A stretch of 51,364 bases of DNA from a virus. The number at the start of each line of letters is the position of its first letter. Positions within the stretch are counted from its first letter, which is position 1. The position numbers were made by a program, and so were the translations under genes. Location: positions 1-51,364 of the IMG/VR virus record IMGVR_UViG_3300030104_002039; one strand, given 5' to 3'. Shown here piece by piece: positions 1 to 51,364 of the stretch. The notes below the pieces were generated by a model. That model was given only the letters and a program-made list of their open reading frames with translations, had not been told where the DNA came from and made no database searches.

Positions 1-35
1 GAAAAATGGTTAACGGAACTTATAAAAAAGATTAA
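1..35 (+). CDS. 3' end of an upstream gene (partial)
   Basis: The third frame is open from the window edge and ends with a TAA at 33-35, two bases before the ATG of the next gene. This looks like the tail (…VNGTYKKD) of a gene starting outside the window, packed tightly like the other plus-strand genes. Only about ten residues are visible, so no function can be given. The first frame is also open to the edge, so the next gene could instead begin further upstream. Confidence 0.35.
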   Translation, partial: KMVNGTYKKD

Positions 36-36
36 T

Positions 37-345
37 ATGAGCAGTAGAGAAATATACGATGCCAAAAACGGTATCACATCAAGAAAAGAATATGGATTCA
101 GAGATCCTGTAGTTAGAAATGTAGTTGATAAATTTGTTTCAAGGTCAGATATTGGCTATGAAAAATATGGCTCAACATTAGATGATGAGCGTAGACTTAA
201 AATGAAAAACCTTCAAGGTTATTTAAATGATATACAAGAAGAGCTTATGGATGCTGTGCTATACATACAAGCTGCACGTGAAGAATTACAAGACTTATCT
301 GAAGAGTCAATGATAGATAAATTTAGATATGAAAAAGAAATATAA
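37..345 (+). CDS. MazG-like small helical protein
   Basis: A 102-residue protein, mostly helical and acidic towards the C terminus. Residues about 50-85 hold a helix with the pattern DIQEELMDAVLYI, close to the acidic (EExxD-type) helix of MazG/NTP-pyrophosphohydrolase-like phage proteins. Such enzymes hydrolyse (d)NTPs to monophosphates, which would fit beside the ribonucleotide reductase two genes downstream. The second acidic pair of a complete MazG site is not clear, so it may be a degenerate relative. The ATG at 37 follows the TAA of the preceding frame by one base. The 3' end overlaps the nuclease gene by 17 bases. Confidence 0.55.
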   Translation: MSSREIYDAKNGITSRKEYGFRDPVVRNVVDKFVSRSDIGYEKYGSTLDDERRLKMKNLQGYLNDIQEELMDAVLYIQAAREELQDLSEESMIDKFRYEKEI

Positions 346-772
346 ACGTAAACGTGGTCCTGTCAGAGCTAAAAAAGTTAGCTTTGATGGGATAACTTTC
401 GCCTCTGGTTTAGAAAAGTATATGTATATAGCTTTAAAAAAAGCTAAAATAAAGTCTAAGTATGAAGGTGAAACATATATAGTTCAAGAAGGTTTTATGT
501 TTAATAATGAAAGTTATGAACGACAAGGTAATGGTAAAGGTGATTTAGTTAATAGAGGTTGTAAAAAAATATTACCTATAAAATACACTCCCGATTTTAT
601 ATCTGATTCATTTATAATTGAATGCAAGGGTAGAGCAAACGAATCATTTCCTTTACGATGGAAAATGTTTAAAAAATATGTAAATGATAATCTAAAACAT
701 GTAACCTTATATAAGCCTCAGAACCAAAAAGAATGTGATAAAGTAGTAGAATTAATTAAAAAAAATAAATGA
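329..772 (+). CDS. PD-(D/E)xK endonuclease (T7 endonuclease I / DUF1064-like)
   Basis: A 147-residue basic protein. The catalytic pattern of the PD-(D/E)xK fold is visible: E29 in SGLEK on the first helix, D89 in YTPDF, then E98 and K100 in IIECKGR, followed by the LRWKMFK helix typical of phage T7-endonuclease-I-like and DUF1064 proteins. Those enzymes resolve branched DNA or break host DNA during phage replication. The N terminus (KKKYKRKRG) is strongly basic, consistent with DNA binding. It overlaps the preceding gene by 17 bases. Its TGA overlaps the start of the reductase gene as ATGA, indicating translational coupling. The exact substrate (junction or duplex) cannot be read from sequence. 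Confidence 0.75.
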   Translation: MKKKYKRKRGPVRAKKVSFDGITFASGLEKYMYIALKKAKIKSKYEGETYIVQEGFMFNNESYERQGNGKGDLVNRGCKKILPIKYTPDFISDSFIIECKGRANESFPLRWKMFKKYVNDNLKHVTLYKPQNQKECDKVVELIKKNK

Positions 773-2643
773 ATAACGACTTAAATAAAAAAATATTATC
801 TGATTTAACTGTGCATATGAAGTACGCTAAATTTATACCAGAGTTAAACAGAAGAGAGACATGGGAAGAATTGGTTACGAGGAATAAAGAAATGCACCAA
901 AAAAGATATCCACAACTAACAGATGAAATACAATTAGCATATAAATATGTTTATGATAAAAAAGTTTTACCATCTATGCGATCGCTTCAGTTTAGCGGCA
1001 AGCCAATTGAGATTTCGCCGAATCGATTATACAACTGTAGCTACTTACCTATCGACCACGTTGATAGCTTTAGTGAGTGTATGTTCCTTTTGCTATCTGG
1101 TTGTGGTGTTGGTTATAGTGTTCAAAAACACCATATAAATTTATTACCTCACATAACAAAGCCTTTTGAAGGAAGAACAAGAAGATTTGTTATTGGTGAC
1201 AGTATTGAGGGTTGGTCAGACTCTATTAAGGTTTTAATCAAGTCTTATTTAGGCTCTAGGAGATCATCTAAGATAAAATTTGATTATTCTGACATTAGAC
1301 CTAAAGGAGCTAGGCTGGTAACTTCAGGTGGAAAAGCTCCCGGGCCTCAACCATTAAAAGAATGTTTAGTAAAAATTAAAGGAATATTAGATGCTAAAGA
1401 AGATGGTGCAAAACTTACAACGCTTGAAGTTCATGATATTGTATGTTATATTGCTGATGCTGTGCTCGCAGGTGGTATTAGACGGGCCGCGCTAATATCT
1501 TTGTTTTCAGCGTATGATGAAGAAATGATATCTTGTAAATCAGGTAATTGGTGGGAGAAAAACCCACAAAGAGGTAGAGCTAATAACTCTGCTGTTTTAA
1601 TGAGACATAAAATAACAAAGGAATTTTTCTTAGATTTGTGGAAACGTATTGAATTATCCGGAGCTGGTGAGCCAGGAATATATTTTAATCATGATAAAGA
1701 TTGGGGAACTAATCCATGTTGTGAAATAGCCCTAAGGCCATATCAATTCTGTAATCTTTGCGAAGTTAATGTAAGTGATATCACAAGCCAAGAAGATCTT
1801 AATGCTCGCGTTAAGGCCGCATCTTTTATAGGCACGCTTCAAGCGGGTTATACGGAATTCCACTATCTAAGAGAAATATGGCAAGAAACAACAGAGAAAG
1901 ACGCACTTATAGGTGTGTCAATGACAGGAATAGGGAGTGCCGCTGTGCTCCAAATGGATATGAAGGTCGCTGCAAGTATAGTGAAAAGAGAAAATACAAG
2001 AGTAGCAAAGCTAATAGGAATAAACAAAGCAGCTAGAACAACATGTGTTAAACCTGCAGGAACAACCTCTCTTGTACTTGGAACTTCTTCAGGTATTCAC
2101 GCTTGGCATAATGACTTTTATATTAGAAGATTACGTGTAGGTAAAAATGAACCTATATATAATTACTTAAAGAAAAATAATCCGGATTTAGTTGCGGATG
2201 AATATTTTAGACCTCATGATACCGCTGTTATTGAAATACCACAATCAGCTCCAAAAGGTTCTATATTAAGAACTGAATCTGCTTTTGACTTACTCAAAAG
2301 AGTTAAACAAGTTGCTACCGAATGGGTTAAACCTGGACACCGTAAAGGTTCTAATACTCACAACGTGTCTGCAACAATAAGTTTAAAAGCAAATGAATGG
2401 GATAAGGCTGGAAAATGGATGTGGGATAATAGAGAGTGTTATAATGGTTTATCAGTACTACCTTATGATGGTGGTAGTTACACTCAGGCTCCGTTTGAAG
2501 ATATAACAAAGCAAGAGTTTAATAAGAGAGTCAAACTCTTAAACGATGTAGATTTATCTAACATTGTTGAAACAACTGACGAAACTGATCTATCTGGTGA
2601 ATTAGCCTGTGCCGGTGGATCTTGTGAAATAACGGGCTTATAA
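769..2643 (+). CDS. nrdJ: Adenosylcobalamin-dependent (class II) ribonucleoside-triphosphate reductase
   Basis: A 624-residue enzyme that would reduce ribonucleotides to deoxyribonucleotides for phage DNA synthesis. Active-site residues line up with the monomeric Lactobacillus-type enzyme: C90 (NCSYL) and C328 as the redox pair, N315/C317/E319 in NPCCEI as the radical site with the usual 11-residue step from C317 to C328, and a C-terminal shuttle pair C614/C619 (CAGGSC) with the expected spacing of five. No glycyl-radical motif or small subunit gene is present, which argues against classes III and I. It is somewhat shorter than the roughly 740-residue Lactobacillus enzyme, with reduced N-terminal regulatory sequence. 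It starts in an ATGA overlap with the nuclease. The cofactor must come from the host. Confidence 0.92.
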   Translation: MNNDLNKKILSDLTVHMKYAKFIPELNRRETWEELVTRNKEMHQKRYPQLTDEIQLAYKYVYDKKVLPSMRSLQFSGKPIEISPNRLYNCSYLPIDHVDSFSECMFLLLSGCGVGYSVQKHHINLLPHITKPFEGRTRRFVIGDSIEGWSDSIKVLIKSYLGSRRSSKIKFDYSDIRPKGARLVTSGGKAPGPQPLKECLVKIKGILDAKEDGAKLTTLEVHDIVCYIADAVLAGGIRRAALISLFSAYDEEMISCKSGNWWEKNPQRGRANNSAVLMRHKITKEFFLDLWKRIELSGAGEPGIYFNHDKDWGTNPCCEIALRPYQFCNLCEVNVSDITSQEDLNARVKAASFIGTLQAGYTEFHYLREIWQETTEKDALIGVSMTGIGSAAVLQMDMKVAASIVKRENTRVAKLIGINKAARTTCVKPAGTTSLVLGTSSGIHAWHNDFYIRRLRVGKNEPIYNYLKKNNPDLVADEYFRPHDTAVIEIPQSAPKGSILRTESAFDLLKRVKQVATEWVKPGHRKGSNTHNVSATISLKANEWDKAGKWMWDNRECYNGLSVLPYDGGSYTQAPFEDITKQEFNKRVKLLNDVDLSNIVETTDETDLSGELACAGGSCEITGL

Positions 2644-2657
2644 CTAAAACAATTATT

Positions 2658-3056
2658 ATGAAAAAACTATTTTTAATGGCAAGTCTTATTTTTGCTACAA
2701 CTTTATGTTCTGCGCAGTTCTTGGCTATAACAACCATAAACACGCCAGAAGATAATGCAGAGTGGGAAATGTCAAACGTCACCGATAACATAGGTGTTGG
2801 CTACATATTTACTGACAAAATAGTAGCTGGACTTGTAAAAAACGGTGAAGAGTACGATCTGTGGGGTAGATACCATTTTAGTAACTGCTACGCAGCTGTA
2901 CAAGCTCCTATGGAAGAAGCAACCGACAACATGATGTTCGGTGTTGGTTATTCTATGAAAGTTTGGAAAGACTTATATGTTGATCCAAGCTATATGATGT
3001 CTACGAAAGAAGACTCAGAGGGAGAGTTTAGGTTAGGAATATCTTATCGATTTTAA
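2658..3056 (+). CDS. Small outer-membrane beta-barrel-like protein
   Basis: A 132-residue protein with a clear Bacteroidetes-type signal peptide (residues 1-19, cleavage after CSA before Gln). The mature part is made of short alternating strands (GVGYIFTD, DLWGRYHF, MFGVGYSMKV, FRLGISYRF) and ends in a terminal Phe, the usual signature of outer-membrane barrels recognised by the BAM machinery. Only about six to eight strands fit, so it is a small barrel. It lies 15 bases after the reductase gene and is the last gene before a terminator. The role is unknown; masking or altering a surface receptor is one inference. Similar length and ending to OmpW/OprF-like small barrels, but no specific family was recognised. 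Confidence 0.6.
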   Translation: MKKLFLMASLIFATTLCSAQFLAITTINTPEDNAEWEMSNVTDNIGVGYIFTDKIVAGLVKNGEEYDLWGRYHFSNCYAAVQAPMEEATDNMMFGVGYSMKVWKDLYVDPSYMMSTKEDSEGEFRLGISYRF

Positions 3057-3080
3057 TTCAAATATTTATTAAATAATAAA

Positions 3081-3105
3081 GGGAGCTTTTTAGCTCCCTT
3101 TTTTT
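3081..3105 (+). terminator. Rho-independent terminator between convergent transcription units
   Basis: A perfect inverted repeat GGGAGCT–AGCTCCC (3081-3098) is followed by an unbroken run of seven T on the plus strand. It sits 24 bases after the plus-strand operon. The minus strand also has a T-rich but broken tail beyond the stem, so it may stop the long leftward transcript as well. Confidence 0.88.
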
Positions 3106-3181
3106 ATAATGCTATCAAAAAGATAGTGATCATTAGTACTAAGTATATAACCGCACTAAGATCTTTGGTTTGTGTTTCCAT
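3104..3181 (-). CDS. 25-residue single-span membrane peptide (holin-like candidate)
   Basis: A complete small reading frame starts with ATG at 3181 and ends with TAA at 3104-3106. Its product is METQTKDL followed by a 17-residue hydrophobic stretch (SAVIYLVLMITIFLIAL). It would form one transmembrane helix with a short charged N terminus. It is the last possible gene of the leftward region, directly after the M15 endolysin, and reaches into the T-run of the terminator. The leader is A/T-rich without a Shine-Dalgarno sequence, as for the other genes here. Position and shape suggest a lysis accessory or mini-holin, but a holin of the 3-TM type is encoded at 49.5 kb, so the function is open. Confidence 0.45.
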   Translation of the reverse strand: METQTKDLSAVIYLVLMITIFLIAL

Positions 3182-3237
3182 ATATTTATTTTCACTAATA
3201 AATATAAATATTTAATTATTATAGTGTTAAGTAATTG

Positions 3238-3693
3238 TTAAATTACCATATATTTAGTTCTACCATTTTCTTTATATGCTTTTAAACACTTTTTTCTATT
3301 TTTCTCAGGAGATACATAACTAACATGAACCCAGTTAGGATTATCATCATTTCCAAACTCCCATATCATTTGATCAAAATCTAAATGCTCTTTTATAAAG
3401 TGGTACATTTCGGCATTTGTTGCTTTGCCAAATGTATCGTCAATATCCATTGCTTGACCTTTACAGTGTTGTGAAGTAGTAGATCCACCAATAGCTTTAT
3501 TTAAATCAGCACTTCTAAAAAAACTATTAATTTTTATTGGACCACCAACATATATTCTTAATGGCTCAAATATTTCTTTAGCAAGAGTTTCCATGTTTTT
3601 TAACTGTTCTTCATTAGGTGTATTTTCTATACCTCTTCTCAAAGCCGTTGTGCTATACACGCCCTCCTTGTAACTTATGTGTTTACTTATCAT
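3238..3693 (-). CDS. Endolysin, peptidase M15 (D-Ala-D-Ala carboxypeptidase-like)
   Basis: A 151-residue zinc peptidase expected to cut peptide cross-links in host peptidoglycan at lysis. The M15 zinc and catalytic residues are visible: H76 and D83 in SQHCKGQAMDID, and H123 in NWVHVSYV, with a preceding SFFRSADLNKAIGG segment typical of phage M15 lysins. It has no signal peptide, so it needs a holin for access to the wall. The domain fills the whole protein; no binding domain is present. It is nearly the last gene of the late region, followed only by a 25-residue membrane peptide. The start at 3693 lies 12 bases after the tail-fibre gene ends. Confidence 0.9.
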   Translation of the reverse strand: MISKHISYKEGVYSTTALRRGIENTPNEEQLKNMETLAKEIFEPLRIYVGGPIKINSFFRSADLNKAIGGSTTSQHCKGQAMDIDDTFGKATNAEMYHFIKEHLDFDQMIWEFGNDDNPNWVHVSYVSPEKNRKKCLKAYKENGRTKYMVI

Positions 3694-3705
3694 TTTATTT
3701 TATTA

Positions 3706-4776
3706 TTAAGGTGTTGAATCTATTTCTCTTGTTGATCCAGCTAAATATGTAGACCAATCATCTTCTATTACTAATGTTAAAAATATCCTCTCATTACTAC
3801 CTGTTATACTTGTATCTGATTGTATTGATATAGCAAACATATCTGTAGAATCCCAATGTTTAGCCGAATCAAAAACAACATGCCATAGATGTTGGTCAGC
3901 TTCGTCATTAATAGTAATAGCTTCTGTTTCTTGAACAGAATAACCACCAGAATACGAACTTCCTACAGTGTTTGTTTCAACTCCAAAAGTAACCGTAGCA
4001 TCACCACTATGAGTGTTGAAGGCTTCCCCTCTGTATGTTACAGAAACTAATCTACCATCACAAACCGCTACTTCTTGCATTTCCTCTCTAGTTAATACAG
4101 TTTGTTCATCTTGTGATTTTAATGGTAAATAATATTTTGTAGTACCTATATTTGCTCTAAAGTTACAATTTACTATTCTATAGTTTTTACCAGATTGAGC
4201 ACCTGTTGTACTACCTGTACCACCATTACCTAAAGCTAAAGTACCAGTTACACCGTGAGTGTTTGCAGCACTTCCATCAAAGTTAGTGGAAGATGTACTA
4301 GCAAGATCAGTTTGAAAAGCTCTTGTAGTTGTAAGTGTGGCAGCGGATCCAGTTGTATTTTGATTTAACGTAGGTATATTGCTAGCATGTATTGTAGCTG
4401 TACTACTTACATCATTATCCCATCTTAAATGTTCGTTTGCTACAAAATTTAACAATGAATCATGATCTATTTCTCCAGGAACAGATGTAACGGTTATAGC
4501 TTGACCAGAGTTAGTCACACCCACACCACTAGTTCCTAATAAACCAAATGACGCTGATCCAGAATCAACTTGTGCTGGGCTACCAGCACCAGTATCAGTT
4601 GTAAATTTTATAGCGGTAATATCGCCAGAAGCTTCTGTGGCTTTTACTATTTTGTTATTAGAATCTAAACCTAAATTACCACCACTAGCTATAGTACCAG
4701 TAGATATACTTTCTAAATATACATCATTACGAAATCTAGATATTTGATCCCAAATATTTTGCCCGATCCATTTCAT
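3706..4776 (-). CDS. Tail fibre / appendage protein
   Basis: A 356-residue protein. The N terminus (KWIGQNIWDQISRFRNDVYL) resembles the virion-attachment end of phage fibres. It is followed by a Gly/Ser/Thr/Asn-rich shaft with repeated short strands (GDITAIKFTTDTG, GVGVTNSGQAITVTSV, EIDHDSLLNFVANEHLRW) and a C-terminal beta-rich head from about residue 195. The central GEIDHDSL…NFVANEHLRWD stretch is a motif I recognise from many marine phage fibre-like proteins. The probable role is contact with the host surface. It lies between a small structural protein and the endolysin. No enzymatic motif is visible; the C-terminal 160 residues may be the receptor-contact domain. Confidence 0.68.
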   Translation of the reverse strand: MKWIGQNIWDQISRFRNDVYLESISTGTIASGGNLGLDSNNKIVKATEASGDITAIKFTTDTGAGSPAQVDSGSASFGLLGTSGVGVTNSGQAITVTSVPGEIDHDSLLNFVANEHLRWDNDVSSTATIHASNIPTLNQNTTGSAATLTTTRAFQTDLASTSSTNFDGSAANTHGVTGTLALGNGGTGSTTGAQSGKNYRIVNCNFRANIGTTKYYLPLKSQDEQTVLTREEMQEVAVCDGRLVSVTYRGEAFNTHSGDATVTFGVETNTVGSSYSGGYSVQETEAITINDEADQHLWHVVFDSAKHWDSTDMFAISIQSDTSITGSNERIFLTLVIEDDWSTYLAGSTREIDSTP

Positions 4777-4777
4777 A

Positions 4778-5293
4778 TTAAGTTATTATTACGTCTACTA
4801 AAGCAGTTGGATTACAATCTGGAGATGTATCGTTTGCTAAATCACTACCAAAAGCTGCTGTTACCGTAGCCGTTGTATCACCTGTGATTGTTGCTATTGT
4901 TCTGGTTTCTCCAGATACAACTATTTCGTCTCCTACAGAAAGTTCAGAAGTATATAAGGTACTAGTACCAGGAACATTTATGTTAGTGCCCGTTACATCT
5001 ATAGATCCTGTTAAAGTAAAAGATGCACCGTCTGTTAGCTTTATATACAAGCCGTATTCTTTAGACGCACTATTAATACTTATATCATCAAAAACTAAAG
5101 TAGCGCCTATAGGTAGTTCTACTTGTTTTAAAAAATAAAACTTTCCTTTAAGCTTTTTTTCAATATACAAGTCTACCTTGCATTTGCTAACTTTTTGAAT
5201 ATTAGTTAAACAAACTTTAGATATACTTAGATTATCGCCAGGAGCTATTAACTCTTGAGTAAGTTCACCAGATATATTGAAATGGTTAGCCAT
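4778..5293 (-). CDS. Small virion structural protein
   Basis: A 171-residue, beta-rich protein (FNISGELTQELIAPGDNLSISKVCLTNI at the start; repeated Thr/Gly/Val strands later). The last 70 residues, with GTSTLYTSELSVGDEIVVSGETRTIATITGDTTATV, form a compact beta segment of a type common in phage baseplate or fibre-associated proteins. It is one base away from the tail-fibre gene and follows the two paralogous proteins, so it is probably an appendage or adaptor component. No specific family was recognised. Confidence 0.55.
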   Translation of the reverse strand: MANHFNISGELTQELIAPGDNLSISKVCLTNIQKVSKCKVDLYIEKKLKGKFYFLKQVELPIGATLVFDDISINSASKEYGLYIKLTDGASFTLTGSIDVTGTNINVPGTSTLYTSELSVGDEIVVSGETRTIATITGDTTATVTAAFGSDLANDTSPDCNPTALVDVIIT

Positions 5294-5296
5294 TTT

Positions 5297-5722
5297 TTAT
5301 TCGTAAAAACAAGTATACTCTAAAGTAGTTTCAGTAGTGTCCGAAGCTGTAAATTCAATATCTTTTCCGTCCGCTGCACACCAAGGAATAAACATCCAGT
5401 CTCCACCGTATAATCTACCTATTTCTACTGCTGCTAATAAAATATTTACAAATTTAGTACCGTCACCCCTGTCATTCATATTTTTAATATAAACTTTAGC
5501 TGATTTATCTGCAGTTACATCTGCCGCTATACCAGAAGTTAATCCACCATCTAATAAAACTATATTAGAATCTGATGCTACTTTTTTTCTACCAAGACCA
5601 GTAGTTTCTGAAATACCAGTGTCAGTACCTGCTGTGTAAAGTGTACTAGTGTTAGATACTGAAATAGCGTTATCAGCTATATCAGAACTTGCAATTGTTA
5701 TTGTTGCTGTTGTTGTTGCCAT
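5297..5722 (-). CDS. Virion surface protein, paralogue B of a tandem pair
   Basis: A 141-residue protein starting MATTTATITIASSDIADN. It is related to its upstream neighbour (5749-6186): both open with MATTTATIT, both carry an EIGRLY(A/G)GDW(L/M)F(M/I)PW motif near the same position (about residue 104 here), and both end in a strand TTLEYT/ATIEYM. The shared motif suggests a small beta-sandwich, such as a decoration or appendage subunit. The middle portions have diverged, so the two copies probably have distinct surfaces. Separated by 26 bases from the paralogue and 3 from the next gene. Confidence 0.6.
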   Translation of the reverse strand: MATTTATITIASSDIADNAISVSNTSTLYTAGTDTGISETTGLGRKKVASDSNIVLLDGGLTSGIAADVTADKSAKVYIKNMNDRGDGTKFVNILLAAVEIGRLYGGDWMFIPWCAADGKDIEFTASDTTETTLEYTCFYE

Positions 5723-5748
5723 TTTTATTTATTTTTATTTGTTAATTA

Positions 5749-6186
5749 TTAATCTCCAGCTGTTAGTAAAGTTTCACCACTGTGAAATAACATGTACTCT
5801 ATAGTAGCGTCATGAGTAAAAGCTTGTATTTCTATAGACGAATCTGCTGTTGCGTGCGTTAAATCACAATCCCAAGGCATGAATAACCAATCTCCCGCGT
5901 ATAATCTACCGATTTCTTCACTGTTTATTGATATTTTAACGTAATCTGTTACATCTGTGTTTTTAAGACATATGTATACATAAGATGCGTCTTCTGATAA
6001 TGCGGCGCTTTCTGGTATAAGGTCAAAATTAGTTCCCGTTGGGATTAACGCTCTGTGATAGTTTAATTGTTCTAGTCCAGTAGCCGTTGTGCCATCTTTA
6101 TACAGATTCATAGTAGCTGACAACGACATGTTGTCACTAAGCAAATCCGCACTAGAAAGCGTTATTGTCGCTGTTGTTGTTGCCAT
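5749..6186 (-). CDS. Virion surface protein, paralogue A of a tandem pair
   Basis: A 145-residue beta-rich protein beginning MATTTATITLSSADLLSDN and carrying the EIGRLYAGDWLFMPW motif shared with the adjacent paralogue. Compared with that copy it has a longer acidic C terminus (…HSGETLLTAGD) and extra Cys in the centre. It lies just after the T9SS-tagged protein. Neither a signal peptide nor an enzyme motif is seen; a capsid decoration or tail appendage role is inferred only from fold-like pattern and location. Confidence 0.6.
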   Translation of the reverse strand: MATTTATITLSSADLLSDNMSLSATMNLYKDGTTATGLEQLNYHRALIPTGTNFDLIPESAALSEDASYVYICLKNTDVTDYVKISINSEEIGRLYAGDWLFMPWDCDLTHATADSSIEIQAFTHDATIEYMLFHSGETLLTAGD

Positions 6187-6190
6187 AATT

Positions 6191-8596
6191 TTACTTTTTA
6201 ATTAATTGTTTTGTTATTGATTTGTTTTTGTAATTTATTTGTAGTATATAAACACCATTGCTAAACTTAGACATATCTAAAGTGTTTGTATTTGTTTTTG
6301 ATATAATTATATTTCCAATTTGATCATATACGTTTATATCAACATTTTTATTTATATTTACTTTGTTTTTAGTAGGATTTGGGTATATAACTAAATGATC
6401 ATCTAAACTTTGTCTTACTGGTATTGCACCAACCCAAGTGCTATCACAGTAATTATATGTTAGTTGACATATTTCATCCCACTCATTTTCACAACAGTAA
6501 TCATCTACTGAAATAACCCAAGCGTAGCATTCGTCATTAAGCCAGTAAGGATTTCCTGCACCAGTAACGCAACCAGCGTCATATAAACAAGATAAAGTAT
6601 CATTAACATTAGCAGTTGACTCGTAGTTATACGCATTTGGATCCATGCAACCCATAACCACTTCGATGCACGAACCGTTATCCGTGTTAGCAAGTGGATC
6701 AAAGTTAAGAGCTGTACTATCCATACACCCATAAACATAAGAAATACAACTAAAGTCCTCCGTGTTTGCTTGTGAGTTATAGTTAAGCATAGAAGGATCC
6801 GTGCAGCCATATATGTAAGGTATACAAGAATTATTATCACTATTTGCTAAGGGGTTATAATTAAACATGGTTGAATCAGTACATCCAAAAACGTAAGGCA
6901 AACATGATTCATCATCAGTATTAGCTGATGCATCAAAGTTAAACATTGTAGGGTCAGTACACCCATATATAAATGGAACACAACTATTATCATCAACATT
7001 TGCATTAGGATTATAGTTAAAAGCAAGTGGCTGCATACAACCATATATAACACCTATACAACCACCATTGTCTAAATTAGCTAAACTATCGTAATTAAAA
7101 GCTAGACTATCAGTACAACCCCATATAGCTTCCATTTGACAATCACCATTATTATAATCAGCTGTAAAACCTTGAGTGTAATATTCTAAATATTGTGGAT
7201 CAGCACAACCTGGATTATAATAGCAACTACCGTTATCAGTGTTTGCTGTATCGTTATAATTATAAGCTATAGAATCCATACAGCCATAAACGTAAGGAGT
7301 ACATACTGTAGGACAGTTAGGTAGCGCTATATATTTATCTGGAAACAACATTATTCTATCACTCCAAGGATTTGTGCCTCCTGAAGCTATAACAATACCT
7401 TCTGGATTTATTAATTTAAAACCTATTTGATCTATAGTAGCATCAGAACTTGTTTGTGAATAAGCTCTAATTGTAACTGGGTGGTTTGATTTTAATTCTA
7501 AATTTATAATTTCAACAAAAGAACTTGTGTTAGTATAAGGACCGTAAGAATTACCTAGTTGATTTATCATAACATAAGCGCCTAACCAACCATCACCACC
7601 ACCATCTATTAACTCAATAGTATAACTACAAGTATCCTCCATAAGTGGAGTGTTAGCAATAGAATTAAAATCAAACATAGTACTATCCATGCAACCTATC
7701 ACTCTAGGTGTAACACATAGAGCTGGGTTCATTTGGTCAGCAGCTGGATTAAACTCTAAATAAGCTGGGTTAGGACAACCAACAACAGGTATCCAACTAC
7801 AATCTTTCATCACAAACAAATCTGAAGTATCGCTATGTCCAAAATTTAAATTATCACCAGGCGTTAAACTATATATAGTATCACCGCACTCATCTGTAAT
7901 CAAAGCATTACCATCAATACCACCAAAACAAGAGCCACATATACCATCTCCATAAGAATCATATATAATAAATTTTATTGTATCGCCTATAGGTACACAT
8001 ATCGTATTGCTATAAAAGTTACCAGGGCCAATGCTATTAAAAAACCCTTGAGGTATATCATGTAAAACACTATCGTTTTGATTTACAATTTTCATAGAGG
8101 TTTCTCCAGAATAAGTATCTGGCGTAAACTCAATTGTTATAGATGTTTTTGTAGTATCAGCACAATCATCTTGTGGCGGTGGTATAGCTAAACAAACATC
8201 CGGTATGTTAGCTAAAGGATCGTAGTTGTCATAAGAAGGATCCATACAGCCTGAAATACAAGTAAATTCATTAGCATAAACTGTGTCAGTAAAACTTCCA
8301 TCACTCATTTCTAAAACTATCCAAAAACCAGCTGAACTAGCAAACGGATCACCAGGACTATAGTTGTTATAAAAAGAATAATTAGTTAAATTTTGGTCAT
8401 ACCAGTTCCAAGAGTACGTGTTATAAGGTGTTCCTCTATGAATATTATTTATTGTACAACCACTGTCTAAAGGTTGCCACTCTACCCATGTTCTAGCATA
8501 ACCATACATACATGTATCAGTAGATACTAATGTGGGCGCACAGTTTTGTGCAAAACTAAATATTGGTAATAATAATAATAATAATAATTTTTTCAT
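6191..8596 (-). CDS. Secreted Cys-repeat protein with T9SS type A sorting domain
   Basis: An 801-residue protein built like a Bacteroidetes cell-surface protein. Residues 1-16 are a signal peptide (hydrophobic Leu run, cleavage before Gln). Two Asp/Gly-rich modules contain YDSYGDGICG and IDGGGDGWLGA, resembling calcium-binding motifs of secreted flavobacterial proteins. A row of about twelve GC(M/T)D…NY…AN…C units follows, seven of them in exact 26-residue register. The last 70 residues match a type A T9SS sorting domain: IYPNP at its start, then GNIII, MSKFSNGVYILQI and a Lys-rich end. In the host such a protein would be carried across the outer membrane by T9SS, with removal of the tail and attachment to the cell surface. 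Being phage-encoded is unusual. It starts in an ATGA overlap with a 50-residue gene. Confidence 0.85.
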   Translation of the reverse strand: MKKLLLLLLLPIFSFAQNCAPTLVSTDTCMYGYARTWVEWQPLDSGCTINNIHRGTPYNTYSWNWYDQNLTNYSFYNNYSPGDPFASSAGFWIVLEMSDGSFTDTVYANEFTCISGCMDPSYDNYDPLANIPDVCLAIPPPQDDCADTTKTSITIEFTPDTYSGETSMKIVNQNDSVLHDIPQGFFNSIGPGNFYSNTICVPIGDTIKFIIYDSYGDGICGSCFGGIDGNALITDECGDTIYSLTPGDNLNFGHSDTSDLFVMKDCSWIPVVGCPNPAYLEFNPAADQMNPALCVTPRVIGCMDSTMFDFNSIANTPLMEDTCSYTIELIDGGGDGWLGAYVMINQLGNSYGPYTNTSSFVEIINLELKSNHPVTIRAYSQTSSDATIDQIGFKLINPEGIVIASGGTNPWSDRIMLFPDKYIALPNCPTVCTPYVYGCMDSIAYNYNDTANTDNGSCYYNPGCADPQYLEYYTQGFTADYNNGDCQMEAIWGCTDSLAFNYDSLANLDNGGCIGVIYGCMQPLAFNYNPNANVDDNSCVPFIYGCTDPTMFNFDASANTDDESCLPYVFGCTDSTMFNYNPLANSDNNSCIPYIYGCTDPSMLNYNSQANTEDFSCISYVYGCMDSTALNFDPLANTDNGSCIEVVMGCMDPNAYNYESTANVNDTLSCLYDAGCVTGAGNPYWLNDECYAWVISVDDYCCENEWDEICQLTYNYCDSTWVGAIPVRQSLDDHLVIYPNPTKNKVNINKNVDINVYDQIGNIIISKTNTNTLDMSKFSNGVYILQINYKNKSITKQLIKK
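6587..7120 (-). repeat. Seven tandem 26-residue (78-bp) Cys repeats inside the T9SS-tagged gene
   Basis: Seven consecutive units follow the consensus GC(T/M)DxxxFNYxxxANxDxxSC plus a short linker such as IPYIY. Six have exactly 26 residues and the last has 22, giving 534 bases. Each unit has one Cys near its start and one near its end, so a disulfide per unit is likely. Codons differ between units, so conservation is at protein level rather than a recent DNA duplication. Confidence 0.85.
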
Positions 8597-8745
8597 ATTT
8601 CAAATCCAAAGTTTAATATGATACATCTATGATCTATACCGGGGTTGCAGTACAACTCTAATATTGTAAACCTACCAATTCTAATAGATATATCATATAC
8701 ATTATCTTTTTTATTTCCTTTTTTCCAACTGTTTATCCAATTCAT
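8593..8745 (-). CDS. Conserved-looking 50-residue protein, translationally coupled
   Basis: A short frame from ATG at 8745 to TGA at 8593-8595. The product begins MNWINSWKKGNKKDNVYDIS and ends IILNFGFEI. It fills exactly the space between the nuclease gene (which ends at 8748) and the T9SS-tagged gene, and its stop overlaps the next start as ATGA. These two facts make it very likely a real gene. The body alternates polar and hydrophobic residues (DISIRIGRFTILELYC), suggesting a small beta sheet. It has no signal peptide or membrane span. Function unknown. Confidence 0.72.
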   Translation of the reverse strand: MNWINSWKKGNKKDNVYDISIRIGRFTILELYCNPGIDHRCIILNFGFEI

Positions 8746-8747
8746 AA

Positions 8748-9116
8748 TTATCTTTTTCCGCCGTGATATTCTACGGCATGTCCTTCTTTAATTAATAATT
8801 CATTTATGCTTTCTAAAGTCATTTTTTCTTTACCGTCAACTATATCTACAAATAACTCCCCTAAACATCTACCATATTTTCCAACACCATGAGATTGTAA
8901 TGTTATTTCTTTTGATCCTTCTAGTAATTGCTTAACTCTATCTTTAGCTGCTAAACCTTTAGCTTTTTCTTCTAAGTCTCTTGTTCTTGATTCTGGAGTA
9001 TTAATACCTAAAAACCTTATTCTTTTTTTAGTAGATATATCAAAGCCTAAATCTATATGAGCATCAATAGTGTCACCATCAATAACTCTGTCTAATTTTA
9101 TTTTATAAGTATACAT
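8748..9116 (-). CDS. Staphylococcal-nuclease-like (SNase/thermonuclease) protein
   Basis: A 122-residue single-domain protein of the SNase family, which cleaves DNA and RNA with calcium. Family marks: RVIDGDTIDA (D13, D15), RIRFLGINTPES (R34, E42) and GKYGRCLG (R83), matching the catalytic Arg, Glu and second Arg of staphylococcal nuclease. The residue equivalent to the calcium ligand Asp40 is Asn (N39), so metal use may be changed. There is no signal peptide, so it would act in the infected cell or be packaged. The start at 9116 is chosen over one five codons upstream because it forms a TAATG overlap with the previous gene. It sits next to the basic-protein cluster. Confidence 0.87.
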   Translation of the reverse strand: MYTYKIKLDRVIDGDTIDAHIDLGFDISTKKRIRFLGINTPESRTRDLEEKAKGLAAKDRVKQLLEGSKEITLQSHGVGKYGRCLGELFVDIVDGKEKMTLESINELLIKEGHAVEYHGGKR

Positions 9117-9319
9117 TATTTTGGTATGCAATTAGGAACTGTTCTTCCGTTTTTCTTTTTATAACCAGCTTGCTTATGCGTTTTCCAACATTTCATTGGT
9201 GACTTCATTTTAAATGGGCCTAATTTTCCTAACATAGATTTAACTGTTTTAGCTTGTCCAGCGTGCATTTTACTAGCTTTTTCTAATTCTTCAGCTACTT
9301 TTTTTAATTTATTTTTCAC
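9116..9319 (-). CDS. Small basic Cys-containing protein (VPNCIPK type)
   Basis: A 67-residue, strongly basic protein. The N-terminal half is a Lys-rich helix (KNKLKKVAEELEKASKMH). The C-terminal half contains MKCWKTHKQAGYKKKNGRT and ends VPNCIPK, a Cys/Lys pattern that I recall from many small marine phage proteins of unknown function. It overlaps the preceding basic gene by 11 bases and the nuclease start by one. The charge suggests nucleic-acid binding or packaging with DNA; this is inference. Confidence 0.65.
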   Translation of the reverse strand: MKNKLKKVAEELEKASKMHAGQAKTVKSMLGKLGPFKMKSPMKCWKTHKQAGYKKKNGRTVPNCIPK

Positions 9320-9593
9320 CGCATTTCTTTTTAGGATTATTAACTTGTCTCCAGTCTTCTTTTTGAAACCAATCTCTTAATGTAGCACCTTTTTTACGAG
9401 CGCTTTTTACGTTTGTTTTTGAAGAACGTTTATACTTACCAGCTTTGCCAGATTTTTGTTTAGCACTAACTAAACGTTGCTTTTCTTTTTTACTCATGCT
9501 GGCAATTTTAGCGGCAGGCAAACATGTTTTACGTGTGCCTCCGCCTTTTTGCTTTTTCTTTTTTTTTAAAGGATTGTTCTCCTGAACGTACAT
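9309..9593 (-). CDS. Small highly basic protein with YVQE-NP start
   Basis: A 94-residue protein very rich in Lys. It starts MYVQENNPLKKKKKQKGGG and ends with ATLRDWFQKEDWRQVNNPKKKCGEK, a WF…W…P.K…CG pattern familiar from marine phage proteins of unknown function. The start motif YVQEnNP recurs as YVQEGNPF in another basic protein of the cluster (10624-10998), suggesting a shared handling signal. Little hydrophobic core is visible in the middle, so much may be disordered until bound to DNA or protein. No enzyme motif. Confidence 0.65.
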   Translation of the reverse strand: MYVQENNPLKKKKKQKGGGTRKTCLPAAKIASMSKKEKQRLVSAKQKSGKAGKYKRSSKTNVKSARKKGATLRDWFQKEDWRQVNNPKKKCGEK

Positions 9594-9595
9594 TA

Positions 9596-9862
9596 CTACT
9601 TCTTTTTCATTTTCATTTTCATAGCTGTAGCTTTTTTCATCATTACGGCTGACTTTTTAAGCATCATAGCTGATTCTTTTTTTAACTTCATTGCAGCTTT
9701 TTTCATTTTAGCCGGAGAATCTAGTATTTTCTTTTTTAAAGCGTCAGGTAAGTTTTTTTGTTTACCAACTAATGCTTTTTTCATTGGAGCTTTTTTCATT
9801 TTAGCAGGAGCTTTTTTCATTTTCATTGCTGCTTTTTTCATTTTTGCGGGTGCTTTTTTCAT
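9596..9862 (-). CDS. Lys/Ala/Met repeat protein, protamine- or histone-H1-tail-like
   Basis: An 88-residue, low-complexity protein made almost entirely of Lys, Ala and Met in short repeats such as KMKKAPAKMKKA and KMKKAAMKLKK. One third or more of the residues are Lys and there are almost no acidic residues. This resembles the C-terminal tails of histone H1 and bacterial H1-like proteins, which neutralise and condense DNA. A single less repetitive segment (VGKQKNLPDALKKKILDSPAK) lies in the middle. A genome-condensing role in the virion is inferred. Because it is repeat-based, similarity searches alone will not establish homology. Confidence 0.7.
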   Translation of the reverse strand: MKKAPAKMKKAAMKMKKAPAKMKKAPMKKALVGKQKNLPDALKKKILDSPAKMKKAAMKLKKESAMMLKKSAVMMKKATAMKMKMKKK

Positions 9863-9863
9863 T

Positions 9864-10391
9864 TTAAATTTTGTTTTTAATATGTTTATACATTTGTTTT
9901 CCTAATTCTGTTCCGTTTTTACTATCGCTTTTATAATGAGCATGTGCTACATTTCTACTGTCAGATATATTTTTAGCTGTTTGCATAAACGCAGAGCTCT
10001 TGCCGTACTTATCTTTTAATACCGATGCTATAAGTATACCTTGTGCAGAATGACCAGATGGATATGACGGAGTGTTCATTGAATCCATTTTAACTGAGCT
10101 TAAGTTTTTATCTAGCTCATACGGTCTTGGTCTATTATGGTATTTCTTTAGTTTTAATATTACAGGTGCAGACTCTTTTATAAGTTTAGAAGCAATATTT
10201 TTGTCATAATCTTTTATACCTTGCTCTTTAGCTGTTTTTTTAAACGCAGCTTCTATATTGTCGTATTTCTTAACAAAACTTTTATTTAGTTTTATTTTTT
10301 TTAAAGTTTTAATTTCTTGAGCAGTGTCAAAGCCACTATCACTAGGTGGTTTCATTTTCTTGAAACTTGATATATCAAAATCTTTAAACAT
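9864..10391 (-). CDS. Soluble PAP2 / class A acid phosphatase-like enzyme
   Basis: A 175-residue protein with all three motifs of the PAP2/vanadium-haloperoxidase superfamily: the Lys…RPRP segment (K82, R87-P90), PSGH (111-114) and SRx5HxxxD (S145, R146, H152, D156). These bind phosphate, with H152 as the likely nucleophile and H114 as the acid/base. Unlike membrane PAP2 lipid phosphatases it has no transmembrane segments, and unlike bacterial class A enzymes it has no signal peptide, so it probably acts in the cytoplasm or is packaged. The substrate is unknown; nucleotides or phosphorylated proteins are possible. It lies inside the basic-protein cluster and starts in a TAATG overlap. Confidence 0.82.
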   Translation of the reverse strand: MFKDFDISSFKKMKPPSDSGFDTAQEIKTLKKIKLNKSFVKKYDNIEAAFKKTAKEQGIKDYDKNIASKLIKESAPVILKLKKYHNRPRPYELDKNLSSVKMDSMNTPSYPSGHSAQGILIASVLKDKYGKSSAFMQTAKNISDSRNVAHAHYKSDSKNGTELGKQMYKHIKNKI

Positions 10392-10612
10392 TATTTCTTT
10401 TTAAAATCACCTCTAGTACAACGTACGCCCCAGCCAGAAGCATAAGCACTAGGCCATACTTTAAATTTCTTTTTTGCTTGAGCTTTACAACTAGCAGATA
10501 TTTTAGCTAATGCTGGACTTATTTTTTTAAGCATCTTATTTGGATTACCTTTACCTCCATCAGCTTTACTAGCATGTACAGCTTTTCTTTGTGCATCACT
10601 TACGTATCCCAT
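10391..10612 (-). CDS. Small basic protein with WPSAYASGWGVRCTR motif
   Basis: A 73-residue basic protein. The C-terminal half carries KKKFKVWPSAYASGWGVRC, a motif I recognise from DUF5872-like small proteins found in marine phages and giant viruses; the DUF number is from memory. One Cys lies in that motif and another in SASCKAQAKK. The first half is Lys/Ala-rich. It ends in a TAATG overlap with the PAP2 gene. The function is unknown; high charge and cluster position point to DNA or virion association. Confidence 0.65.
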   Translation of the reverse strand: MGYVSDAQRKAVHASKADGGKGNPNKMLKKISPALAKISASCKAQAKKKFKVWPSAYASGWGVRCTRGDFKKK

Positions 10613-10623
10613 AATTATTTATT

Positions 10624-10998
10624 TTAACATTTCCAGCGTCTACGCGCTGCTTTACCTCTTTCTCCAGTCCAACCTTTTGATCTAGCACAGAAAGACTTTC
10701 TTCTTTTTGCGGCTTTACTACCTGGTTTAACTTTTCCCGTTACAGCTGTTTTAAGCTTACTTCCAGGGTTTTTACGTCTATAAGTTTCAACTCCCTTAGA
10801 AGTCATCCCAGCACCCTCTTCTACTGTTCTAAAGTTACGACCTTTTCCTTTTGTAGTTTTTCTAGGTTCATTGCTTTTTTGTAATGGTGAACCATCATTT
10901 CTTCTTCGGCCACAACTAGTAACAGCAAAAGGGTTACCTTCTTGAACGTATCCTTTAGTTTTTTTAAACATACTGTTTTGTTTTTTGCTTCCAGGCAT
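10624..10998 (-). CDS. Arg/Lys-rich protein, marine-virus DUF6321-like
   Basis: A 124-residue very basic protein. The C-terminal half reads GVETYRRKNPGSKLKTAVTG, then KPGSKAAKRRKSFCARSKGW and a GERGKAARRRWKC end, a compact motif seen in many uncultured marine phages and large DNA viruses (recalled as DUF6321; the number is not certain). The N-terminal part holds KGYVQEGNPF, shared with the 94-residue neighbour, and GRRRNDGSP. Function unknown; the charge suggests interaction with packaged DNA. It is the first gene of the basic cluster in transcription order. Confidence 0.68.
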   Translation of the reverse strand: MPGSKKQNSMFKKTKGYVQEGNPFAVTSCGRRRNDGSPLQKSNEPRKTTKGKGRNFRTVEEGAGMTSKGVETYRRKNPGSKLKTAVTGKVKPGSKAAKRRKSFCARSKGWTGERGKAARRRWKC

Positions 10999-11000
10999 AA

Positions 11001-11336
11001 TTAAAAGTCACTCATTAGTTGATTACTTATTTCTTCTTGCACTTCTTCTTTTGTTGCTGCCATTTTAAAACTAAGATCAGCTTGAAACCTAGCAACCTCT
11101 TCTCCATCTTTAAATATTATAATAGTAGGTACTACAGCTATTTTATGTTTACTTGCGCTAGCAGCATCTGAAGCTATATCCGTGTAGCCTATAGTTTTAC
11201 AATCTTTTAAGCTCATCACCCAATTAACATCATTAGCTTTATTCCAACCAGCGTTAAATTGTACTACTTTTATTTGGCCAAAAGTAATATTAGCTAGCAA
11301 TGTAAATAATACCCAAGTAACGTAAAATTTTTTCAT
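11001..11336 (-). CDS. Exported thioredoxin-fold protein lacking redox cysteines
   Basis: A 111-residue protein with a signal peptide (about residues 1-20, cleaved before Gln21) and a thioredoxin-like domain: strand IKVVQFNAGW, helix, strand/helix with DIASDAASASKHKI, then the cis-proline strand VVPTIIIFKDGEEVARF (P70) and a C-terminal helix. Where thioredoxins have WCxxC, this protein has W31-N-K-A-N35, so both active-site cysteines are Asn. It cannot act as a dithiol oxidoreductase and is more likely a binding or chaperone-like module in the periplasm. It follows the single-span membrane protein by four bases and belongs to a three-gene exported cassette. Confidence 0.75.
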   Translation of the reverse strand: MKKFYVTWVLFTLLANITFGQIKVVQFNAGWNKANDVNWVMSLKDCKTIGYTDIASDAASASKHKIAVVPTIIIFKDGEEVARFQADLSFKMAATKEEVQEEISNQLMSDF

Positions 11337-11340
11337 TTAA

Positions 11341-11652
11341 TTATCTATTATATAATTTGTCTTCTATTTTTTCTAATGTTTTTTTTATTTCAGTAACATC
11401 TTCTTGTGTGGTCATAATAGTGTTACGTATCATTTCATCTTTCATTTGAAACTCCATACGTGTAACTTCATCTGGTGGTAGTTTTTCTATCCACTCAGGG
11501 TTCCACTCGTTAGCAGGTAGTTCTTTTGCTTCAGCTATATCTGACTGTAATGTAAACCACATACCAGCTAATGTAGCTATAGCAAAACCTATACCTATTA
11601 ATGTTTTTATACTTAATTTAAAGCTAGTATCTTCGTTTAATTCTTTTGCCAT
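11341..11652 (-). CDS. Single-span inner-membrane protein with C-terminal coiled coil
   Basis: A 103-residue protein: 14 polar residues, one transmembrane helix (about residues 16-35, LIGIGFAIATLAGMWFTLQS), then a periplasmic acidic and helical tail ending in a short coiled coil (VTEIKKTLEKIEDKLYNR). This N-in/C-out shape with a coiled coil resembles inner-membrane spanin subunits, and an outer-membrane lipoprotein candidate is encoded just upstream (11654-12754), but that partner is much larger than normal o-spanins. Other roles, such as anchoring the thioredoxin-like neighbour, are possible. No defined family was recognised. Confidence 0.6.
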   Translation of the reverse strand: MAKELNEDTSFKLSIKTLIGIGFAIATLAGMWFTLQSDIAEAKELPANEWNPEWIEKLPPDEVTRMEFQMKDEMIRNTIMTTQEDVTEIKKTLEKIEDKLYNR

Positions 11653-11653
11653 A

Positions 11654-12754
11654 TTAAAAAATTGTGTAATTTAATCCTAATTTAAAATCGTACCACTCTC
11701 TATTCCAGTACTTATTATATTTACCTTCTACAAAATAACCTAGCTGTTTGTTTACTTTTATGCCGTATATTAAACCACCTGAATAATCATACCATTGCCC
11801 ATCAACGTAGTTGTGATATGAAAACTCACTACCATCATCATAGTGATATGGCATTAAACTACCCCAAGCATGTAACCATGTGTTTTTAGAATATTTATAA
11901 TAATCAAAACCAACAACTAAAGAATGTTGTATTGTTTTCTTTAATTCATTTCTTTTTTTTTGTGTGTAATCCGATAACACTTCTGGAACAACTACAGCCT
12001 CCCAAACCTCGGCACTAGTAGCAACTAGTTCTCCAGCTGGATTGTAATACTCGCTGCTATACACATCTACCGTGTAACCTTCTTGTAATGCTAAATAAGT
12101 ATAGTGAATATTACCGTTGTCAAGCATCCACTCATCTAAAGCATTGTAACCATATGGTTCTGCAAGTCTATGTGTTAAGCCAATATTCCAAGACAAGTTA
12201 GCGTTTTTACGATGTCTATATCTTTCTGATGCTTCAAAATATTTAATATCAGCAAAACCATCTTCAAGATACTCTAGTTTTAAAGCAAAAAAGTTTACAC
12301 ATAACTCATCAGGACAACCATCATCGGAGCTAAACCTAACAAAATGATGTTGATCCATATAATCAACACCTTCTTGTCTTTTGTAATCAACTTCAAATAA
12401 ATATTCAACTCCTCTAACTTTACCTACAGTGGCCGCATCACTATAGTTAGACTCCGTTCCGTCATAAAAAGTTTGAGCTTTATTTTCATATCCAAATCTT
12501 GCTATCTTACGTAAACCTATGGTAAAATTATAATCATAAGGAGTTGAAACAGTTTGTGTAGATAAACCATTGTCTACTGAAAATACATCAACGTCAGACA
12601 ATGATGTACCGCCATTAACGGCTGCATAAAAAGTAGAATACTTTAACATATCTTTAAAGTCTTCTATGCCAAGCTTTTGAGCGCAACATTTTTTAGACGT
12701 TGTACACGCTATTAAAACTGTTGTTAATATTATTATTATTAGTTTTTTCACCAT
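11654..12754 (-). CDS. Lipoprotein-signal outer-membrane beta-barrel-like protein
   Basis: A 366-residue protein. The N terminus (VKKLIIIILTTVLIAC) has a lipobox LIA-C17, so it may be a lipoprotein; alternatively cleavage occurs before Gln26. The rest alternates aromatic strands and polar loops: FTIGLRKIARFGYE, EYLFEVDYKRQ, LSWNIGLTHRL, SLVVGFDYYKYS, GGLIYGIKVNKQLGYFVEGKYNKYW, and it ends FKLGLNYTIF with a terminal Phe. That is typical of outer-membrane barrels of about twelve strands. Four Cys in the N-terminal region and a CPDELC loop are notable. It follows the giant ejection-protein gene and precedes two other envelope genes. The role is unknown; changing the infected cell's surface or forming an ejection conduit is inference. 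Confidence 0.6.
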   Translation of the reverse strand: MVKKLIIIILTTVLIACTTSKKCCAQKLGIEDFKDMLKYSTFYAAVNGGTSLSDVDVFSVDNGLSTQTVSTPYDYNFTIGLRKIARFGYENKAQTFYDGTESNYSDAATVGKVRGVEYLFEVDYKRQEGVDYMDQHHFVRFSSDDGCPDELCVNFFALKLEYLEDGFADIKYFEASERYRHRKNANLSWNIGLTHRLAEPYGYNALDEWMLDNGNIHYTYLALQEGYTVDVYSSEYYNPAGELVATSAEVWEAVVVPEVLSDYTQKKRNELKKTIQHSLVVGFDYYKYSKNTWLHAWGSLMPYHYDDGSEFSYHNYVDGQWYDYSGGLIYGIKVNKQLGYFVEGKYNKYWNREWYDFKLGLNYTIF

Positions 12755-12787
12755 TTTTATATAGTCACTTATTTTTTTAATTCTTTA

Positions 12788-15700
12788 CTATCTTTGTATA
12801 ATAACTCTCTTTTTTTTGCTATCCTTTTTAGATTGTTTTTCTTTGTCTTTTTTCTTGTTTTCTTTTTCTTGCTCTTTTAATTTCTTTTTTCTTCTTTTTA
12901 TTTCTTCTTTTGTTTGAAGTAAATCTTGATCTTTAATGCCAAGATCCCAAGTATTCCAACCTAAAAGTAAAGCTATTCTCTGCCAAGTTTCATTATTAGA
13001 ATCCAAAACATTATCTATGTTTAACATTTTGTTAGATATTCTACCAAGAGGCAAATTAGTAACACCTTCTACAACGTTTCCAATAGCGCTCCAAGTTGGG
13101 TTATCTAAAGTAAAACCTCTTTCTTTCATTACTTCTCTATTGTATTTTTCAGTTTGTATAGATGAGTATATTTTTCTAAGCTTAGAGCCAATTGGTGGTG
13201 AAAAGCCAATAGCTTGTAGCAACGTATATGTTTGGTCAGCATTCCAACCTTTATCTCTTTGCTTTTGATATTCTCTTACAGTATTTTTTGCAGCACCAAT
13301 GGCTTTACCGCCGTAACCTATACCCGCTAACCAAGAATCAACCATTCCATTAATTATTCTTTCTTTCTTTTTGTCATACTCTTCTTCGTCTTCATCTCCA
13401 ATAACAGCAAACAAAGCAGATTGCATAGCGCCAAATATTATACTTTGAATAACGCCGTAGTATATTATTTTAGACATATGCGTTTTGTAATCACCTCTAC
13501 GATTTGTAATATCCCTAGCTGCTTTGTTCATTATTCTAGCATATTGCATTGGTGTGTTTTGAAAAGATAATATTAACCTACCAAGTGGAGAGGCTTGTTG
13601 TTGTGATATCATATCAGGCCTTGCTGATTGCTGTGATACTTCTGTAGCTTCTTGAAAATCTAAAAATGCTTTTAACTCAGCGTCTGCTTTTGACATACCT
13701 TGTTTTACATATGAATTAACTCTATTTCTATAAAAACTAGCACCACCAGAAGCAATAGCAAAACTATCCGCAATTTGCGTAGGTAAAAAACCTTTTTTAA
13801 GTAACCAACGTATTACCGCTTTACTTTGCTCATAAGCACCAACGCCTTTTACAGCTTGTGATAATTCAGCTTCATTTATACCTCTTTTGTTACCAGATCT
13901 TCTTTGTTTTAAGAAGTCAGAATTAAATAGCATTGTAAAATCAGACCAAAATTGTTTTTGATTAGCAAAAGCCATACCTGCTTTAAGTGGGTTGTTGTCG
14001 CTCCAATTAATATAGTTAGTAGCAGATATAGTTTGTAGTATTGCAGATCTCATATTAAAGAACATAATAGCACCAACAGAACCGTTAACCCAATTCATAT
14101 ACTCATTCATTATTCTACTATTACCAGTAGGTCTATTTCTACCGTTTTTCATACGATAGATTACATCTTCTAAAGCTTCTCTAAACTTACTACCGTATAT
14201 TGCCTCTATTTTATTTAAGTTTTCTTTAGAGAATATAACATCTACATTTGCTTGCCACTCTTGTAATACTTCCGCTCTACCAGTATCTACAGATTGTTCG
14301 CTTAATAAATCAGAATTAATATTTTCCACAAACCAATATTCACCAGGTTTTGTATAACCCTCTTTCTTTTTAGATATTAAACTTATAGTTTCAGCAAAAG
14401 ATTGTAATTCAGTGTCATTTTTAATAATACCATCTAAAGTTTCTATATTTTTCTTTGATAAACCTGGTATATCAAAACCTGCTTTATTCCACAAGTAAAC
14501 TCTCACGGCTTGGTCATAAGTAAAATCAGTACCAGTTATTTTCTTTTTTAATTTTTTCTTAATTTTAGGTGATTGTTTGAATAAGTTTTTTAAATCATTA
14601 GCTTTAGCTTGTCTAGAACTATTTAACTCGTCTACACCTCTAGCAAAAGGATCAACTAAAGCTTTCTTGAAAAAAGCTAAATCATTTTCACCTTCTTTAC
14701 CCTTGCCTAAAAAGTTGTATAATAATCCCATGAAATCTTGAGCAGATGCTGGTATTATAGATTTATACTTTGTTTTTCTACCGGCCAACTTAGCTTCAAC
14801 ATTGTCAAACTGTTTTTCAGAATCAATACCTGTTACTCTTTCTAATATATCATTAAAGTTTTTACTCATACCCTTGCTAAACTTAGTTTTAGCTTGCTGA
14901 ACCTTAGACTTAACGTCAAATTGTTCTAACATGTTAGCTACAGCTTGTACATTTTGTAAGGCATCATCAGCAAAATAAAAGTCATTGTAGCCCTCACCAA
15001 CTTTTTCAGCCATCCAAAGAGCTTTAGCCTCAGCGGTAGAGTTAGCTAAACCAGTAATGTTTTTTAAAGGTATGTTTAATCCATTAGCTTTTAAGAAAGT
15101 GTGTATTGCTAAAGCTGATTCTTCTGGTCTAGCTGTTAATACAAACATGTCTTTATTACCAAACTTACTTTGTAGTTTTAAAGCTTTATTAAACAACGGC
15201 GCTGTCTTACCTTTTACTACCTTTGTGAATTCAGAAAAATCAAACTCATACCCTTGTCCTAATAGGTCTTCGTAAGTTCTAGCGTATTCCTCAGCGTTCA
15301 ACTTACCTTTAGTGCCATCTGGCCTTGTAAATCTAATTCTAGACTTAGTAGTAGCTAATGTATCATCAAAATCTAAAACAGTAATTCCTTTTGTTTTGGC
15401 TTTAGGGTTACGAGATTGTTTAGTAGCCATATCCATAGTCATTCCTATTTCAGTAGAATTCAACAGTGATTTATTTATCTTGCTTACGAAAGCGTCCATA
15501 TTAGCTTTGTTAGCTAAGTTAAACGATGATTTAGTGGGAAAGTTTGTCTTAGATTTAGAGTCTATAATAGGTTCTATTCTAATTGTAGTTGCATAAGTAT
15601 TACCTTTTGTTGATCTTGGTTTGGAACCAACGTTCATTCTTGATATTAATTCAAAAGTTCCAGTTATATCACCATTTGTATCTTCACCTAACCTAGGTAT

Positions 15701-18700
15701 ACCAAGTTCGTTTGCTATTCTAACGACCATAGCGTTAACGTTAGGATTGCTACCTAACATGTAATATGCTCCAGCCTCGCCAATATTAATGAAATACTCA
15801 GGTATTGCTTTGTTAGTATAATGATACTCTAAATATGCAGCTGTAACAGATTCACTGTGAATAAACATGTTCTTATGTATCATTAAATCTTTACGTTGAC
15901 TAGCATCTACACCTTTTTTGAAATCCATACCAATAAACCTAGGATCATTCATTGTTTCTAAAATCTTTTTCTTAAGGTTGTTTTGTGCTGTTGTATTTGT
16001 TGGGTTTGGATTTGTAGTTGGTCCCTCCCATTTCCAAGTAACAGAAACCGCTCTTGCTGAATCCATTTTTATTTCAAGACCCATAGAAACACCATTGGTA
16101 GTTGTAAAATGAACATCTGGTATACCTCCCTCTCTAACGTATGGGTTTACTACTACAGTTTTTATACCCTTAACTTTAAGTTTTTTTACTGCATTCTCGG
16201 CTAGTTCAATAAAAAATTGCTCGTATATAGTACTAACTTTTAACTTTTTTCTTCCTTTTAATTTGTTTTTAATAAATTTTACTATAGTTTTATTATCTAC
16301 TCTTTCCATACCTCTGTTAACATAAGCATCAACAGTAACGTCTACTATAAATTTACCACCATACTTGTTAGCATCTTTTTCTGACAAGTTTCTATAATAA
16401 TTAATTTTACCTTGATCGTTAAACTCATTATTGTAGTTCCATAAATCATTTAATACTTTTTGTGCACCACTAAAATCTACATAAACTTTATCACCTACTA
16501 TTTTAATAGATCTATTTTTATATGTTACCTTAATATCTTTTCTTCCTTCACTAAATTTAACATTAGGATCTCTTTGTATTGTTCTCGCTAAATTATCTAA
16601 GTCGTTTTGTAATATTTCAACATTGTTTAGTTCAGCTATCTCTTGTCGTTTTTGAACCACGTCAGGTTCTTGAGCTACTTGTAAAATAGCATCGTATGCC
16701 AAAGCACCAGCTATATTTCTAGCTAAAGTATCTTTTCTAGTTCCACGCTTACCAGATCTTTGACCTGTAACAGGGTTAAACGATGGTATATCAAAATAAG
16801 ATAAAAACTCTGCTTCAGTAGGTATTCTTTTTGTATATAAATTCACAGCTTGGCCTTTACCTATTGTAACTAAAGCGCTTTCAGGTAATAAGTTTTGATT
16901 TACTGCTGCTTCAACATCTTCTATGTTTGTAAGTTTTTTAACAAACTTAGTAAATATTTTTTGATCATCTGGTACGTTTCTTTCTAATTGAACTAAATCA
17001 GAAACAAATAAAGAATTCATTATAGGTACTCTAAACTTTTTTAAATTACTAGTATATTGTTTAGTACCTAATAAGTTTTTAATCTCTTTAAATATATAAC
17101 TATTAGCCTGATCTCTTAGTTTTCTTTGTATGTTTCTTGCTGATGTGCCAGTTTCATATGCTTTTAATAAAGCTTGACGTGCTGCATCTAAAACTTTATT
17201 ATACATTTGATCTCCAGTTTCGATACCAAGTTCTTTTCTAAAATCAGACTCTCTTTGAACTTTGTCTTGCTCTTTTTGAGCTTTTTCTCTAGCTCTTGCA
17301 GCAGGAGATATATCTTTCTCTTCAAACTCTTTCATTCTAGAGTCTTCTTCAGCCGCAACTTGAACTTTTACATCACCTTCTTTTGTTCTATCGTCTACGT
17401 CTTTAGCTCTTTTCTCTTGCTCTGTTTTCTTATATATTTTGTTGTAAACATCACCCGCTCTAAATGTAATTCTACCTTGTAAGTAACCAAATAAACTATC
17501 GTTTTCTTCTGGATTAAAGTTCTTTATATCTTTTGTTAATTCTGACATAACATCACTAACAAAATTAACAGGTACTTTATCCGCTTTATATTTAGCGGCT
17601 ATTAAATTATCTAAATAACCTTTTTCTTTTATTTGTTTTATAATACTGTCTACTTCTGCTTGATAAAGAAACTTACCTACACCTTTTTCTCTAAGATTAT
17701 TACCATCTTGATCTACTTTACCAAGCTTATCAATTTGATTTTTTATGTCAGCTTTTTGTTTAGATGTCATAGATCTTTTAGTAACAAAATCTTCTTCACC
17801 TGTTAAACCTTTTTTCTTTCTAGCTTTAATTCTTCTTTTAGCTAGTTTAGGTGCTTTTGTTTTTCCAGGGCTTTCTTGAAAAGACTTTAAAAAACTACCC
17901 ATATAAACAGCAGCGTCTTTATCTGTTTTTATTTTATAATCTTGAGATAAAACATTTGCCCAACTTTGAGAAAGACCTGTTATACTTTTTAAATCATCTT
18001 TTGATGCGTATCTAGTATCTCCAGCTGGAACCATTTGAAATATCTCTTGAACACTTCTAGTATATTCATCAAAAAACCGCTTAGCAAACTGTTCTTTTGT
18101 TTCTGCCCTTGCTTCTTTTTCTGTGTATTTTTTACCAGTTTTTTCGTTTATTGTTCCTTTTTTCAATATATCATTAACAACATAATCTTCTACGTATTTT
18201 GAAGAGTATTCAGGAGTTCCATCGTTATTTAATCTATAGTTTCCAATATTAGATTGTCTACGTATAGCTTCGTCGTGTATTTTTTTAAAATTATTTTTAA
18301 TATAATTATGTAGCTTTTTATTATAATCAAACAAACCAGCTTCGTCAAAAGCTTTAAAATCTAAAGCATGACTAAACTCGTGAGCTATAGCTGTTGCGGG
18401 TAAAATATTACCAGCCTCTAATTGTTTTCTAGCCGCTGTTTCACTTCTAACTATATAAGTTCCTTTAGCCCCATGATTACCTCTAATAAAAGCATTTGTA
18501 GCACCACTAGCAACACTAACAAACATATCGTTTATATTACGTTTATTTATTTCTTTTGCTTTATCTATTTCAATCTTTTTTTGTTCTTTAGATATATCTC
18601 TTGAGTTTATTTCATCTATATCTCTCTGAAGTGAATCTTCATATGCTTCTTTAATTGCTTTTTTAAGCTCTGTATTGTTTTTTGCTGACTTATAGCTAAT

Positions 18701-21700
18701 ACCATCTAAATCTTCATCTTTAAGCATATCTATAATAGCATTGTTCTGCTTAGTAGTCATAACAATTGCTTTGTCTGTTTTAGCCATTGTTAAAGCTCCT
18801 ATTTGTCTATGGATATCGTTTTCTTTTTTTATATCTCTATTTTTTCTTTTTTTACCGTCTTTTGTTTTAGCATTGTCAAATCCACCTGGGCCATATGTCA
18901 TTTCATCAACAAACTGTTCGTTTTCAGGTCTAGTTCTACTTACGGCAACCTGACTATTACCCATTAATCGTTTAAACTCATTATGAACAGCAATAGCCTG
19001 CTCTTTAGGATCAGCGTTTTTTAGATTAGGATTTTTATCTTTTAAACTATTTAACATTATATCAGCATCTTCACCATAAACATCTTTAATTATAGTCATG
19101 TAGTCTTTGCCGCTGTCTAAAATAGATTTTTTAGTTTCTAATGCAGAGTTATAATCTTTCATAAACTTTTTTCTCTTCTCTGGATTTAATCCCTCTGCAT
19201 AATCTTTTAAAAGCTTTTCCTTTTTTTTACTGTCCATAGTAGGGTCAATTCCAGCTTTTGTCAGTAGCTCTTCTTCAAGTTTTCCTGCTATAAGAAGTTG
19301 TTGAAGTTTTTTACCACTTAAACCCATTGCTTTTAGCTCAACCTCACTGTTCACATTAGTTATACTAGAGTTGATTTCACCTAATTGACTTGCTAAAAGT
19401 TTTCTTCTTGCAGGATCTTTCTCATCACGCAGTTCGGCCTTTTTTAACTTGTGTTGTTTAGTTAATTCTTTAAGATATTTTCTTATTGGAGCATTAGCTA
19501 CTTGATTAGTTACTGTAGAGTAAAAAGCACCTGTTCCGTTCATTGGTCCAGCTACTATTGCCGCATTAACAACAACTTCATCCCAATTGCTCATATCAAA
19601 GTCTTTACCAAGAAACGCGACATTACTAAGAGCTTCACCACCATATATAACATATTCCTCAAGTGACTCTAAAGTCATGCCCCCTACAGTAGTAAGAGGC
19701 ATGTTGTAAAGAAAAGCCTTAGTATTACCTCTAGTAACTCTCTCTGCTGTTCTTGCTACTAAATCTTTTCCCCCTATTTGTCTAGCATATTTAACAGATG
19801 GAAGACCACCTATATACCTAACGGCCAAACCTTCAACTATCATAGCGCTAGCTATAGAGGCAGTTTTTTGATACCACTCATAGTCATTTTCTTCTATAGC
19901 CATATCTAGCTCAAGCATTAGATCTTTATACTTTTCTTCTGGTATACCTCCTTTTTGATATGCAGCCGTTAGTTCTTCTTTCGTTTTTTTCCACTCTTCA
20001 ACGTTTTCACTAGCGTTCCATAATTGAATTCTTTTACCACCACCAGCTGGAAGAGCAAATATAGCGCCTTGAGACCACAATACTGTTTTAGCGCTAAGAT
20101 TAAGAGCTGTACCTGTCCCTGCCGTAGCTAAACTAGTAAATACCATAGCATTGTTTTCTGCAAAAGCTTGTTTTGCGTACTCCCATTTTTTACCATGCTC
20201 AATAGCTTGTTTATAAGTTAATTGTGGAAATGATTTTAAATAATCTTGCTCTTCTTGATTGTAAGCTTCTTTAGCACTTTCGCTACCAAAAAGAGCTCCT
20301 ATTTCATAAATTGATTGGCTCCAACTTTTGCCCCAAGCATAATCCTCTTTAGCTTCTGGGTCATAGCTCATATCTAATACTTGTCCTCTATTTCTAAGTA
20401 ATTCTGCTTTTTCTAGGTTTTTATCTCTTATAGTTTTGTACTCTATAAAAGCGGCTTCATATTTATCATAAAGTGTTTCGGCCTCATATTGCCATTTACC
20501 TATTTTTCCAGCGTATTCATATAAAAGTTTTTCTTTTTTAGGATCTATAGATTGTCCTACGTTTGGGTTTTTGTAACTTACTTCCCACACATTGTTAACT
20601 AATTTTAAGTCAAAATCTTCTGCAATAGCGCCGCCAAATATTTCATCTCTTTCCTTGATCTTTAAATTATAATCTTTTAAATATATCTCATTAATAGCTT
20701 TGACATTTTCTTCGTTAGCTCTATCGTTTTCTTTTAACTCCATTACATCTAAAAAATCAACTGTAGCTATTGTGTTTTGAACACTCCTATCTTCAAATTG
20801 AAGTATTTCAGACATGGCTTTTGCACCAACCTTACTCTCAATTCCGGCTTTCTTTATAGTGGCTCTTCTTTTCGTATTTAACGTTTCGTATTGCTCAGGT
20901 GTTATATTACCTTCTAAAGCATACTTAAGCATAAAATCAGTCAAATTAAGACCTTGAACAGTTTCTCCTGAAATAGTACCCACAGCTTTTCTACCGGATA
21001 TATTGTAATTTCTATCTCCTGAAAAAACATAACCCTGAGGGTCTTTACCCGCAAAACCTACGTTATAACTACCATCTCCACTAGCAGCGCCTCTAAAAAT
21101 AACTTCCCCATCTTTTTCAACTACATAATAATTATATGTATCTCCCATTATCATATTTGTGAGTTGTGCCGCATATTTACCTGGCGCTGGACGGTTTCCC
21201 TTTCTTATTGTCAACCCTATATTCTTGTATAACTCTGCTGTTTTATCTACATCTAATAACTCATTATAATCATCAATATCATTACTTTCAAATTTATTAG
21301 CTTTAAAATCAAGGGCTACAGCATGTGCTTGTGGATTTTCTACTTCTGATTTCCTGTAGTCTAATATTTTTTGAATAACTTCTTGCGCTTCTCTTGGATC
21401 ACCACCTATACCAAAAGTACCAGCTTGAAGATTTATTTTAAAATTACCTTCATTAGGAATATGAACCTGTATAGCTTCACCAAGTCCTGTTTGTTCAAAT
21501 CTAATTCCAGTTTGTTGTTCTATATTACCACCAACATCTACTCCAAATAAAGTTTGCATCCACTCGTTTTTAAAGTTTTCTTCAGTCATGTCAGCAACTT
21601 CTTTTGTATTTGTTGTTGCTCCATTAAAGTAATATTCCTTATCTTCTTTACTCATAGGGGTTTTTAAGCCATCTTGCTTTGATATCCAAGTTTTTAAATC

Positions 21701-22351
21701 TTTCCAATTCCTTTGCGCTTCTGGTTTGTCTACGTTAACTTCTAGCGTGTAAAAATTATCTGGATCAACCTCTCCGTTTGGATTGTTAGGTGCAAAAACT
21801 TTTATATAACCATCACCTTCCCATGTACCATCATCAGTAGTAATACCATAATCTCCAAAATACGTTTCAATATTAATCATAGATGTCATCTCGTTTTGAG
21901 ATACTTGCCATCCATCTGTGAATTTATCTTTGTTTAAAATTTCTGATCTAAGAGCCTTATCTCTTTCTGTTTCTTGAAAGTTAACTTTTTCTTCTTCAAA
22001 ATCAAATAGTTTATCAGTTCTTTGTGTTTGCCAAGCTTCTTCATCGAAAGCATCACCCTGAGACTGCCTAAGCTCTTCTTCTTCTCTATCTAACTCAGCT
22101 GTAAATGTTTCTGTAGTATAACCAAGTTCCGCGTGAGATTGTTGCTCTTTACCTAAAAGCTCGTTAAAATAGTTTATTTGCTCAATACCAGGGCCCGATC
22201 CTGTAAACTCTTTATAAGCAACATCAATAGCAGTATCAAAATCTTTTGATAATAAATATTTTACATTACTTTCTAAACTTTCGTTAGAAATATCTGGTGC
22301 AAATTCAGAAAAAAATGCTCTATAAATCTTATCTTTTATTATGTCAGACAT
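12788..22351 (-). CDS. Giant ejection/internal virion protein with protease, nuclease and HAD motifs
   Basis: A 3187-residue protein, the largest gene here. Recognisable parts: a long N-terminal region with structural repeats; a hydrophobic zone near residues 725-770; a zinc-protease-like HEFSH at 1324-1328; a Lys/Glu-rich coiled zone at about 1550-1700; a PD-(D/E)xK-like nuclease pattern (P2078-D2079, E2093-x-K2095); a HAD-type phosphatase domain with DFDDT (D2327), VLTARPE and FYFADD; and a C-terminal membrane-active region (about 2957-2985) following a RLILSFQNTPMQYARI segment typical of large phage internal proteins. The C terminus is Lys-rich. It probably sits in the capsid or tail and enters the host with DNA. 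DFDDT fits HAD rather than the DxDGD site of phage virion RNA polymerases, so no polymerase is claimed. Confidence 0.78.
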   Translation of the reverse strand: MSDIIKDKIYRAFFSEFAPDISNESLESNVKYLLSKDFDTAIDVAYKEFTGSGPGIEQINYFNELLGKEQQSHAELGYTTETFTAELDREEEELRQSQGDAFDEEAWQTQRTDKLFDFEEEKVNFQETERDKALRSEILNKDKFTDGWQVSQNEMTSMINIETYFGDYGITTDDGTWEGDGYIKVFAPNNPNGEVDPDNFYTLEVNVDKPEAQRNWKDLKTWISKQDGLKTPMSKEDKEYYFNGATTNTKEVADMTEENFKNEWMQTLFGVDVGGNIEQQTGIRFEQTGLGEAIQVHIPNEGNFKINLQAGTFGIGGDPREAQEVIQKILDYRKSEVENPQAHAVALDFKANKFESNDIDDYNELLDVDKTAELYKNIGLTIRKGNRPAPGKYAAQLTNMIMGDTYNYYVVEKDGEVIFRGAASGDGSYNVGFAGKDPQGYVFSGDRNYNISGRKAVGTISGETVQGLNLTDFMLKYALEGNITPEQYETLNTKRRATIKKAGIESKVGAKAMSEILQFEDRSVQNTIATVDFLDVMELKENDRANEENVKAINEIYLKDYNLKIKERDEIFGGAIAEDFDLKLVNNVWEVSYKNPNVGQSIDPKKEKLLYEYAGKIGKWQYEAETLYDKYEAAFIEYKTIRDKNLEKAELLRNRGQVLDMSYDPEAKEDYAWGKSWSQSIYEIGALFGSESAKEAYNQEEQDYLKSFPQLTYKQAIEHGKKWEYAKQAFAENNAMVFTSLATAGTGTALNLSAKTVLWSQGAIFALPAGGGKRIQLWNASENVEEWKKTKEELTAAYQKGGIPEEKYKDLMLELDMAIEENDYEWYQKTASIASAMIVEGLAVRYIGGLPSVKYARQIGGKDLVARTAERVTRGNTKAFLYNMPLTTVGGMTLESLEEYVIYGGEALSNVAFLGKDFDMSNWDEVVVNAAIVAGPMNGTGAFYSTVTNQVANAPIRKYLKELTKQHKLKKAELRDEKDPARRKLLASQLGEINSSITNVNSEVELKAMGLSGKKLQQLLIAGKLEEELLTKAGIDPTMDSKKKEKLLKDYAEGLNPEKRKKFMKDYNSALETKKSILDSGKDYMTIIKDVYGEDADIMLNSLKDKNPNLKNADPKEQAIAVHNEFKRLMGNSQVAVSRTRPENEQFVDEMTYGPGGFDNAKTKDGKKRKNRDIKKENDIHRQIGALTMAKTDKAIVMTTKQNNAIIDMLKDEDLDGISYKSAKNNTELKKAIKEAYEDSLQRDIDEINSRDISKEQKKIEIDKAKEINKRNINDMFVSVASGATNAFIRGNHGAKGTYIVRSETAARKQLEAGNILPATAIAHEFSHALDFKAFDEAGLFDYNKKLHNYIKNNFKKIHDEAIRRQSNIGNYRLNNDGTPEYSSKYVEDYVVNDILKKGTINEKTGKKYTEKEARAETKEQFAKRFFDEYTRSVQEIFQMVPAGDTRYASKDDLKSITGLSQSWANVLSQDYKIKTDKDAAVYMGSFLKSFQESPGKTKAPKLAKRRIKARKKKGLTGEEDFVTKRSMTSKQKADIKNQIDKLGKVDQDGNNLREKGVGKFLYQAEVDSIIKQIKEKGYLDNLIAAKYKADKVPVNFVSDVMSELTKDIKNFNPEENDSLFGYLQGRITFRAGDVYNKIYKKTEQEKRAKDVDDRTKEGDVKVQVAAEEDSRMKEFEEKDISPAARAREKAQKEQDKVQRESDFRKELGIETGDQMYNKVLDAARQALLKAYETGTSARNIQRKLRDQANSYIFKEIKNLLGTKQYTSNLKKFRVPIMNSLFVSDLVQLERNVPDDQKIFTKFVKKLTNIEDVEAAVNQNLLPESALVTIGKGQAVNLYTKRIPTEAEFLSYFDIPSFNPVTGQRSGKRGTRKDTLARNIAGALAYDAILQVAQEPDVVQKRQEIAELNNVEILQNDLDNLARTIQRDPNVKFSEGRKDIKVTYKNRSIKIVGDKVYVDFSGAQKVLNDLWNYNNEFNDQGKINYYRNLSEKDANKYGGKFIVDVTVDAYVNRGMERVDNKTIVKFIKNKLKGRKKLKVSTIYEQFFIELAENAVKKLKVKGIKTVVVNPYVREGGIPDVHFTTTNGVSMGLEIKMDSARAVSVTWKWEGPTTNPNPTNTTAQNNLKKKILETMNDPRFIGMDFKKGVDASQRKDLMIHKNMFIHSESVTAAYLEYHYTNKAIPEYFINIGEAGAYYMLGSNPNVNAMVVRIANELGIPRLGEDTNGDITGTFELISRMNVGSKPRSTKGNTYATTIRIEPIIDSKSKTNFPTKSSFNLANKANMDAFVSKINKSLLNSTEIGMTMDMATKQSRNPKAKTKGITVLDFDDTLATTKSRIRFTRPDGTKGKLNAEEYARTYEDLLGQGYEFDFSEFTKVVKGKTAPLFNKALKLQSKFGNKDMFVLTARPEESALAIHTFLKANGLNIPLKNITGLANSTAEAKALWMAEKVGEGYNDFYFADDALQNVQAVANMLEQFDVKSKVQQAKTKFSKGMSKNFNDILERVTGIDSEKQFDNVEAKLAGRKTKYKSIIPASAQDFMGLLYNFLGKGKEGENDLAFFKKALVDPFARGVDELNSSRQAKANDLKNLFKQSPKIKKKLKKKITGTDFTYDQAVRVYLWNKAGFDIPGLSKKNIETLDGIIKNDTELQSFAETISLISKKKEGYTKPGEYWFVENINSDLLSEQSVDTGRAEVLQEWQANVDVIFSKENLNKIEAIYGSKFREALEDVIYRMKNGRNRPTGNSRIMNEYMNWVNGSVGAIMFFNMRSAILQTISATNYINWSDNNPLKAGMAFANQKQFWSDFTMLFNSDFLKQRRSGNKRGINEAELSQAVKGVGAYEQSKAVIRWLLKKGFLPTQIADSFAIASGGASFYRNRVNSYVKQGMSKADAELKAFLDFQEATEVSQQSARPDMISQQQASPLGRLILSFQNTPMQYARIMNKAARDITNRRGDYKTHMSKIIYYGVIQSIIFGAMQSALFAVIGDEDEEEYDKKKERIINGMVDSWLAGIGYGGKAIGAAKNTVREYQKQRDKGWNADQTYTLLQAIGFSPPIGSKLRKIYSSIQTEKYNREVMKERGFTLDNPTWSAIGNVVEGVTNLPLGRISNKMLNIDNVLDSNNETWQRIALLLGWNTWDLGIKDQDLLQTKEEIKRRKKKLKEQEKENKKKDKEKQSKKDSKKKRVIIQR

Positions 22352-22379
22352 GTATTATATATTATATTTACTAATTAAC

Positions 22380-24551
22380 TTAATTTCTCTTTAGTTTTGT
22401 TGGATCAACTTCAACTTCTTTCGCTTCCTTTTGCTTCTTAGTTATCTCTCGCAGGTTCCATTCGCCATAAGCCTTCATTTGCCCGTTCATCCATTTTGTC
22501 ATTTCTTCAATAAAATTATGTACTGACACGTCATTAACGTTAAATGTTTTGGATTTATCACCCATCCCCATAGTGCCTTTCCATTGTACTTTTACTCGAT
22601 TCTTACCCTCTCCTCCAGGATTTTCAAAATTAAAATAATCTGAAGCTTCTGCAAACTTTTTAGCTATATACACATCATCATAAGCCTTACCAGCCCCGAA
22701 TAAATCAGTAAACCAATCGTCACCAGCTAATAAATCATCATGTAAATTTTTAAACGTTTGAGGGTCATAATAGTTACCACCTAACATAGCATCTAAATCT
22801 TTATTTGCTTTATTTCCGCTATCACTATGGTCTAACGTGCCCTCCGCATCAGGTCTTCCTAATCTTATTTTTATACCCGTCTTACCACCTTGTTTTACTT
22901 TTTGAGATGATGTTACAAACTGACTTCCGTCCCAATCATTCATGTATTGAGTCCATTGTAATGCTGCTGATCTACTGTAGTTTTCACCATAAATATTAGC
23001 TAACAAACTATCTAAATTAGGTATTATTATATCGTCTTCTCCTTTTGCTCTATAGACATATGTGTTTTTTGATTTATCAAAAACGTAATTACCACCACCA
23101 TCTGCAGGAACTGATTCACCAGAACTAATTCTTCTCATAATAGTTGTTATTGCATTGTTTGATATTTTACCTCCACCTTCGTCTTTTGGAATCATATATG
23201 TTGAACCACTAGCTGGTGGTAGTTTTATTGGTGGTGGCGGTGGAGGTCCACCTTTTCCTCCTTTTCCTACTTTTTTCCTACTGTATTGCCACATTTTTTC
23301 ACCAACACCTTTAGCATAATCTAAAAATAAAGAACGCGTTGTTTCTGCGTTGTAATTTTTATTTGTTTTATCTAGTACAGCCTGCCTTACTATTTTAAAA
23401 TTTTGTTCTTTAGCTTTTTCATTTCCAATACCTACAAAATCATCTTTATCTACATCACCATCATCATCAGTGTCTACAATACCTATTTCCCTAAGTTTTG
23501 CCTCGCCAATAGTAGCATACATTTCTGCAGATGTAACACTAGGATTACTTAAATCATCAACAAAACTAGTTGCGTTGTCTCCAAGACCTTTATGCATGAG
23601 TGAGTGTAAATTATCTTCGCTTTCTACGTAAGGCGCTAATTTGTTAGCTAATATATTACCAGCGTATGTTTCTGTTCTAGATACCATTTCATCTCTAAAT
23701 ATTTTTGTAACAGCGTTTTCATCTTCTTTACTAATTGATTTGTTAAGCATACCACCCATGTTATCAACTGGTATTGAATAAGCTTTATCACCATCTGTTG
23801 TTAACTCACCATCTAAATCCATACCTGTTACAAAATTACCTTGTGCATCTTGTAGTTTAAAAACTAGTTTATCATTATTGTCTTTTCCTAAAACAGATTT
23901 ATAACCCTTATAAGGACCATCTTGTATTATTCCAGATTTTGTTTTATAAGCTGTTAAAGCTTTTTTTGCTACAAGATTTAGTTTTCCTGTAGCTTTTAAA
24001 TCAACCGTACCATTTTTTAAAGCATCATTATTAAAGTTTTCTGCGTTATCAATAACCGCAAGTTGTGATAATAATTGATCTTTTTCTTGTTGAAGCGCAT
24101 ATTTCTTTTTTTTATCTTCAGCCGTAAGAGCAATGCCAAAAGGTCCAGTTTGATATATTTCTTTTCTTATACGTCTTAACTCATCTCCAATAGTTGTAGA
24201 TTCAAATAGTTCTTTAGGATCATCAGCTTTATCAGTAGTAATTAAACTACCAGGCTCTCCTGATTGTTCTTCCGTTAAAGGTCCAGTAATTTTTCTATTA
24301 AATGCGTAAAAATCACCCTTTGTTGCATTTTGATCATAGGCAATAGCATCTTGAACAACTGATTTACCTAGTGTAACAGTTTCTTTAGCAATCTCGCCAT
24401 AGGCTTTGCCAATGTTTTGCATCATTGTATCATAACCTCTTGCCACACTTTCAAAAGTCCTGCTAAGATCTTTAGGTACATTAGCCATAGCCGCTTTAGT
24501 AGCAGCGGCTACCAAAGTTGCATCAGCACCTGGATTTAATTTACTTGCCAT
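22380..24551 (-). CDS. Internal/ejected virion protein with EF-hand-like loop
   Basis: A 723-residue, mostly helical protein lying directly before the giant ejection protein and 28 bases from it. The N terminus is Ala-rich helical (GADATLVAAATKAAMANV). A near-perfect EF-hand/dockerin-type calcium loop, DTDDDGDVDKDDF, begins at D360 with Asp at positions 1, 3, 5, 9 and 12 and Gly at 6. A flexible hinge with GGKGG and six prolines lies around residue 435. The C-terminal third is globular, with many Trp and Tyr. Location and composition suggest a core or ejected protein comparable in role to the internal proteins of T7-like phages; this is inference as no family was recognised. Confidence 0.6.
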   Translation of the reverse strand: MASKLNPGADATLVAAATKAAMANVPKDLSRTFESVARGYDTMMQNIGKAYGEIAKETVTLGKSVVQDAIAYDQNATKGDFYAFNRKITGPLTEEQSGEPGSLITTDKADDPKELFESTTIGDELRRIRKEIYQTGPFGIALTAEDKKKKYALQQEKDQLLSQLAVIDNAENFNNDALKNGTVDLKATGKLNLVAKKALTAYKTKSGIIQDGPYKGYKSVLGKDNNDKLVFKLQDAQGNFVTGMDLDGELTTDGDKAYSIPVDNMGGMLNKSISKEDENAVTKIFRDEMVSRTETYAGNILANKLAPYVESEDNLHSLMHKGLGDNATSFVDDLSNPSVTSAEMYATIGEAKLREIGIVDTDDDGDVDKDDFVGIGNEKAKEQNFKIVRQAVLDKTNKNYNAETTRSLFLDYAKGVGEKMWQYSRKKVGKGGKGGPPPPPPIKLPPASGSTYMIPKDEGGGKISNNAITTIMRRISSGESVPADGGGNYVFDKSKNTYVYRAKGEDDIIIPNLDSLLANIYGENYSRSAALQWTQYMNDWDGSQFVTSSQKVKQGGKTGIKIRLGRPDAEGTLDHSDSGNKANKDLDAMLGGNYYDPQTFKNLHDDLLAGDDWFTDLFGAGKAYDDVYIAKKFAEASDYFNFENPGGEGKNRVKVQWKGTMGMGDKSKTFNVNDVSVHNFIEEMTKWMNGQMKAYGEWNLREITKKQKEAKEVEVDPTKLKRN

Positions 24552-24553
24552 AT

Positions 24554-25399
24554 CTATATTTGTTTAAATTCTACGTCTAACTTACTATAGTCAACCATGT
24601 CATAACCATCTTTTGTTTTAACTGCCGTTTGCGGTATTTCGTCGGACATTACACCTTGGAATTCACCTGAACCATATTTAGAATTTTTAAACTCAAAACT
24701 ATATATGTTTAACCCACTAGGTGATTCACCTATTTTATTTATATTTTTCTTCAATCTTCTATCTGACGCTGCATTTATTGCAGAGCTTGTTATTTGAGCA
24801 GCCGCACCAACTTGAGAACTTAACATGTTTGCTCTCATGCCAAAGCCTGACATTTGATTGGCATAGGCGGCTTGCACACCAGCGTTAGCTCCAGCCATAC
24901 CACCATAAGCTATTCCTAGCAAAGTAGATTGTCTACCCATTTCAGCTGATTGAACCATAGCAGCACCACCTCTTTGTGTCATATCTATTTGCCCAGCCAT
25001 TTGTGCTTGAGCCATAGCGTTTTGTCTTTCTTGTGCACCTATATTAGCAGCTATTTGCTGTGTTTGTAATTGTCCTTGCATAGCCATAGACTGTGCTAAA
25101 CTAGCTATACCACTACCACCTGCAGCGCCACGAAGAGCTTGTAATATATTAGCTCTTTGTTGTTCTCCTTGTTGTCTTTGAAAATCAGCTGCCCTCATAT
25201 CAACTGTCATATCTTCCATGACGTTTTCCATGTTAGCATAAGGGTTTTTAAACTCAAACTCTCTATATCGATCTTTTTGTTCTTCTAACAACTTTCTTTG
25301 AACAACCTGCTCATCATTATATCTTTCAAGTTGTTTTTCAGTAGCTTCAAACATTTCTGAACTTAGCTCTGCTTGTTTATTTTTAGCGCTTCTTCCCAT
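24554..25399 (-). CDS. Helical virion protein with C-terminal S74-like chaperone domain
   Basis: A 281-residue protein. Residues 1-205 are helical and rich in Gln, Ala, Met and Gly, similar to internal core or tail proteins of podoviruses. The last 70 residues start at S212 with SDRRLKKNI, the hallmark of the peptidase S74/intramolecular-chaperone domain; they continue with GLNIYSFEFKN, GVMSDEIP and MVDYSKL, its usual sequence. In endosialidases and fibres this domain trimerises the protein and cuts itself off just before that Ser. Here it is fused to a helical, not a fibre-like, body. The gene follows the acetyltransferase with a 17-base overlap. Confidence 0.77.
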   Translation of the reverse strand: MGRSAKNKQAELSSEMFEATEKQLERYNDEQVVQRKLLEEQKDRYREFEFKNPYANMENVMEDMTVDMRAADFQRQQGEQQRANILQALRGAAGGSGIASLAQSMAMQGQLQTQQIAANIGAQERQNAMAQAQMAGQIDMTQRGGAAMVQSAEMGRQSTLLGIAYGGMAGANAGVQAAYANQMSGFGMRANMLSSQVGAAAQITSSAINAASDRRLKKNINKIGESPSGLNIYSFEFKNSKYGSGEFQGVMSDEIPQTAVKTKDGYDMVDYSKLDVEFKQI

Positions 25400-25847
25400 A
25401 GTTTTTATCTATTTTTTTTAAGTTATTTTCTATATACTTAAATGCTTCATATTTAGATGGTGACATGTCCCAACCTAATTCTTTGTGTATATCTGAAACA
25501 TGTACATCGTTGCAAACAGTAAATATTTGTAATATACCATATTTTTCTGCTTCTTTTTCAACACCTTGTATTAACAAGTGCATTAAATCTCTTCTATCAT
25601 TTTCCCTGTATTTAGGGTTTGAAACCAAATAAGTCGTCCAAGCAACTGCTGGTATTTCTGTTAAAAACAAAAATGTAGCAGCAACTGGAGTATTGTTTTT
25701 TTCTATTATAAAACATCTTTCATTTTTTGGTAAAAAACCCCTTCTAATTGGTTCTGCTTTAAACTTTCCCCACCACCATCTCCACCATTCACAACAAGTT
25801 TCATAATCTCCTTCTGTAAAAGATCTAAAGTTTATATTATTATTCAT
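25383..25847 (-). CDS. GNAT-family N-acetyltransferase-like protein
   Basis: A 154-residue protein with the overall pattern of GNAT acetyltransferases: N-terminal FRSFTEGDYETCCEWW, a central strand with PVAATFLFLTEIPAVAW, then a helix-loop region around NPKYRENDRRDLMHLLIQGVE in the position of the acetyl-CoA-binding motif A, and a C-terminal strand IFTVCNDVHVSDIHKELGW. The classic Q/RxxGxG/A loop is replaced by YRENDRRD, so cofactor binding is not assured. Five Trp near the start are unusual. It lies between tail and virion genes, so it may modify a virion or host protein. Overlaps the next gene by 17 bases. Confidence 0.65.
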   Translation of the reverse strand: MNNNINFRSFTEGDYETCCEWWRWWWGKFKAEPIRRGFLPKNERCFIIEKNNTPVAATFLFLTEIPAVAWTTYLVSNPKYRENDRRDLMHLLIQGVEKEAEKYGILQIFTVCNDVHVSDIHKELGWDMSPSKYEAFKYIENNLKKIDKNYGKKR

Positions 25848-25901
25848 TTAATTTAATTTAAGTGTACTCTTATAATCACACTTTTTCGCTTTTTTTTACT
25901 T

Positions 25902-27884
25902 TTATGAAGCCTCGTTAGAAGCAACCATAAACTTTTCTAAATCAAAATTTAAAGTTAAAGCAGCTATACCAGTCTTAATAATTTTAACATTACCAGTTAT
26001 AGTTGCTAACTCTCCACTACCGGTAAAAGTTAATCTTGTTCCACTTTCTAAAATTTGAGCTGCGCTTAAAACAATAGAAGCGGTTGTTCCAGAATAACTA
26101 TTAATAGTGGTTACAGTTGGATCTGCAACGCTAGAATCTATACCAATCCCACTAACAACACTAACACCTTCAACTATACCATCGCCGCTAGCTATAGGCA
26201 CAGTAGTACTTGAGTGCACAGCGGCTGTTGTGGTTGTTGTTACGTCTGTTAACTCTACTTTTAAGTCAGTAATATCTACATCCCAACCTGTTAATGTTTT
26301 TATTTGGTCTCTACCATAAGCTCTTATTGTTATACTTGATGATTCTGCGTCAAGTGGTTGTTGTTGATTAAAAGAAATATCCCCAACTCTAGTAGTTGTA
26401 ACTAGTTTTGTTGTAGCATTTCTTGTTATAGTTGGTTTAACATATGATTCAATTGCTCTTTTTTCTTTTAATATTTTTTCAGAAGCATAAGAAGTGCCTT
26501 CGTTTTCAATCGCAGTGGTTGAATAACGCTTAATAGTAGTTGCATCATCAATTCTAGCTCCTGTTACCGTCATGCCATCAGCTAAACCATCTATATTGTC
26601 TATACCAAAGCTGTAGTTTCTTTTATTAGCAAAAGTTAAAGGTTGATCATCTCTAAATTGAATAGCTTGTGACATTGTAAAATCAGTGGCTGTACCGCTA
26701 GTTTCCACAACGCCTACAGTTGTTAAACTTCTATTAACTTTAGAACTAAAAGTTAAAGTTACACCATCGCTTATTACAACTGAATCTGATAAAGCAAATA
26801 TATTAGTATCTACTAATGTTGCCACTGTAATTGTCCTCGCATCAAGAGCCACAGTACCTGTAACTCTATCTCCAACGGCCATTTTTGTGGCTACAGCCGC
26901 GTTCATTCTCACGTTTACACCACTAGAAACAGCACCGTTTACCGTATCAGTAGTTACAGGTGAAGTTATTTTATCTCCAGGTTTAATAACAGCTGATAAA
27001 TCAGTGTTATCCATCCTAACTACAACTCCACTAGTTATAGCGCCATTTACATCATCACCCGTGAAAGCAGTTGTAGCTGTTGGGTATAAGTTTTCTCCAT
27101 CTATATCAGCGTGTTCCCCTAAAGTTCTTGTTACAGAGGCAAAGACATGTTTAGCTGTTGGCTGACTTTTTATTTGAAATGCCTTTGTAGAGGCTGATGT
27201 TGCTGTTATACTAAAAGGCAGCTTAGATGTAACTTTATCATATTGAGTTGTTATAACTTGAGTTGTGACAGACATACTATCAAAATCATTACTACTTGTT
27301 GGGGATATAGGTGTAATTGTTAAATCTACATTTGCTTTTTGATATAATACTTTTTTTATCAATAAAGAGTCAGATCCAGTAGTTTTGTTTATATCAATAC
27401 TATTATCCGCAAATCTAACTTCTTTATATTCTGCGTGCTTTGTACCTACTTCTGCAAATAAAAACACGTCGTATTGATCAGCGTCGCCTACCAACGGAAA
27501 AACTATATTGTTACTATAAAAACCCCCCTCTACAGTGATATTATTAAGTCTATATTGAGTTGCTTGAAACAATCTAGTGTTAAAGTTGTAGTAATAATTA
27601 TCTTCATTAGTAATAAACATACTAAACTTAGCTCCTGGCGTGGCCTCTATAGTAAAACTTCTTTGTTCTCCTGAAATTTTTAAATCGCTAGTATCTAAAT
27701 CTAAACCTATTATAGTGTGTTCTGCTCCAAATTTTAAAGCATGCTCAGCGTCAGACATTAACTTACCATCAGGCATGTAGTGATAGCCTTCTGGCGCCAT
27801 TTTACCTTGTTGATTAGTTCTAGATCTACTAGTTGTTGATCTACTACTAGCCCCATAAGTTGTTTGTGAGTATCCGTTTGCCAT
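25902..27884 (-). CDS. Tail/appendage beta-rich structural protein with internal repeat
   Basis: A 660-residue, Thr/Val/Ser/Ala-rich protein. A polar N terminus (MANGYSQTTYGASSRSTTSR) precedes a conserved-looking domain, about residues 40-180, with IEATPGAKFSMFITNED and EGGFYSNNIVFPLVGDAD. The remainder is beta-rich and repetitive. The segments VNGAITSGVVVRMDN…PGDKIT and VNGAVSSGVNVRMNA…GDRVTG form an internal duplication at about residues 276-345. It follows the giant tail hub and precedes the GNAT gene, so a tail or fibre-base protein is probable. No catalytic motif. Confidence 0.6.
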   Translation of the reverse strand: MANGYSQTTYGASSRSTTSRSRTNQQGKMAPEGYHYMPDGKLMSDAEHALKFGAEHTIIGLDLDTSDLKISGEQRSFTIEATPGAKFSMFITNEDNYYYNFNTRLFQATQYRLNNITVEGGFYSNNIVFPLVGDADQYDVFLFAEVGTKHAEYKEVRFADNSIDINKTTGSDSLLIKKVLYQKANVDLTITPISPTSSNDFDSMSVTTQVITTQYDKVTSKLPFSITATSASTKAFQIKSQPTAKHVFASVTRTLGEHADIDGENLYPTATTAFTGDDVNGAITSGVVVRMDNTDLSAVIKPGDKITSPVTTDTVNGAVSSGVNVRMNAAVATKMAVGDRVTGTVALDARTITVATLVDTNIFALSDSVVISDGVTLTFSSKVNRSLTTVGVVETSGTATDFTMSQAIQFRDDQPLTFANKRNYSFGIDNIDGLADGMTVTGARIDDATTIKRYSTTAIENEGTSYASEKILKEKRAIESYVKPTITRNATTKLVTTTRVGDISFNQQQPLDAESSSITIRAYGRDQIKTLTGWDVDITDLKVELTDVTTTTTAAVHSSTTVPIASGDGIVEGVSVVSGIGIDSSVADPTVTTINSYSGTTASIVLSAAQILESGTRLTFTGSGELATITGNVKIIKTGIAALTLNFDLEKFMVASNEAS

Positions 27885-27894
27885 GTTTTATTAT

Positions 27895-30800
27895 TTATTT
27901 ACTACTTTCTGTTACTTCAGCACCAACTGAAAATAATTCAGCTTTTACCAATGAATTGTTTTTAATGTTTACATCTGCAAAATAACCTAATAAACTAGAT
28001 GTGTTTACAACCTCTGGTTTTACAAACATAGTGTAGGCAGTTACTAATTGTTGGGCTTTAAAAGTATCTACAACTCCCGTTGCAGGGTCGGTTGCAATAG
28101 TTATTGAAGTATCTGTATAATCTAAAACAGTACCTAATTTAAAAAGATCACTAGCTGGGGTTCCAAATAAATTGTTTTGAAGTTGATTCTCACCCAACTC
28201 TACAGTCTCTGTAATATCTTTTAAAGTCATATCTTGTATTTCAACATATGTAGACGTTCCATCACTCCAACCACCTCCATATATAAGAGCCATTACGAAA
28301 AACTGTAGATTAAGAGTACTAGAAAGATTTGCACCTGGAAGGGCTGGTTCGTTAAACGTAAATTGATATGTTGCGGTTTGATTGCTATACATAGGTTCAA
28401 AGTTGATGGTGCTACCACCGCCATGCACGCTAAACGTAACCGCGTTAGGGTCGCCATCAATTACACCACCAATCTTAATATTTCCAGTAGTAATTGTAGC
28501 TTCATATGTGTTTCCATCCACTAACGTGATTTCTGGAGATATTATATTAACGTGGGCTTGCTGGGGAAACGAAAAAGGCAGAAAACCATCGTGATCTAAT
28601 ATTACATTGTTTGGGTTGGACCAATCAACTTGTATCCCTGATGCTAATGTCCCAGCGCTATCTGACCAACCATTAGCTAGCGTCATATTAGGCACTAAGT
28701 CTGGTCCTATTGTTGTTATAGTAGTTTCTAGCGTAGTAGTTGTATAAATTGTATCTCCAATACTAACAGAGCTATTTATGTTATCACTAAAATTAATTGT
28801 AAATTTATTTTGCGAACCTGGGGCTGTTCCACTTTCAAACCCTTCTACGTCTAAAATACTACCAAGACCCTGCGCATTGAAAGAGCCAACATCTATTTCA
28901 GTTGTTACAGTAGAGTTTAATCCTCTTATGTAGTTAAACCATTTCCCTTCTTTTTCTACAAACTCTATTAAACTACCTTCTTGTTTGTTTGTTTTTACAG
29001 TTTCCGTATACCAACCATCGTTGAACTTAGTGTTAAACGCACCAATAGATCTTTCTTCATTAAAAGTAGTGATTATATCTCCAACCTTCCAGTCGTTATT
29101 TTGGGTGGTAAAATAACCAACAGGTCTAGAATCTGTAAAGTCTCCATTTGGATAAAATTGTATTTGTCCGGTAGTAACGTATTGAACAATACCATTAATT
29201 TCTCTATAAACTTTAACGTATGTATCTCCAATATACCAAGGATATGGATCTGAAGTTACTGGTCCTATCATGTCAATAAGTTTATCAATACCTTCTTCAT
29301 TAATTACAAATACATCACCAGCATTAAAACCAGACGTAGCAATATCATTATCTATAACCTTAACATGTCTCAACCCTTCAGTTCTAGCTTGACTACCCTC
29401 ATAGTCTAAAGTATGGAATGTTTTTACGCTTCCAGGATTATCGTTAAACAATAAGTTTACACTAGATTCAGTATACTTATCACGAGCGTTAAGATTATTA
29501 ACACCTGGATCTATAACAACCAAATCACCAACTTGCCATTGACCACTAGCAGCACCAGAATTTGCAAGCCCTGCGGTTGATTGTAAGCCATAATTACCAA
29601 CACCTGGATCTAGCTCTCTTCTACCGTGGGCTAATAGCTGTCCTTGTTCGTTTTCTAAAGCATTACCACTTAATGAGCCAAAAAGAGCCACAGCTCCATC
29701 ATATATTAACTCACCTTTTCTGTATTGTTTTATTTTTGTTATCCAAGTTGACGTCCCACTCCAACCGTCTAGTGTAATAAAAGTTTCAGGATTAAACCAA
29801 AAATATTGACCATTAGTACCAAGAGATGGGTGCGGACCTATATTTTCTACTTCTACAGCATCAAGATAAAAAGTGTTTCTAAGAGAGTTTTCGTTGTGGT
29901 GGTGGTATAATCTACCACTTTTAAGTGTGTAATATTCATTAGCGCAACTAACCGCGTTTTCAGGTGTAAAAGATTTAAAACTAACCCATCCTTTCACATC
30001 TTCTCTAAATGAAACAGTGTCGTTAGTTTCTTGTAACGATATATTGTATTCTTCTTTTTTATCATCATAACTACCTATTAAAGTTTTGTTTAGTTTTAAA
30101 TTATCTCTAAACCAATCTTTCATACCGTGATCAGATATAGGCGTTAAACCATCTCTTGACAATCTTATTACAGCACCTCTAACTTTGTCTGTAAAATAAG
30201 CTCTATAAGCTTCAGATACAAATGATTCTGGATTTTTAGATATACCATATTCACCTACAAAAGGAACTGTTTGTCCTAAGACATTTATATTAGCGGTAAG
30301 TTGAGAATTACCATCAGCATTAAATACAGCATCTTTATTTGCTAGTATTTTTAATATTTTATCTTCACACAAAGCTAGTATATCTGAATCTCTTGAGTGA
30401 AGCTTTTGTATACTACCGTATATAGGATTTACATCTTTTGTTATTTTATTAGCGGCAATAAATTGATTTAAACCGTTTTCACCACTAATAGAGTTATATA
30501 TACCAGAAAATATTAATCCGTATTTTCTATGTTCTTCCTTGTAAGGATCAAAAGTTGTAGAAACCTTAGCACCGTTTGTTAAAGTTTGTAAATTAAAAGA
30601 ATCTCTTATTCTATCTGACTCAACACCATTACCAAATGAAATGCAATTATACCAAGATAACTCGTGCTCGGTATCTTGATTATAGAGACTTTCGTTTATA
30701 TAAATACCAGCTCCACCAGACGGGATTCTACCATCACTTATGTTTGTAGCGCCCCACCAACCAGTAACCGTTAGAGATACTGATTGTCCAGAGATTGAAG

Positions 30801-33800
30801 TTATTTTAATTTGATCACCAACGTTTATATACTGACCTCCAACTATAGGATCTAATAGTGGATCACCAAACTTATTATTAATTTCTAAATAATAACCACT
30901 AGTACCACTCGGCCAAGAGGTGCCAACCGGCGAACTATGATAGCTTAGTTTATAAAACCTGTTTAAAGAATTAATTGAGTTTGCGTTTTGAACATGTGCT
31001 ATTGCCGAACCACGAGGAATTGCGTTTTCGTAATTTTCTAAATTTAATTTGATTGGTATCGCGTTACTAGCTTCGTAATATAGGTCAATATCAGTTGTAG
31101 TTTCTTTAGGCTCTGTTTCCCATATAGCTGGGTTGGTTGGCATTTCAGGTTCAGCATCTATTTCTTCTAAAAACTCTATTTCATAACCAACAGCTCCAAC
31201 ACCTGGATCACTTAAACTGAAACCTTGTTGATCTTGGTCTTGTGCGTTAATTCTATTTACAGAATATTGACTATATCCATTCATAGCGGCTTGTTGGAAT
31301 ATAATTTGCTGTGCAGTGTTTATCGCTGTGCCACCTGCCCTCATTGATTCATGAGCGTAGAATCTTATAGGAGTACCTTTGTAGGTACCCATATCACTGT
31401 ACAAACCACCCGTAGTTCCATATGAAAAATTAGGTTCTCTATATCCAATAAGTCTTAAGTCATAATTATTACCAACAGGAACAATTCTATGTACTAAAAG
31501 TTCTTGATGACTGTTACTGCCATCTAAACTAACACCACCGTTGTTATAACTGGTCATTATCATACCTTCAGATATATCTCTTGATCCAAAAACAGGATCT
31601 GTGCAGGTTAAACTACTTAGTCTTAATACTAAATGTGTAGTATAAACCGTAGCGCTAATAGCGTTGGTAGTGGGTAAATACAAACCATTTGGTATTGGTC
31701 CTAAAGTACCACCATTAGTAGGATCCCAGTTCATCGTTTTAGTTCCACTAGAGTTTCTATAAGGAAGATCCCAAGTAACAGAAGTGTTTGTGCTAAGTTG
31801 AGCTAAAACTTGTGTTTGGTCCCCGTGGTAAATACTTGTTGTCTGCCCAGATAATGGCCAATCGCCACTTGAATAAGCTCTTGCATAAGGAAATTCCGTT
31901 GAACTATGTCGGAAGGGCCTCCAAAGTTTTTGACCCGTTTGTATTGTGTAAACCTCTCTAGTTGGGTCATCTTTCCATCTAAACTTAGAACCTGGATAAA
32001 ACTTATTAACTAATTTTACTATACCATCATGCTGGTAGTTTGGATTTTCACCATATACATCATAATGACCAACTCCAAAAACACCTTGAACAGCAACACC
32101 ACCCGCGCTAGTTGATCCATAAGTAGAGTAACCAACGTCTTCATAATAAATACCACCCATACCAATGTTTATTTTACCATTAGCAGTGTCTATGCCGGGA
32201 CGTTGACCTTGATTAGGGGAAGTGTACTGCCAATGTATACCAGGGTCGTATCTATATCCTTCATATTTCCCTTTGTCAATAAACCATACTTCGCCTTTTT
32301 CTTGCTCCATTTTAGAGTTGAACTTTCCAGCTCTTTCAGAAGCAGTATAGCCACTACCATCTGCTATTTTAGCCTTAGCTTTTATATTAAAACCTGTGTT
32401 ACCAAATAAAGCAGCACCTGTTCCAGGATCTACACATGCGTATGTTGGATCAGTATCACCGGCAGGCTTATAGTAACCCATATAAGTATCATTTATAGGC
32501 GTGGTAATATAAGTTATTTCAAACTTCCAATCATTTGTGTCGTTTCCAAATCTATATTGACCAGCATGTTTTTCAGTAGTACTAGCGGGTAAGGCTATAT
32601 TTGATGGGACTAAGTTGTTACCATCGTATGGCGTAATAGCATCATATAGTTCTTCACTGCTTTCTGTGTATTCATAATTTCTAAAAAACGGAGCAAATCT
32701 ACCAAAATGATTATCTCTTTGAACAACAGTACCACTATCAATACCAATACCCGTTATCCATGTAAAATAAGAATCGTCATTTCCTGAAACTGGATTAAAA
32801 GTTGCTATACCACCACCGTTGCTAACATGTTGGTAAACGGAGTCATCGTGGTACGCCCCATGTCTTTGTCCTGTTACGTTGTGAGAATGCTTAATGTTAT
32901 GATCTGTTCCGTTCATAAAATATAACTTCCTAGTTTTTGCTACCCTATACTCTTCTTCAATAACACTTTTAACAGCAATTTCACCATTAAAAATATCATC
33001 ATTATTTATTTTAACAAAAAATCTACCAGTAAACTCTTTTGTGTTTTCAACACTATATCTATATACACAAAATGAAATACCGTTTTCAACAGCTGTTGGA
33101 TTTGACGAATTATTTACAATAAAACTAACGTCACCTTCAAAGGGTTTTTCTGTAATAAAACTATAATAAGCAGTACCAGCTCCCGCCGAAAGACCATCCC
33201 AATCAGTTGTTACAGAGGAAACTCTATATCTATTAGACGTAATACCGTTTGTTTTATCTTCAAACTCTATATATAATAACCCTTCTTCGTTATGTAAATC
33301 AGACCCTGTGCTTTGGAAAAATGGTTGGTATTTTAACTTAAATACATTTACACCTACTAGTGGAGCATCGTCTATATCGTCTGCAAACACATCAAATTGA
33401 GTTCCACTTTGTGTTGTGTCATGCGTTTTGGATTCTATTTTTAATTTTTTATACTTTATGTCTTCTGGGGCTTCATTTTCTATAGCTAATACTTTGTACC
33501 GAGCTTTTTGTATAATTTGATCATTAGATTCTAAACCCTTTTTTAATATTAAAAACGTATCTAAATCTATTTTATTTCTTTCAGAAGATGGGAATGTTAT
33601 CCAAACGTTATTGTCACCAGCATCATAAAAACGGTCCATAGCCATGTTATAGTATTCGCCAGAAGTTTCTTTTACAAAAAACTTCATATACTCCATGTTT
33701 AGTGGATAATTATCGTTGTTAAAACTTACAACAAGTTTATTTTGGTTTTGAGATTCATCTTGTTCAACCGCATCAACAAATGTCTCGTTAGATATAACAG

Positions 33801-36456
33801 GTGTTTCTCTACCATATTTATCAAGAAAAACAACACCTAGTTGATATTCTCTGAGTGACTTTATAGATTTAACAGCATTCAAACCTTGGTGCTCTCCAAA
33901 AACAGCAAAATTAAAACTAGGTTCGAAAGAATTTATTCCTGGTAAATTATTTAAATTATCAAGGTCATAACCTTGCACATAATTTCCATATATAATCCTA
34001 TTACCACTAACGTCTTGTGCTAAAGCTTTTTTAGGAACATTATCCCATGATCTTAATATTTGATCAGAAGGTATAGCTGATTTAACCATTTCAGAATTAA
34101 TATTGTAATTCGGGGCATCAAACTTACCACTATTTGAAGTTGCAGATAATGTATCAACAATATATATATTTGGAGAAACTTCGTTTTTATAAAGTATTTC
34201 AACTTCATAAACGTCATCTGGCATATCAGATGTCCAATTTTTCAACCCAATATTGGTTACATTATTAGTCATCCCTATGTTGTATCCTTCAGTGGGATGG
34301 TAATTAAAAGCACCTGGTTCAAAAACAACATTTGTAAACGGTGAGATTGTAGAGTATTCATTATCTAAGTATTTCCATCTATAAGCAAATCTAGGAAATT
34401 TAAACTCAAAAGGTTTTACATCTTTTAACAACTTGTCAACAACATATTTTCTTTCTGCAAACCCAGGTGGAACAGACGGCGTACTACCTTGACGACCTAC
34501 AATTTTAACGCCTACCCTAGCATTACTACTGTCGTTATCTATTACGGTAACACTATTTATATGACCTACATAACCAATATTTGATGTTTGTAAAACTAAC
34601 GGTCCACTCTGCATATAGAACGTCATATCAGTAGTTGGGATAGGCTTATATCCACCTGTATTAATATTAAAAATATGATCCCCATCACTCGCACAGTTTG
34701 TTGCTATAGTACCGTCGTTGTTGTAGTAGATGTAAGGGAAATTGTTACCGCTATAAATGTCTCCATCTACTAATATTCTAGGGCTTAACTCTCCACTTAC
34801 GTAATTAGATACATTTACAATAATAGTATAACTACGGTTGTTAACAAAAGAGCCCAAGGGCATAGAAGCTGTTTTATAATAGTATTTTTCATAACTATTA
34901 GCCGATCCTGGAGCGTTTATTTCCATTCTTGAATCGTTAGCGTTGTAAGTCATTAAAGCGCTAGCACTAGGAGACATTCCCCAACCTTCTGGATTTGTAC
35001 CACTAATATTTGGTATACTAAGATCAGAGTTTTCAATCATATCACTAGCGGCGTCAACAAAACTATTTGCCCCAGTATCAAAAATTTTTACTTTTAAGTT
35101 CCAATCGTTTAAAGGTAGATCTGGTTGTGTTAATGTAGGTACTCCGTCTGGGGTAAAATTAAGATCGTAAGCTTTAAGAAGTAGGGTATCTCCAACTGCG
35201 TAATCTAAAGTAAAACCACTTTGACCTACAGTATCGGTTTCTATCTCCATGTAGAACTTATGTCCAAGGGCTCCAAAAGCATTATCAAAATTATACATAA
35301 GGGGTCCTGAGTTATTCCAATACTCATCTACAGTTCTTAAAGAAGAATCGTTTGCAGCGGTAGATCCTGATTGGCTAGCCGAAGTTCTAAATATACCAGC
35401 GTTTATTTTTCCAGGCGCAGGACCACTTGTTGCAACTTGTGCATTCAACATTGCCTTTGGCGCTGGCTTTATAACTGTTATGTGTTTTTCTTCAATATCT
35501 TTTGTTATACCTCTAGGCTCGTTTATAAGTTGTGTATGTGTAAAATTAGCGTCTTGTACATTTGTACCTTGTATACACCTGTTTATATTTATTTTTTTAG
35601 GTTCACCAAGATTATCAGTCCAAAATAACAAATCATTTATAATGTTTATACCAGTTATAACTTTATCATAACGAAACTTTAAAACAGTGTTATATCTATC
35701 AACAAACACTGGAGTTATTTCTTTTGTAACTGTATCGTATTGTATTATTTTACTTGCTTTAACCTCTAGTATTTCAACATTTTTTATAGTACCATTGTAG
35801 TCTGTATCGTCTTCAATAGCGAAATTAGTAGAAGTTTTTACCCATTGTGCAGTAACCCTGCTAGGTTTGTTTAAAAACGAAGAAGAACTTAGAACATCTA
35901 AATCAGTATTTAAACCAGGGCCACCTATATTAATATAAGGATTACCAGTACCTTGCCATATTTTTAATGTACCGTTGTACGTTGGAGCAACAACCTGGTC
36001 ATATGTTATTTCGTATCTAACGCCATCTTGTAAATTTAAAGAGCTACTTTGTAAAAACCCATAACTGTTGTAAATAGCACTAGCACCATTATTGTTTAAT
36101 ATCCAGTTGTTTTGTGAATCTGTCCAATCTTGTATTGGTTCAATATCTAAAGGAGTTCCGTTAGTAATAAAAAAATAAAGCTTATCATTAGCTTCATCTG
36201 AAATTGATCCAACACATTTATACCCTTCATATATAGAATCTACATAAGAAATTTGATTACCGTTTTCATCAGTAAAATAAGACTGGTTTGGTATTAAATA
36301 ATTACCTAATATGTTTTGAGCCGTACCAACATCAGAACCTTCTGAAGTCGAGACCTGTATATTCATCGCGTCCGTATACTCTCCATTTGGAACAAGTCTT
36401 TCATCAAGATCTTTGTTCATTTTACCACCGGTAAAATTATGCTTAATCTCTGGCAT
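27895..36456 (-). CDS. Giant tail hub / beta-propeller 'stabilisation' protein (P22 gp10-like, crAss-like muzzle)
   Basis: A 2853-residue beta-rich protein. The start, FTGGKMNKDLDERLVPNGEY followed by TDAMNIQVSTSEGSDVGTAQNILGN, is a hallmark I know from crAss-like and marine podovirus tail proteins related to the P22 stabilisation protein gp10. Many blades of the type YRFGNDTND and KRLYFMNGTD follow, with a well-conserved region around residues 1950-2150 (DSDILALCEDKILKILANKD; SRDGLTPISDHGMKDWF) and a WFNYIRG motif at about 2500. At least three jelly-roll, carbohydrate-binding-like inserts can be suspected at about 105-232, 470-640 and 2585-2750. The protein probably closes the tail and contacts the surface. 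It follows a ring/adaptor gene by four bases. Confidence 0.75.
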   Translation of the reverse strand: MPEIKHNFTGGKMNKDLDERLVPNGEYTDAMNIQVSTSEGSDVGTAQNILGNYLIPNQSYFTDENGNQISYVDSIYEGYKCVGSISDEANDKLYFFITNGTPLDIEPIQDWTDSQNNWILNNNGASAIYNSYGFLQSSSLNLQDGVRYEITYDQVVAPTYNGTLKIWQGTGNPYINIGGPGLNTDLDVLSSSSFLNKPSRVTAQWVKTSTNFAIEDDTDYNGTIKNVEILEVKASKIIQYDTVTKEITPVFVDRYNTVLKFRYDKVITGINIINDLLFWTDNLGEPKKININRCIQGTNVQDANFTHTQLINEPRGITKDIEEKHITVIKPAPKAMLNAQVATSGPAPGKINAGIFRTSASQSGSTAANDSSLRTVDEYWNNSGPLMYNFDNAFGALGHKFYMEIETDTVGQSGFTLDYAVGDTLLLKAYDLNFTPDGVPTLTQPDLPLNDWNLKVKIFDTGANSFVDAASDMIENSDLSIPNISGTNPEGWGMSPSASALMTYNANDSRMEINAPGSANSYEKYYYKTASMPLGSFVNNRSYTIIVNVSNYVSGELSPRILVDGDIYSGNNFPYIYYNNDGTIATNCASDGDHIFNINTGGYKPIPTTDMTFYMQSGPLVLQTSNIGYVGHINSVTVIDNDSSNARVGVKIVGRQGSTPSVPPGFAERKYVVDKLLKDVKPFEFKFPRFAYRWKYLDNEYSTISPFTNVVFEPGAFNYHPTEGYNIGMTNNVTNIGLKNWTSDMPDDVYEVEILYKNEVSPNIYIVDTLSATSNSGKFDAPNYNINSEMVKSAIPSDQILRSWDNVPKKALAQDVSGNRIIYGNYVQGYDLDNLNNLPGINSFEPSFNFAVFGEHQGLNAVKSIKSLREYQLGVVFLDKYGRETPVISNETFVDAVEQDESQNQNKLVVSFNNDNYPLNMEYMKFFVKETSGEYYNMAMDRFYDAGDNNVWITFPSSERNKIDLDTFLILKKGLESNDQIIQKARYKVLAIENEAPEDIKYKKLKIESKTHDTTQSGTQFDVFADDIDDAPLVGVNVFKLKYQPFFQSTGSDLHNEEGLLYIEFEDKTNGITSNRYRVSSVTTDWDGLSAGAGTAYYSFITEKPFEGDVSFIVNNSSNPTAVENGISFCVYRYSVENTKEFTGRFFVKINNDDIFNGEIAVKSVIEEEYRVAKTRKLYFMNGTDHNIKHSHNVTGQRHGAYHDDSVYQHVSNGGGIATFNPVSGNDDSYFTWITGIGIDSGTVVQRDNHFGRFAPFFRNYEYTESSEELYDAITPYDGNNLVPSNIALPASTTEKHAGQYRFGNDTNDWKFEITYITTPINDTYMGYYKPAGDTDPTYACVDPGTGAALFGNTGFNIKAKAKIADGSGYTASERAGKFNSKMEQEKGEVWFIDKGKYEGYRYDPGIHWQYTSPNQGQRPGIDTANGKINIGMGGIYYEDVGYSTYGSTSAGGVAVQGVFGVGHYDVYGENPNYQHDGIVKLVNKFYPGSKFRWKDDPTREVYTIQTGQKLWRPFRHSSTEFPYARAYSSGDWPLSGQTTSIYHGDQTQVLAQLSTNTSVTWDLPYRNSSGTKTMNWDPTNGGTLGPIPNGLYLPTTNAISATVYTTHLVLRLSSLTCTDPVFGSRDISEGMIMTSYNNGGVSLDGSNSHQELLVHRIVPVGNNYDLRLIGYREPNFSYGTTGGLYSDMGTYKGTPIRFYAHESMRAGGTAINTAQQIIFQQAAMNGYSQYSVNRINAQDQDQQGFSLSDPGVGAVGYEIEFLEEIDAEPEMPTNPAIWETEPKETTTDIDLYYEASNAIPIKLNLENYENAIPRGSAIAHVQNANSINSLNRFYKLSYHSSPVGTSWPSGTSGYYLEINNKFGDPLLDPIVGGQYINVGDQIKITSISGQSVSLTVTGWWGATNISDGRIPSGGAGIYINESLYNQDTEHELSWYNCISFGNGVESDRIRDSFNLQTLTNGAKVSTTFDPYKEEHRKYGLIFSGIYNSISGENGLNQFIAANKITKDVNPIYGSIQKLHSRDSDILALCEDKILKILANKDAVFNADGNSQLTANINVLGQTVPFVGEYGISKNPESFVSEAYRAYFTDKVRGAVIRLSRDGLTPISDHGMKDWFRDNLKLNKTLIGSYDDKKEEYNISLQETNDTVSFREDVKGWVSFKSFTPENAVSCANEYYTLKSGRLYHHHNENSLRNTFYLDAVEVENIGPHPSLGTNGQYFWFNPETFITLDGWSGTSTWITKIKQYRKGELIYDGAVALFGSLSGNALENEQGQLLAHGRRELDPGVGNYGLQSTAGLANSGAASGQWQVGDLVVIDPGVNNLNARDKYTESSVNLLFNDNPGSVKTFHTLDYEGSQARTEGLRHVKVIDNDIATSGFNAGDVFVINEEGIDKLIDMIGPVTSDPYPWYIGDTYVKVYREINGIVQYVTTGQIQFYPNGDFTDSRPVGYFTTQNNDWKVGDIITTFNEERSIGAFNTKFNDGWYTETVKTNKQEGSLIEFVEKEGKWFNYIRGLNSTVTTEIDVGSFNAQGLGSILDVEGFESGTAPGSQNKFTINFSDNINSSVSIGDTIYTTTTLETTITTIGPDLVPNMTLANGWSDSAGTLASGIQVDWSNPNNVILDHDGFLPFSFPQQAHVNIISPEITLVDGNTYEATITTGNIKIGGVIDGDPNAVTFSVHGGGSTINFEPMYSNQTATYQFTFNEPALPGANLSSTLNLQFFVMALIYGGGWSDGTSTYVEIQDMTLKDITETVELGENQLQNNLFGTPASDLFKLGTVLDYTDTSITIATDPATGVVDTFKAQQLVTAYTMFVKPEVVNTSSLLGYFADVNIKNNSLVKAELFSVGAEVTESSK

Positions 36457-36459
36457 GTA

Positions 36460-37959
36460 CTAGTGTTTTATTTGTTTTGATTTACCCCTTAAAATTTGAG
36501 TTAATTCTTCTAATTTAAAATTTGATAGTCTAAGTTTTGCTTGTCTAGTAGCGGCAAATTTTTCTTTTTTAAATCTAGGTGCTAATTGCTGATGTATTCT
36601 GTTAGAGGAAGTAGACAGAATAGCGTAAGCTATATGTTTGTACATAGCTTCTTCAGCAAATTTGTGTACTTGCATCTCTTCGTCTGTACCAAGACTATCG
36701 CTTATATAATCTAAGATCACAGTTTTTCCTGATATATTAGAGCTAAAATATATTCTTCCAAGCATTTGATCTATATAAAAAGATCCGTTAACTTGAGCTT
36801 GTGATGGTTCTAACCCATAACGTTCTCCATTATATGGCCAATAAGTATCGTCTTCATAATTATCAGCATTGTTTTCTGATGGCGTAACAGACTTGTAATT
36901 AGTCCAGGTAGTTGAATCTCCTGTAGTTTGTAAAACGTGAGAAACGGCGTCACAAGTTATTACCAAATCATCAACTTTATTTTCACTATTACTCAGTGAT
37001 GTATCAGTAAAGCTTTCAATAAAACTAGTTATTAATAAATAAACTGTAGTTTCATTACTAACATCGACATTTGTAACTTTAGAGGTTGATTCTACACCAG
37101 TACCATCATTAAATTTTAACAAAGCTCTATTGCCCCCAACGGTGTATATATCAAATACTTCATCTATATTGTTAAGCGAAGGATTAATAGCAAAATTTGG
37201 ATTACTTCTAGATGGGTCATAAGTGCCAGAGTTTACGTTTGGATATGTTAGTGTACTAATACCAACTCTTACTGTTCCAACACCTTTACCAGTAACAGCA
37301 ACAGCTGACGTTCCAGCTGCAGATAAATCTAAAACGTCTATATTTGTAACATCTATTTCTTGGTAAACAGCGTAAGCTCTACTAGTAAAACTAGAGCTTG
37401 CAGGCGGTATAGGGGCACTAGCACCGTGTTCAAAAGTTAACTTTTCATTAACTATATGTACTTTGTCTGTTGAATTAGTAGTATGTTTTGTCCAATCAGC
37501 ACCAGCTGTTAATATACTTGTCCCACTTGAAAAATCACCTTTAGTAACAAGGCTATCTGATGGTTTTGTAAAATCATAAGATTTATCTGGGTCTTGTTTT
37601 ATATTAAAAGGATTTGATGTATGTTTAGTTGAATACAAAGGATGTTTTACACCAGAGCTATCGCTCCAAGATATTTTTGTGTAATTAACATAATCGTGAG
37701 GAAGTATCATTGTTAATGAAGGGGGAAGTTCTATCTCTTGCGATTTAACAGACTTAAAAGTATCAAAAGAAAGTTCTTGTAATGCTCTTTGAGCAAAAAA
37801 AGATATATCAGCTCTTTTTATTTTTGGTATTATTTTATTTTCACCTACATAAGCTATTGTAAACTGAGTTATAATATCATCCAATGAAGTAAATTGATAG
37901 TTCCCTAAATCGTTACCTAAATAATATTCTCTTTGTGTAGTACTGTCTAGTAATCCCAT
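36460..37959 (-). CDS. Head-tail ring/adaptor protein with inserted beta domain
   Basis: A 499-residue protein. Residues 1-135 (ISFFAQRALQELSFDTFKSV, LPHDYVNYTKISWSD) and 340-499 (GLEPSQAQ, EEMQVHKFAEEAMYKHIAYAIL, KLRLSNFKLEE) match a ring/connector protein known from crAss-like and marine podoviruses. Residues about 136-338 look like an independent beta-sandwich insertion (KGDFSSGTS…DWTKHTT…IDVTNIDVLDLSA…VDDLVI), with the strand order of carbohydrate-binding jelly rolls. The helical ends would sit in the neck; the insert would point outward. It lies between another neck protein and the tail hub. Confidence 0.72.
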   Translation of the reverse strand: MGLLDSTTQREYYLGNDLGNYQFTSLDDIITQFTIAYVGENKIIPKIKRADISFFAQRALQELSFDTFKSVKSQEIELPPSLTMILPHDYVNYTKISWSDSSGVKHPLYSTKHTSNPFNIKQDPDKSYDFTKPSDSLVTKGDFSSGTSILTAGADWTKHTTNSTDKVHIVNEKLTFEHGASAPIPPASSSFTSRAYAVYQEIDVTNIDVLDLSAAGTSAVAVTGKGVGTVRVGISTLTYPNVNSGTYDPSRSNPNFAINPSLNNIDEVFDIYTVGGNRALLKFNDGTGVESTSKVTNVDVSNETTVYLLITSFIESFTDTSLSNSENKVDDLVITCDAVSHVLQTTGDSTTWTNYKSVTPSENNADNYEDDTYWPYNGERYGLEPSQAQVNGSFYIDQMLGRIYFSSNISGKTVILDYISDSLGTDEEMQVHKFAEEAMYKHIAYAILSTSSNRIHQQLAPRFKKEKFAATRQAKLRLSNFKLEELTQILRGKSKQIKH

Positions 37960-37963
37960 TTAT

Positions 37964-38731
37964 TTATTGTTTTTCTTGTTGAATTTGAGCCGTTTGTAAT
38001 CCAGCCGCGATTTGTGTTAGTTGAGGTTTTTCTATAGTAACACCAGACAACGCTAGTATTCTATAAACTAGCTCCACTTCTTCTGATTGGTGTAACTGGA
38101 AATCTGTAGAGTTATTAGCATTATATAATGGTTTATTATTTACAACAATATAAGACCAATTAGGTTTTAATGGTTTTGCAATAAAATCTAATAGAATTTC
38201 AGGTTCGCTATCAAGCAGAATAGGTGCGGGATATATTCTTGTAACCGGTCCACTTCCCGTCCCTAAAAATCCCTCGTGCTCAGCATATACTGGCCTTGTC
38301 TTCGACCAAACCCCTAATGGTGAGTTACCATATCTATCTAGTTCGTTTACTTCAATGCGTTCCGCCACCTTATATCCATTTCCATAATTTACTCTTAATC
38401 TAGTTAGTCTATATAAATCTTGAGTCATTGCAAAGTTAACTATATGATCTACATCTTCACTCGTACTACTTAGATCAATTGGAAAATCTCTTCTTTCGAA
38501 TATACTTATTTTTTCTTGTATATTTGAAACTATATCAGAATGTGAAAAATCATTCCCAGGTAATCTAGCAAATTGATTTAAATCGTAAAAATATTGTTCA
38601 AATATTTCCATTTGAGCGTGGTCGGCAAATAAGTTAAATTCTTGTGGTGTTATATAACCCCTCTGTTCTTTGTTAGCTAATGCTAATACTTTTTGATAAA
38701 CTCTATCTACACTTATTTTTCCTATTGCCAT
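37964..38731 (-). CDS. Head-tail connector / neck protein
   Basis: A 255-residue, helix-rich protein. The N-terminal segment (VDRVYQKVLALANKEQRGYI, TPQEFNLFADHAQMEIFEQY, FYDLNQFARLPGN) is a strongly conserved marker of marine podovirus and crAss-like neck proteins. The middle is beta-rich (YRLTRLRVNYG, RIYPAPI, DFIAKPLKPNW) and the C terminus a Gln-rich helix. The place directly before the next ring protein supports an adaptor role between portal and tail. A leader hairpin (38754-38779) lies just upstream of its start. Confidence 0.7.
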   Translation of the reverse strand: MAIGKISVDRVYQKVLALANKEQRGYITPQEFNLFADHAQMEIFEQYFYDLNQFARLPGNDFSHSDIVSNIQEKISIFERRDFPIDLSSTSEDVDHIVNFAMTQDLYRLTRLRVNYGNGYKVAERIEVNELDRYGNSPLGVWSKTRPVYAEHEGFLGTGSGPVTRIYPAPILLDSEPEILLDFIAKPLKPNWSYIVVNNKPLYNANNSTDFQLHQSEEVELVYRILALSGVTIEKPQLTQIAAGLQTAQIQQEKQ

Positions 38732-38753
38732 AATTTCTTTTTAGTTTGTAGTT

Positions 38754-38779
38754 TGCAATCGCCCCGTAGAGCGACTGCA
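38754..38779 (-). promoter_or_regulatory. Leader hairpin upstream of the neck-protein gene
   Basis: A nine-base inverted repeat TGCAATCGC/GCGACTGCA with one mismatch and an eight-base loop lies in the 60-base gap before the neck-protein start. It is the most GC-rich stretch in its surroundings. No T-run follows in either direction, so it is more likely an RNA processing or stability hairpin than a terminator. Confidence 0.4.
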
Positions 38780-38791
38780 TCTACAGTTAGA

Positions 38792-39610
38792 TTAATTTAA
38801 TCTTTTTTCAATATTGGAGTAAATCTCCATACCTTCGTCAGTTTTAAACCAAGCAGCTAAAGCTGAATAAGGGTGTTCATCAAACGGAACATTCATTAAC
38901 TTTCTGTCATTAGAACCCCATGAAAAAGTTCTTTGATCAGAAGACAATTTTAATATCCCCATTTCAGTTGCTCTAATACCAAAGTTTCTAAGTACGACAT
39001 TTTCATCGTTTACTAACTCTAAGAACAACTCTGGGTTTCTCTTAGCGTATAATAGTAAATCTCTTTTAAGTTCCTTAGAACTCATTTCTGATACCTTAGA
39101 ACCGACTTCAACACGCATAATAGCTTCAGCCATATCTATATCCATAGATTGAGCGGCGTTCAATGCTTCTATTTCTAATTCTAAGTTTTGAACTTCATTG
39201 TTAGCTACAGCCTCTGGTTTCCACTCGTAATAAATAATACCGTTCATTGGGTGGTATTTTGAAAGTAGTTTTTGTAATACTGTTTTTTCTTTTGGTACGT
39301 TTAAGTATCCGTTTCTAAAAATAATATGAGATAATCTTTGATCACCTTTCATCTCATCCACAAACGTTGTTCTTTGGTTTTCGCAGTATTTTAATTCTCT
39401 CTCATAACCTAATTCTTTATCAAACCAATATATGTTTGCAGATTTAATCATTTTAGATAAAGGTTTTTTATCGCCTTTTAACATATACATCCTATCCTTT
39501 ATTTCCCATTTAGGTTTTTTAGATTCAACTTTTTTAGGTTTTGGTGTTTCAACAACCGGTGTTTCAACAACAGGTACCTCTACCTTTTCTGTTTTTTGTT
39601 TTTTTGCCAT
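38792..39610 (-). CDS. Conserved virion-associated protein downstream of capsid
   Basis: A 272-residue protein. The first 35 residues are a Lys/Val/Pro/Glu-rich, probably flexible leader (PVVETPVVETPKPKK repeats). The body includes MYMLKGDKKPLSKMIKSANI and WFDKELGYERELKYCENQRT, then FRNGYLNVPKEKTVLQKLLS, a pattern recalled from marine T4-like and podovirus structural regions. The C-terminal half is helical. It lies between the capsid terminator and the neck genes; a head-associated role is inferred. No catalytic motif was found. Confidence 0.6.
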   Translation of the reverse strand: MAKKQKTEKVEVPVVETPVVETPKPKKVESKKPKWEIKDRMYMLKGDKKPLSKMIKSANIYWFDKELGYERELKYCENQRTTFVDEMKGDQRLSHIIFRNGYLNVPKEKTVLQKLLSKYHPMNGIIYYEWKPEAVANNEVQNLELEIEALNAAQSMDIDMAEAIMRVEVGSKVSEMSSKELKRDLLLYAKRNPELFLELVNDENVVLRNFGIRATEMGILKLSSDQRTFSWGSNDRKLMNVPFDEHPYSALAAWFKTDEGMEIYSNIEKRLN

Positions 39611-39621
39611 AATATAATATA

Positions 39622-39669
39622 TAATAAAATTAATAAAAATAAAGGGTCGAGGCCGAAGCCTCGATCCTT
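39622..39669 (-). terminator. UUCG-capped terminator after the major capsid gene
   Basis: On the minus strand a stem of about eleven base pairs (GGATCGAGGC…GCCTCGACCC, one mismatch) is closed by the stable cUUCGg tetraloop. A T-rich tail (TTTATTTTTATTAATTTTA) follows. It begins 15 bases past the end of the capsid gene. A partial stop here would raise capsid mRNA relative to downstream neck genes. Confidence 0.85.
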
Positions 39670-39683
39670 AATATAATAAATGC

Positions 39684-41129
39684 TTAGTTCATTAACATGA
39701 AGTTGTTAGCACCTTGAGTAACTAAACATCTTTCAGATAAGTAGTTTACTCGCATTGCATCTAACTCAGATGTAGCAGCTCCAACAGAACCAGTAACCCA
39801 AGTCTTCATTTTTCTATCATCAGTTTGTGAAGCTCTATAACGTACGTGCAAGAAAGGTCTCTTAAGATTTTTTCCTAACATTTGGTCATAAACTGAAGAT
39901 ACACCAGCAGGAACAATAACTCCTCTAATTGCATCAGCAGTAGCTCTTGCGTTAATAGCACCTCTAGTACCAGCATCGTTTAAGTATTTCCAGTCAGATT
40001 TGTAGAAGTCATAAGATCCACGTCTAAAACCAGAGAAACCTAAGTTTAATGCCATGTCTTCAGAATTGTCAAATACTCCGTAAGAAGTACCACCAGCTCC
40101 GTAAGAATTCATAGAAGCTAACATGTCATCCATTGCTAACGACGTAGCTCTGTTTACAAACATCATGTTTTCTTCAATAGCACCTTGAGAATCAAACTCA
40201 GCTAAAATAGCGTCAAACTCAGCTAAATCAGTAGCAGCGTTAACACCAGTAACACCAGAAGTTGAATTACCTCTAGTAGAAATAGCATCAAATAAACCTT
40301 GAGTACCACCTTGTGGTAAAGCGCCACCGTTAGTTTGTGTATCAAGAGTTGTATCATTTGCGATTTCAACACCTTCAAGACATGTCATCTCACAGTTGTC
40401 AGCAAATCTCATTCTAGTTTCACCTTCAGCTTTTAAGTACCATAAGTAACCAGTAGCACCATCTTCACCAGCTACTTCAACCCAACCTACAGCAGAAACA
40501 TCTGATCCAGAAACGTGATACATGTCTCTTAAGATAACTGGCTTGTTAGTGAAAGATAAGAAATCTGGCTCGTTAGCCGTAGTATATGGAGTATCAGAAC
40601 CTTTAGGGAATTCAGAACCATACTTAAGAATAGTAACAGCCTCGTCACCCATACCAATACCAGCTTCACTTGCGTGACCTTGAGTGTAAGGTAAAACTGT
40701 AACAACATCAGTTGCTACAACAGTAACCCTACCTGGATACGTTACAGTAGCAGAAGCTACTAAACAAGTATCACCAACACGTAAACCATGAGATCCAGCA
40801 ACGTAAGTTGCATTTGTTCCAGCGTGAGCTGTAACTGTTACTTCAGAAGCAGACGCATCTATTGTACCTGTGTACGCTAAATGTAATCTACCTTGTTCAG
40901 ACCAGATGACTCTATCAGCCGTCATAGCCTCTTCAGCTCCTACTTGTGCAAGAAAACCTGAGATTGTTCTGTTTCCAAAAACCTCAGCTTCTTTTTCCAT
41001 AAGATCTGGTAAATATTGTTGTGCCCATCCTTCAGTAGCCGCCGTAGTAAAATCTACGTAATTTGAAGCTAATGTTGATTGGATTGGGCTTGGAGTCAAG
41101 TTAAGTGACCCACCTGCAGTAATTGCCAT
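39684..41129 (-). CDS. Major capsid protein
   Basis: A 481-residue protein with the size, composition and place of a HK97-fold capsid protein: after portal and scaffold, before neck genes, and followed by its own terminator. The N terminus is extended (SNYVDFTTAATEGWAQQYLPDLMEKEAEVFGNR, the N-arm helix). A central VIWSEQGRLHLAY region resembles crAss-like and marine capsid proteins. The interior has Ala/Gly/Val-rich strands and the end contains FLHVRYRASQTDDRKMKTWVTG. Codon use shows many common codons, as in highly expressed genes. No protease domain is fused. Confidence 0.8.
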   Translation of the reverse strand: MAITAGGSLNLTPSPIQSTLASNYVDFTTAATEGWAQQYLPDLMEKEAEVFGNRTISGFLAQVGAEEAMTADRVIWSEQGRLHLAYTGTIDASASEVTVTAHAGTNATYVAGSHGLRVGDTCLVASATVTYPGRVTVVATDVVTVLPYTQGHASEAGIGMGDEAVTILKYGSEFPKGSDTPYTTANEPDFLSFTNKPVILRDMYHVSGSDVSAVGWVEVAGEDGATGYLWYLKAEGETRMRFADNCEMTCLEGVEIANDTTLDTQTNGGALPQGGTQGLFDAISTRGNSTSGVTGVNAATDLAEFDAILAEFDSQGAIEENMMFVNRATSLAMDDMLASMNSYGAGGTSYGVFDNSEDMALNLGFSGFRRGSYDFYKSDWKYLNDAGTRGAINARATADAIRGVIVPAGVSSVYDQMLGKNLKRPFLHVRYRASQTDDRKMKTWVTGSVGAATSELDAMRVNYLSERCLVTQGANNFMLMN

Positions 41130-41149
41130 AATTTTAAATTTTTAAATTG

Positions 41150-42328
41150 TTATTTATTTTTGTTTCTAATTTTGAAATCAGAAGAGTTTTGCCCTAGCAC
41201 CTTGAACTTCATACCACCTGCTTCAATTTTCCCATGACTTTGTCTTGGATTCATATCTACGTTTTTGGCTTTAGCAATACTATTTTTCATAGCATCTGCT
41301 TTTCCTTGTTCGTAAAAGTGTTTTGCAACAGCATCTGCATTCATTGCTGTGTACAGAGATTTATGATAACCCTTAGCGTCTGTTAAAGCAGAGTTCTTAT
41401 CCAAAAACTTTTTGGTGAAATTGCTTATGTCGCTCTGAGTGTTTTTAACCTCTTCAGCATTGTTTACATTAAACCTGTATTTCTTGTCACCGACGTTATA
41501 TTCAAAACCTTTGAACTTGTCGTTAAAAACCTGCTCGGTTTTCTGTGTAAAAATATCAGAGTTTGTTTTAACTGTTTTTTGAGTTGCTTCTGATTCCTTG
41601 TTATATCTATTAAAGAAATCTATAGCTTTCTGTTGTTCAGTCGTGAGTTTCGATCCAGCTTTAATATCTTCATAGTATTTAGACTTTTGCCCGTCTAAGT
41701 GGCTTTTAGCGCTGGCAACTTGCTCTTTAAGCGCTAATTTCTTTCTACGTATATCTCTATCGTCATCTACATCTTCGTCATAAGAGAACGTATCTTCCAT
41801 AAGGAAGTTAATTTCTTCGTTATCTAAATGAGGTTTTGTTTGCTTGTAGTATTCTCTTAACAAAGCATTGTCATCTAGTTTGCTATAATCTTGATTAAGT
41901 TTTACATAATCACTTAAATCACCCCCAGTATCTTCCATAAAGTCCATTAACTTTTGAATATTCTCTGGTAGTGGTTTTCCGGTGGCTTCAGCTTCTGCTA
42001 CAGCTTCTTCTATTTTTTCTTCTACTTCAGTAACTTCTTCTTTGGTAGAATCTTCAGTTATTTCTTCTAATACTGGAGTTTCTTGTGCTTCTGCTTCCGG
42101 TTGTGTTTCTTCTTGCTCTTGTGCAGGCTCGGTATTTTTAGACTCTGCAGCTACTTCGTTGTTATCAGTGTTGTCTTCTTTAGTTTCATTTTTTTCTTTT
42201 GGTGGTGGATTATTTAGATCTACTTTAATAATGCTATCATCACCAGCAGATTCAAATTTACTTTCGTTAACCTGCTCTATTTTTTCTTGTGTAGTTTCTT
42301 CAACTACGTTTTCATTTTTTTCTTCCAT
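41150..42328 (-). CDS. Capsid scaffold-like acidic protein
   Basis: A 392-residue protein directly before the capsid gene and after the portal. Residues 1-115 are extremely acidic and low-complexity (Glu/Thr/Asn/Gln runs); a helical middle (about 150-300) contains DNALLREYYKQTKPHLDNEE and the C terminus is basic (KFKVLGQNSSDFKIRNKNK). An acidic, helical body with a basic C-terminal tail that binds capsid protein is typical of scaffolding proteins. No protease motif is evident. Assignment rests on position and composition. Confidence 0.65.
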   Translation of the reverse strand: MEEKNENVVEETTQEKIEQVNESKFESAGDDSIIKVDLNNPPPKEKNETKEDNTDNNEVAAESKNTEPAQEQEETQPEAEAQETPVLEEITEDSTKEEVTEVEEKIEEAVAEAEATGKPLPENIQKLMDFMEDTGGDLSDYVKLNQDYSKLDDNALLREYYKQTKPHLDNEEINFLMEDTFSYDEDVDDDRDIRRKKLALKEQVASAKSHLDGQKSKYYEDIKAGSKLTTEQQKAIDFFNRYNKESEATQKTVKTNSDIFTQKTEQVFNDKFKGFEYNVGDKKYRFNVNNAEEVKNTQSDISNFTKKFLDKNSALTDAKGYHKSLYTAMNADAVAKHFYEQGKADAMKNSIAKAKNVDMNPRQSHGKIEAGGMKFKVLGQNSSDFKIRNKNK

Positions 42329-42355
42329 AATATAATATAATAATAATTAATAAAT

Positions 42356-44776
42356 TTACCTAGGTCCAAAAGAACTTAAATCAAAACCTCCCTCCATTAA
42401 ATCATTACCTGAAGACTCAAAGTTTTTTGGTGGTTTTCCTGATTTTCTTTGTTCAATCATTTCGCTTTGTTGAGATGCTTGTAATTTTGTTCTTTTGTCT
42501 TTTCTATCTTCTTTTACTTGCTCTCTTGATTTGTAACCTTCAGCTTCAACACTTTTAAGCTGCATGTTCATTTCAAATTCCATTTGCATTAACTCTTTTT
42601 TAAGGTTTGCTTCTTGCTGCATTTTTTGAGAATCAATTTGAGCTTTCATTTGTTGTAGCTTAACTTCGTTTTCTAATAACACTTGATTTTTTTGAACATC
42701 TAATTGTGCAGCCATTTGCGCTGACTGATTGTTAGACTTAGTTTGAGCTTCTATGTTTTGCAGTTGTAATTGTCTATCTCTTTCTTCTTTTCTTTTTCTA
42801 CGTAGCTTTAAAAGTTTATTAGCTAGTTTTACGTTTCTAATTTCTCTTAAATCAATAGCGTCTTCTACGTTTATATTTTTTTGTTGAATAGCCATTTGAA
42901 TATTGTTTTCTAACATGGCTTTTTCTTCTTCATCTGGTTGTAATTCTATAAATATTCCAAAATCATATAAGTGTAATTCTTTTATTTCATCAAGAGTTGC
43001 TACATTATGTGCTCCAATTGCTTGTATAAAAGCATCTGCGGTTGGAGAATATTCTAATATATCTGAAACTCTTAAAGATAAACACTCTGCCGTTTCTGCT
43101 GTTAAATATAGTCCCGCTTGTAAAATATGCCTTGTTGCTGTATTTGAATTTGCAGCGGCTAATTTTTGAACACCTACTAAAGCATTTTTATCTGGCATAC
43201 TACCGTCTCTAGCTTCATTTAACCCTGTAGTATCTCTAATCATTTGTAAATAGTAATTATAAGTACCAATTAAACTCTGTAGTTTAGCCCCACCATTTCC
43301 TGATTGTATTTCTTGAATAGGAACTTTACCAGGGTTCATATCACCATCAGAAGTAAAAGATCTACCAATTACACTACCTGTTTGGAAGAACATGTTTAAT
43401 GCTTCTTGAGGATTATAGTTTGTTCCATTACCTAAGTCTATTTCAGCAAGTCCATCCGCATCTAAATAAACACCATCTGGCGTTATTCTAGACATAACCT
43501 GTTGTAACTTTAAGTGTGTTAACTGTATCATGTCAGCAAAACCAGTTATACGTTTTACTAAACTTTCTATTTTACCATTGTATATTCTAGGTGCTACAAT
43601 AGCGTAGTTCATTTTAACTTTAGTAAAATCACTTTTAGGTCTCATCATGTTTGTGGCCATTTCCCATTTAAGTAGTTTTTCTGTGCCTAAAATCATAACG
43701 CCTTCATACAAGCACTCTATAGACCTTAATATTCTGCTATACCCACCTTCCATATCTTCCGGAGGATTAAACGAATCGTCTTTAGGAATAATTTTTTCAG
43801 CACCACTACCAGTTTCTTTTACTTTATAGACTTCGTTCATATAAGTTTTATAATTAAAATATAAAACCTGTATAGTGTTATTATCTTCTTTGTCATAACT
43901 ATGTGTTGAATTATAGTTAGACCTGTTATTGTGTTTATTTTTCATTATATCCTCAAGATCAGCTTCTGTTAAATGAGGAAATTGTTTTGCTAATTCGTTC
44001 ACAGGGATACTCTTTACTTCGCCAACATAATATATGTCATCAAAATAAGGAGAATCACTATATGAATAAACCAAATTAGCTGGATCTACATATTTTATAG
44101 TTACACCTTCTGAAGTTGTAAAATCTGTTTTAACCGCTCCAATACCTAAGACAGTAAGATCGTAATAAAACCTTTTTTTAGTTAATTCATATTTATTTCC
44201 TTCAAACAAAACTTTTAAAGCTTGTTCTTCTGCTAGCTCAATAGCTTGCTTATAATTAAGTTGCATGTGTATACCTAGCTCTTCAGTGTCTTCTGGTAGT
44301 TCTTTGACTTGACTTTCTTTTAAATCTACACCTAATTTAGCGTTTATTTCATCATCAAAAGATTTCATTTTCATGTCTTGCATTAAAGCCTCCATGTAGT
44401 CTGTTCTTTTTTGTATACCATTAGGTGATTGCGAATAAGCTTTTACATCATATAACCTTTCAGATATACCATTAACAACTATATCTACAAATTTAGGTAT
44501 AATTGGAACTGGTGTCCAATCTAAATTTAAATAGGACAAATCACCATTTATAGATAACTCATCCTTGTATTTTTGTATAGACTGTTCGCCTCTAGCGTAT
44601 AGTCTTAAATTATGAAAATTATTATAGTTATTCTTATATTTATTAAGATTTCTATTATCATTAAACCATTCTGTTTGTATTGCTTTGCCTACTTTTAAAC
44701 CATAATCATAGCTTAACTTTTCAGCATCACTTACAGTTTGACTTGGGAAATAACTTTTAATGCCATACTCTGCCAT
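42356..44776 (-). CDS. Portal protein
   Basis: An 806-residue protein. Its front part contains LRLYARGEQSIQKYKDELSI and LSYLNLDWTPVPIIPKFVD, segments strongly reminiscent of crAss-like phage portals. FAD/Thr-rich and NAAAN-like segments (TTGLNEARDGSMPDKNALVG, followed by QKLAAANSNTATRH) match the portal stem region. The C-terminal 170 residues are a long Gln/Glu/Lys coiled coil (IQMAIQQKNINVEDAIDLRE…QMKAQIDSQKMQQEANLKKE), the barrel-like end of large portals. It is located between terminase (five bases away) and scaffold. It forms the ring at one capsid vertex through which DNA passes. Confidence 0.85.
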   Translation of the reverse strand: MAEYGIKSYFPSQTVSDAEKLSYDYGLKVGKAIQTEWFNDNRNLNKYKNNYNNFHNLRLYARGEQSIQKYKDELSINGDLSYLNLDWTPVPIIPKFVDIVVNGISERLYDVKAYSQSPNGIQKRTDYMEALMQDMKMKSFDDEINAKLGVDLKESQVKELPEDTEELGIHMQLNYKQAIELAEEQALKVLFEGNKYELTKKRFYYDLTVLGIGAVKTDFTTSEGVTIKYVDPANLVYSYSDSPYFDDIYYVGEVKSIPVNELAKQFPHLTEADLEDIMKNKHNNRSNYNSTHSYDKEDNNTIQVLYFNYKTYMNEVYKVKETGSGAEKIIPKDDSFNPPEDMEGGYSRILRSIECLYEGVMILGTEKLLKWEMATNMMRPKSDFTKVKMNYAIVAPRIYNGKIESLVKRITGFADMIQLTHLKLQQVMSRITPDGVYLDADGLAEIDLGNGTNYNPQEALNMFFQTGSVIGRSFTSDGDMNPGKVPIQEIQSGNGGAKLQSLIGTYNYYLQMIRDTTGLNEARDGSMPDKNALVGVQKLAAANSNTATRHILQAGLYLTAETAECLSLRVSDILEYSPTADAFIQAIGAHNVATLDEIKELHLYDFGIFIELQPDEEEKAMLENNIQMAIQQKNINVEDAIDLREIRNVKLANKLLKLRRKRKEERDRQLQLQNIEAQTKSNNQSAQMAAQLDVQKNQVLLENEVKLQQMKAQIDSQKMQQEANLKKELMQMEFEMNMQLKSVEAEGYKSREQVKEDRKDKRTKLQASQQSEMIEQRKSGKPPKNFESSGNDLMEGGFDLSSFGPR

Positions 44777-44781
44777 ATTTA

Positions 44782-46995
44782 TTATTTAATTATTTGTGAA
44801 TTAGTTCCAGTATTAGTATACTTAGAAATGTTTATATTTAGTTTAGGTTTTTCAACCTTAGCGTTTGGAGCATATAAGTGTCTGTTGTTAGCCATTATAG
44901 CTAAACCACTACTTATAGTTGCATCAAACTTTGTTCTTTTCGTAATATCAAATCTACTCCAGTCGTTTAACAAGTCATTAAAGTACAAATCACCAAATGT
45001 TCCATCTTGATTCATACCAACGTGGTCTTGAATATACATTTCAATAGCAGCAGCGTGTGCTTGCTTTATATCTTCACTTGAGTTTGGCATGCCTCCAACT
45101 TCTTTTTCTGCTACAGATAATTTATTCCAAATTTTATCAGGCCTATTCATACTAAAACCTCTATAACCCCTACGCCTTAAATAATATAAAAGCCTAGGTT
45201 TATTATTTTCTGCTAGTATTGGCATACCATAAAACACTAACGCCATTAATACGTCTTCAAAGAATATTTCAGCTGTAGGTGGTCTTGATAAGTATTCTAA
45301 AAAAAAGCTATTCGCAGGAGCGTCTTCCATGCTAAACTTGGTTAGGCCGTGTAATGCTCCTTTAGAACCTTGACCATCTACAGTTCCCGATATATCGTAA
45401 GAGTCACAACCAAATGCACCTACGTGTTCATTACCAGGATGTTTTACACCATTTTTCAATATTACTCTATTTTGTAGCTGTTGAGGTGGTACCCAACTAA
45501 CTTTAAATCTTCCTTTTTTATCTGGATAAAATATAACTTGAGAATCTTTTATACCGTTTACCCATTGAAAATTACCAGTTGTAATACCAAGTGTTCTAGA
45601 CATTTCTTCGTTGTAATCTATTTGTTCGTATATTTTTACTAAATTAAATATACTATTTTTTGTTTCGTCACGAAAAGCATGCTCTTCAGTTCTTGGGAAT
45701 TGTCTATAAAACTCATTTAAAGCGTCTTGGTCATCTTTAAGCCCGTCTACTTCGTTTTGCCAGCTATCTATTACGCCTACATCTATCAGTTCACCGTCTG
45801 GGGCAAACACATCTGCGTTAGGAGTAGTGAATACTGGAACTCCGTGCTCGTCAATAAATCCTTCGTAGTTCCATTCCATTGGGATAAACAAAGAGTATAA
45901 ACCAGATTTTGTTTGACCATTTTTATTTCGTTTAGTGACATCTGATGCATTATATAATTTTTTAAAGTTATCACCACCTTTGTCTAAAGCGTTTGAAGTT
46001 GATCCCATCATACACTTTCCTATAATTCTACTACCTAATCTTAAACATGTCTTTGTAACCCTCCAGTTGTTTAGTATATTATCAGGTCTTTCCCATTTAC
46101 CGCTTTCATCATGCACTAGTAAATTAAGTTTTTCACCATCATAACTATTGTCACCCGTGTTCTTCCAATCTATTGTAGTATCTAGCCCTTTTATTTCTTC
46201 TAACTTTTCGTTAGCTGTTATTTTTTTTCTTGTAAACTTACTAGCAGGCACTCTATAGGCAAGTTCTGACTTAGGACGATCCATACCATCTTGAATAGGT
46301 TTAAAAAAAAACGGGTAGTTAATACTAATAGGTACCACTTTGTCAGTAAACATTTTTTTAGCATCAGAACCAGTTTTAGAAAGTATACCATATCTACTAT
46401 CACTCGCAAGAGTAGCTAAATTAACTGTTTCTGCAGATGACATAAACGAAAACCCTGATCTTCTGTTCTTTAAATAACACATACCATAGCATCTTTTATC
46501 TGCTTTACAAGCTTCCCAGAATATAAAAAACAATCTATTTGCTTCTCTAAAGTCAGGTGCGCCTACATCTATTTTACTCCATTGAAGGTACATGTAGTGG
46601 GCACCCGTTATATACGTTGGCTTATTGTTGTTCATAAACCAAAACCCTTCTTCTCTACGTTTAAATTCTTCGTCTATATAGTCGTACCACTTTTCTTTAT
46701 TACTTTCAGGATATGATTTCCAGTCAAATATATTTTTAAGTTTACTTAGTTCTTTTGGGTATTCTATTTTTTGCCATCTAGAGGATTTGTGCACGTGCAC
46801 TCGCATTGGTTCCATCGGCAAGCCGATACGCAAATTTTGTATTTCAACCACTTCGCCAATTTTTCCAGTTTTAGAGATAATGACGATATCATGTTCTTTA
46901 TTGTATCCATATTTCCATTTTTTAGATTTATTAAGACGACTAATAGTCGTTTTTTTAATAGGTTTTATTGTTTTAACTAAATTCTGCTCGTACAT
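44782..46995 (-). CDS. Terminase large subunit
   Basis: A 737-residue DNA-packaging motor. A Walker-A-like loop KNRRSGFSF (176-184), in which the usual Lys after Gly is missing and an upstream Arg/Lys may replace it, is followed by Walker B and catalytic carboxylate LLVHDE (292-297). The C-terminal nuclease has acidic residues D531 (FGCDSYD), E596 (PILAEN) and D691 (KFDATI) in RNase-H-like order. The first 100 residues form an N-terminal extension. The start overlaps the small-subunit stop (TAATG), and portal follows within five bases. Confidence 0.9.
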   Translation of the reverse strand: MYEQNLVKTIKPIKKTTISRLNKSKKWKYGYNKEHDIVIISKTGKIGEVVEIQNLRIGLPMEPMRVHVHKSSRWQKIEYPKELSKLKNIFDWKSYPESNKEKWYDYIDEEFKRREEGFWFMNNNKPTYITGAHYMYLQWSKIDVGAPDFREANRLFFIFWEACKADKRCYGMCYLKNRRSGFSFMSSAETVNLATLASDSRYGILSKTGSDAKKMFTDKVVPISINYPFFFKPIQDGMDRPKSELAYRVPASKFTRKKITANEKLEEIKGLDTTIDWKNTGDNSYDGEKLNLLVHDESGKWERPDNILNNWRVTKTCLRLGSRIIGKCMMGSTSNALDKGGDNFKKLYNASDVTKRNKNGQTKSGLYSLFIPMEWNYEGFIDEHGVPVFTTPNADVFAPDGELIDVGVIDSWQNEVDGLKDDQDALNEFYRQFPRTEEHAFRDETKNSIFNLVKIYEQIDYNEEMSRTLGITTGNFQWVNGIKDSQVIFYPDKKGRFKVSWVPPQQLQNRVILKNGVKHPGNEHVGAFGCDSYDISGTVDGQGSKGALHGLTKFSMEDAPANSFFLEYLSRPPTAEIFFEDVLMALVFYGMPILAENNKPRLLYYLRRRGYRGFSMNRPDKIWNKLSVAEKEVGGMPNSSEDIKQAHAAAIEMYIQDHVGMNQDGTFGDLYFNDLLNDWSRFDITKRTKFDATISSGLAIMANNRHLYAPNAKVEKPKLNINISKYTNTGTNSQIIK

Positions 46996-47270
46996 TACTT
47001 AGATCTTCCTTCTGCAAATCCTTTAAATACTTTTTCTTTTTTATCTTCAGGTAATCTGCCTTCAAGTAAGTTTTCTTCTTCTTGAATTCTGTTAAGTATT
47101 TCAAACGCATCAAATATAGCTAGTTTTTTAGTGGCCGCTGCGTTTTTAAGTCTATCTGCTGATATATCATCGTCTGAATCTACAATTGCTTCTTTTGCTA
47201 CTTTAATTAGTTCTTCAACTGCTTTATGCCCAGCTTGGATTATATTCTTCTTCGTCTCCTTGATATTCAT
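46995..47270 (-). CDS. Probable terminase small subunit
   Basis: A 91-residue helical protein if translation starts at MNIKETKKNI (47270). The open frame reaches a further 29 codons upstream, but that part lies inside the previous gene. The pattern AGHKAVEELIKVAKEAI and AADRLKNAAATKKLAIFDAF-like helices, with an acidic linker, is consistent with small terminase subunits, and the TAATG overlap with the large subunit is strong context. The sequence alone would not identify it. Confidence 0.62.
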   Translation of the reverse strand: MNIKETKKNIIQAGHKAVEELIKVAKEAIVDSDDDISADRLKNAAATKKLAIFDAFEILNRIQEEENLLEGRLPEDKKEKVFKGFAEGRSK

Positions 47271-47805
47271 ATTTGATTGTAATAAAATTAGATAAAACTC
47301 GATATAGTCTTTCGTTATCAACGACAAACTCGTATTGACTACTTGGTCTAAAACCAACTAAATCATTAACCTCTACTGTACCGTCTGAATATTTGACAAT
47401 ACCTTGTAATGGCTTTTCAGATTCAATATTAAATTGATCTATTGCTTTCAAAGGTTTTACAAAACAATAACCTTTTGGAGCTATCCACTTGTTTTTTCTT
47501 TTGTATAAAAAAATTTGATCGTGGTTTATAAAATAAGTAGATTCATTAAAATAAGCCCTACTATTTTTTTCAATACCTTTTACGTTATGCCACCTACGAA
47601 AAACATTGTGATGTACTATAACTGTATCTCCTGCTTTTATATTTGTATCACCAACAATTGGTATTGATATAACTTTAGCTTCTCTATTTATATATTGGTG
47701 GTTAAATATTTCAGTGTTAAGTATTAACTCTGAATCACCAACTTTTGTTTTATTGTTATATCTTTCCCCTTTTGGCGTTACAACAAAGTTGTGAACGCTT
47801 TTCAT
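47224..47805 (-). CDS. Beta-rich protein, possible GroES-like fold
   Basis: A 193-residue protein with many short strands. The segment IKAGDTVIVHHNVFRRW, then TYFINHDQIFLYKRKNKWI, followed by GYCFVKPL, resembles the order of strands in co-chaperonin (GroES/gp31) folds, where a GDTVL strand precedes a roof loop and a …VKP strand. T4 gp31 helps fold capsid protein, which would suit its place just before terminase and capsid. The similarity is weak. It starts in a TAATG overlap and its end overlaps the small terminase gene. Confidence 0.45.
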   Translation of the reverse strand: MKSVHNFVVTPKGERYNNKTKVGDSELILNTEIFNHQYINREAKVISIPIVGDTNIKAGDTVIVHHNVFRRWHNVKGIEKNSRAYFNESTYFINHDQIFLYKRKNKWIAPKGYCFVKPLKAIDQFNIESEKPLQGIVKYSDGTVEVNDLVGFRPSSQYEFVVDNERLYRVLSNFITIKYEYQGDEEEYNPSWA

Positions 47806-48026
47806 TAGTATTCGAGATTATATTCTACAGATACAGCCATGTTCTTGTTAAAATCTTTCCAAGGTAATACATTTTTATTTTTTCTAATATAAATAGAGTA
47901 CTTGTCATCTTCTTCTAATATATCACAAATAGTATGTCCACCGTAAACCTCTTGACCAACAGCGTAGTGCATAGCGTCGTTTTTATAATCTTTACCTACA
48001 CTAATCTTTCTTATCAGCTTCGCCAT
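47805..48026 (-). CDS. Small conserved-looking protein, unknown
   Basis: A 73-residue basic-acidic mixed protein (GKDYKNDAMHYAVGQEVYGG, HTICDILEEDDKYSIYIRKN). The alternating pattern suggests a small SH3- or OB-like beta barrel. It overlaps the coiled-coil gene upstream by 26 bases and the next gene by one base (TAATG), so it is translated from the same transcript. No function can be given. Confidence 0.55.
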   Translation of the reverse strand: MAKLIRKISVGKDYKNDAMHYAVGQEVYGGHTICDILEEDDKYSIYIRKNKNVLPWKDFNKNMAVSVEYNLEY

Positions 48027-48288
48027 TTTCTGGATAATTTATTGTTCCGTTTCTCAAATCAACATCTGTTGTGCCGTATTCTTTTTGCAGTTCATCTTGA
48101 AGCAGTACTAATTCATCTTTAAAACCAGCTATACGATGTGATATTTCGTGTTTTTGAAGCTCCATACGTCCTATTTCTAAAGTAGAAGCATTAATACTAT
48201 TTACTGTATTTTGAATTCTTTCTAGTTGATTGTCAGTTACTTTTTCTGGTTTAGACTTTAAGTCTACTATCTTTTCTTTTTTTGCCAT
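48001..48288 (-). CDS. Coiled-coil protein, unknown
   Basis: A 95-residue protein. A Lys-rich start (KKEKIVDLKSKPEK) is followed by a long heptad-type helix, residues about 20-68 (LERIQNTVNSINASTLEIGR…ISHRIAGFKDELVLLQDELQ), and a short acidic end. Such proteins occur before terminase genes in marine phages; a head or packaging accessory role is possible. No signal peptide or enzyme motif. Confidence 0.55.
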   Translation of the reverse strand: MAKKEKIVDLKSKPEKVTDNQLERIQNTVNSINASTLEIGRMELQKHEISHRIAGFKDELVLLQDELQKEYGTTDVDLRNGTINYPENGEADKKD

Positions 48289-48315
48289 TTTTATTTAATT
48301 TAAGTTAATTTTATT

Positions 48316-49140
48316 TTATTGTCCTTCTATATAGTCAAATATTTCTTTTCTATCTCCTGAGCTAGCAGCGGTTCCATCCCACATAAGTACGTCTTTGAAA
48401 AAACCTTGAAAGTTACCACTATCATTATTTGCACCAGCACCCCCAGTATCTGTAGTTGCCCCTATATCACTTATTGTTATTTCACCAGCGTCTGTTAACT
48501 GACTACCTACTTGTGTTCCTGTTGCGGTGCCGTCTAAAGATTCGTTTCCTCTAATAAACACGTTTAAATTTCCTGTAGAACCATCACTTCTAACAATAAG
48601 AAGTGTATAATACTCATCAGTTGCCATGTTTCCACTGGCTAACGCAAAATCTCTATTTGTACCATTTATTTTAGCCCTTAAAGTGGTATTGTTATTTAAT
48701 CTTAAAAACTCGGTAGCACCACTACCCATAAGACCACGAGATTGGCTAAAGTTAGTGCATTTAAACCTTAAAGCTATTGTAAAATCTGTATTCGCATCTA
48801 AAACAACATTTGCAGAAAGATCCATAAACTTAATAGCATTGTGTAGCTTTATACCTCCAGCATCAGCAGCATCTGTTTCCCAAAGAGGTTTGTCTCCATA
48901 GACGTCTTGAACCGCATTTATACTAGTGTTACCAAAAGCATTCCAAGCATTAATTCGGTCTTCATCCCCCATGTTACCAGCAGCGGTACTATGATCGACT
49001 GACGAACTATCGCCCGAATTGTCTTGATCCGCAGTAATATTTTGATTAAACTTTAGCCACAATGTTAAGTTTGATAAACTTGCTGGTGTCCACTCTGATG
49101 GTGCGCCACCTGTTACTATGCTAGCTCCTAATCCTAACAT
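48316..49140 (-). CDS. LamG/concanavalin-like surface adhesin
   Basis: A 274-residue protein. After a short start (GASIVTGGAPSEWTPASLSN) the chain has the strand pattern of a LamG or concanavalin-like jelly roll: LTLWLKFNQ, NTDFTIALRFKC, GLMGSGATEFLRL, YYTLLIVRSDGSTGNLNVFI, FQGFFKDVLMWDG. Such domains bind glycans or other surface molecules, so this may be a capsid decoration or receptor-binding protein. It starts in a TAATG overlap with the preceding virion-like gene. No signal peptide is present, in keeping with incorporation into the virion. Confidence 0.68.
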   Translation of the reverse strand: MLGLGASIVTGGAPSEWTPASLSNLTLWLKFNQNITADQDNSGDSSSVDHSTAAGNMGDEDRINAWNAFGNTSINAVQDVYGDKPLWETDAADAGGIKLHNAIKFMDLSANVVLDANTDFTIALRFKCTNFSQSRGLMGSGATEFLRLNNNTTLRAKINGTNRDFALASGNMATDEYYTLLIVRSDGSTGNLNVFIRGNESLDGTATGTQVGSQLTDAGEITISDIGATTDTGGAGANNDSGNFQGFFKDVLMWDGTAASSGDRKEIFDYIEGQ

Positions 49141-49529
49141 TAGTCGCCTAAATATCCAATTATCATTTTAGAAGTAGTAGCTTCTATTCTAGTAAATCTA
49201 CCATATATAATAGTTCCTTTTGGAATAGTGTTACTATTATCTACTACTAAACCACCAGCGCCGGTAACAGCAGTAACTGTACCATCATGCGCGACGTCGT
49301 GAGCTGTTTGTGCATTGCCGCTAGCGTCTTCAGTAGATATAAACTCTAAACCATTTGCTGAGTCTTGCTCTGCAACTAAACCACCATGAGCTTCTAAAGC
49401 TGTGTCTTCTAAAAATTGAACAGCTACAAATACTTTTCCTGTTGGTGGAAACATAGGGTTCGCACTATCGTTAAATATGCTACCCATTTGTCCAAAGCCG
49501 TAAGAGACTTCTGTTGAATTTATTCCCAT
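49140..49529 (-). CDS. Small virion-like protein
   Basis: A 129-residue protein with start chosen at 49529 (MGINSTEVSYGFGQMGSIF), five bases after the holin stop. A longer frame begins inside the holin gene and is less likely. The chain has Gly-rich strands (GKVFVAVQFLEDT, GTIIYGRFTRIEATTSKMII) similar to small structural proteins of cyanophages and marine podoviruses. It is followed by the LamG-like gene with a TAATG overlap, hence a decoration or accessory role is likely. Confidence 0.6.
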   Translation of the reverse strand: MGINSTEVSYGFGQMGSIFNDSANPMFPPTGKVFVAVQFLEDTALEAHGGLVAEQDSANGLEFISTEDASGNAQTAHDVAHDGTVTAVTGAGGLVVDNSNTIPKGTIIYGRFTRIEATTSKMIIGYLGD

Positions 49530-49533
49530 AATT

Positions 49534-49920
49534 TTATTTTTTTGTTTTTTCAAATGATCGTCCGCCAAAATAAGCACCGATCACAGTTATTAATACTAAT
49601 TGTAATAAATCTACCCATGTATCTTTAACGTCGAACTTTATAGCGCCTGCGTCTATAAATATTAATAACATTGTACATACTATTAAAAATATTAAAACCA
49701 TAGGTCTAACATTTTTACTAAGCCATGAGTCTGACTTTAAATCCGCTTGCCAACGACTAGTGATGTTTTTTTCCATTTCTATTTCGTAGTTAGCAATTAA
49801 TTCTTTTACTTTCTGCTCTGCAGCAAGTTTTTCTTCATCTGAAGTGTGTAAGTTATCTATAACACCACCTACACCCTTTACTAGTTCCGCGGCTCCACCG
49901 CTAAATAATTTACCTAACAT
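49534..49920 (-). CDS. Holin of the 3-TM (GTA-type) family
   Basis: A 128-residue membrane protein. An amphipathic start (LFSGGAAELVKGVGGVIDNL), an acidic helical stretch, then the signature WQADLKSDSWLSKNVRPMVL leading into transmembrane helix 1 (about 73-89) and a second span at about 105-118. This matches the holin family known from gene-transfer agents and marine phages. It would open the inner membrane so that the M15 endolysin, encoded 46 kb away at the other end of the region, reaches peptidoglycan. Its start overlaps a 16-residue Cys-rich frame. Confidence 0.83.
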   Translation of the reverse strand: MLGKLFSGGAAELVKGVGGVIDNLHTSDEEKLAAEQKVKELIANYEIEMEKNITSRWQADLKSDSWLSKNVRPMVLIFLIVCTMLLIFIDAGAIKFDVKDTWVDLLQLVLITVIGAYFGGRSFEKTKK

Positions 49921-49964
49921 TTACAATTTTTTTTAAATTTTTTACACTTAGGACATTTTTTCAT
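49914..49964 (-). CDS. 16-residue Cys/Lys peptide, candidate zinc-knuckle microprotein
   Basis: A tiny frame from ATG at 49964 to TAG at 49914-49916 encodes MKKCPKCKKFKKNCKC. Four Cys as CPxC…CxC with seven Lys suggest zinc or nucleic-acid binding. The stop overlaps the holin start by seven bases, the close packing seen for the real genes. It fills most of the 55-base gap after the preceding gene. Length makes chance plausible. Confidence 0.38.
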   Translation of the reverse strand: MKKCPKCKKFKKNCKC

Positions 49965-49975
49965 TTTAATATTTT

Positions 49976-50203
49976 TTAATAACCAGAACCTCCGCCTCCA
50001 GTGTTATTACTTTGTGATGGTGGTGCATTACTGTTCATTGGTAAACCAGTTGCTTCTATGTGGCTAGTACCACCCATGTAGCCTACTTGTCCTTGCCAGT
50101 TATGAATGTGATACCCGCTTAATCCATTTTGAGCCGCCCAAGATAAAGCTTCTTGAGTAGTAGTGTAAAGTGGTATACCAGCTATTGTAGTTAATAAAGC
50201 CAT
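49976..50203 (-). CDS. Small conserved marine-phage protein (GYHxHxxxGQxGYMGG)
   Basis: A 75-residue protein with ALSWAAQNGLSGYHIHNWQG then GQVGYMGGTSHIEATGL and a disordered Gly/Ser/Asn tail. The motif is known to me from numerous cyanophage and marine-phage proteins of unknown role. It may be a small virion component. It lies one base from the upstream membrane protein. Confidence 0.6.
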   Translation of the reverse strand: MALLTTIAGIPLYTTTQEALSWAAQNGLSGYHIHNWQGQVGYMGGTSHIEATGLPMNSNAPPSQSNNTGGGGSGY

Positions 50204-50204
50204 T

Positions 50205-50420
50205 TTATTTCTTTTTTGCGAATTTCTCTAATCCACTTATACCGAAGCAACCAATCACTACAAATACAAATGAATCATATATAAATTCATTAATTACTAG
50301 GTCTTTACCAAAATAACCTGTTATTACATCCACTAACATAATCACACACATTATTGCAAATGCTAAAAATCCTATAACAGATTTTTCATTATAATCGTTA
50401 TTATCTTTAAATATCTCCAT
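50205..50420 (-). CDS. Two-span small membrane protein
   Basis: A 71-residue protein. The start at MEIFKDNNDY (50420) is preferred over a longer frame that begins inside the previous gene. Two hydrophobic helices are seen (about 15-34, VIGFLAFAIMCVIMLVDVIT; and 48-63, YDSFVFVVIGCFGISG) with a short linker and a Lys-rich C terminus. It could be a holin partner or antiholin near the 3-TM holin, but the pattern also occurs in other small phage membrane proteins. Confidence 0.55.
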   Translation of the reverse strand: MEIFKDNNDYNEKSVIGFLAFAIMCVIMLVDVITGYFGKDLVINEFIYDSFVFVVIGCFGISGLEKFAKKK

Positions 50421-50829
50421 TGTTTGCTTCTTTTTCCCACGGAAAACCAGTGTCACCAGCCTCTTTCCACTCTCCGTCTACCATTATCATGTCTTTACCA
50501 TTTATATCACGTCTTTCAAACTTTTCACCGTTGTACGATATATAATCATCTGTATATGCTAGTTTTCCTATTCTCATATCTGTAGAGTGTCTCATCTCGT
50601 GGTTTATCACTTGCTTATCTTCACGACTGCCAGGTATTATATTTTCATTAACATATATGCTACCATCCATATTAGCCTCACCCATTATTCCTTCATCTAA
50701 AGGCACTCTAATAACAGGTGTACCAGGTACAGAACCTACATCTCCAGCTTGCTTACCAAAACGCATTTTTGTTTTGATTTCACCATTGCTAGCTTCTAAT
50801 CCTCTATTTTTACCGAGTTTAAATCCCAT
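50407..50829 (-). CDS. HExxH putative zinc metallopeptidase
   Basis: A 140-residue protein with H77-E78-M-R-H81 in VINHEMRHSTDMRIGKLAYT, the zinc site of gluzincin-type peptidases, followed by YTDDYISYNGEKFERRD and a C-terminal FPWEKEAN. The same pattern occurs in small marine-phage proteins with a HExxH and a LPWEKEA end. A third zinc ligand may be E133/E135 in WEKEA. It might process a virion or host protein. The start overlaps the preceding stop as TAATG. Confidence 0.65.
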   Translation of the reverse strand: MGFKLGKNRGLEASNGEIKTKMRFGKQAGDVGSVPGTPVIRVPLDEGIMGEANMDGSIYVNENIIPGSREDKQVINHEMRHSTDMRIGKLAYTDDYISYNGEKFERRDINGKDMIMVDGEWKEAGDTGFPWEKEANNGDI

Positions 50830-51179
50830 TATGCACCGTAGTATCCTTTCTTATAATTTTTTGTAGTAGCAGATTTAAAAGGAAAAGCACTATTGTTTCC
50901 TTGGTATTTCATTGTAAAAAAACTTGATACTTTGTCTATAGCTTTTTTAACTTTTGATTTTTTTCTTATTTTTTTAAGCCTTTTAGGTATTGTTACTTTT
51001 GAATCAAGCAGCTTAGGCTCGTTGACCATCATTTTACGCGGAACATCATGGTTTAAAAATGGGTCTGTTATTCTTCCTTCAAATTCTTTTTTTATTAGAT
51101 CATTGTCAAACTTCTTAAACCTTTCATTTCTTTCTTGCTGTTCCTTGCTTATTCTACGTTTCTTTTTTTTGTTTGGCAT
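50829..51179 (-). CDS. Basic protein of unknown function
   Basis: A 116-residue, Lys/Arg-rich protein: N terminus PNKKKKRRISKEQQERNERF, then RLKKIRKKSKVKKAIDKV, and an aromatic end (NYKKGYYGA). The charge resembles that of the basic cluster at 8.7-11.0 kb, although no sequence repeat is shared. DNA or RNA binding is plausible. It follows the next upstream gene by one base. Confidence 0.5.
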   Translation of the reverse strand: MPNKKKKRRISKEQQERNERFKKFDNDLIKKEFEGRITDPFLNHDVPRKMMVNEPKLLDSKVTIPKRLKKIRKKSKVKKAIDKVSSFFTMKYQGNNSAFPFKSATTKNYKKGYYGA

Positions 51180-51180
51180 G

Positions 51181-51363
51181 TTATCTGTCTTTATCTTTAA
51201 TCATATCATCTATAGCTTTATTATAAACTTTATCTGTATATGACTTGTTATTATAAAATACACTTCTTTCTGATGTAGGAAGATCTTCCTCACCTAGAAG
51301 TATTCTGTAAATTCTACTTATCATTTGAGAGCATTTAAAAGAAGTTTTAAATACAGAGTACAT
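51181..51363 (-). CDS. Small protein of unknown function at window edge
   Basis: A 60-residue protein beginning at the last bases of the window (MYSVFKTSFKCSQMISRIYR) with a charged helical end. Translation could begin farther outside the window, so the N terminus is uncertain. It leads the visible part of the leftward gene run. No motif was recognised. Confidence 0.45.
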   Translation of the reverse strand: MYSVFKTSFKCSQMISRIYRILLGEEDLPTSERSVFYNNKSYTDKVYNKAIDDMIKDKDR

Positions 51364-51364
51364 T

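Follow-up and report, generated by a model that had tools for sequence, protein, structure and literature searches.

A giant polyvalent-type protein of a marine podovirus-type phage, with a HAD phosphatase domain at a position shared in relatives with a P-loop kinase

What does a phage do with a single polypeptide of 3187 residues that bears protease-, nuclease- and phosphatase-like motifs? The question is raised by a gene on the record of an uncultured virus, 51,364 bases long and likely to be a fragment, which in its full length is referred to here as the window. A first-pass annotation had placed an open reading frame of 3187 residues at 12,788 bp–22,351 bp and read its product as a multi-effector, injected early to attack host DNA, proteins and phosphorylated substrates. 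The open reading frame was borne out and lies on the minus strand; the plus strand over the same stretch is full of stops. Its features are as follows.

12,788..22,351, minus strand: giant gene, polyvalent-type protein of 3187 aa, adjoining the virion-gene cluster (synteny)
22,136..22,333, minus strand: N-terminal 66-aa segment (residues 7–72), common to six relatives
18,842..20,308, minus strand: mid1 domain (residues 682–1170) with mildly hydrophobic segments, common to 14 relatives
17,672..18,634, minus strand: predicted zincin-like metallopeptidase region (residues 1240–1560); HEFSH 1324–1328; DEY (E1429) as candidate third ligand
16,547..17,632, minus strand: mid2 domain (residues 1574–1935), mostly helical, with a weak sigma-70 region 2-like look, common to 12 relatives
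15,482..16,519, minus strand: predicted PD-(D/E)xK nuclease region (residues 1945–2290); D2079, E2093, K2095; strands 2080–2083 and 2089–2095
14,852..15,406, minus strand: HAD phosphatase domain (residues 2316–2500); D2327, D2329, T2331; T2406; K2443; D2462, D2463
15,311..15,337, minus strand: HAD cap hairpin (about residues 2339–2347); the equivalent site in relatives holds a nested P-loop kinase
12,791..14,851, minus strand: conserved C-terminal helical core (residues 2501–3187), polyvalent-type, with a TM-like helix at 2967–2985 and a Lys-rich tail

All of the motifs that had been reported were located in the protein: HEFSH at residues 1324–1328, P2078-D2079 with E2093/K2095 (a PD...EIK pattern, 2078–2095) and, complete from residue 2327, the HAD set of DFDDT (2327–2331), VLTARP (2404–2409, reported as VLTARPE) and FYFADD (2458–2463). 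Chance levels were taken from 2000 shuffles of the giant's own sequence. HExxH arose in 0.7% of the shuffled proteins, D-h-D-x-T alone in 6%, and the full ordered HAD set in 0/2000. The PD..(D/E)xK pattern is worthless by itself, since 29% of the shuffles have one. At the level of sequence, it is conservation among relatives that settles the reality of the motifs. Membrane-active segments had also been claimed; residues 2967–2985 are indeed the sole segment with transmembrane-like hydropathy (1.77), whereas those at 749, 832 and 926 reached just 1.0–1.3.

With the whole giant as query there was no match above cut-off in Pfam and none in PDB sequences or named phages, and the first viral scan gave no relatives. 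The C-terminal 708 residues as query yielded 283 IMG/VR relatives, from which 80 loci were kept, each with up to 10 kb upstream; 69 giants among them formed the full-length set. The giants were mostly 2200 to 4000 residues long. Residues from about 2305 to 3160, comprising the HAD domain and the helical core, were common to nearly all relatives, and everything upstream of approximately 2305 was modular. With the window's giant included in the count, 15 proteins had mid1, 12 the profile of this zincin, 13 had mid2 and six had the nuclease. At one locus (L040:9902-12232) the giant gene seems to start within the HAD domain (777 aa), as a split gene or a frameshift. An extra Cys-rich tail with C..G.RC...C..H repeats, absent from the window's giant, was seen at several C-termini in our alignment of relatives (A2), and Pfam DUF5763 in 3/15. 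Within the window's protein, weak sigma factor matches recurred in the Foldseek list for residues 1566–1684 (17,300 bp–17,656 bp, minus strand; FNPEENDSLFGYLQGRI). A sigma-70 identity for this segment (FNPEENDSLFGYL) is unproven, RpoS giving an hhalign probability of 0.8 and an E-value of 0.07, and a Pfam search for a sigma domain in this region found no match.

The large terminase was 64% identical to that of the uncultured podovirus ctfjg026 (Manatee Spring) and 32–45% identical to those of Elemovirus, Maribacter phage Panino, Cellulophaga phages phi19:3 (Pachyviridae) and phi38:1 (Pervagoviridae), and Tenacibaculum phage Gundel_1. The portal was matched in all six, and the putative capsid and several tail-side proteins in the same relatives except Gundel_1. 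As in the window, the giant gene closes the virion cluster in ctfjg026, Elemovirus, Panino, phi19:3 and phi38:1; Gundel_1 differs, its giant 'structural protein' gp074 lying just before the terminase. Among the giants of these six phages, sequence similarity was found at the C-terminus of gp074 alone, and a search for HAD motif I (DFDxT), present in the window's protein, found it in none of them.

Beyond close homologues, structure matches in BFVD included large polyvalent and PolyVal-ADP-ribosyltransferase (PolyVal-ART) proteins (E-values from 2e-8 to 5e-5), and the Gundel_1 structural protein was matched at 6e-9. A Pfam sequence search of the giant gave no match to an LPD domain; the BFVD structural matches supply the recognised LPD or related domain of polyvalent proteins, and several distinct domains share the one phage polypeptide. 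The giant is therefore very likely a virion-associated polyvalent protein, a kind already described, as judged from homology and models and with 'structural' in Gundel_1 being an annotation. In the literature on virion proteomics of the relatives, PMC13288928 holds no gp101 data and PMC8776804 (Gundel) no mass spectrometry. Early injection, as the first-pass annotation had it, is plausible because of the virion-gene cluster, the homology to gp074 and the structural likeness to polyvalent proteins. A mainly structural or ejection-channel protein, its enzyme domains being remnants, would also account for a large helical C-terminal core with a TM-like helix, the adjoining virion cluster and an annotated structural homologue in Gundel_1; we consider this very unlikely, as even strongly diverged relatives keep the catalytic residues unchanged.

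Flavobacteriia are the hosts of the named relatives, and several metagenome-assembled contigs with the C-terminal core were labelled Bacteroidetes; other labels also occurred, and viral contamination of such assemblies is likely. We take the phage to be a marine, podovirus-type phage of Bacteroidetes-type bacteria. Elsewhere in the window are several further genes, all on the minus strand. An 801-aa predicted secreted protein (6191 bp–8596 bp) starts with what resembles a signal peptide, repeats the motif GC(T/M)D..NYN and bears a sorting tail of T9SS type A (TIGR04183, E-value 1.5e-10); it apparently uses the type IX secretion of the host. Downstream of the giant lies a cluster of small, very Lys-rich proteins (9116 bp–10,998 bp), of which one (9596 bp–9862 bp) has KKAPAKMKKA repeats and a histone H1-like look. 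Additionally, there were a thermonuclease-like gene (8748 bp–9131 bp; NucI model, E-value 1.5e-7), a thioredoxin-like protein that likewise begins in the manner of a signal peptide (11,001 bp–11,336 bp) and, near the giant, an acetyltransferase-like gene (25,383 bp–25,847 bp) that is kept in ctfjg026, Elemovirus and Panino. A 2853-aa tail-side protein (27,895 bp–36,456 bp) is about twice the length of most syntenic homologues (roughly 0.9–1.6 kaa), with similarity in blocks and large extra stretches between them.

HAD motif I was found in 65 of the 69 full-length giants; three of the other four have a kinase there, and the last is a truncated ORF. The D/D/T, T, K and DD columns were invariant in 51/51 aligned members. 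Structure prediction, the check that had been proposed, gave an AlphaFold model (pLDDT 80) with the strand and helix order of a HAD protein and with D2327, T2406 and D2462 at strand ends. The marks of the superfamily (DxDxT, a Thr/Ser motif II, Lys, an acidic motif IV and a Rossmann-like fold) are all present. A Foldseek search of the PDB with the model of the HAD domain and C-terminal core had no match with an E-value of 0.001 or below; HAD proteins were listed at high probability with poor E-values (the HAD phosphatase Ceg4 at 0.97 and 0.17), because the long helical core dilutes the match. When the HAD domain was searched as a profile against the PDB, just an unrelated oxidoreductase came up.

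As to family, the 'polynucleotide kinase' group phrog_415 was matched by 16/21 HAD members (best E-value 6e-8). T4 PseT, used as a control, matches phrog_415 via its phosphatase half (residues 154–298, E-value 3e-24). NCBIfam gave a weak DNA-3′-phosphatase match, and hhalign against T4 PseT aligned motif I alone. The HAD domain is thus closest to the T4 Pnkp 3′-phosphatase family, and activity on 3′-phosphates is predicted from this similarity. The joining of HAD, nuclease and metalloprotease had been called unusual, and for the HAD domain this holds: the survey of polyvalent proteins by Iyer et al. 2017 (PMC5512222) does not mention it in its main text, where the words haloacid, phosphatase and REase have 0 occurrences. 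A literature search found nothing joining 'polyvalent protein', 'haloacid dehalogenase' and phage, an absence in the searched literature that is not proof of novelty.

The window's giant has the HAD domain alone, with no kinase insert at the cap hairpin. Four relatives (L008, L015, L016 and L025) carry a P-loop kinase (GGAGSGK[S/G]) within the HAD domain, and three others (L074, L077 and L081) have the same kinase in its place. A dedicated scan revealed 51 kinase loci, forming 47 clusters at 95% identity. The kinase is nested at 41 of these, starting 34 residues past motif I of the HAD domain; motif II is intact there, as is the later acidic motif wherever the contig extends far enough. It replaces the HAD domain at seven, and the other three were assigned to neither class. 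The junction lies in the HAD cap hairpin. The position of the HAD domain is therefore a swap slot for a T4-PNK/zeta-like P-loop kinase, which is what is new here. By Pfam the kinase was about equally close to AAA_33 (5.8e-15) and Zeta_toxin (3e-14), and hhalign against the kinase half of T4 PseT gave a probability of 91 (E-value 1e-6). The system thus resembles T4 PseT/Pnkp in having a HAD domain of the 3′-phosphatase-half family and, in relatives, a swapped kinase like the kinase half. It differs from the tandem kinase and phosphatase of T4 Pnkp in that the relatives' kinase is inserted into the HAD cap hairpin or takes the place of the HAD domain, and does so within a giant protein.

The most economical reading, which these similarities suggest, sees the slot as one for healing nucleic-acid ends, holding a 3′-phosphatase, a 5′-kinase or both, with polynucleotide ends as the presumed substrate. 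RNA ligase models matched 0/48 and 1/48 of the relative contigs, which are fragments, the first of these searches having no positive control. RNA ligases are nearly absent from these contigs, and any ends that are healed would therefore need another ligase for sealing; the scarcity of RNA ligases weakens tRNA repair as the role. The same scarcity would suit a slot acting on nucleotides or small molecules (the nucleotide pool or cell-wall precursors, zeta-like) rather than on polynucleotide ends. The Zeta_toxin match, a close BFVD homologue annotated as UDP-N-acetylglucosamine kinase and the zeta-like kinases that the main text of PMC5512222 lists in polyvalent proteins, together with 2H phosphoesterases, lean the same way. 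We nevertheless hold this reading to be rather unlikely, given that the HAD profile matches the T4 Pnkp-type phrog_415 and that the nucleotidase family NT5C was not among the Pfam matches of the HAD domain up to an E-value of 1.

The zincin region bears on what the protein does to itself or to the host. Exactly one HExxH was present in 67 of the 69 full-length giants, and the two proteins of this set that have none are short (777 and 1391 aa). In aligned members the HExxH is retained, as is the glutamate of (D/E)EY downstream of it; a zincin-like domain with such a pair of features is common, though not obligatory, in polyvalent proteins. In a model of residues 1195–2300 (pLDDT 73, pTM 0.37), HEFSH lay on a helix following a beta hairpin and E1429 on a later helix. 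Foldseek against the PDB found no match to this model with an E-value of 0.001 or below and no zincin among the 50 matches listed. Relatives gave weak Pfam matches to the Peptidase_M91 effector family and M13, and a scan with the zincin region as query gave no relatives. A zincin is predicted here from conservation and modelled topology. The window has a second HExxH in a 140-aa protein (NHEMRHSTD; 50,407 bp–50,829 bp, minus strand), for which an NCBIfam search found no match.

For the nuclease, the D, E and K were kept in 6/6 strongly diverged homologues of the region, and the same model placed D2079 and E2093/K2095 at neighbouring strands, in keeping with the D...(D/E)xK arrangement that this superfamily has on adjacent strands of an alpha/beta core. 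A profile of the six proteins found no further clear member, and a scan with the region as query found one locus alone (L088, on the same contig as L080). In the PDB fold comparison, VRR_NUC 4qbn was matched at a Foldseek probability of just 0.10; the nuclease is predicted from motif conservation and topology. Most relatives have other modules in its place. Five (L038, L045, L047, L049 and L055) have, between mid2 and the HAD domain, a module with EHMxPT, conserved as (F/Y)EHM(V/I)PT and HNH-like in look.

The early-injected multi-effector of the first-pass annotation therefore stands in part, with three enzyme-like domains, a virion-cluster context and a plausible injection; the attack on phosphorylated substrates finds no support, the HAD domain being nearest to the T4 Pnkp 3′-phosphatase family and sharing its slot with a P-loop kinase, which points to the healing of nucleic-acid ends in counter-defence or repair. 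As a weapon, the giant would cut host proteins with the protease and host DNA with the nuclease, and dephosphorylate host substrates with the HAD domain. The domain set and polyvalent context, the HAD fold like that of the Legionella effector Ceg4 and the weak Peptidase_M91 effector matches in relatives fit such a role. It appears unlikely to us, since the interchange of HAD and kinase at one slot and the phrog_415 similarity favour nucleic-acid ends, and the presence of a single zincin in nearly all of the giants suggests a role in processing. That zincin fits self-processing at least as well as it fits a host-attacking protease.

Compared with known systems, the giant is like the polyvalent proteins of phages and conjugative elements in the survey in being a multidomain phage protein with a zincin hub, modular effectors and a structurally matching C-terminal core; zincins are the commonest hub in the main text of PMC5512222, where self-processing was proposed. 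Unlike the proteins described there, it has a HAD phosphatase, and its relatives a kinase nested in the HAD cap. The same text describes a metallopeptidase-like domain in the virion RNA polymerase of phage N4, likewise a giant protein. No RNA polymerase domain was found in the present giant, and the analogy is one of function only.

We give about an even chance to the reading as a whole, that of a virion-borne, self-processed polyvalent protein with a nucleic-acid end-healing slot. A podovirus related to Elemovirus and the Cellulophaga phages would carry the giant in its virion, the C-terminal helical core probably serving to package it alongside the ejection apparatus or close to it. From synteny and homology, it would be delivered together with the DNA. 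The most likely target of the zincin is the giant itself, as in the published polyvalent proposal; the cut would free modules at packaging or entry that would act on nucleic acids as infection starts. The PD-(D/E)xK nuclease would be one such module, and the HAD domain of T4 Pnkp 3′-phosphatase type would strip terminal phosphates off broken DNA or RNA. In relatives, where a 5′-kinase-like P-loop domain is joined to it or stands in its place, the slot would work like T4 Pnkp and may heal breaks inflicted by host defences or by the nuclease of the phage itself. More tentatively, and with the chances somewhat against it, a Pnkp-like activity injected in a self-processing giant before gene expression, with the kinase nested in the phosphatase cap in relatives, could undo break-making host defences at time zero.

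If this is true, nucleic-acid end healing would be one more kind of cargo that phages may inject on entry. The HAD cap with a kinase nested in it is a concrete, testable architecture in dozens of marine virus contigs, and the large set of giants with one zincin offers a place to test the self-cleavage proposed for polyvalent proteins.
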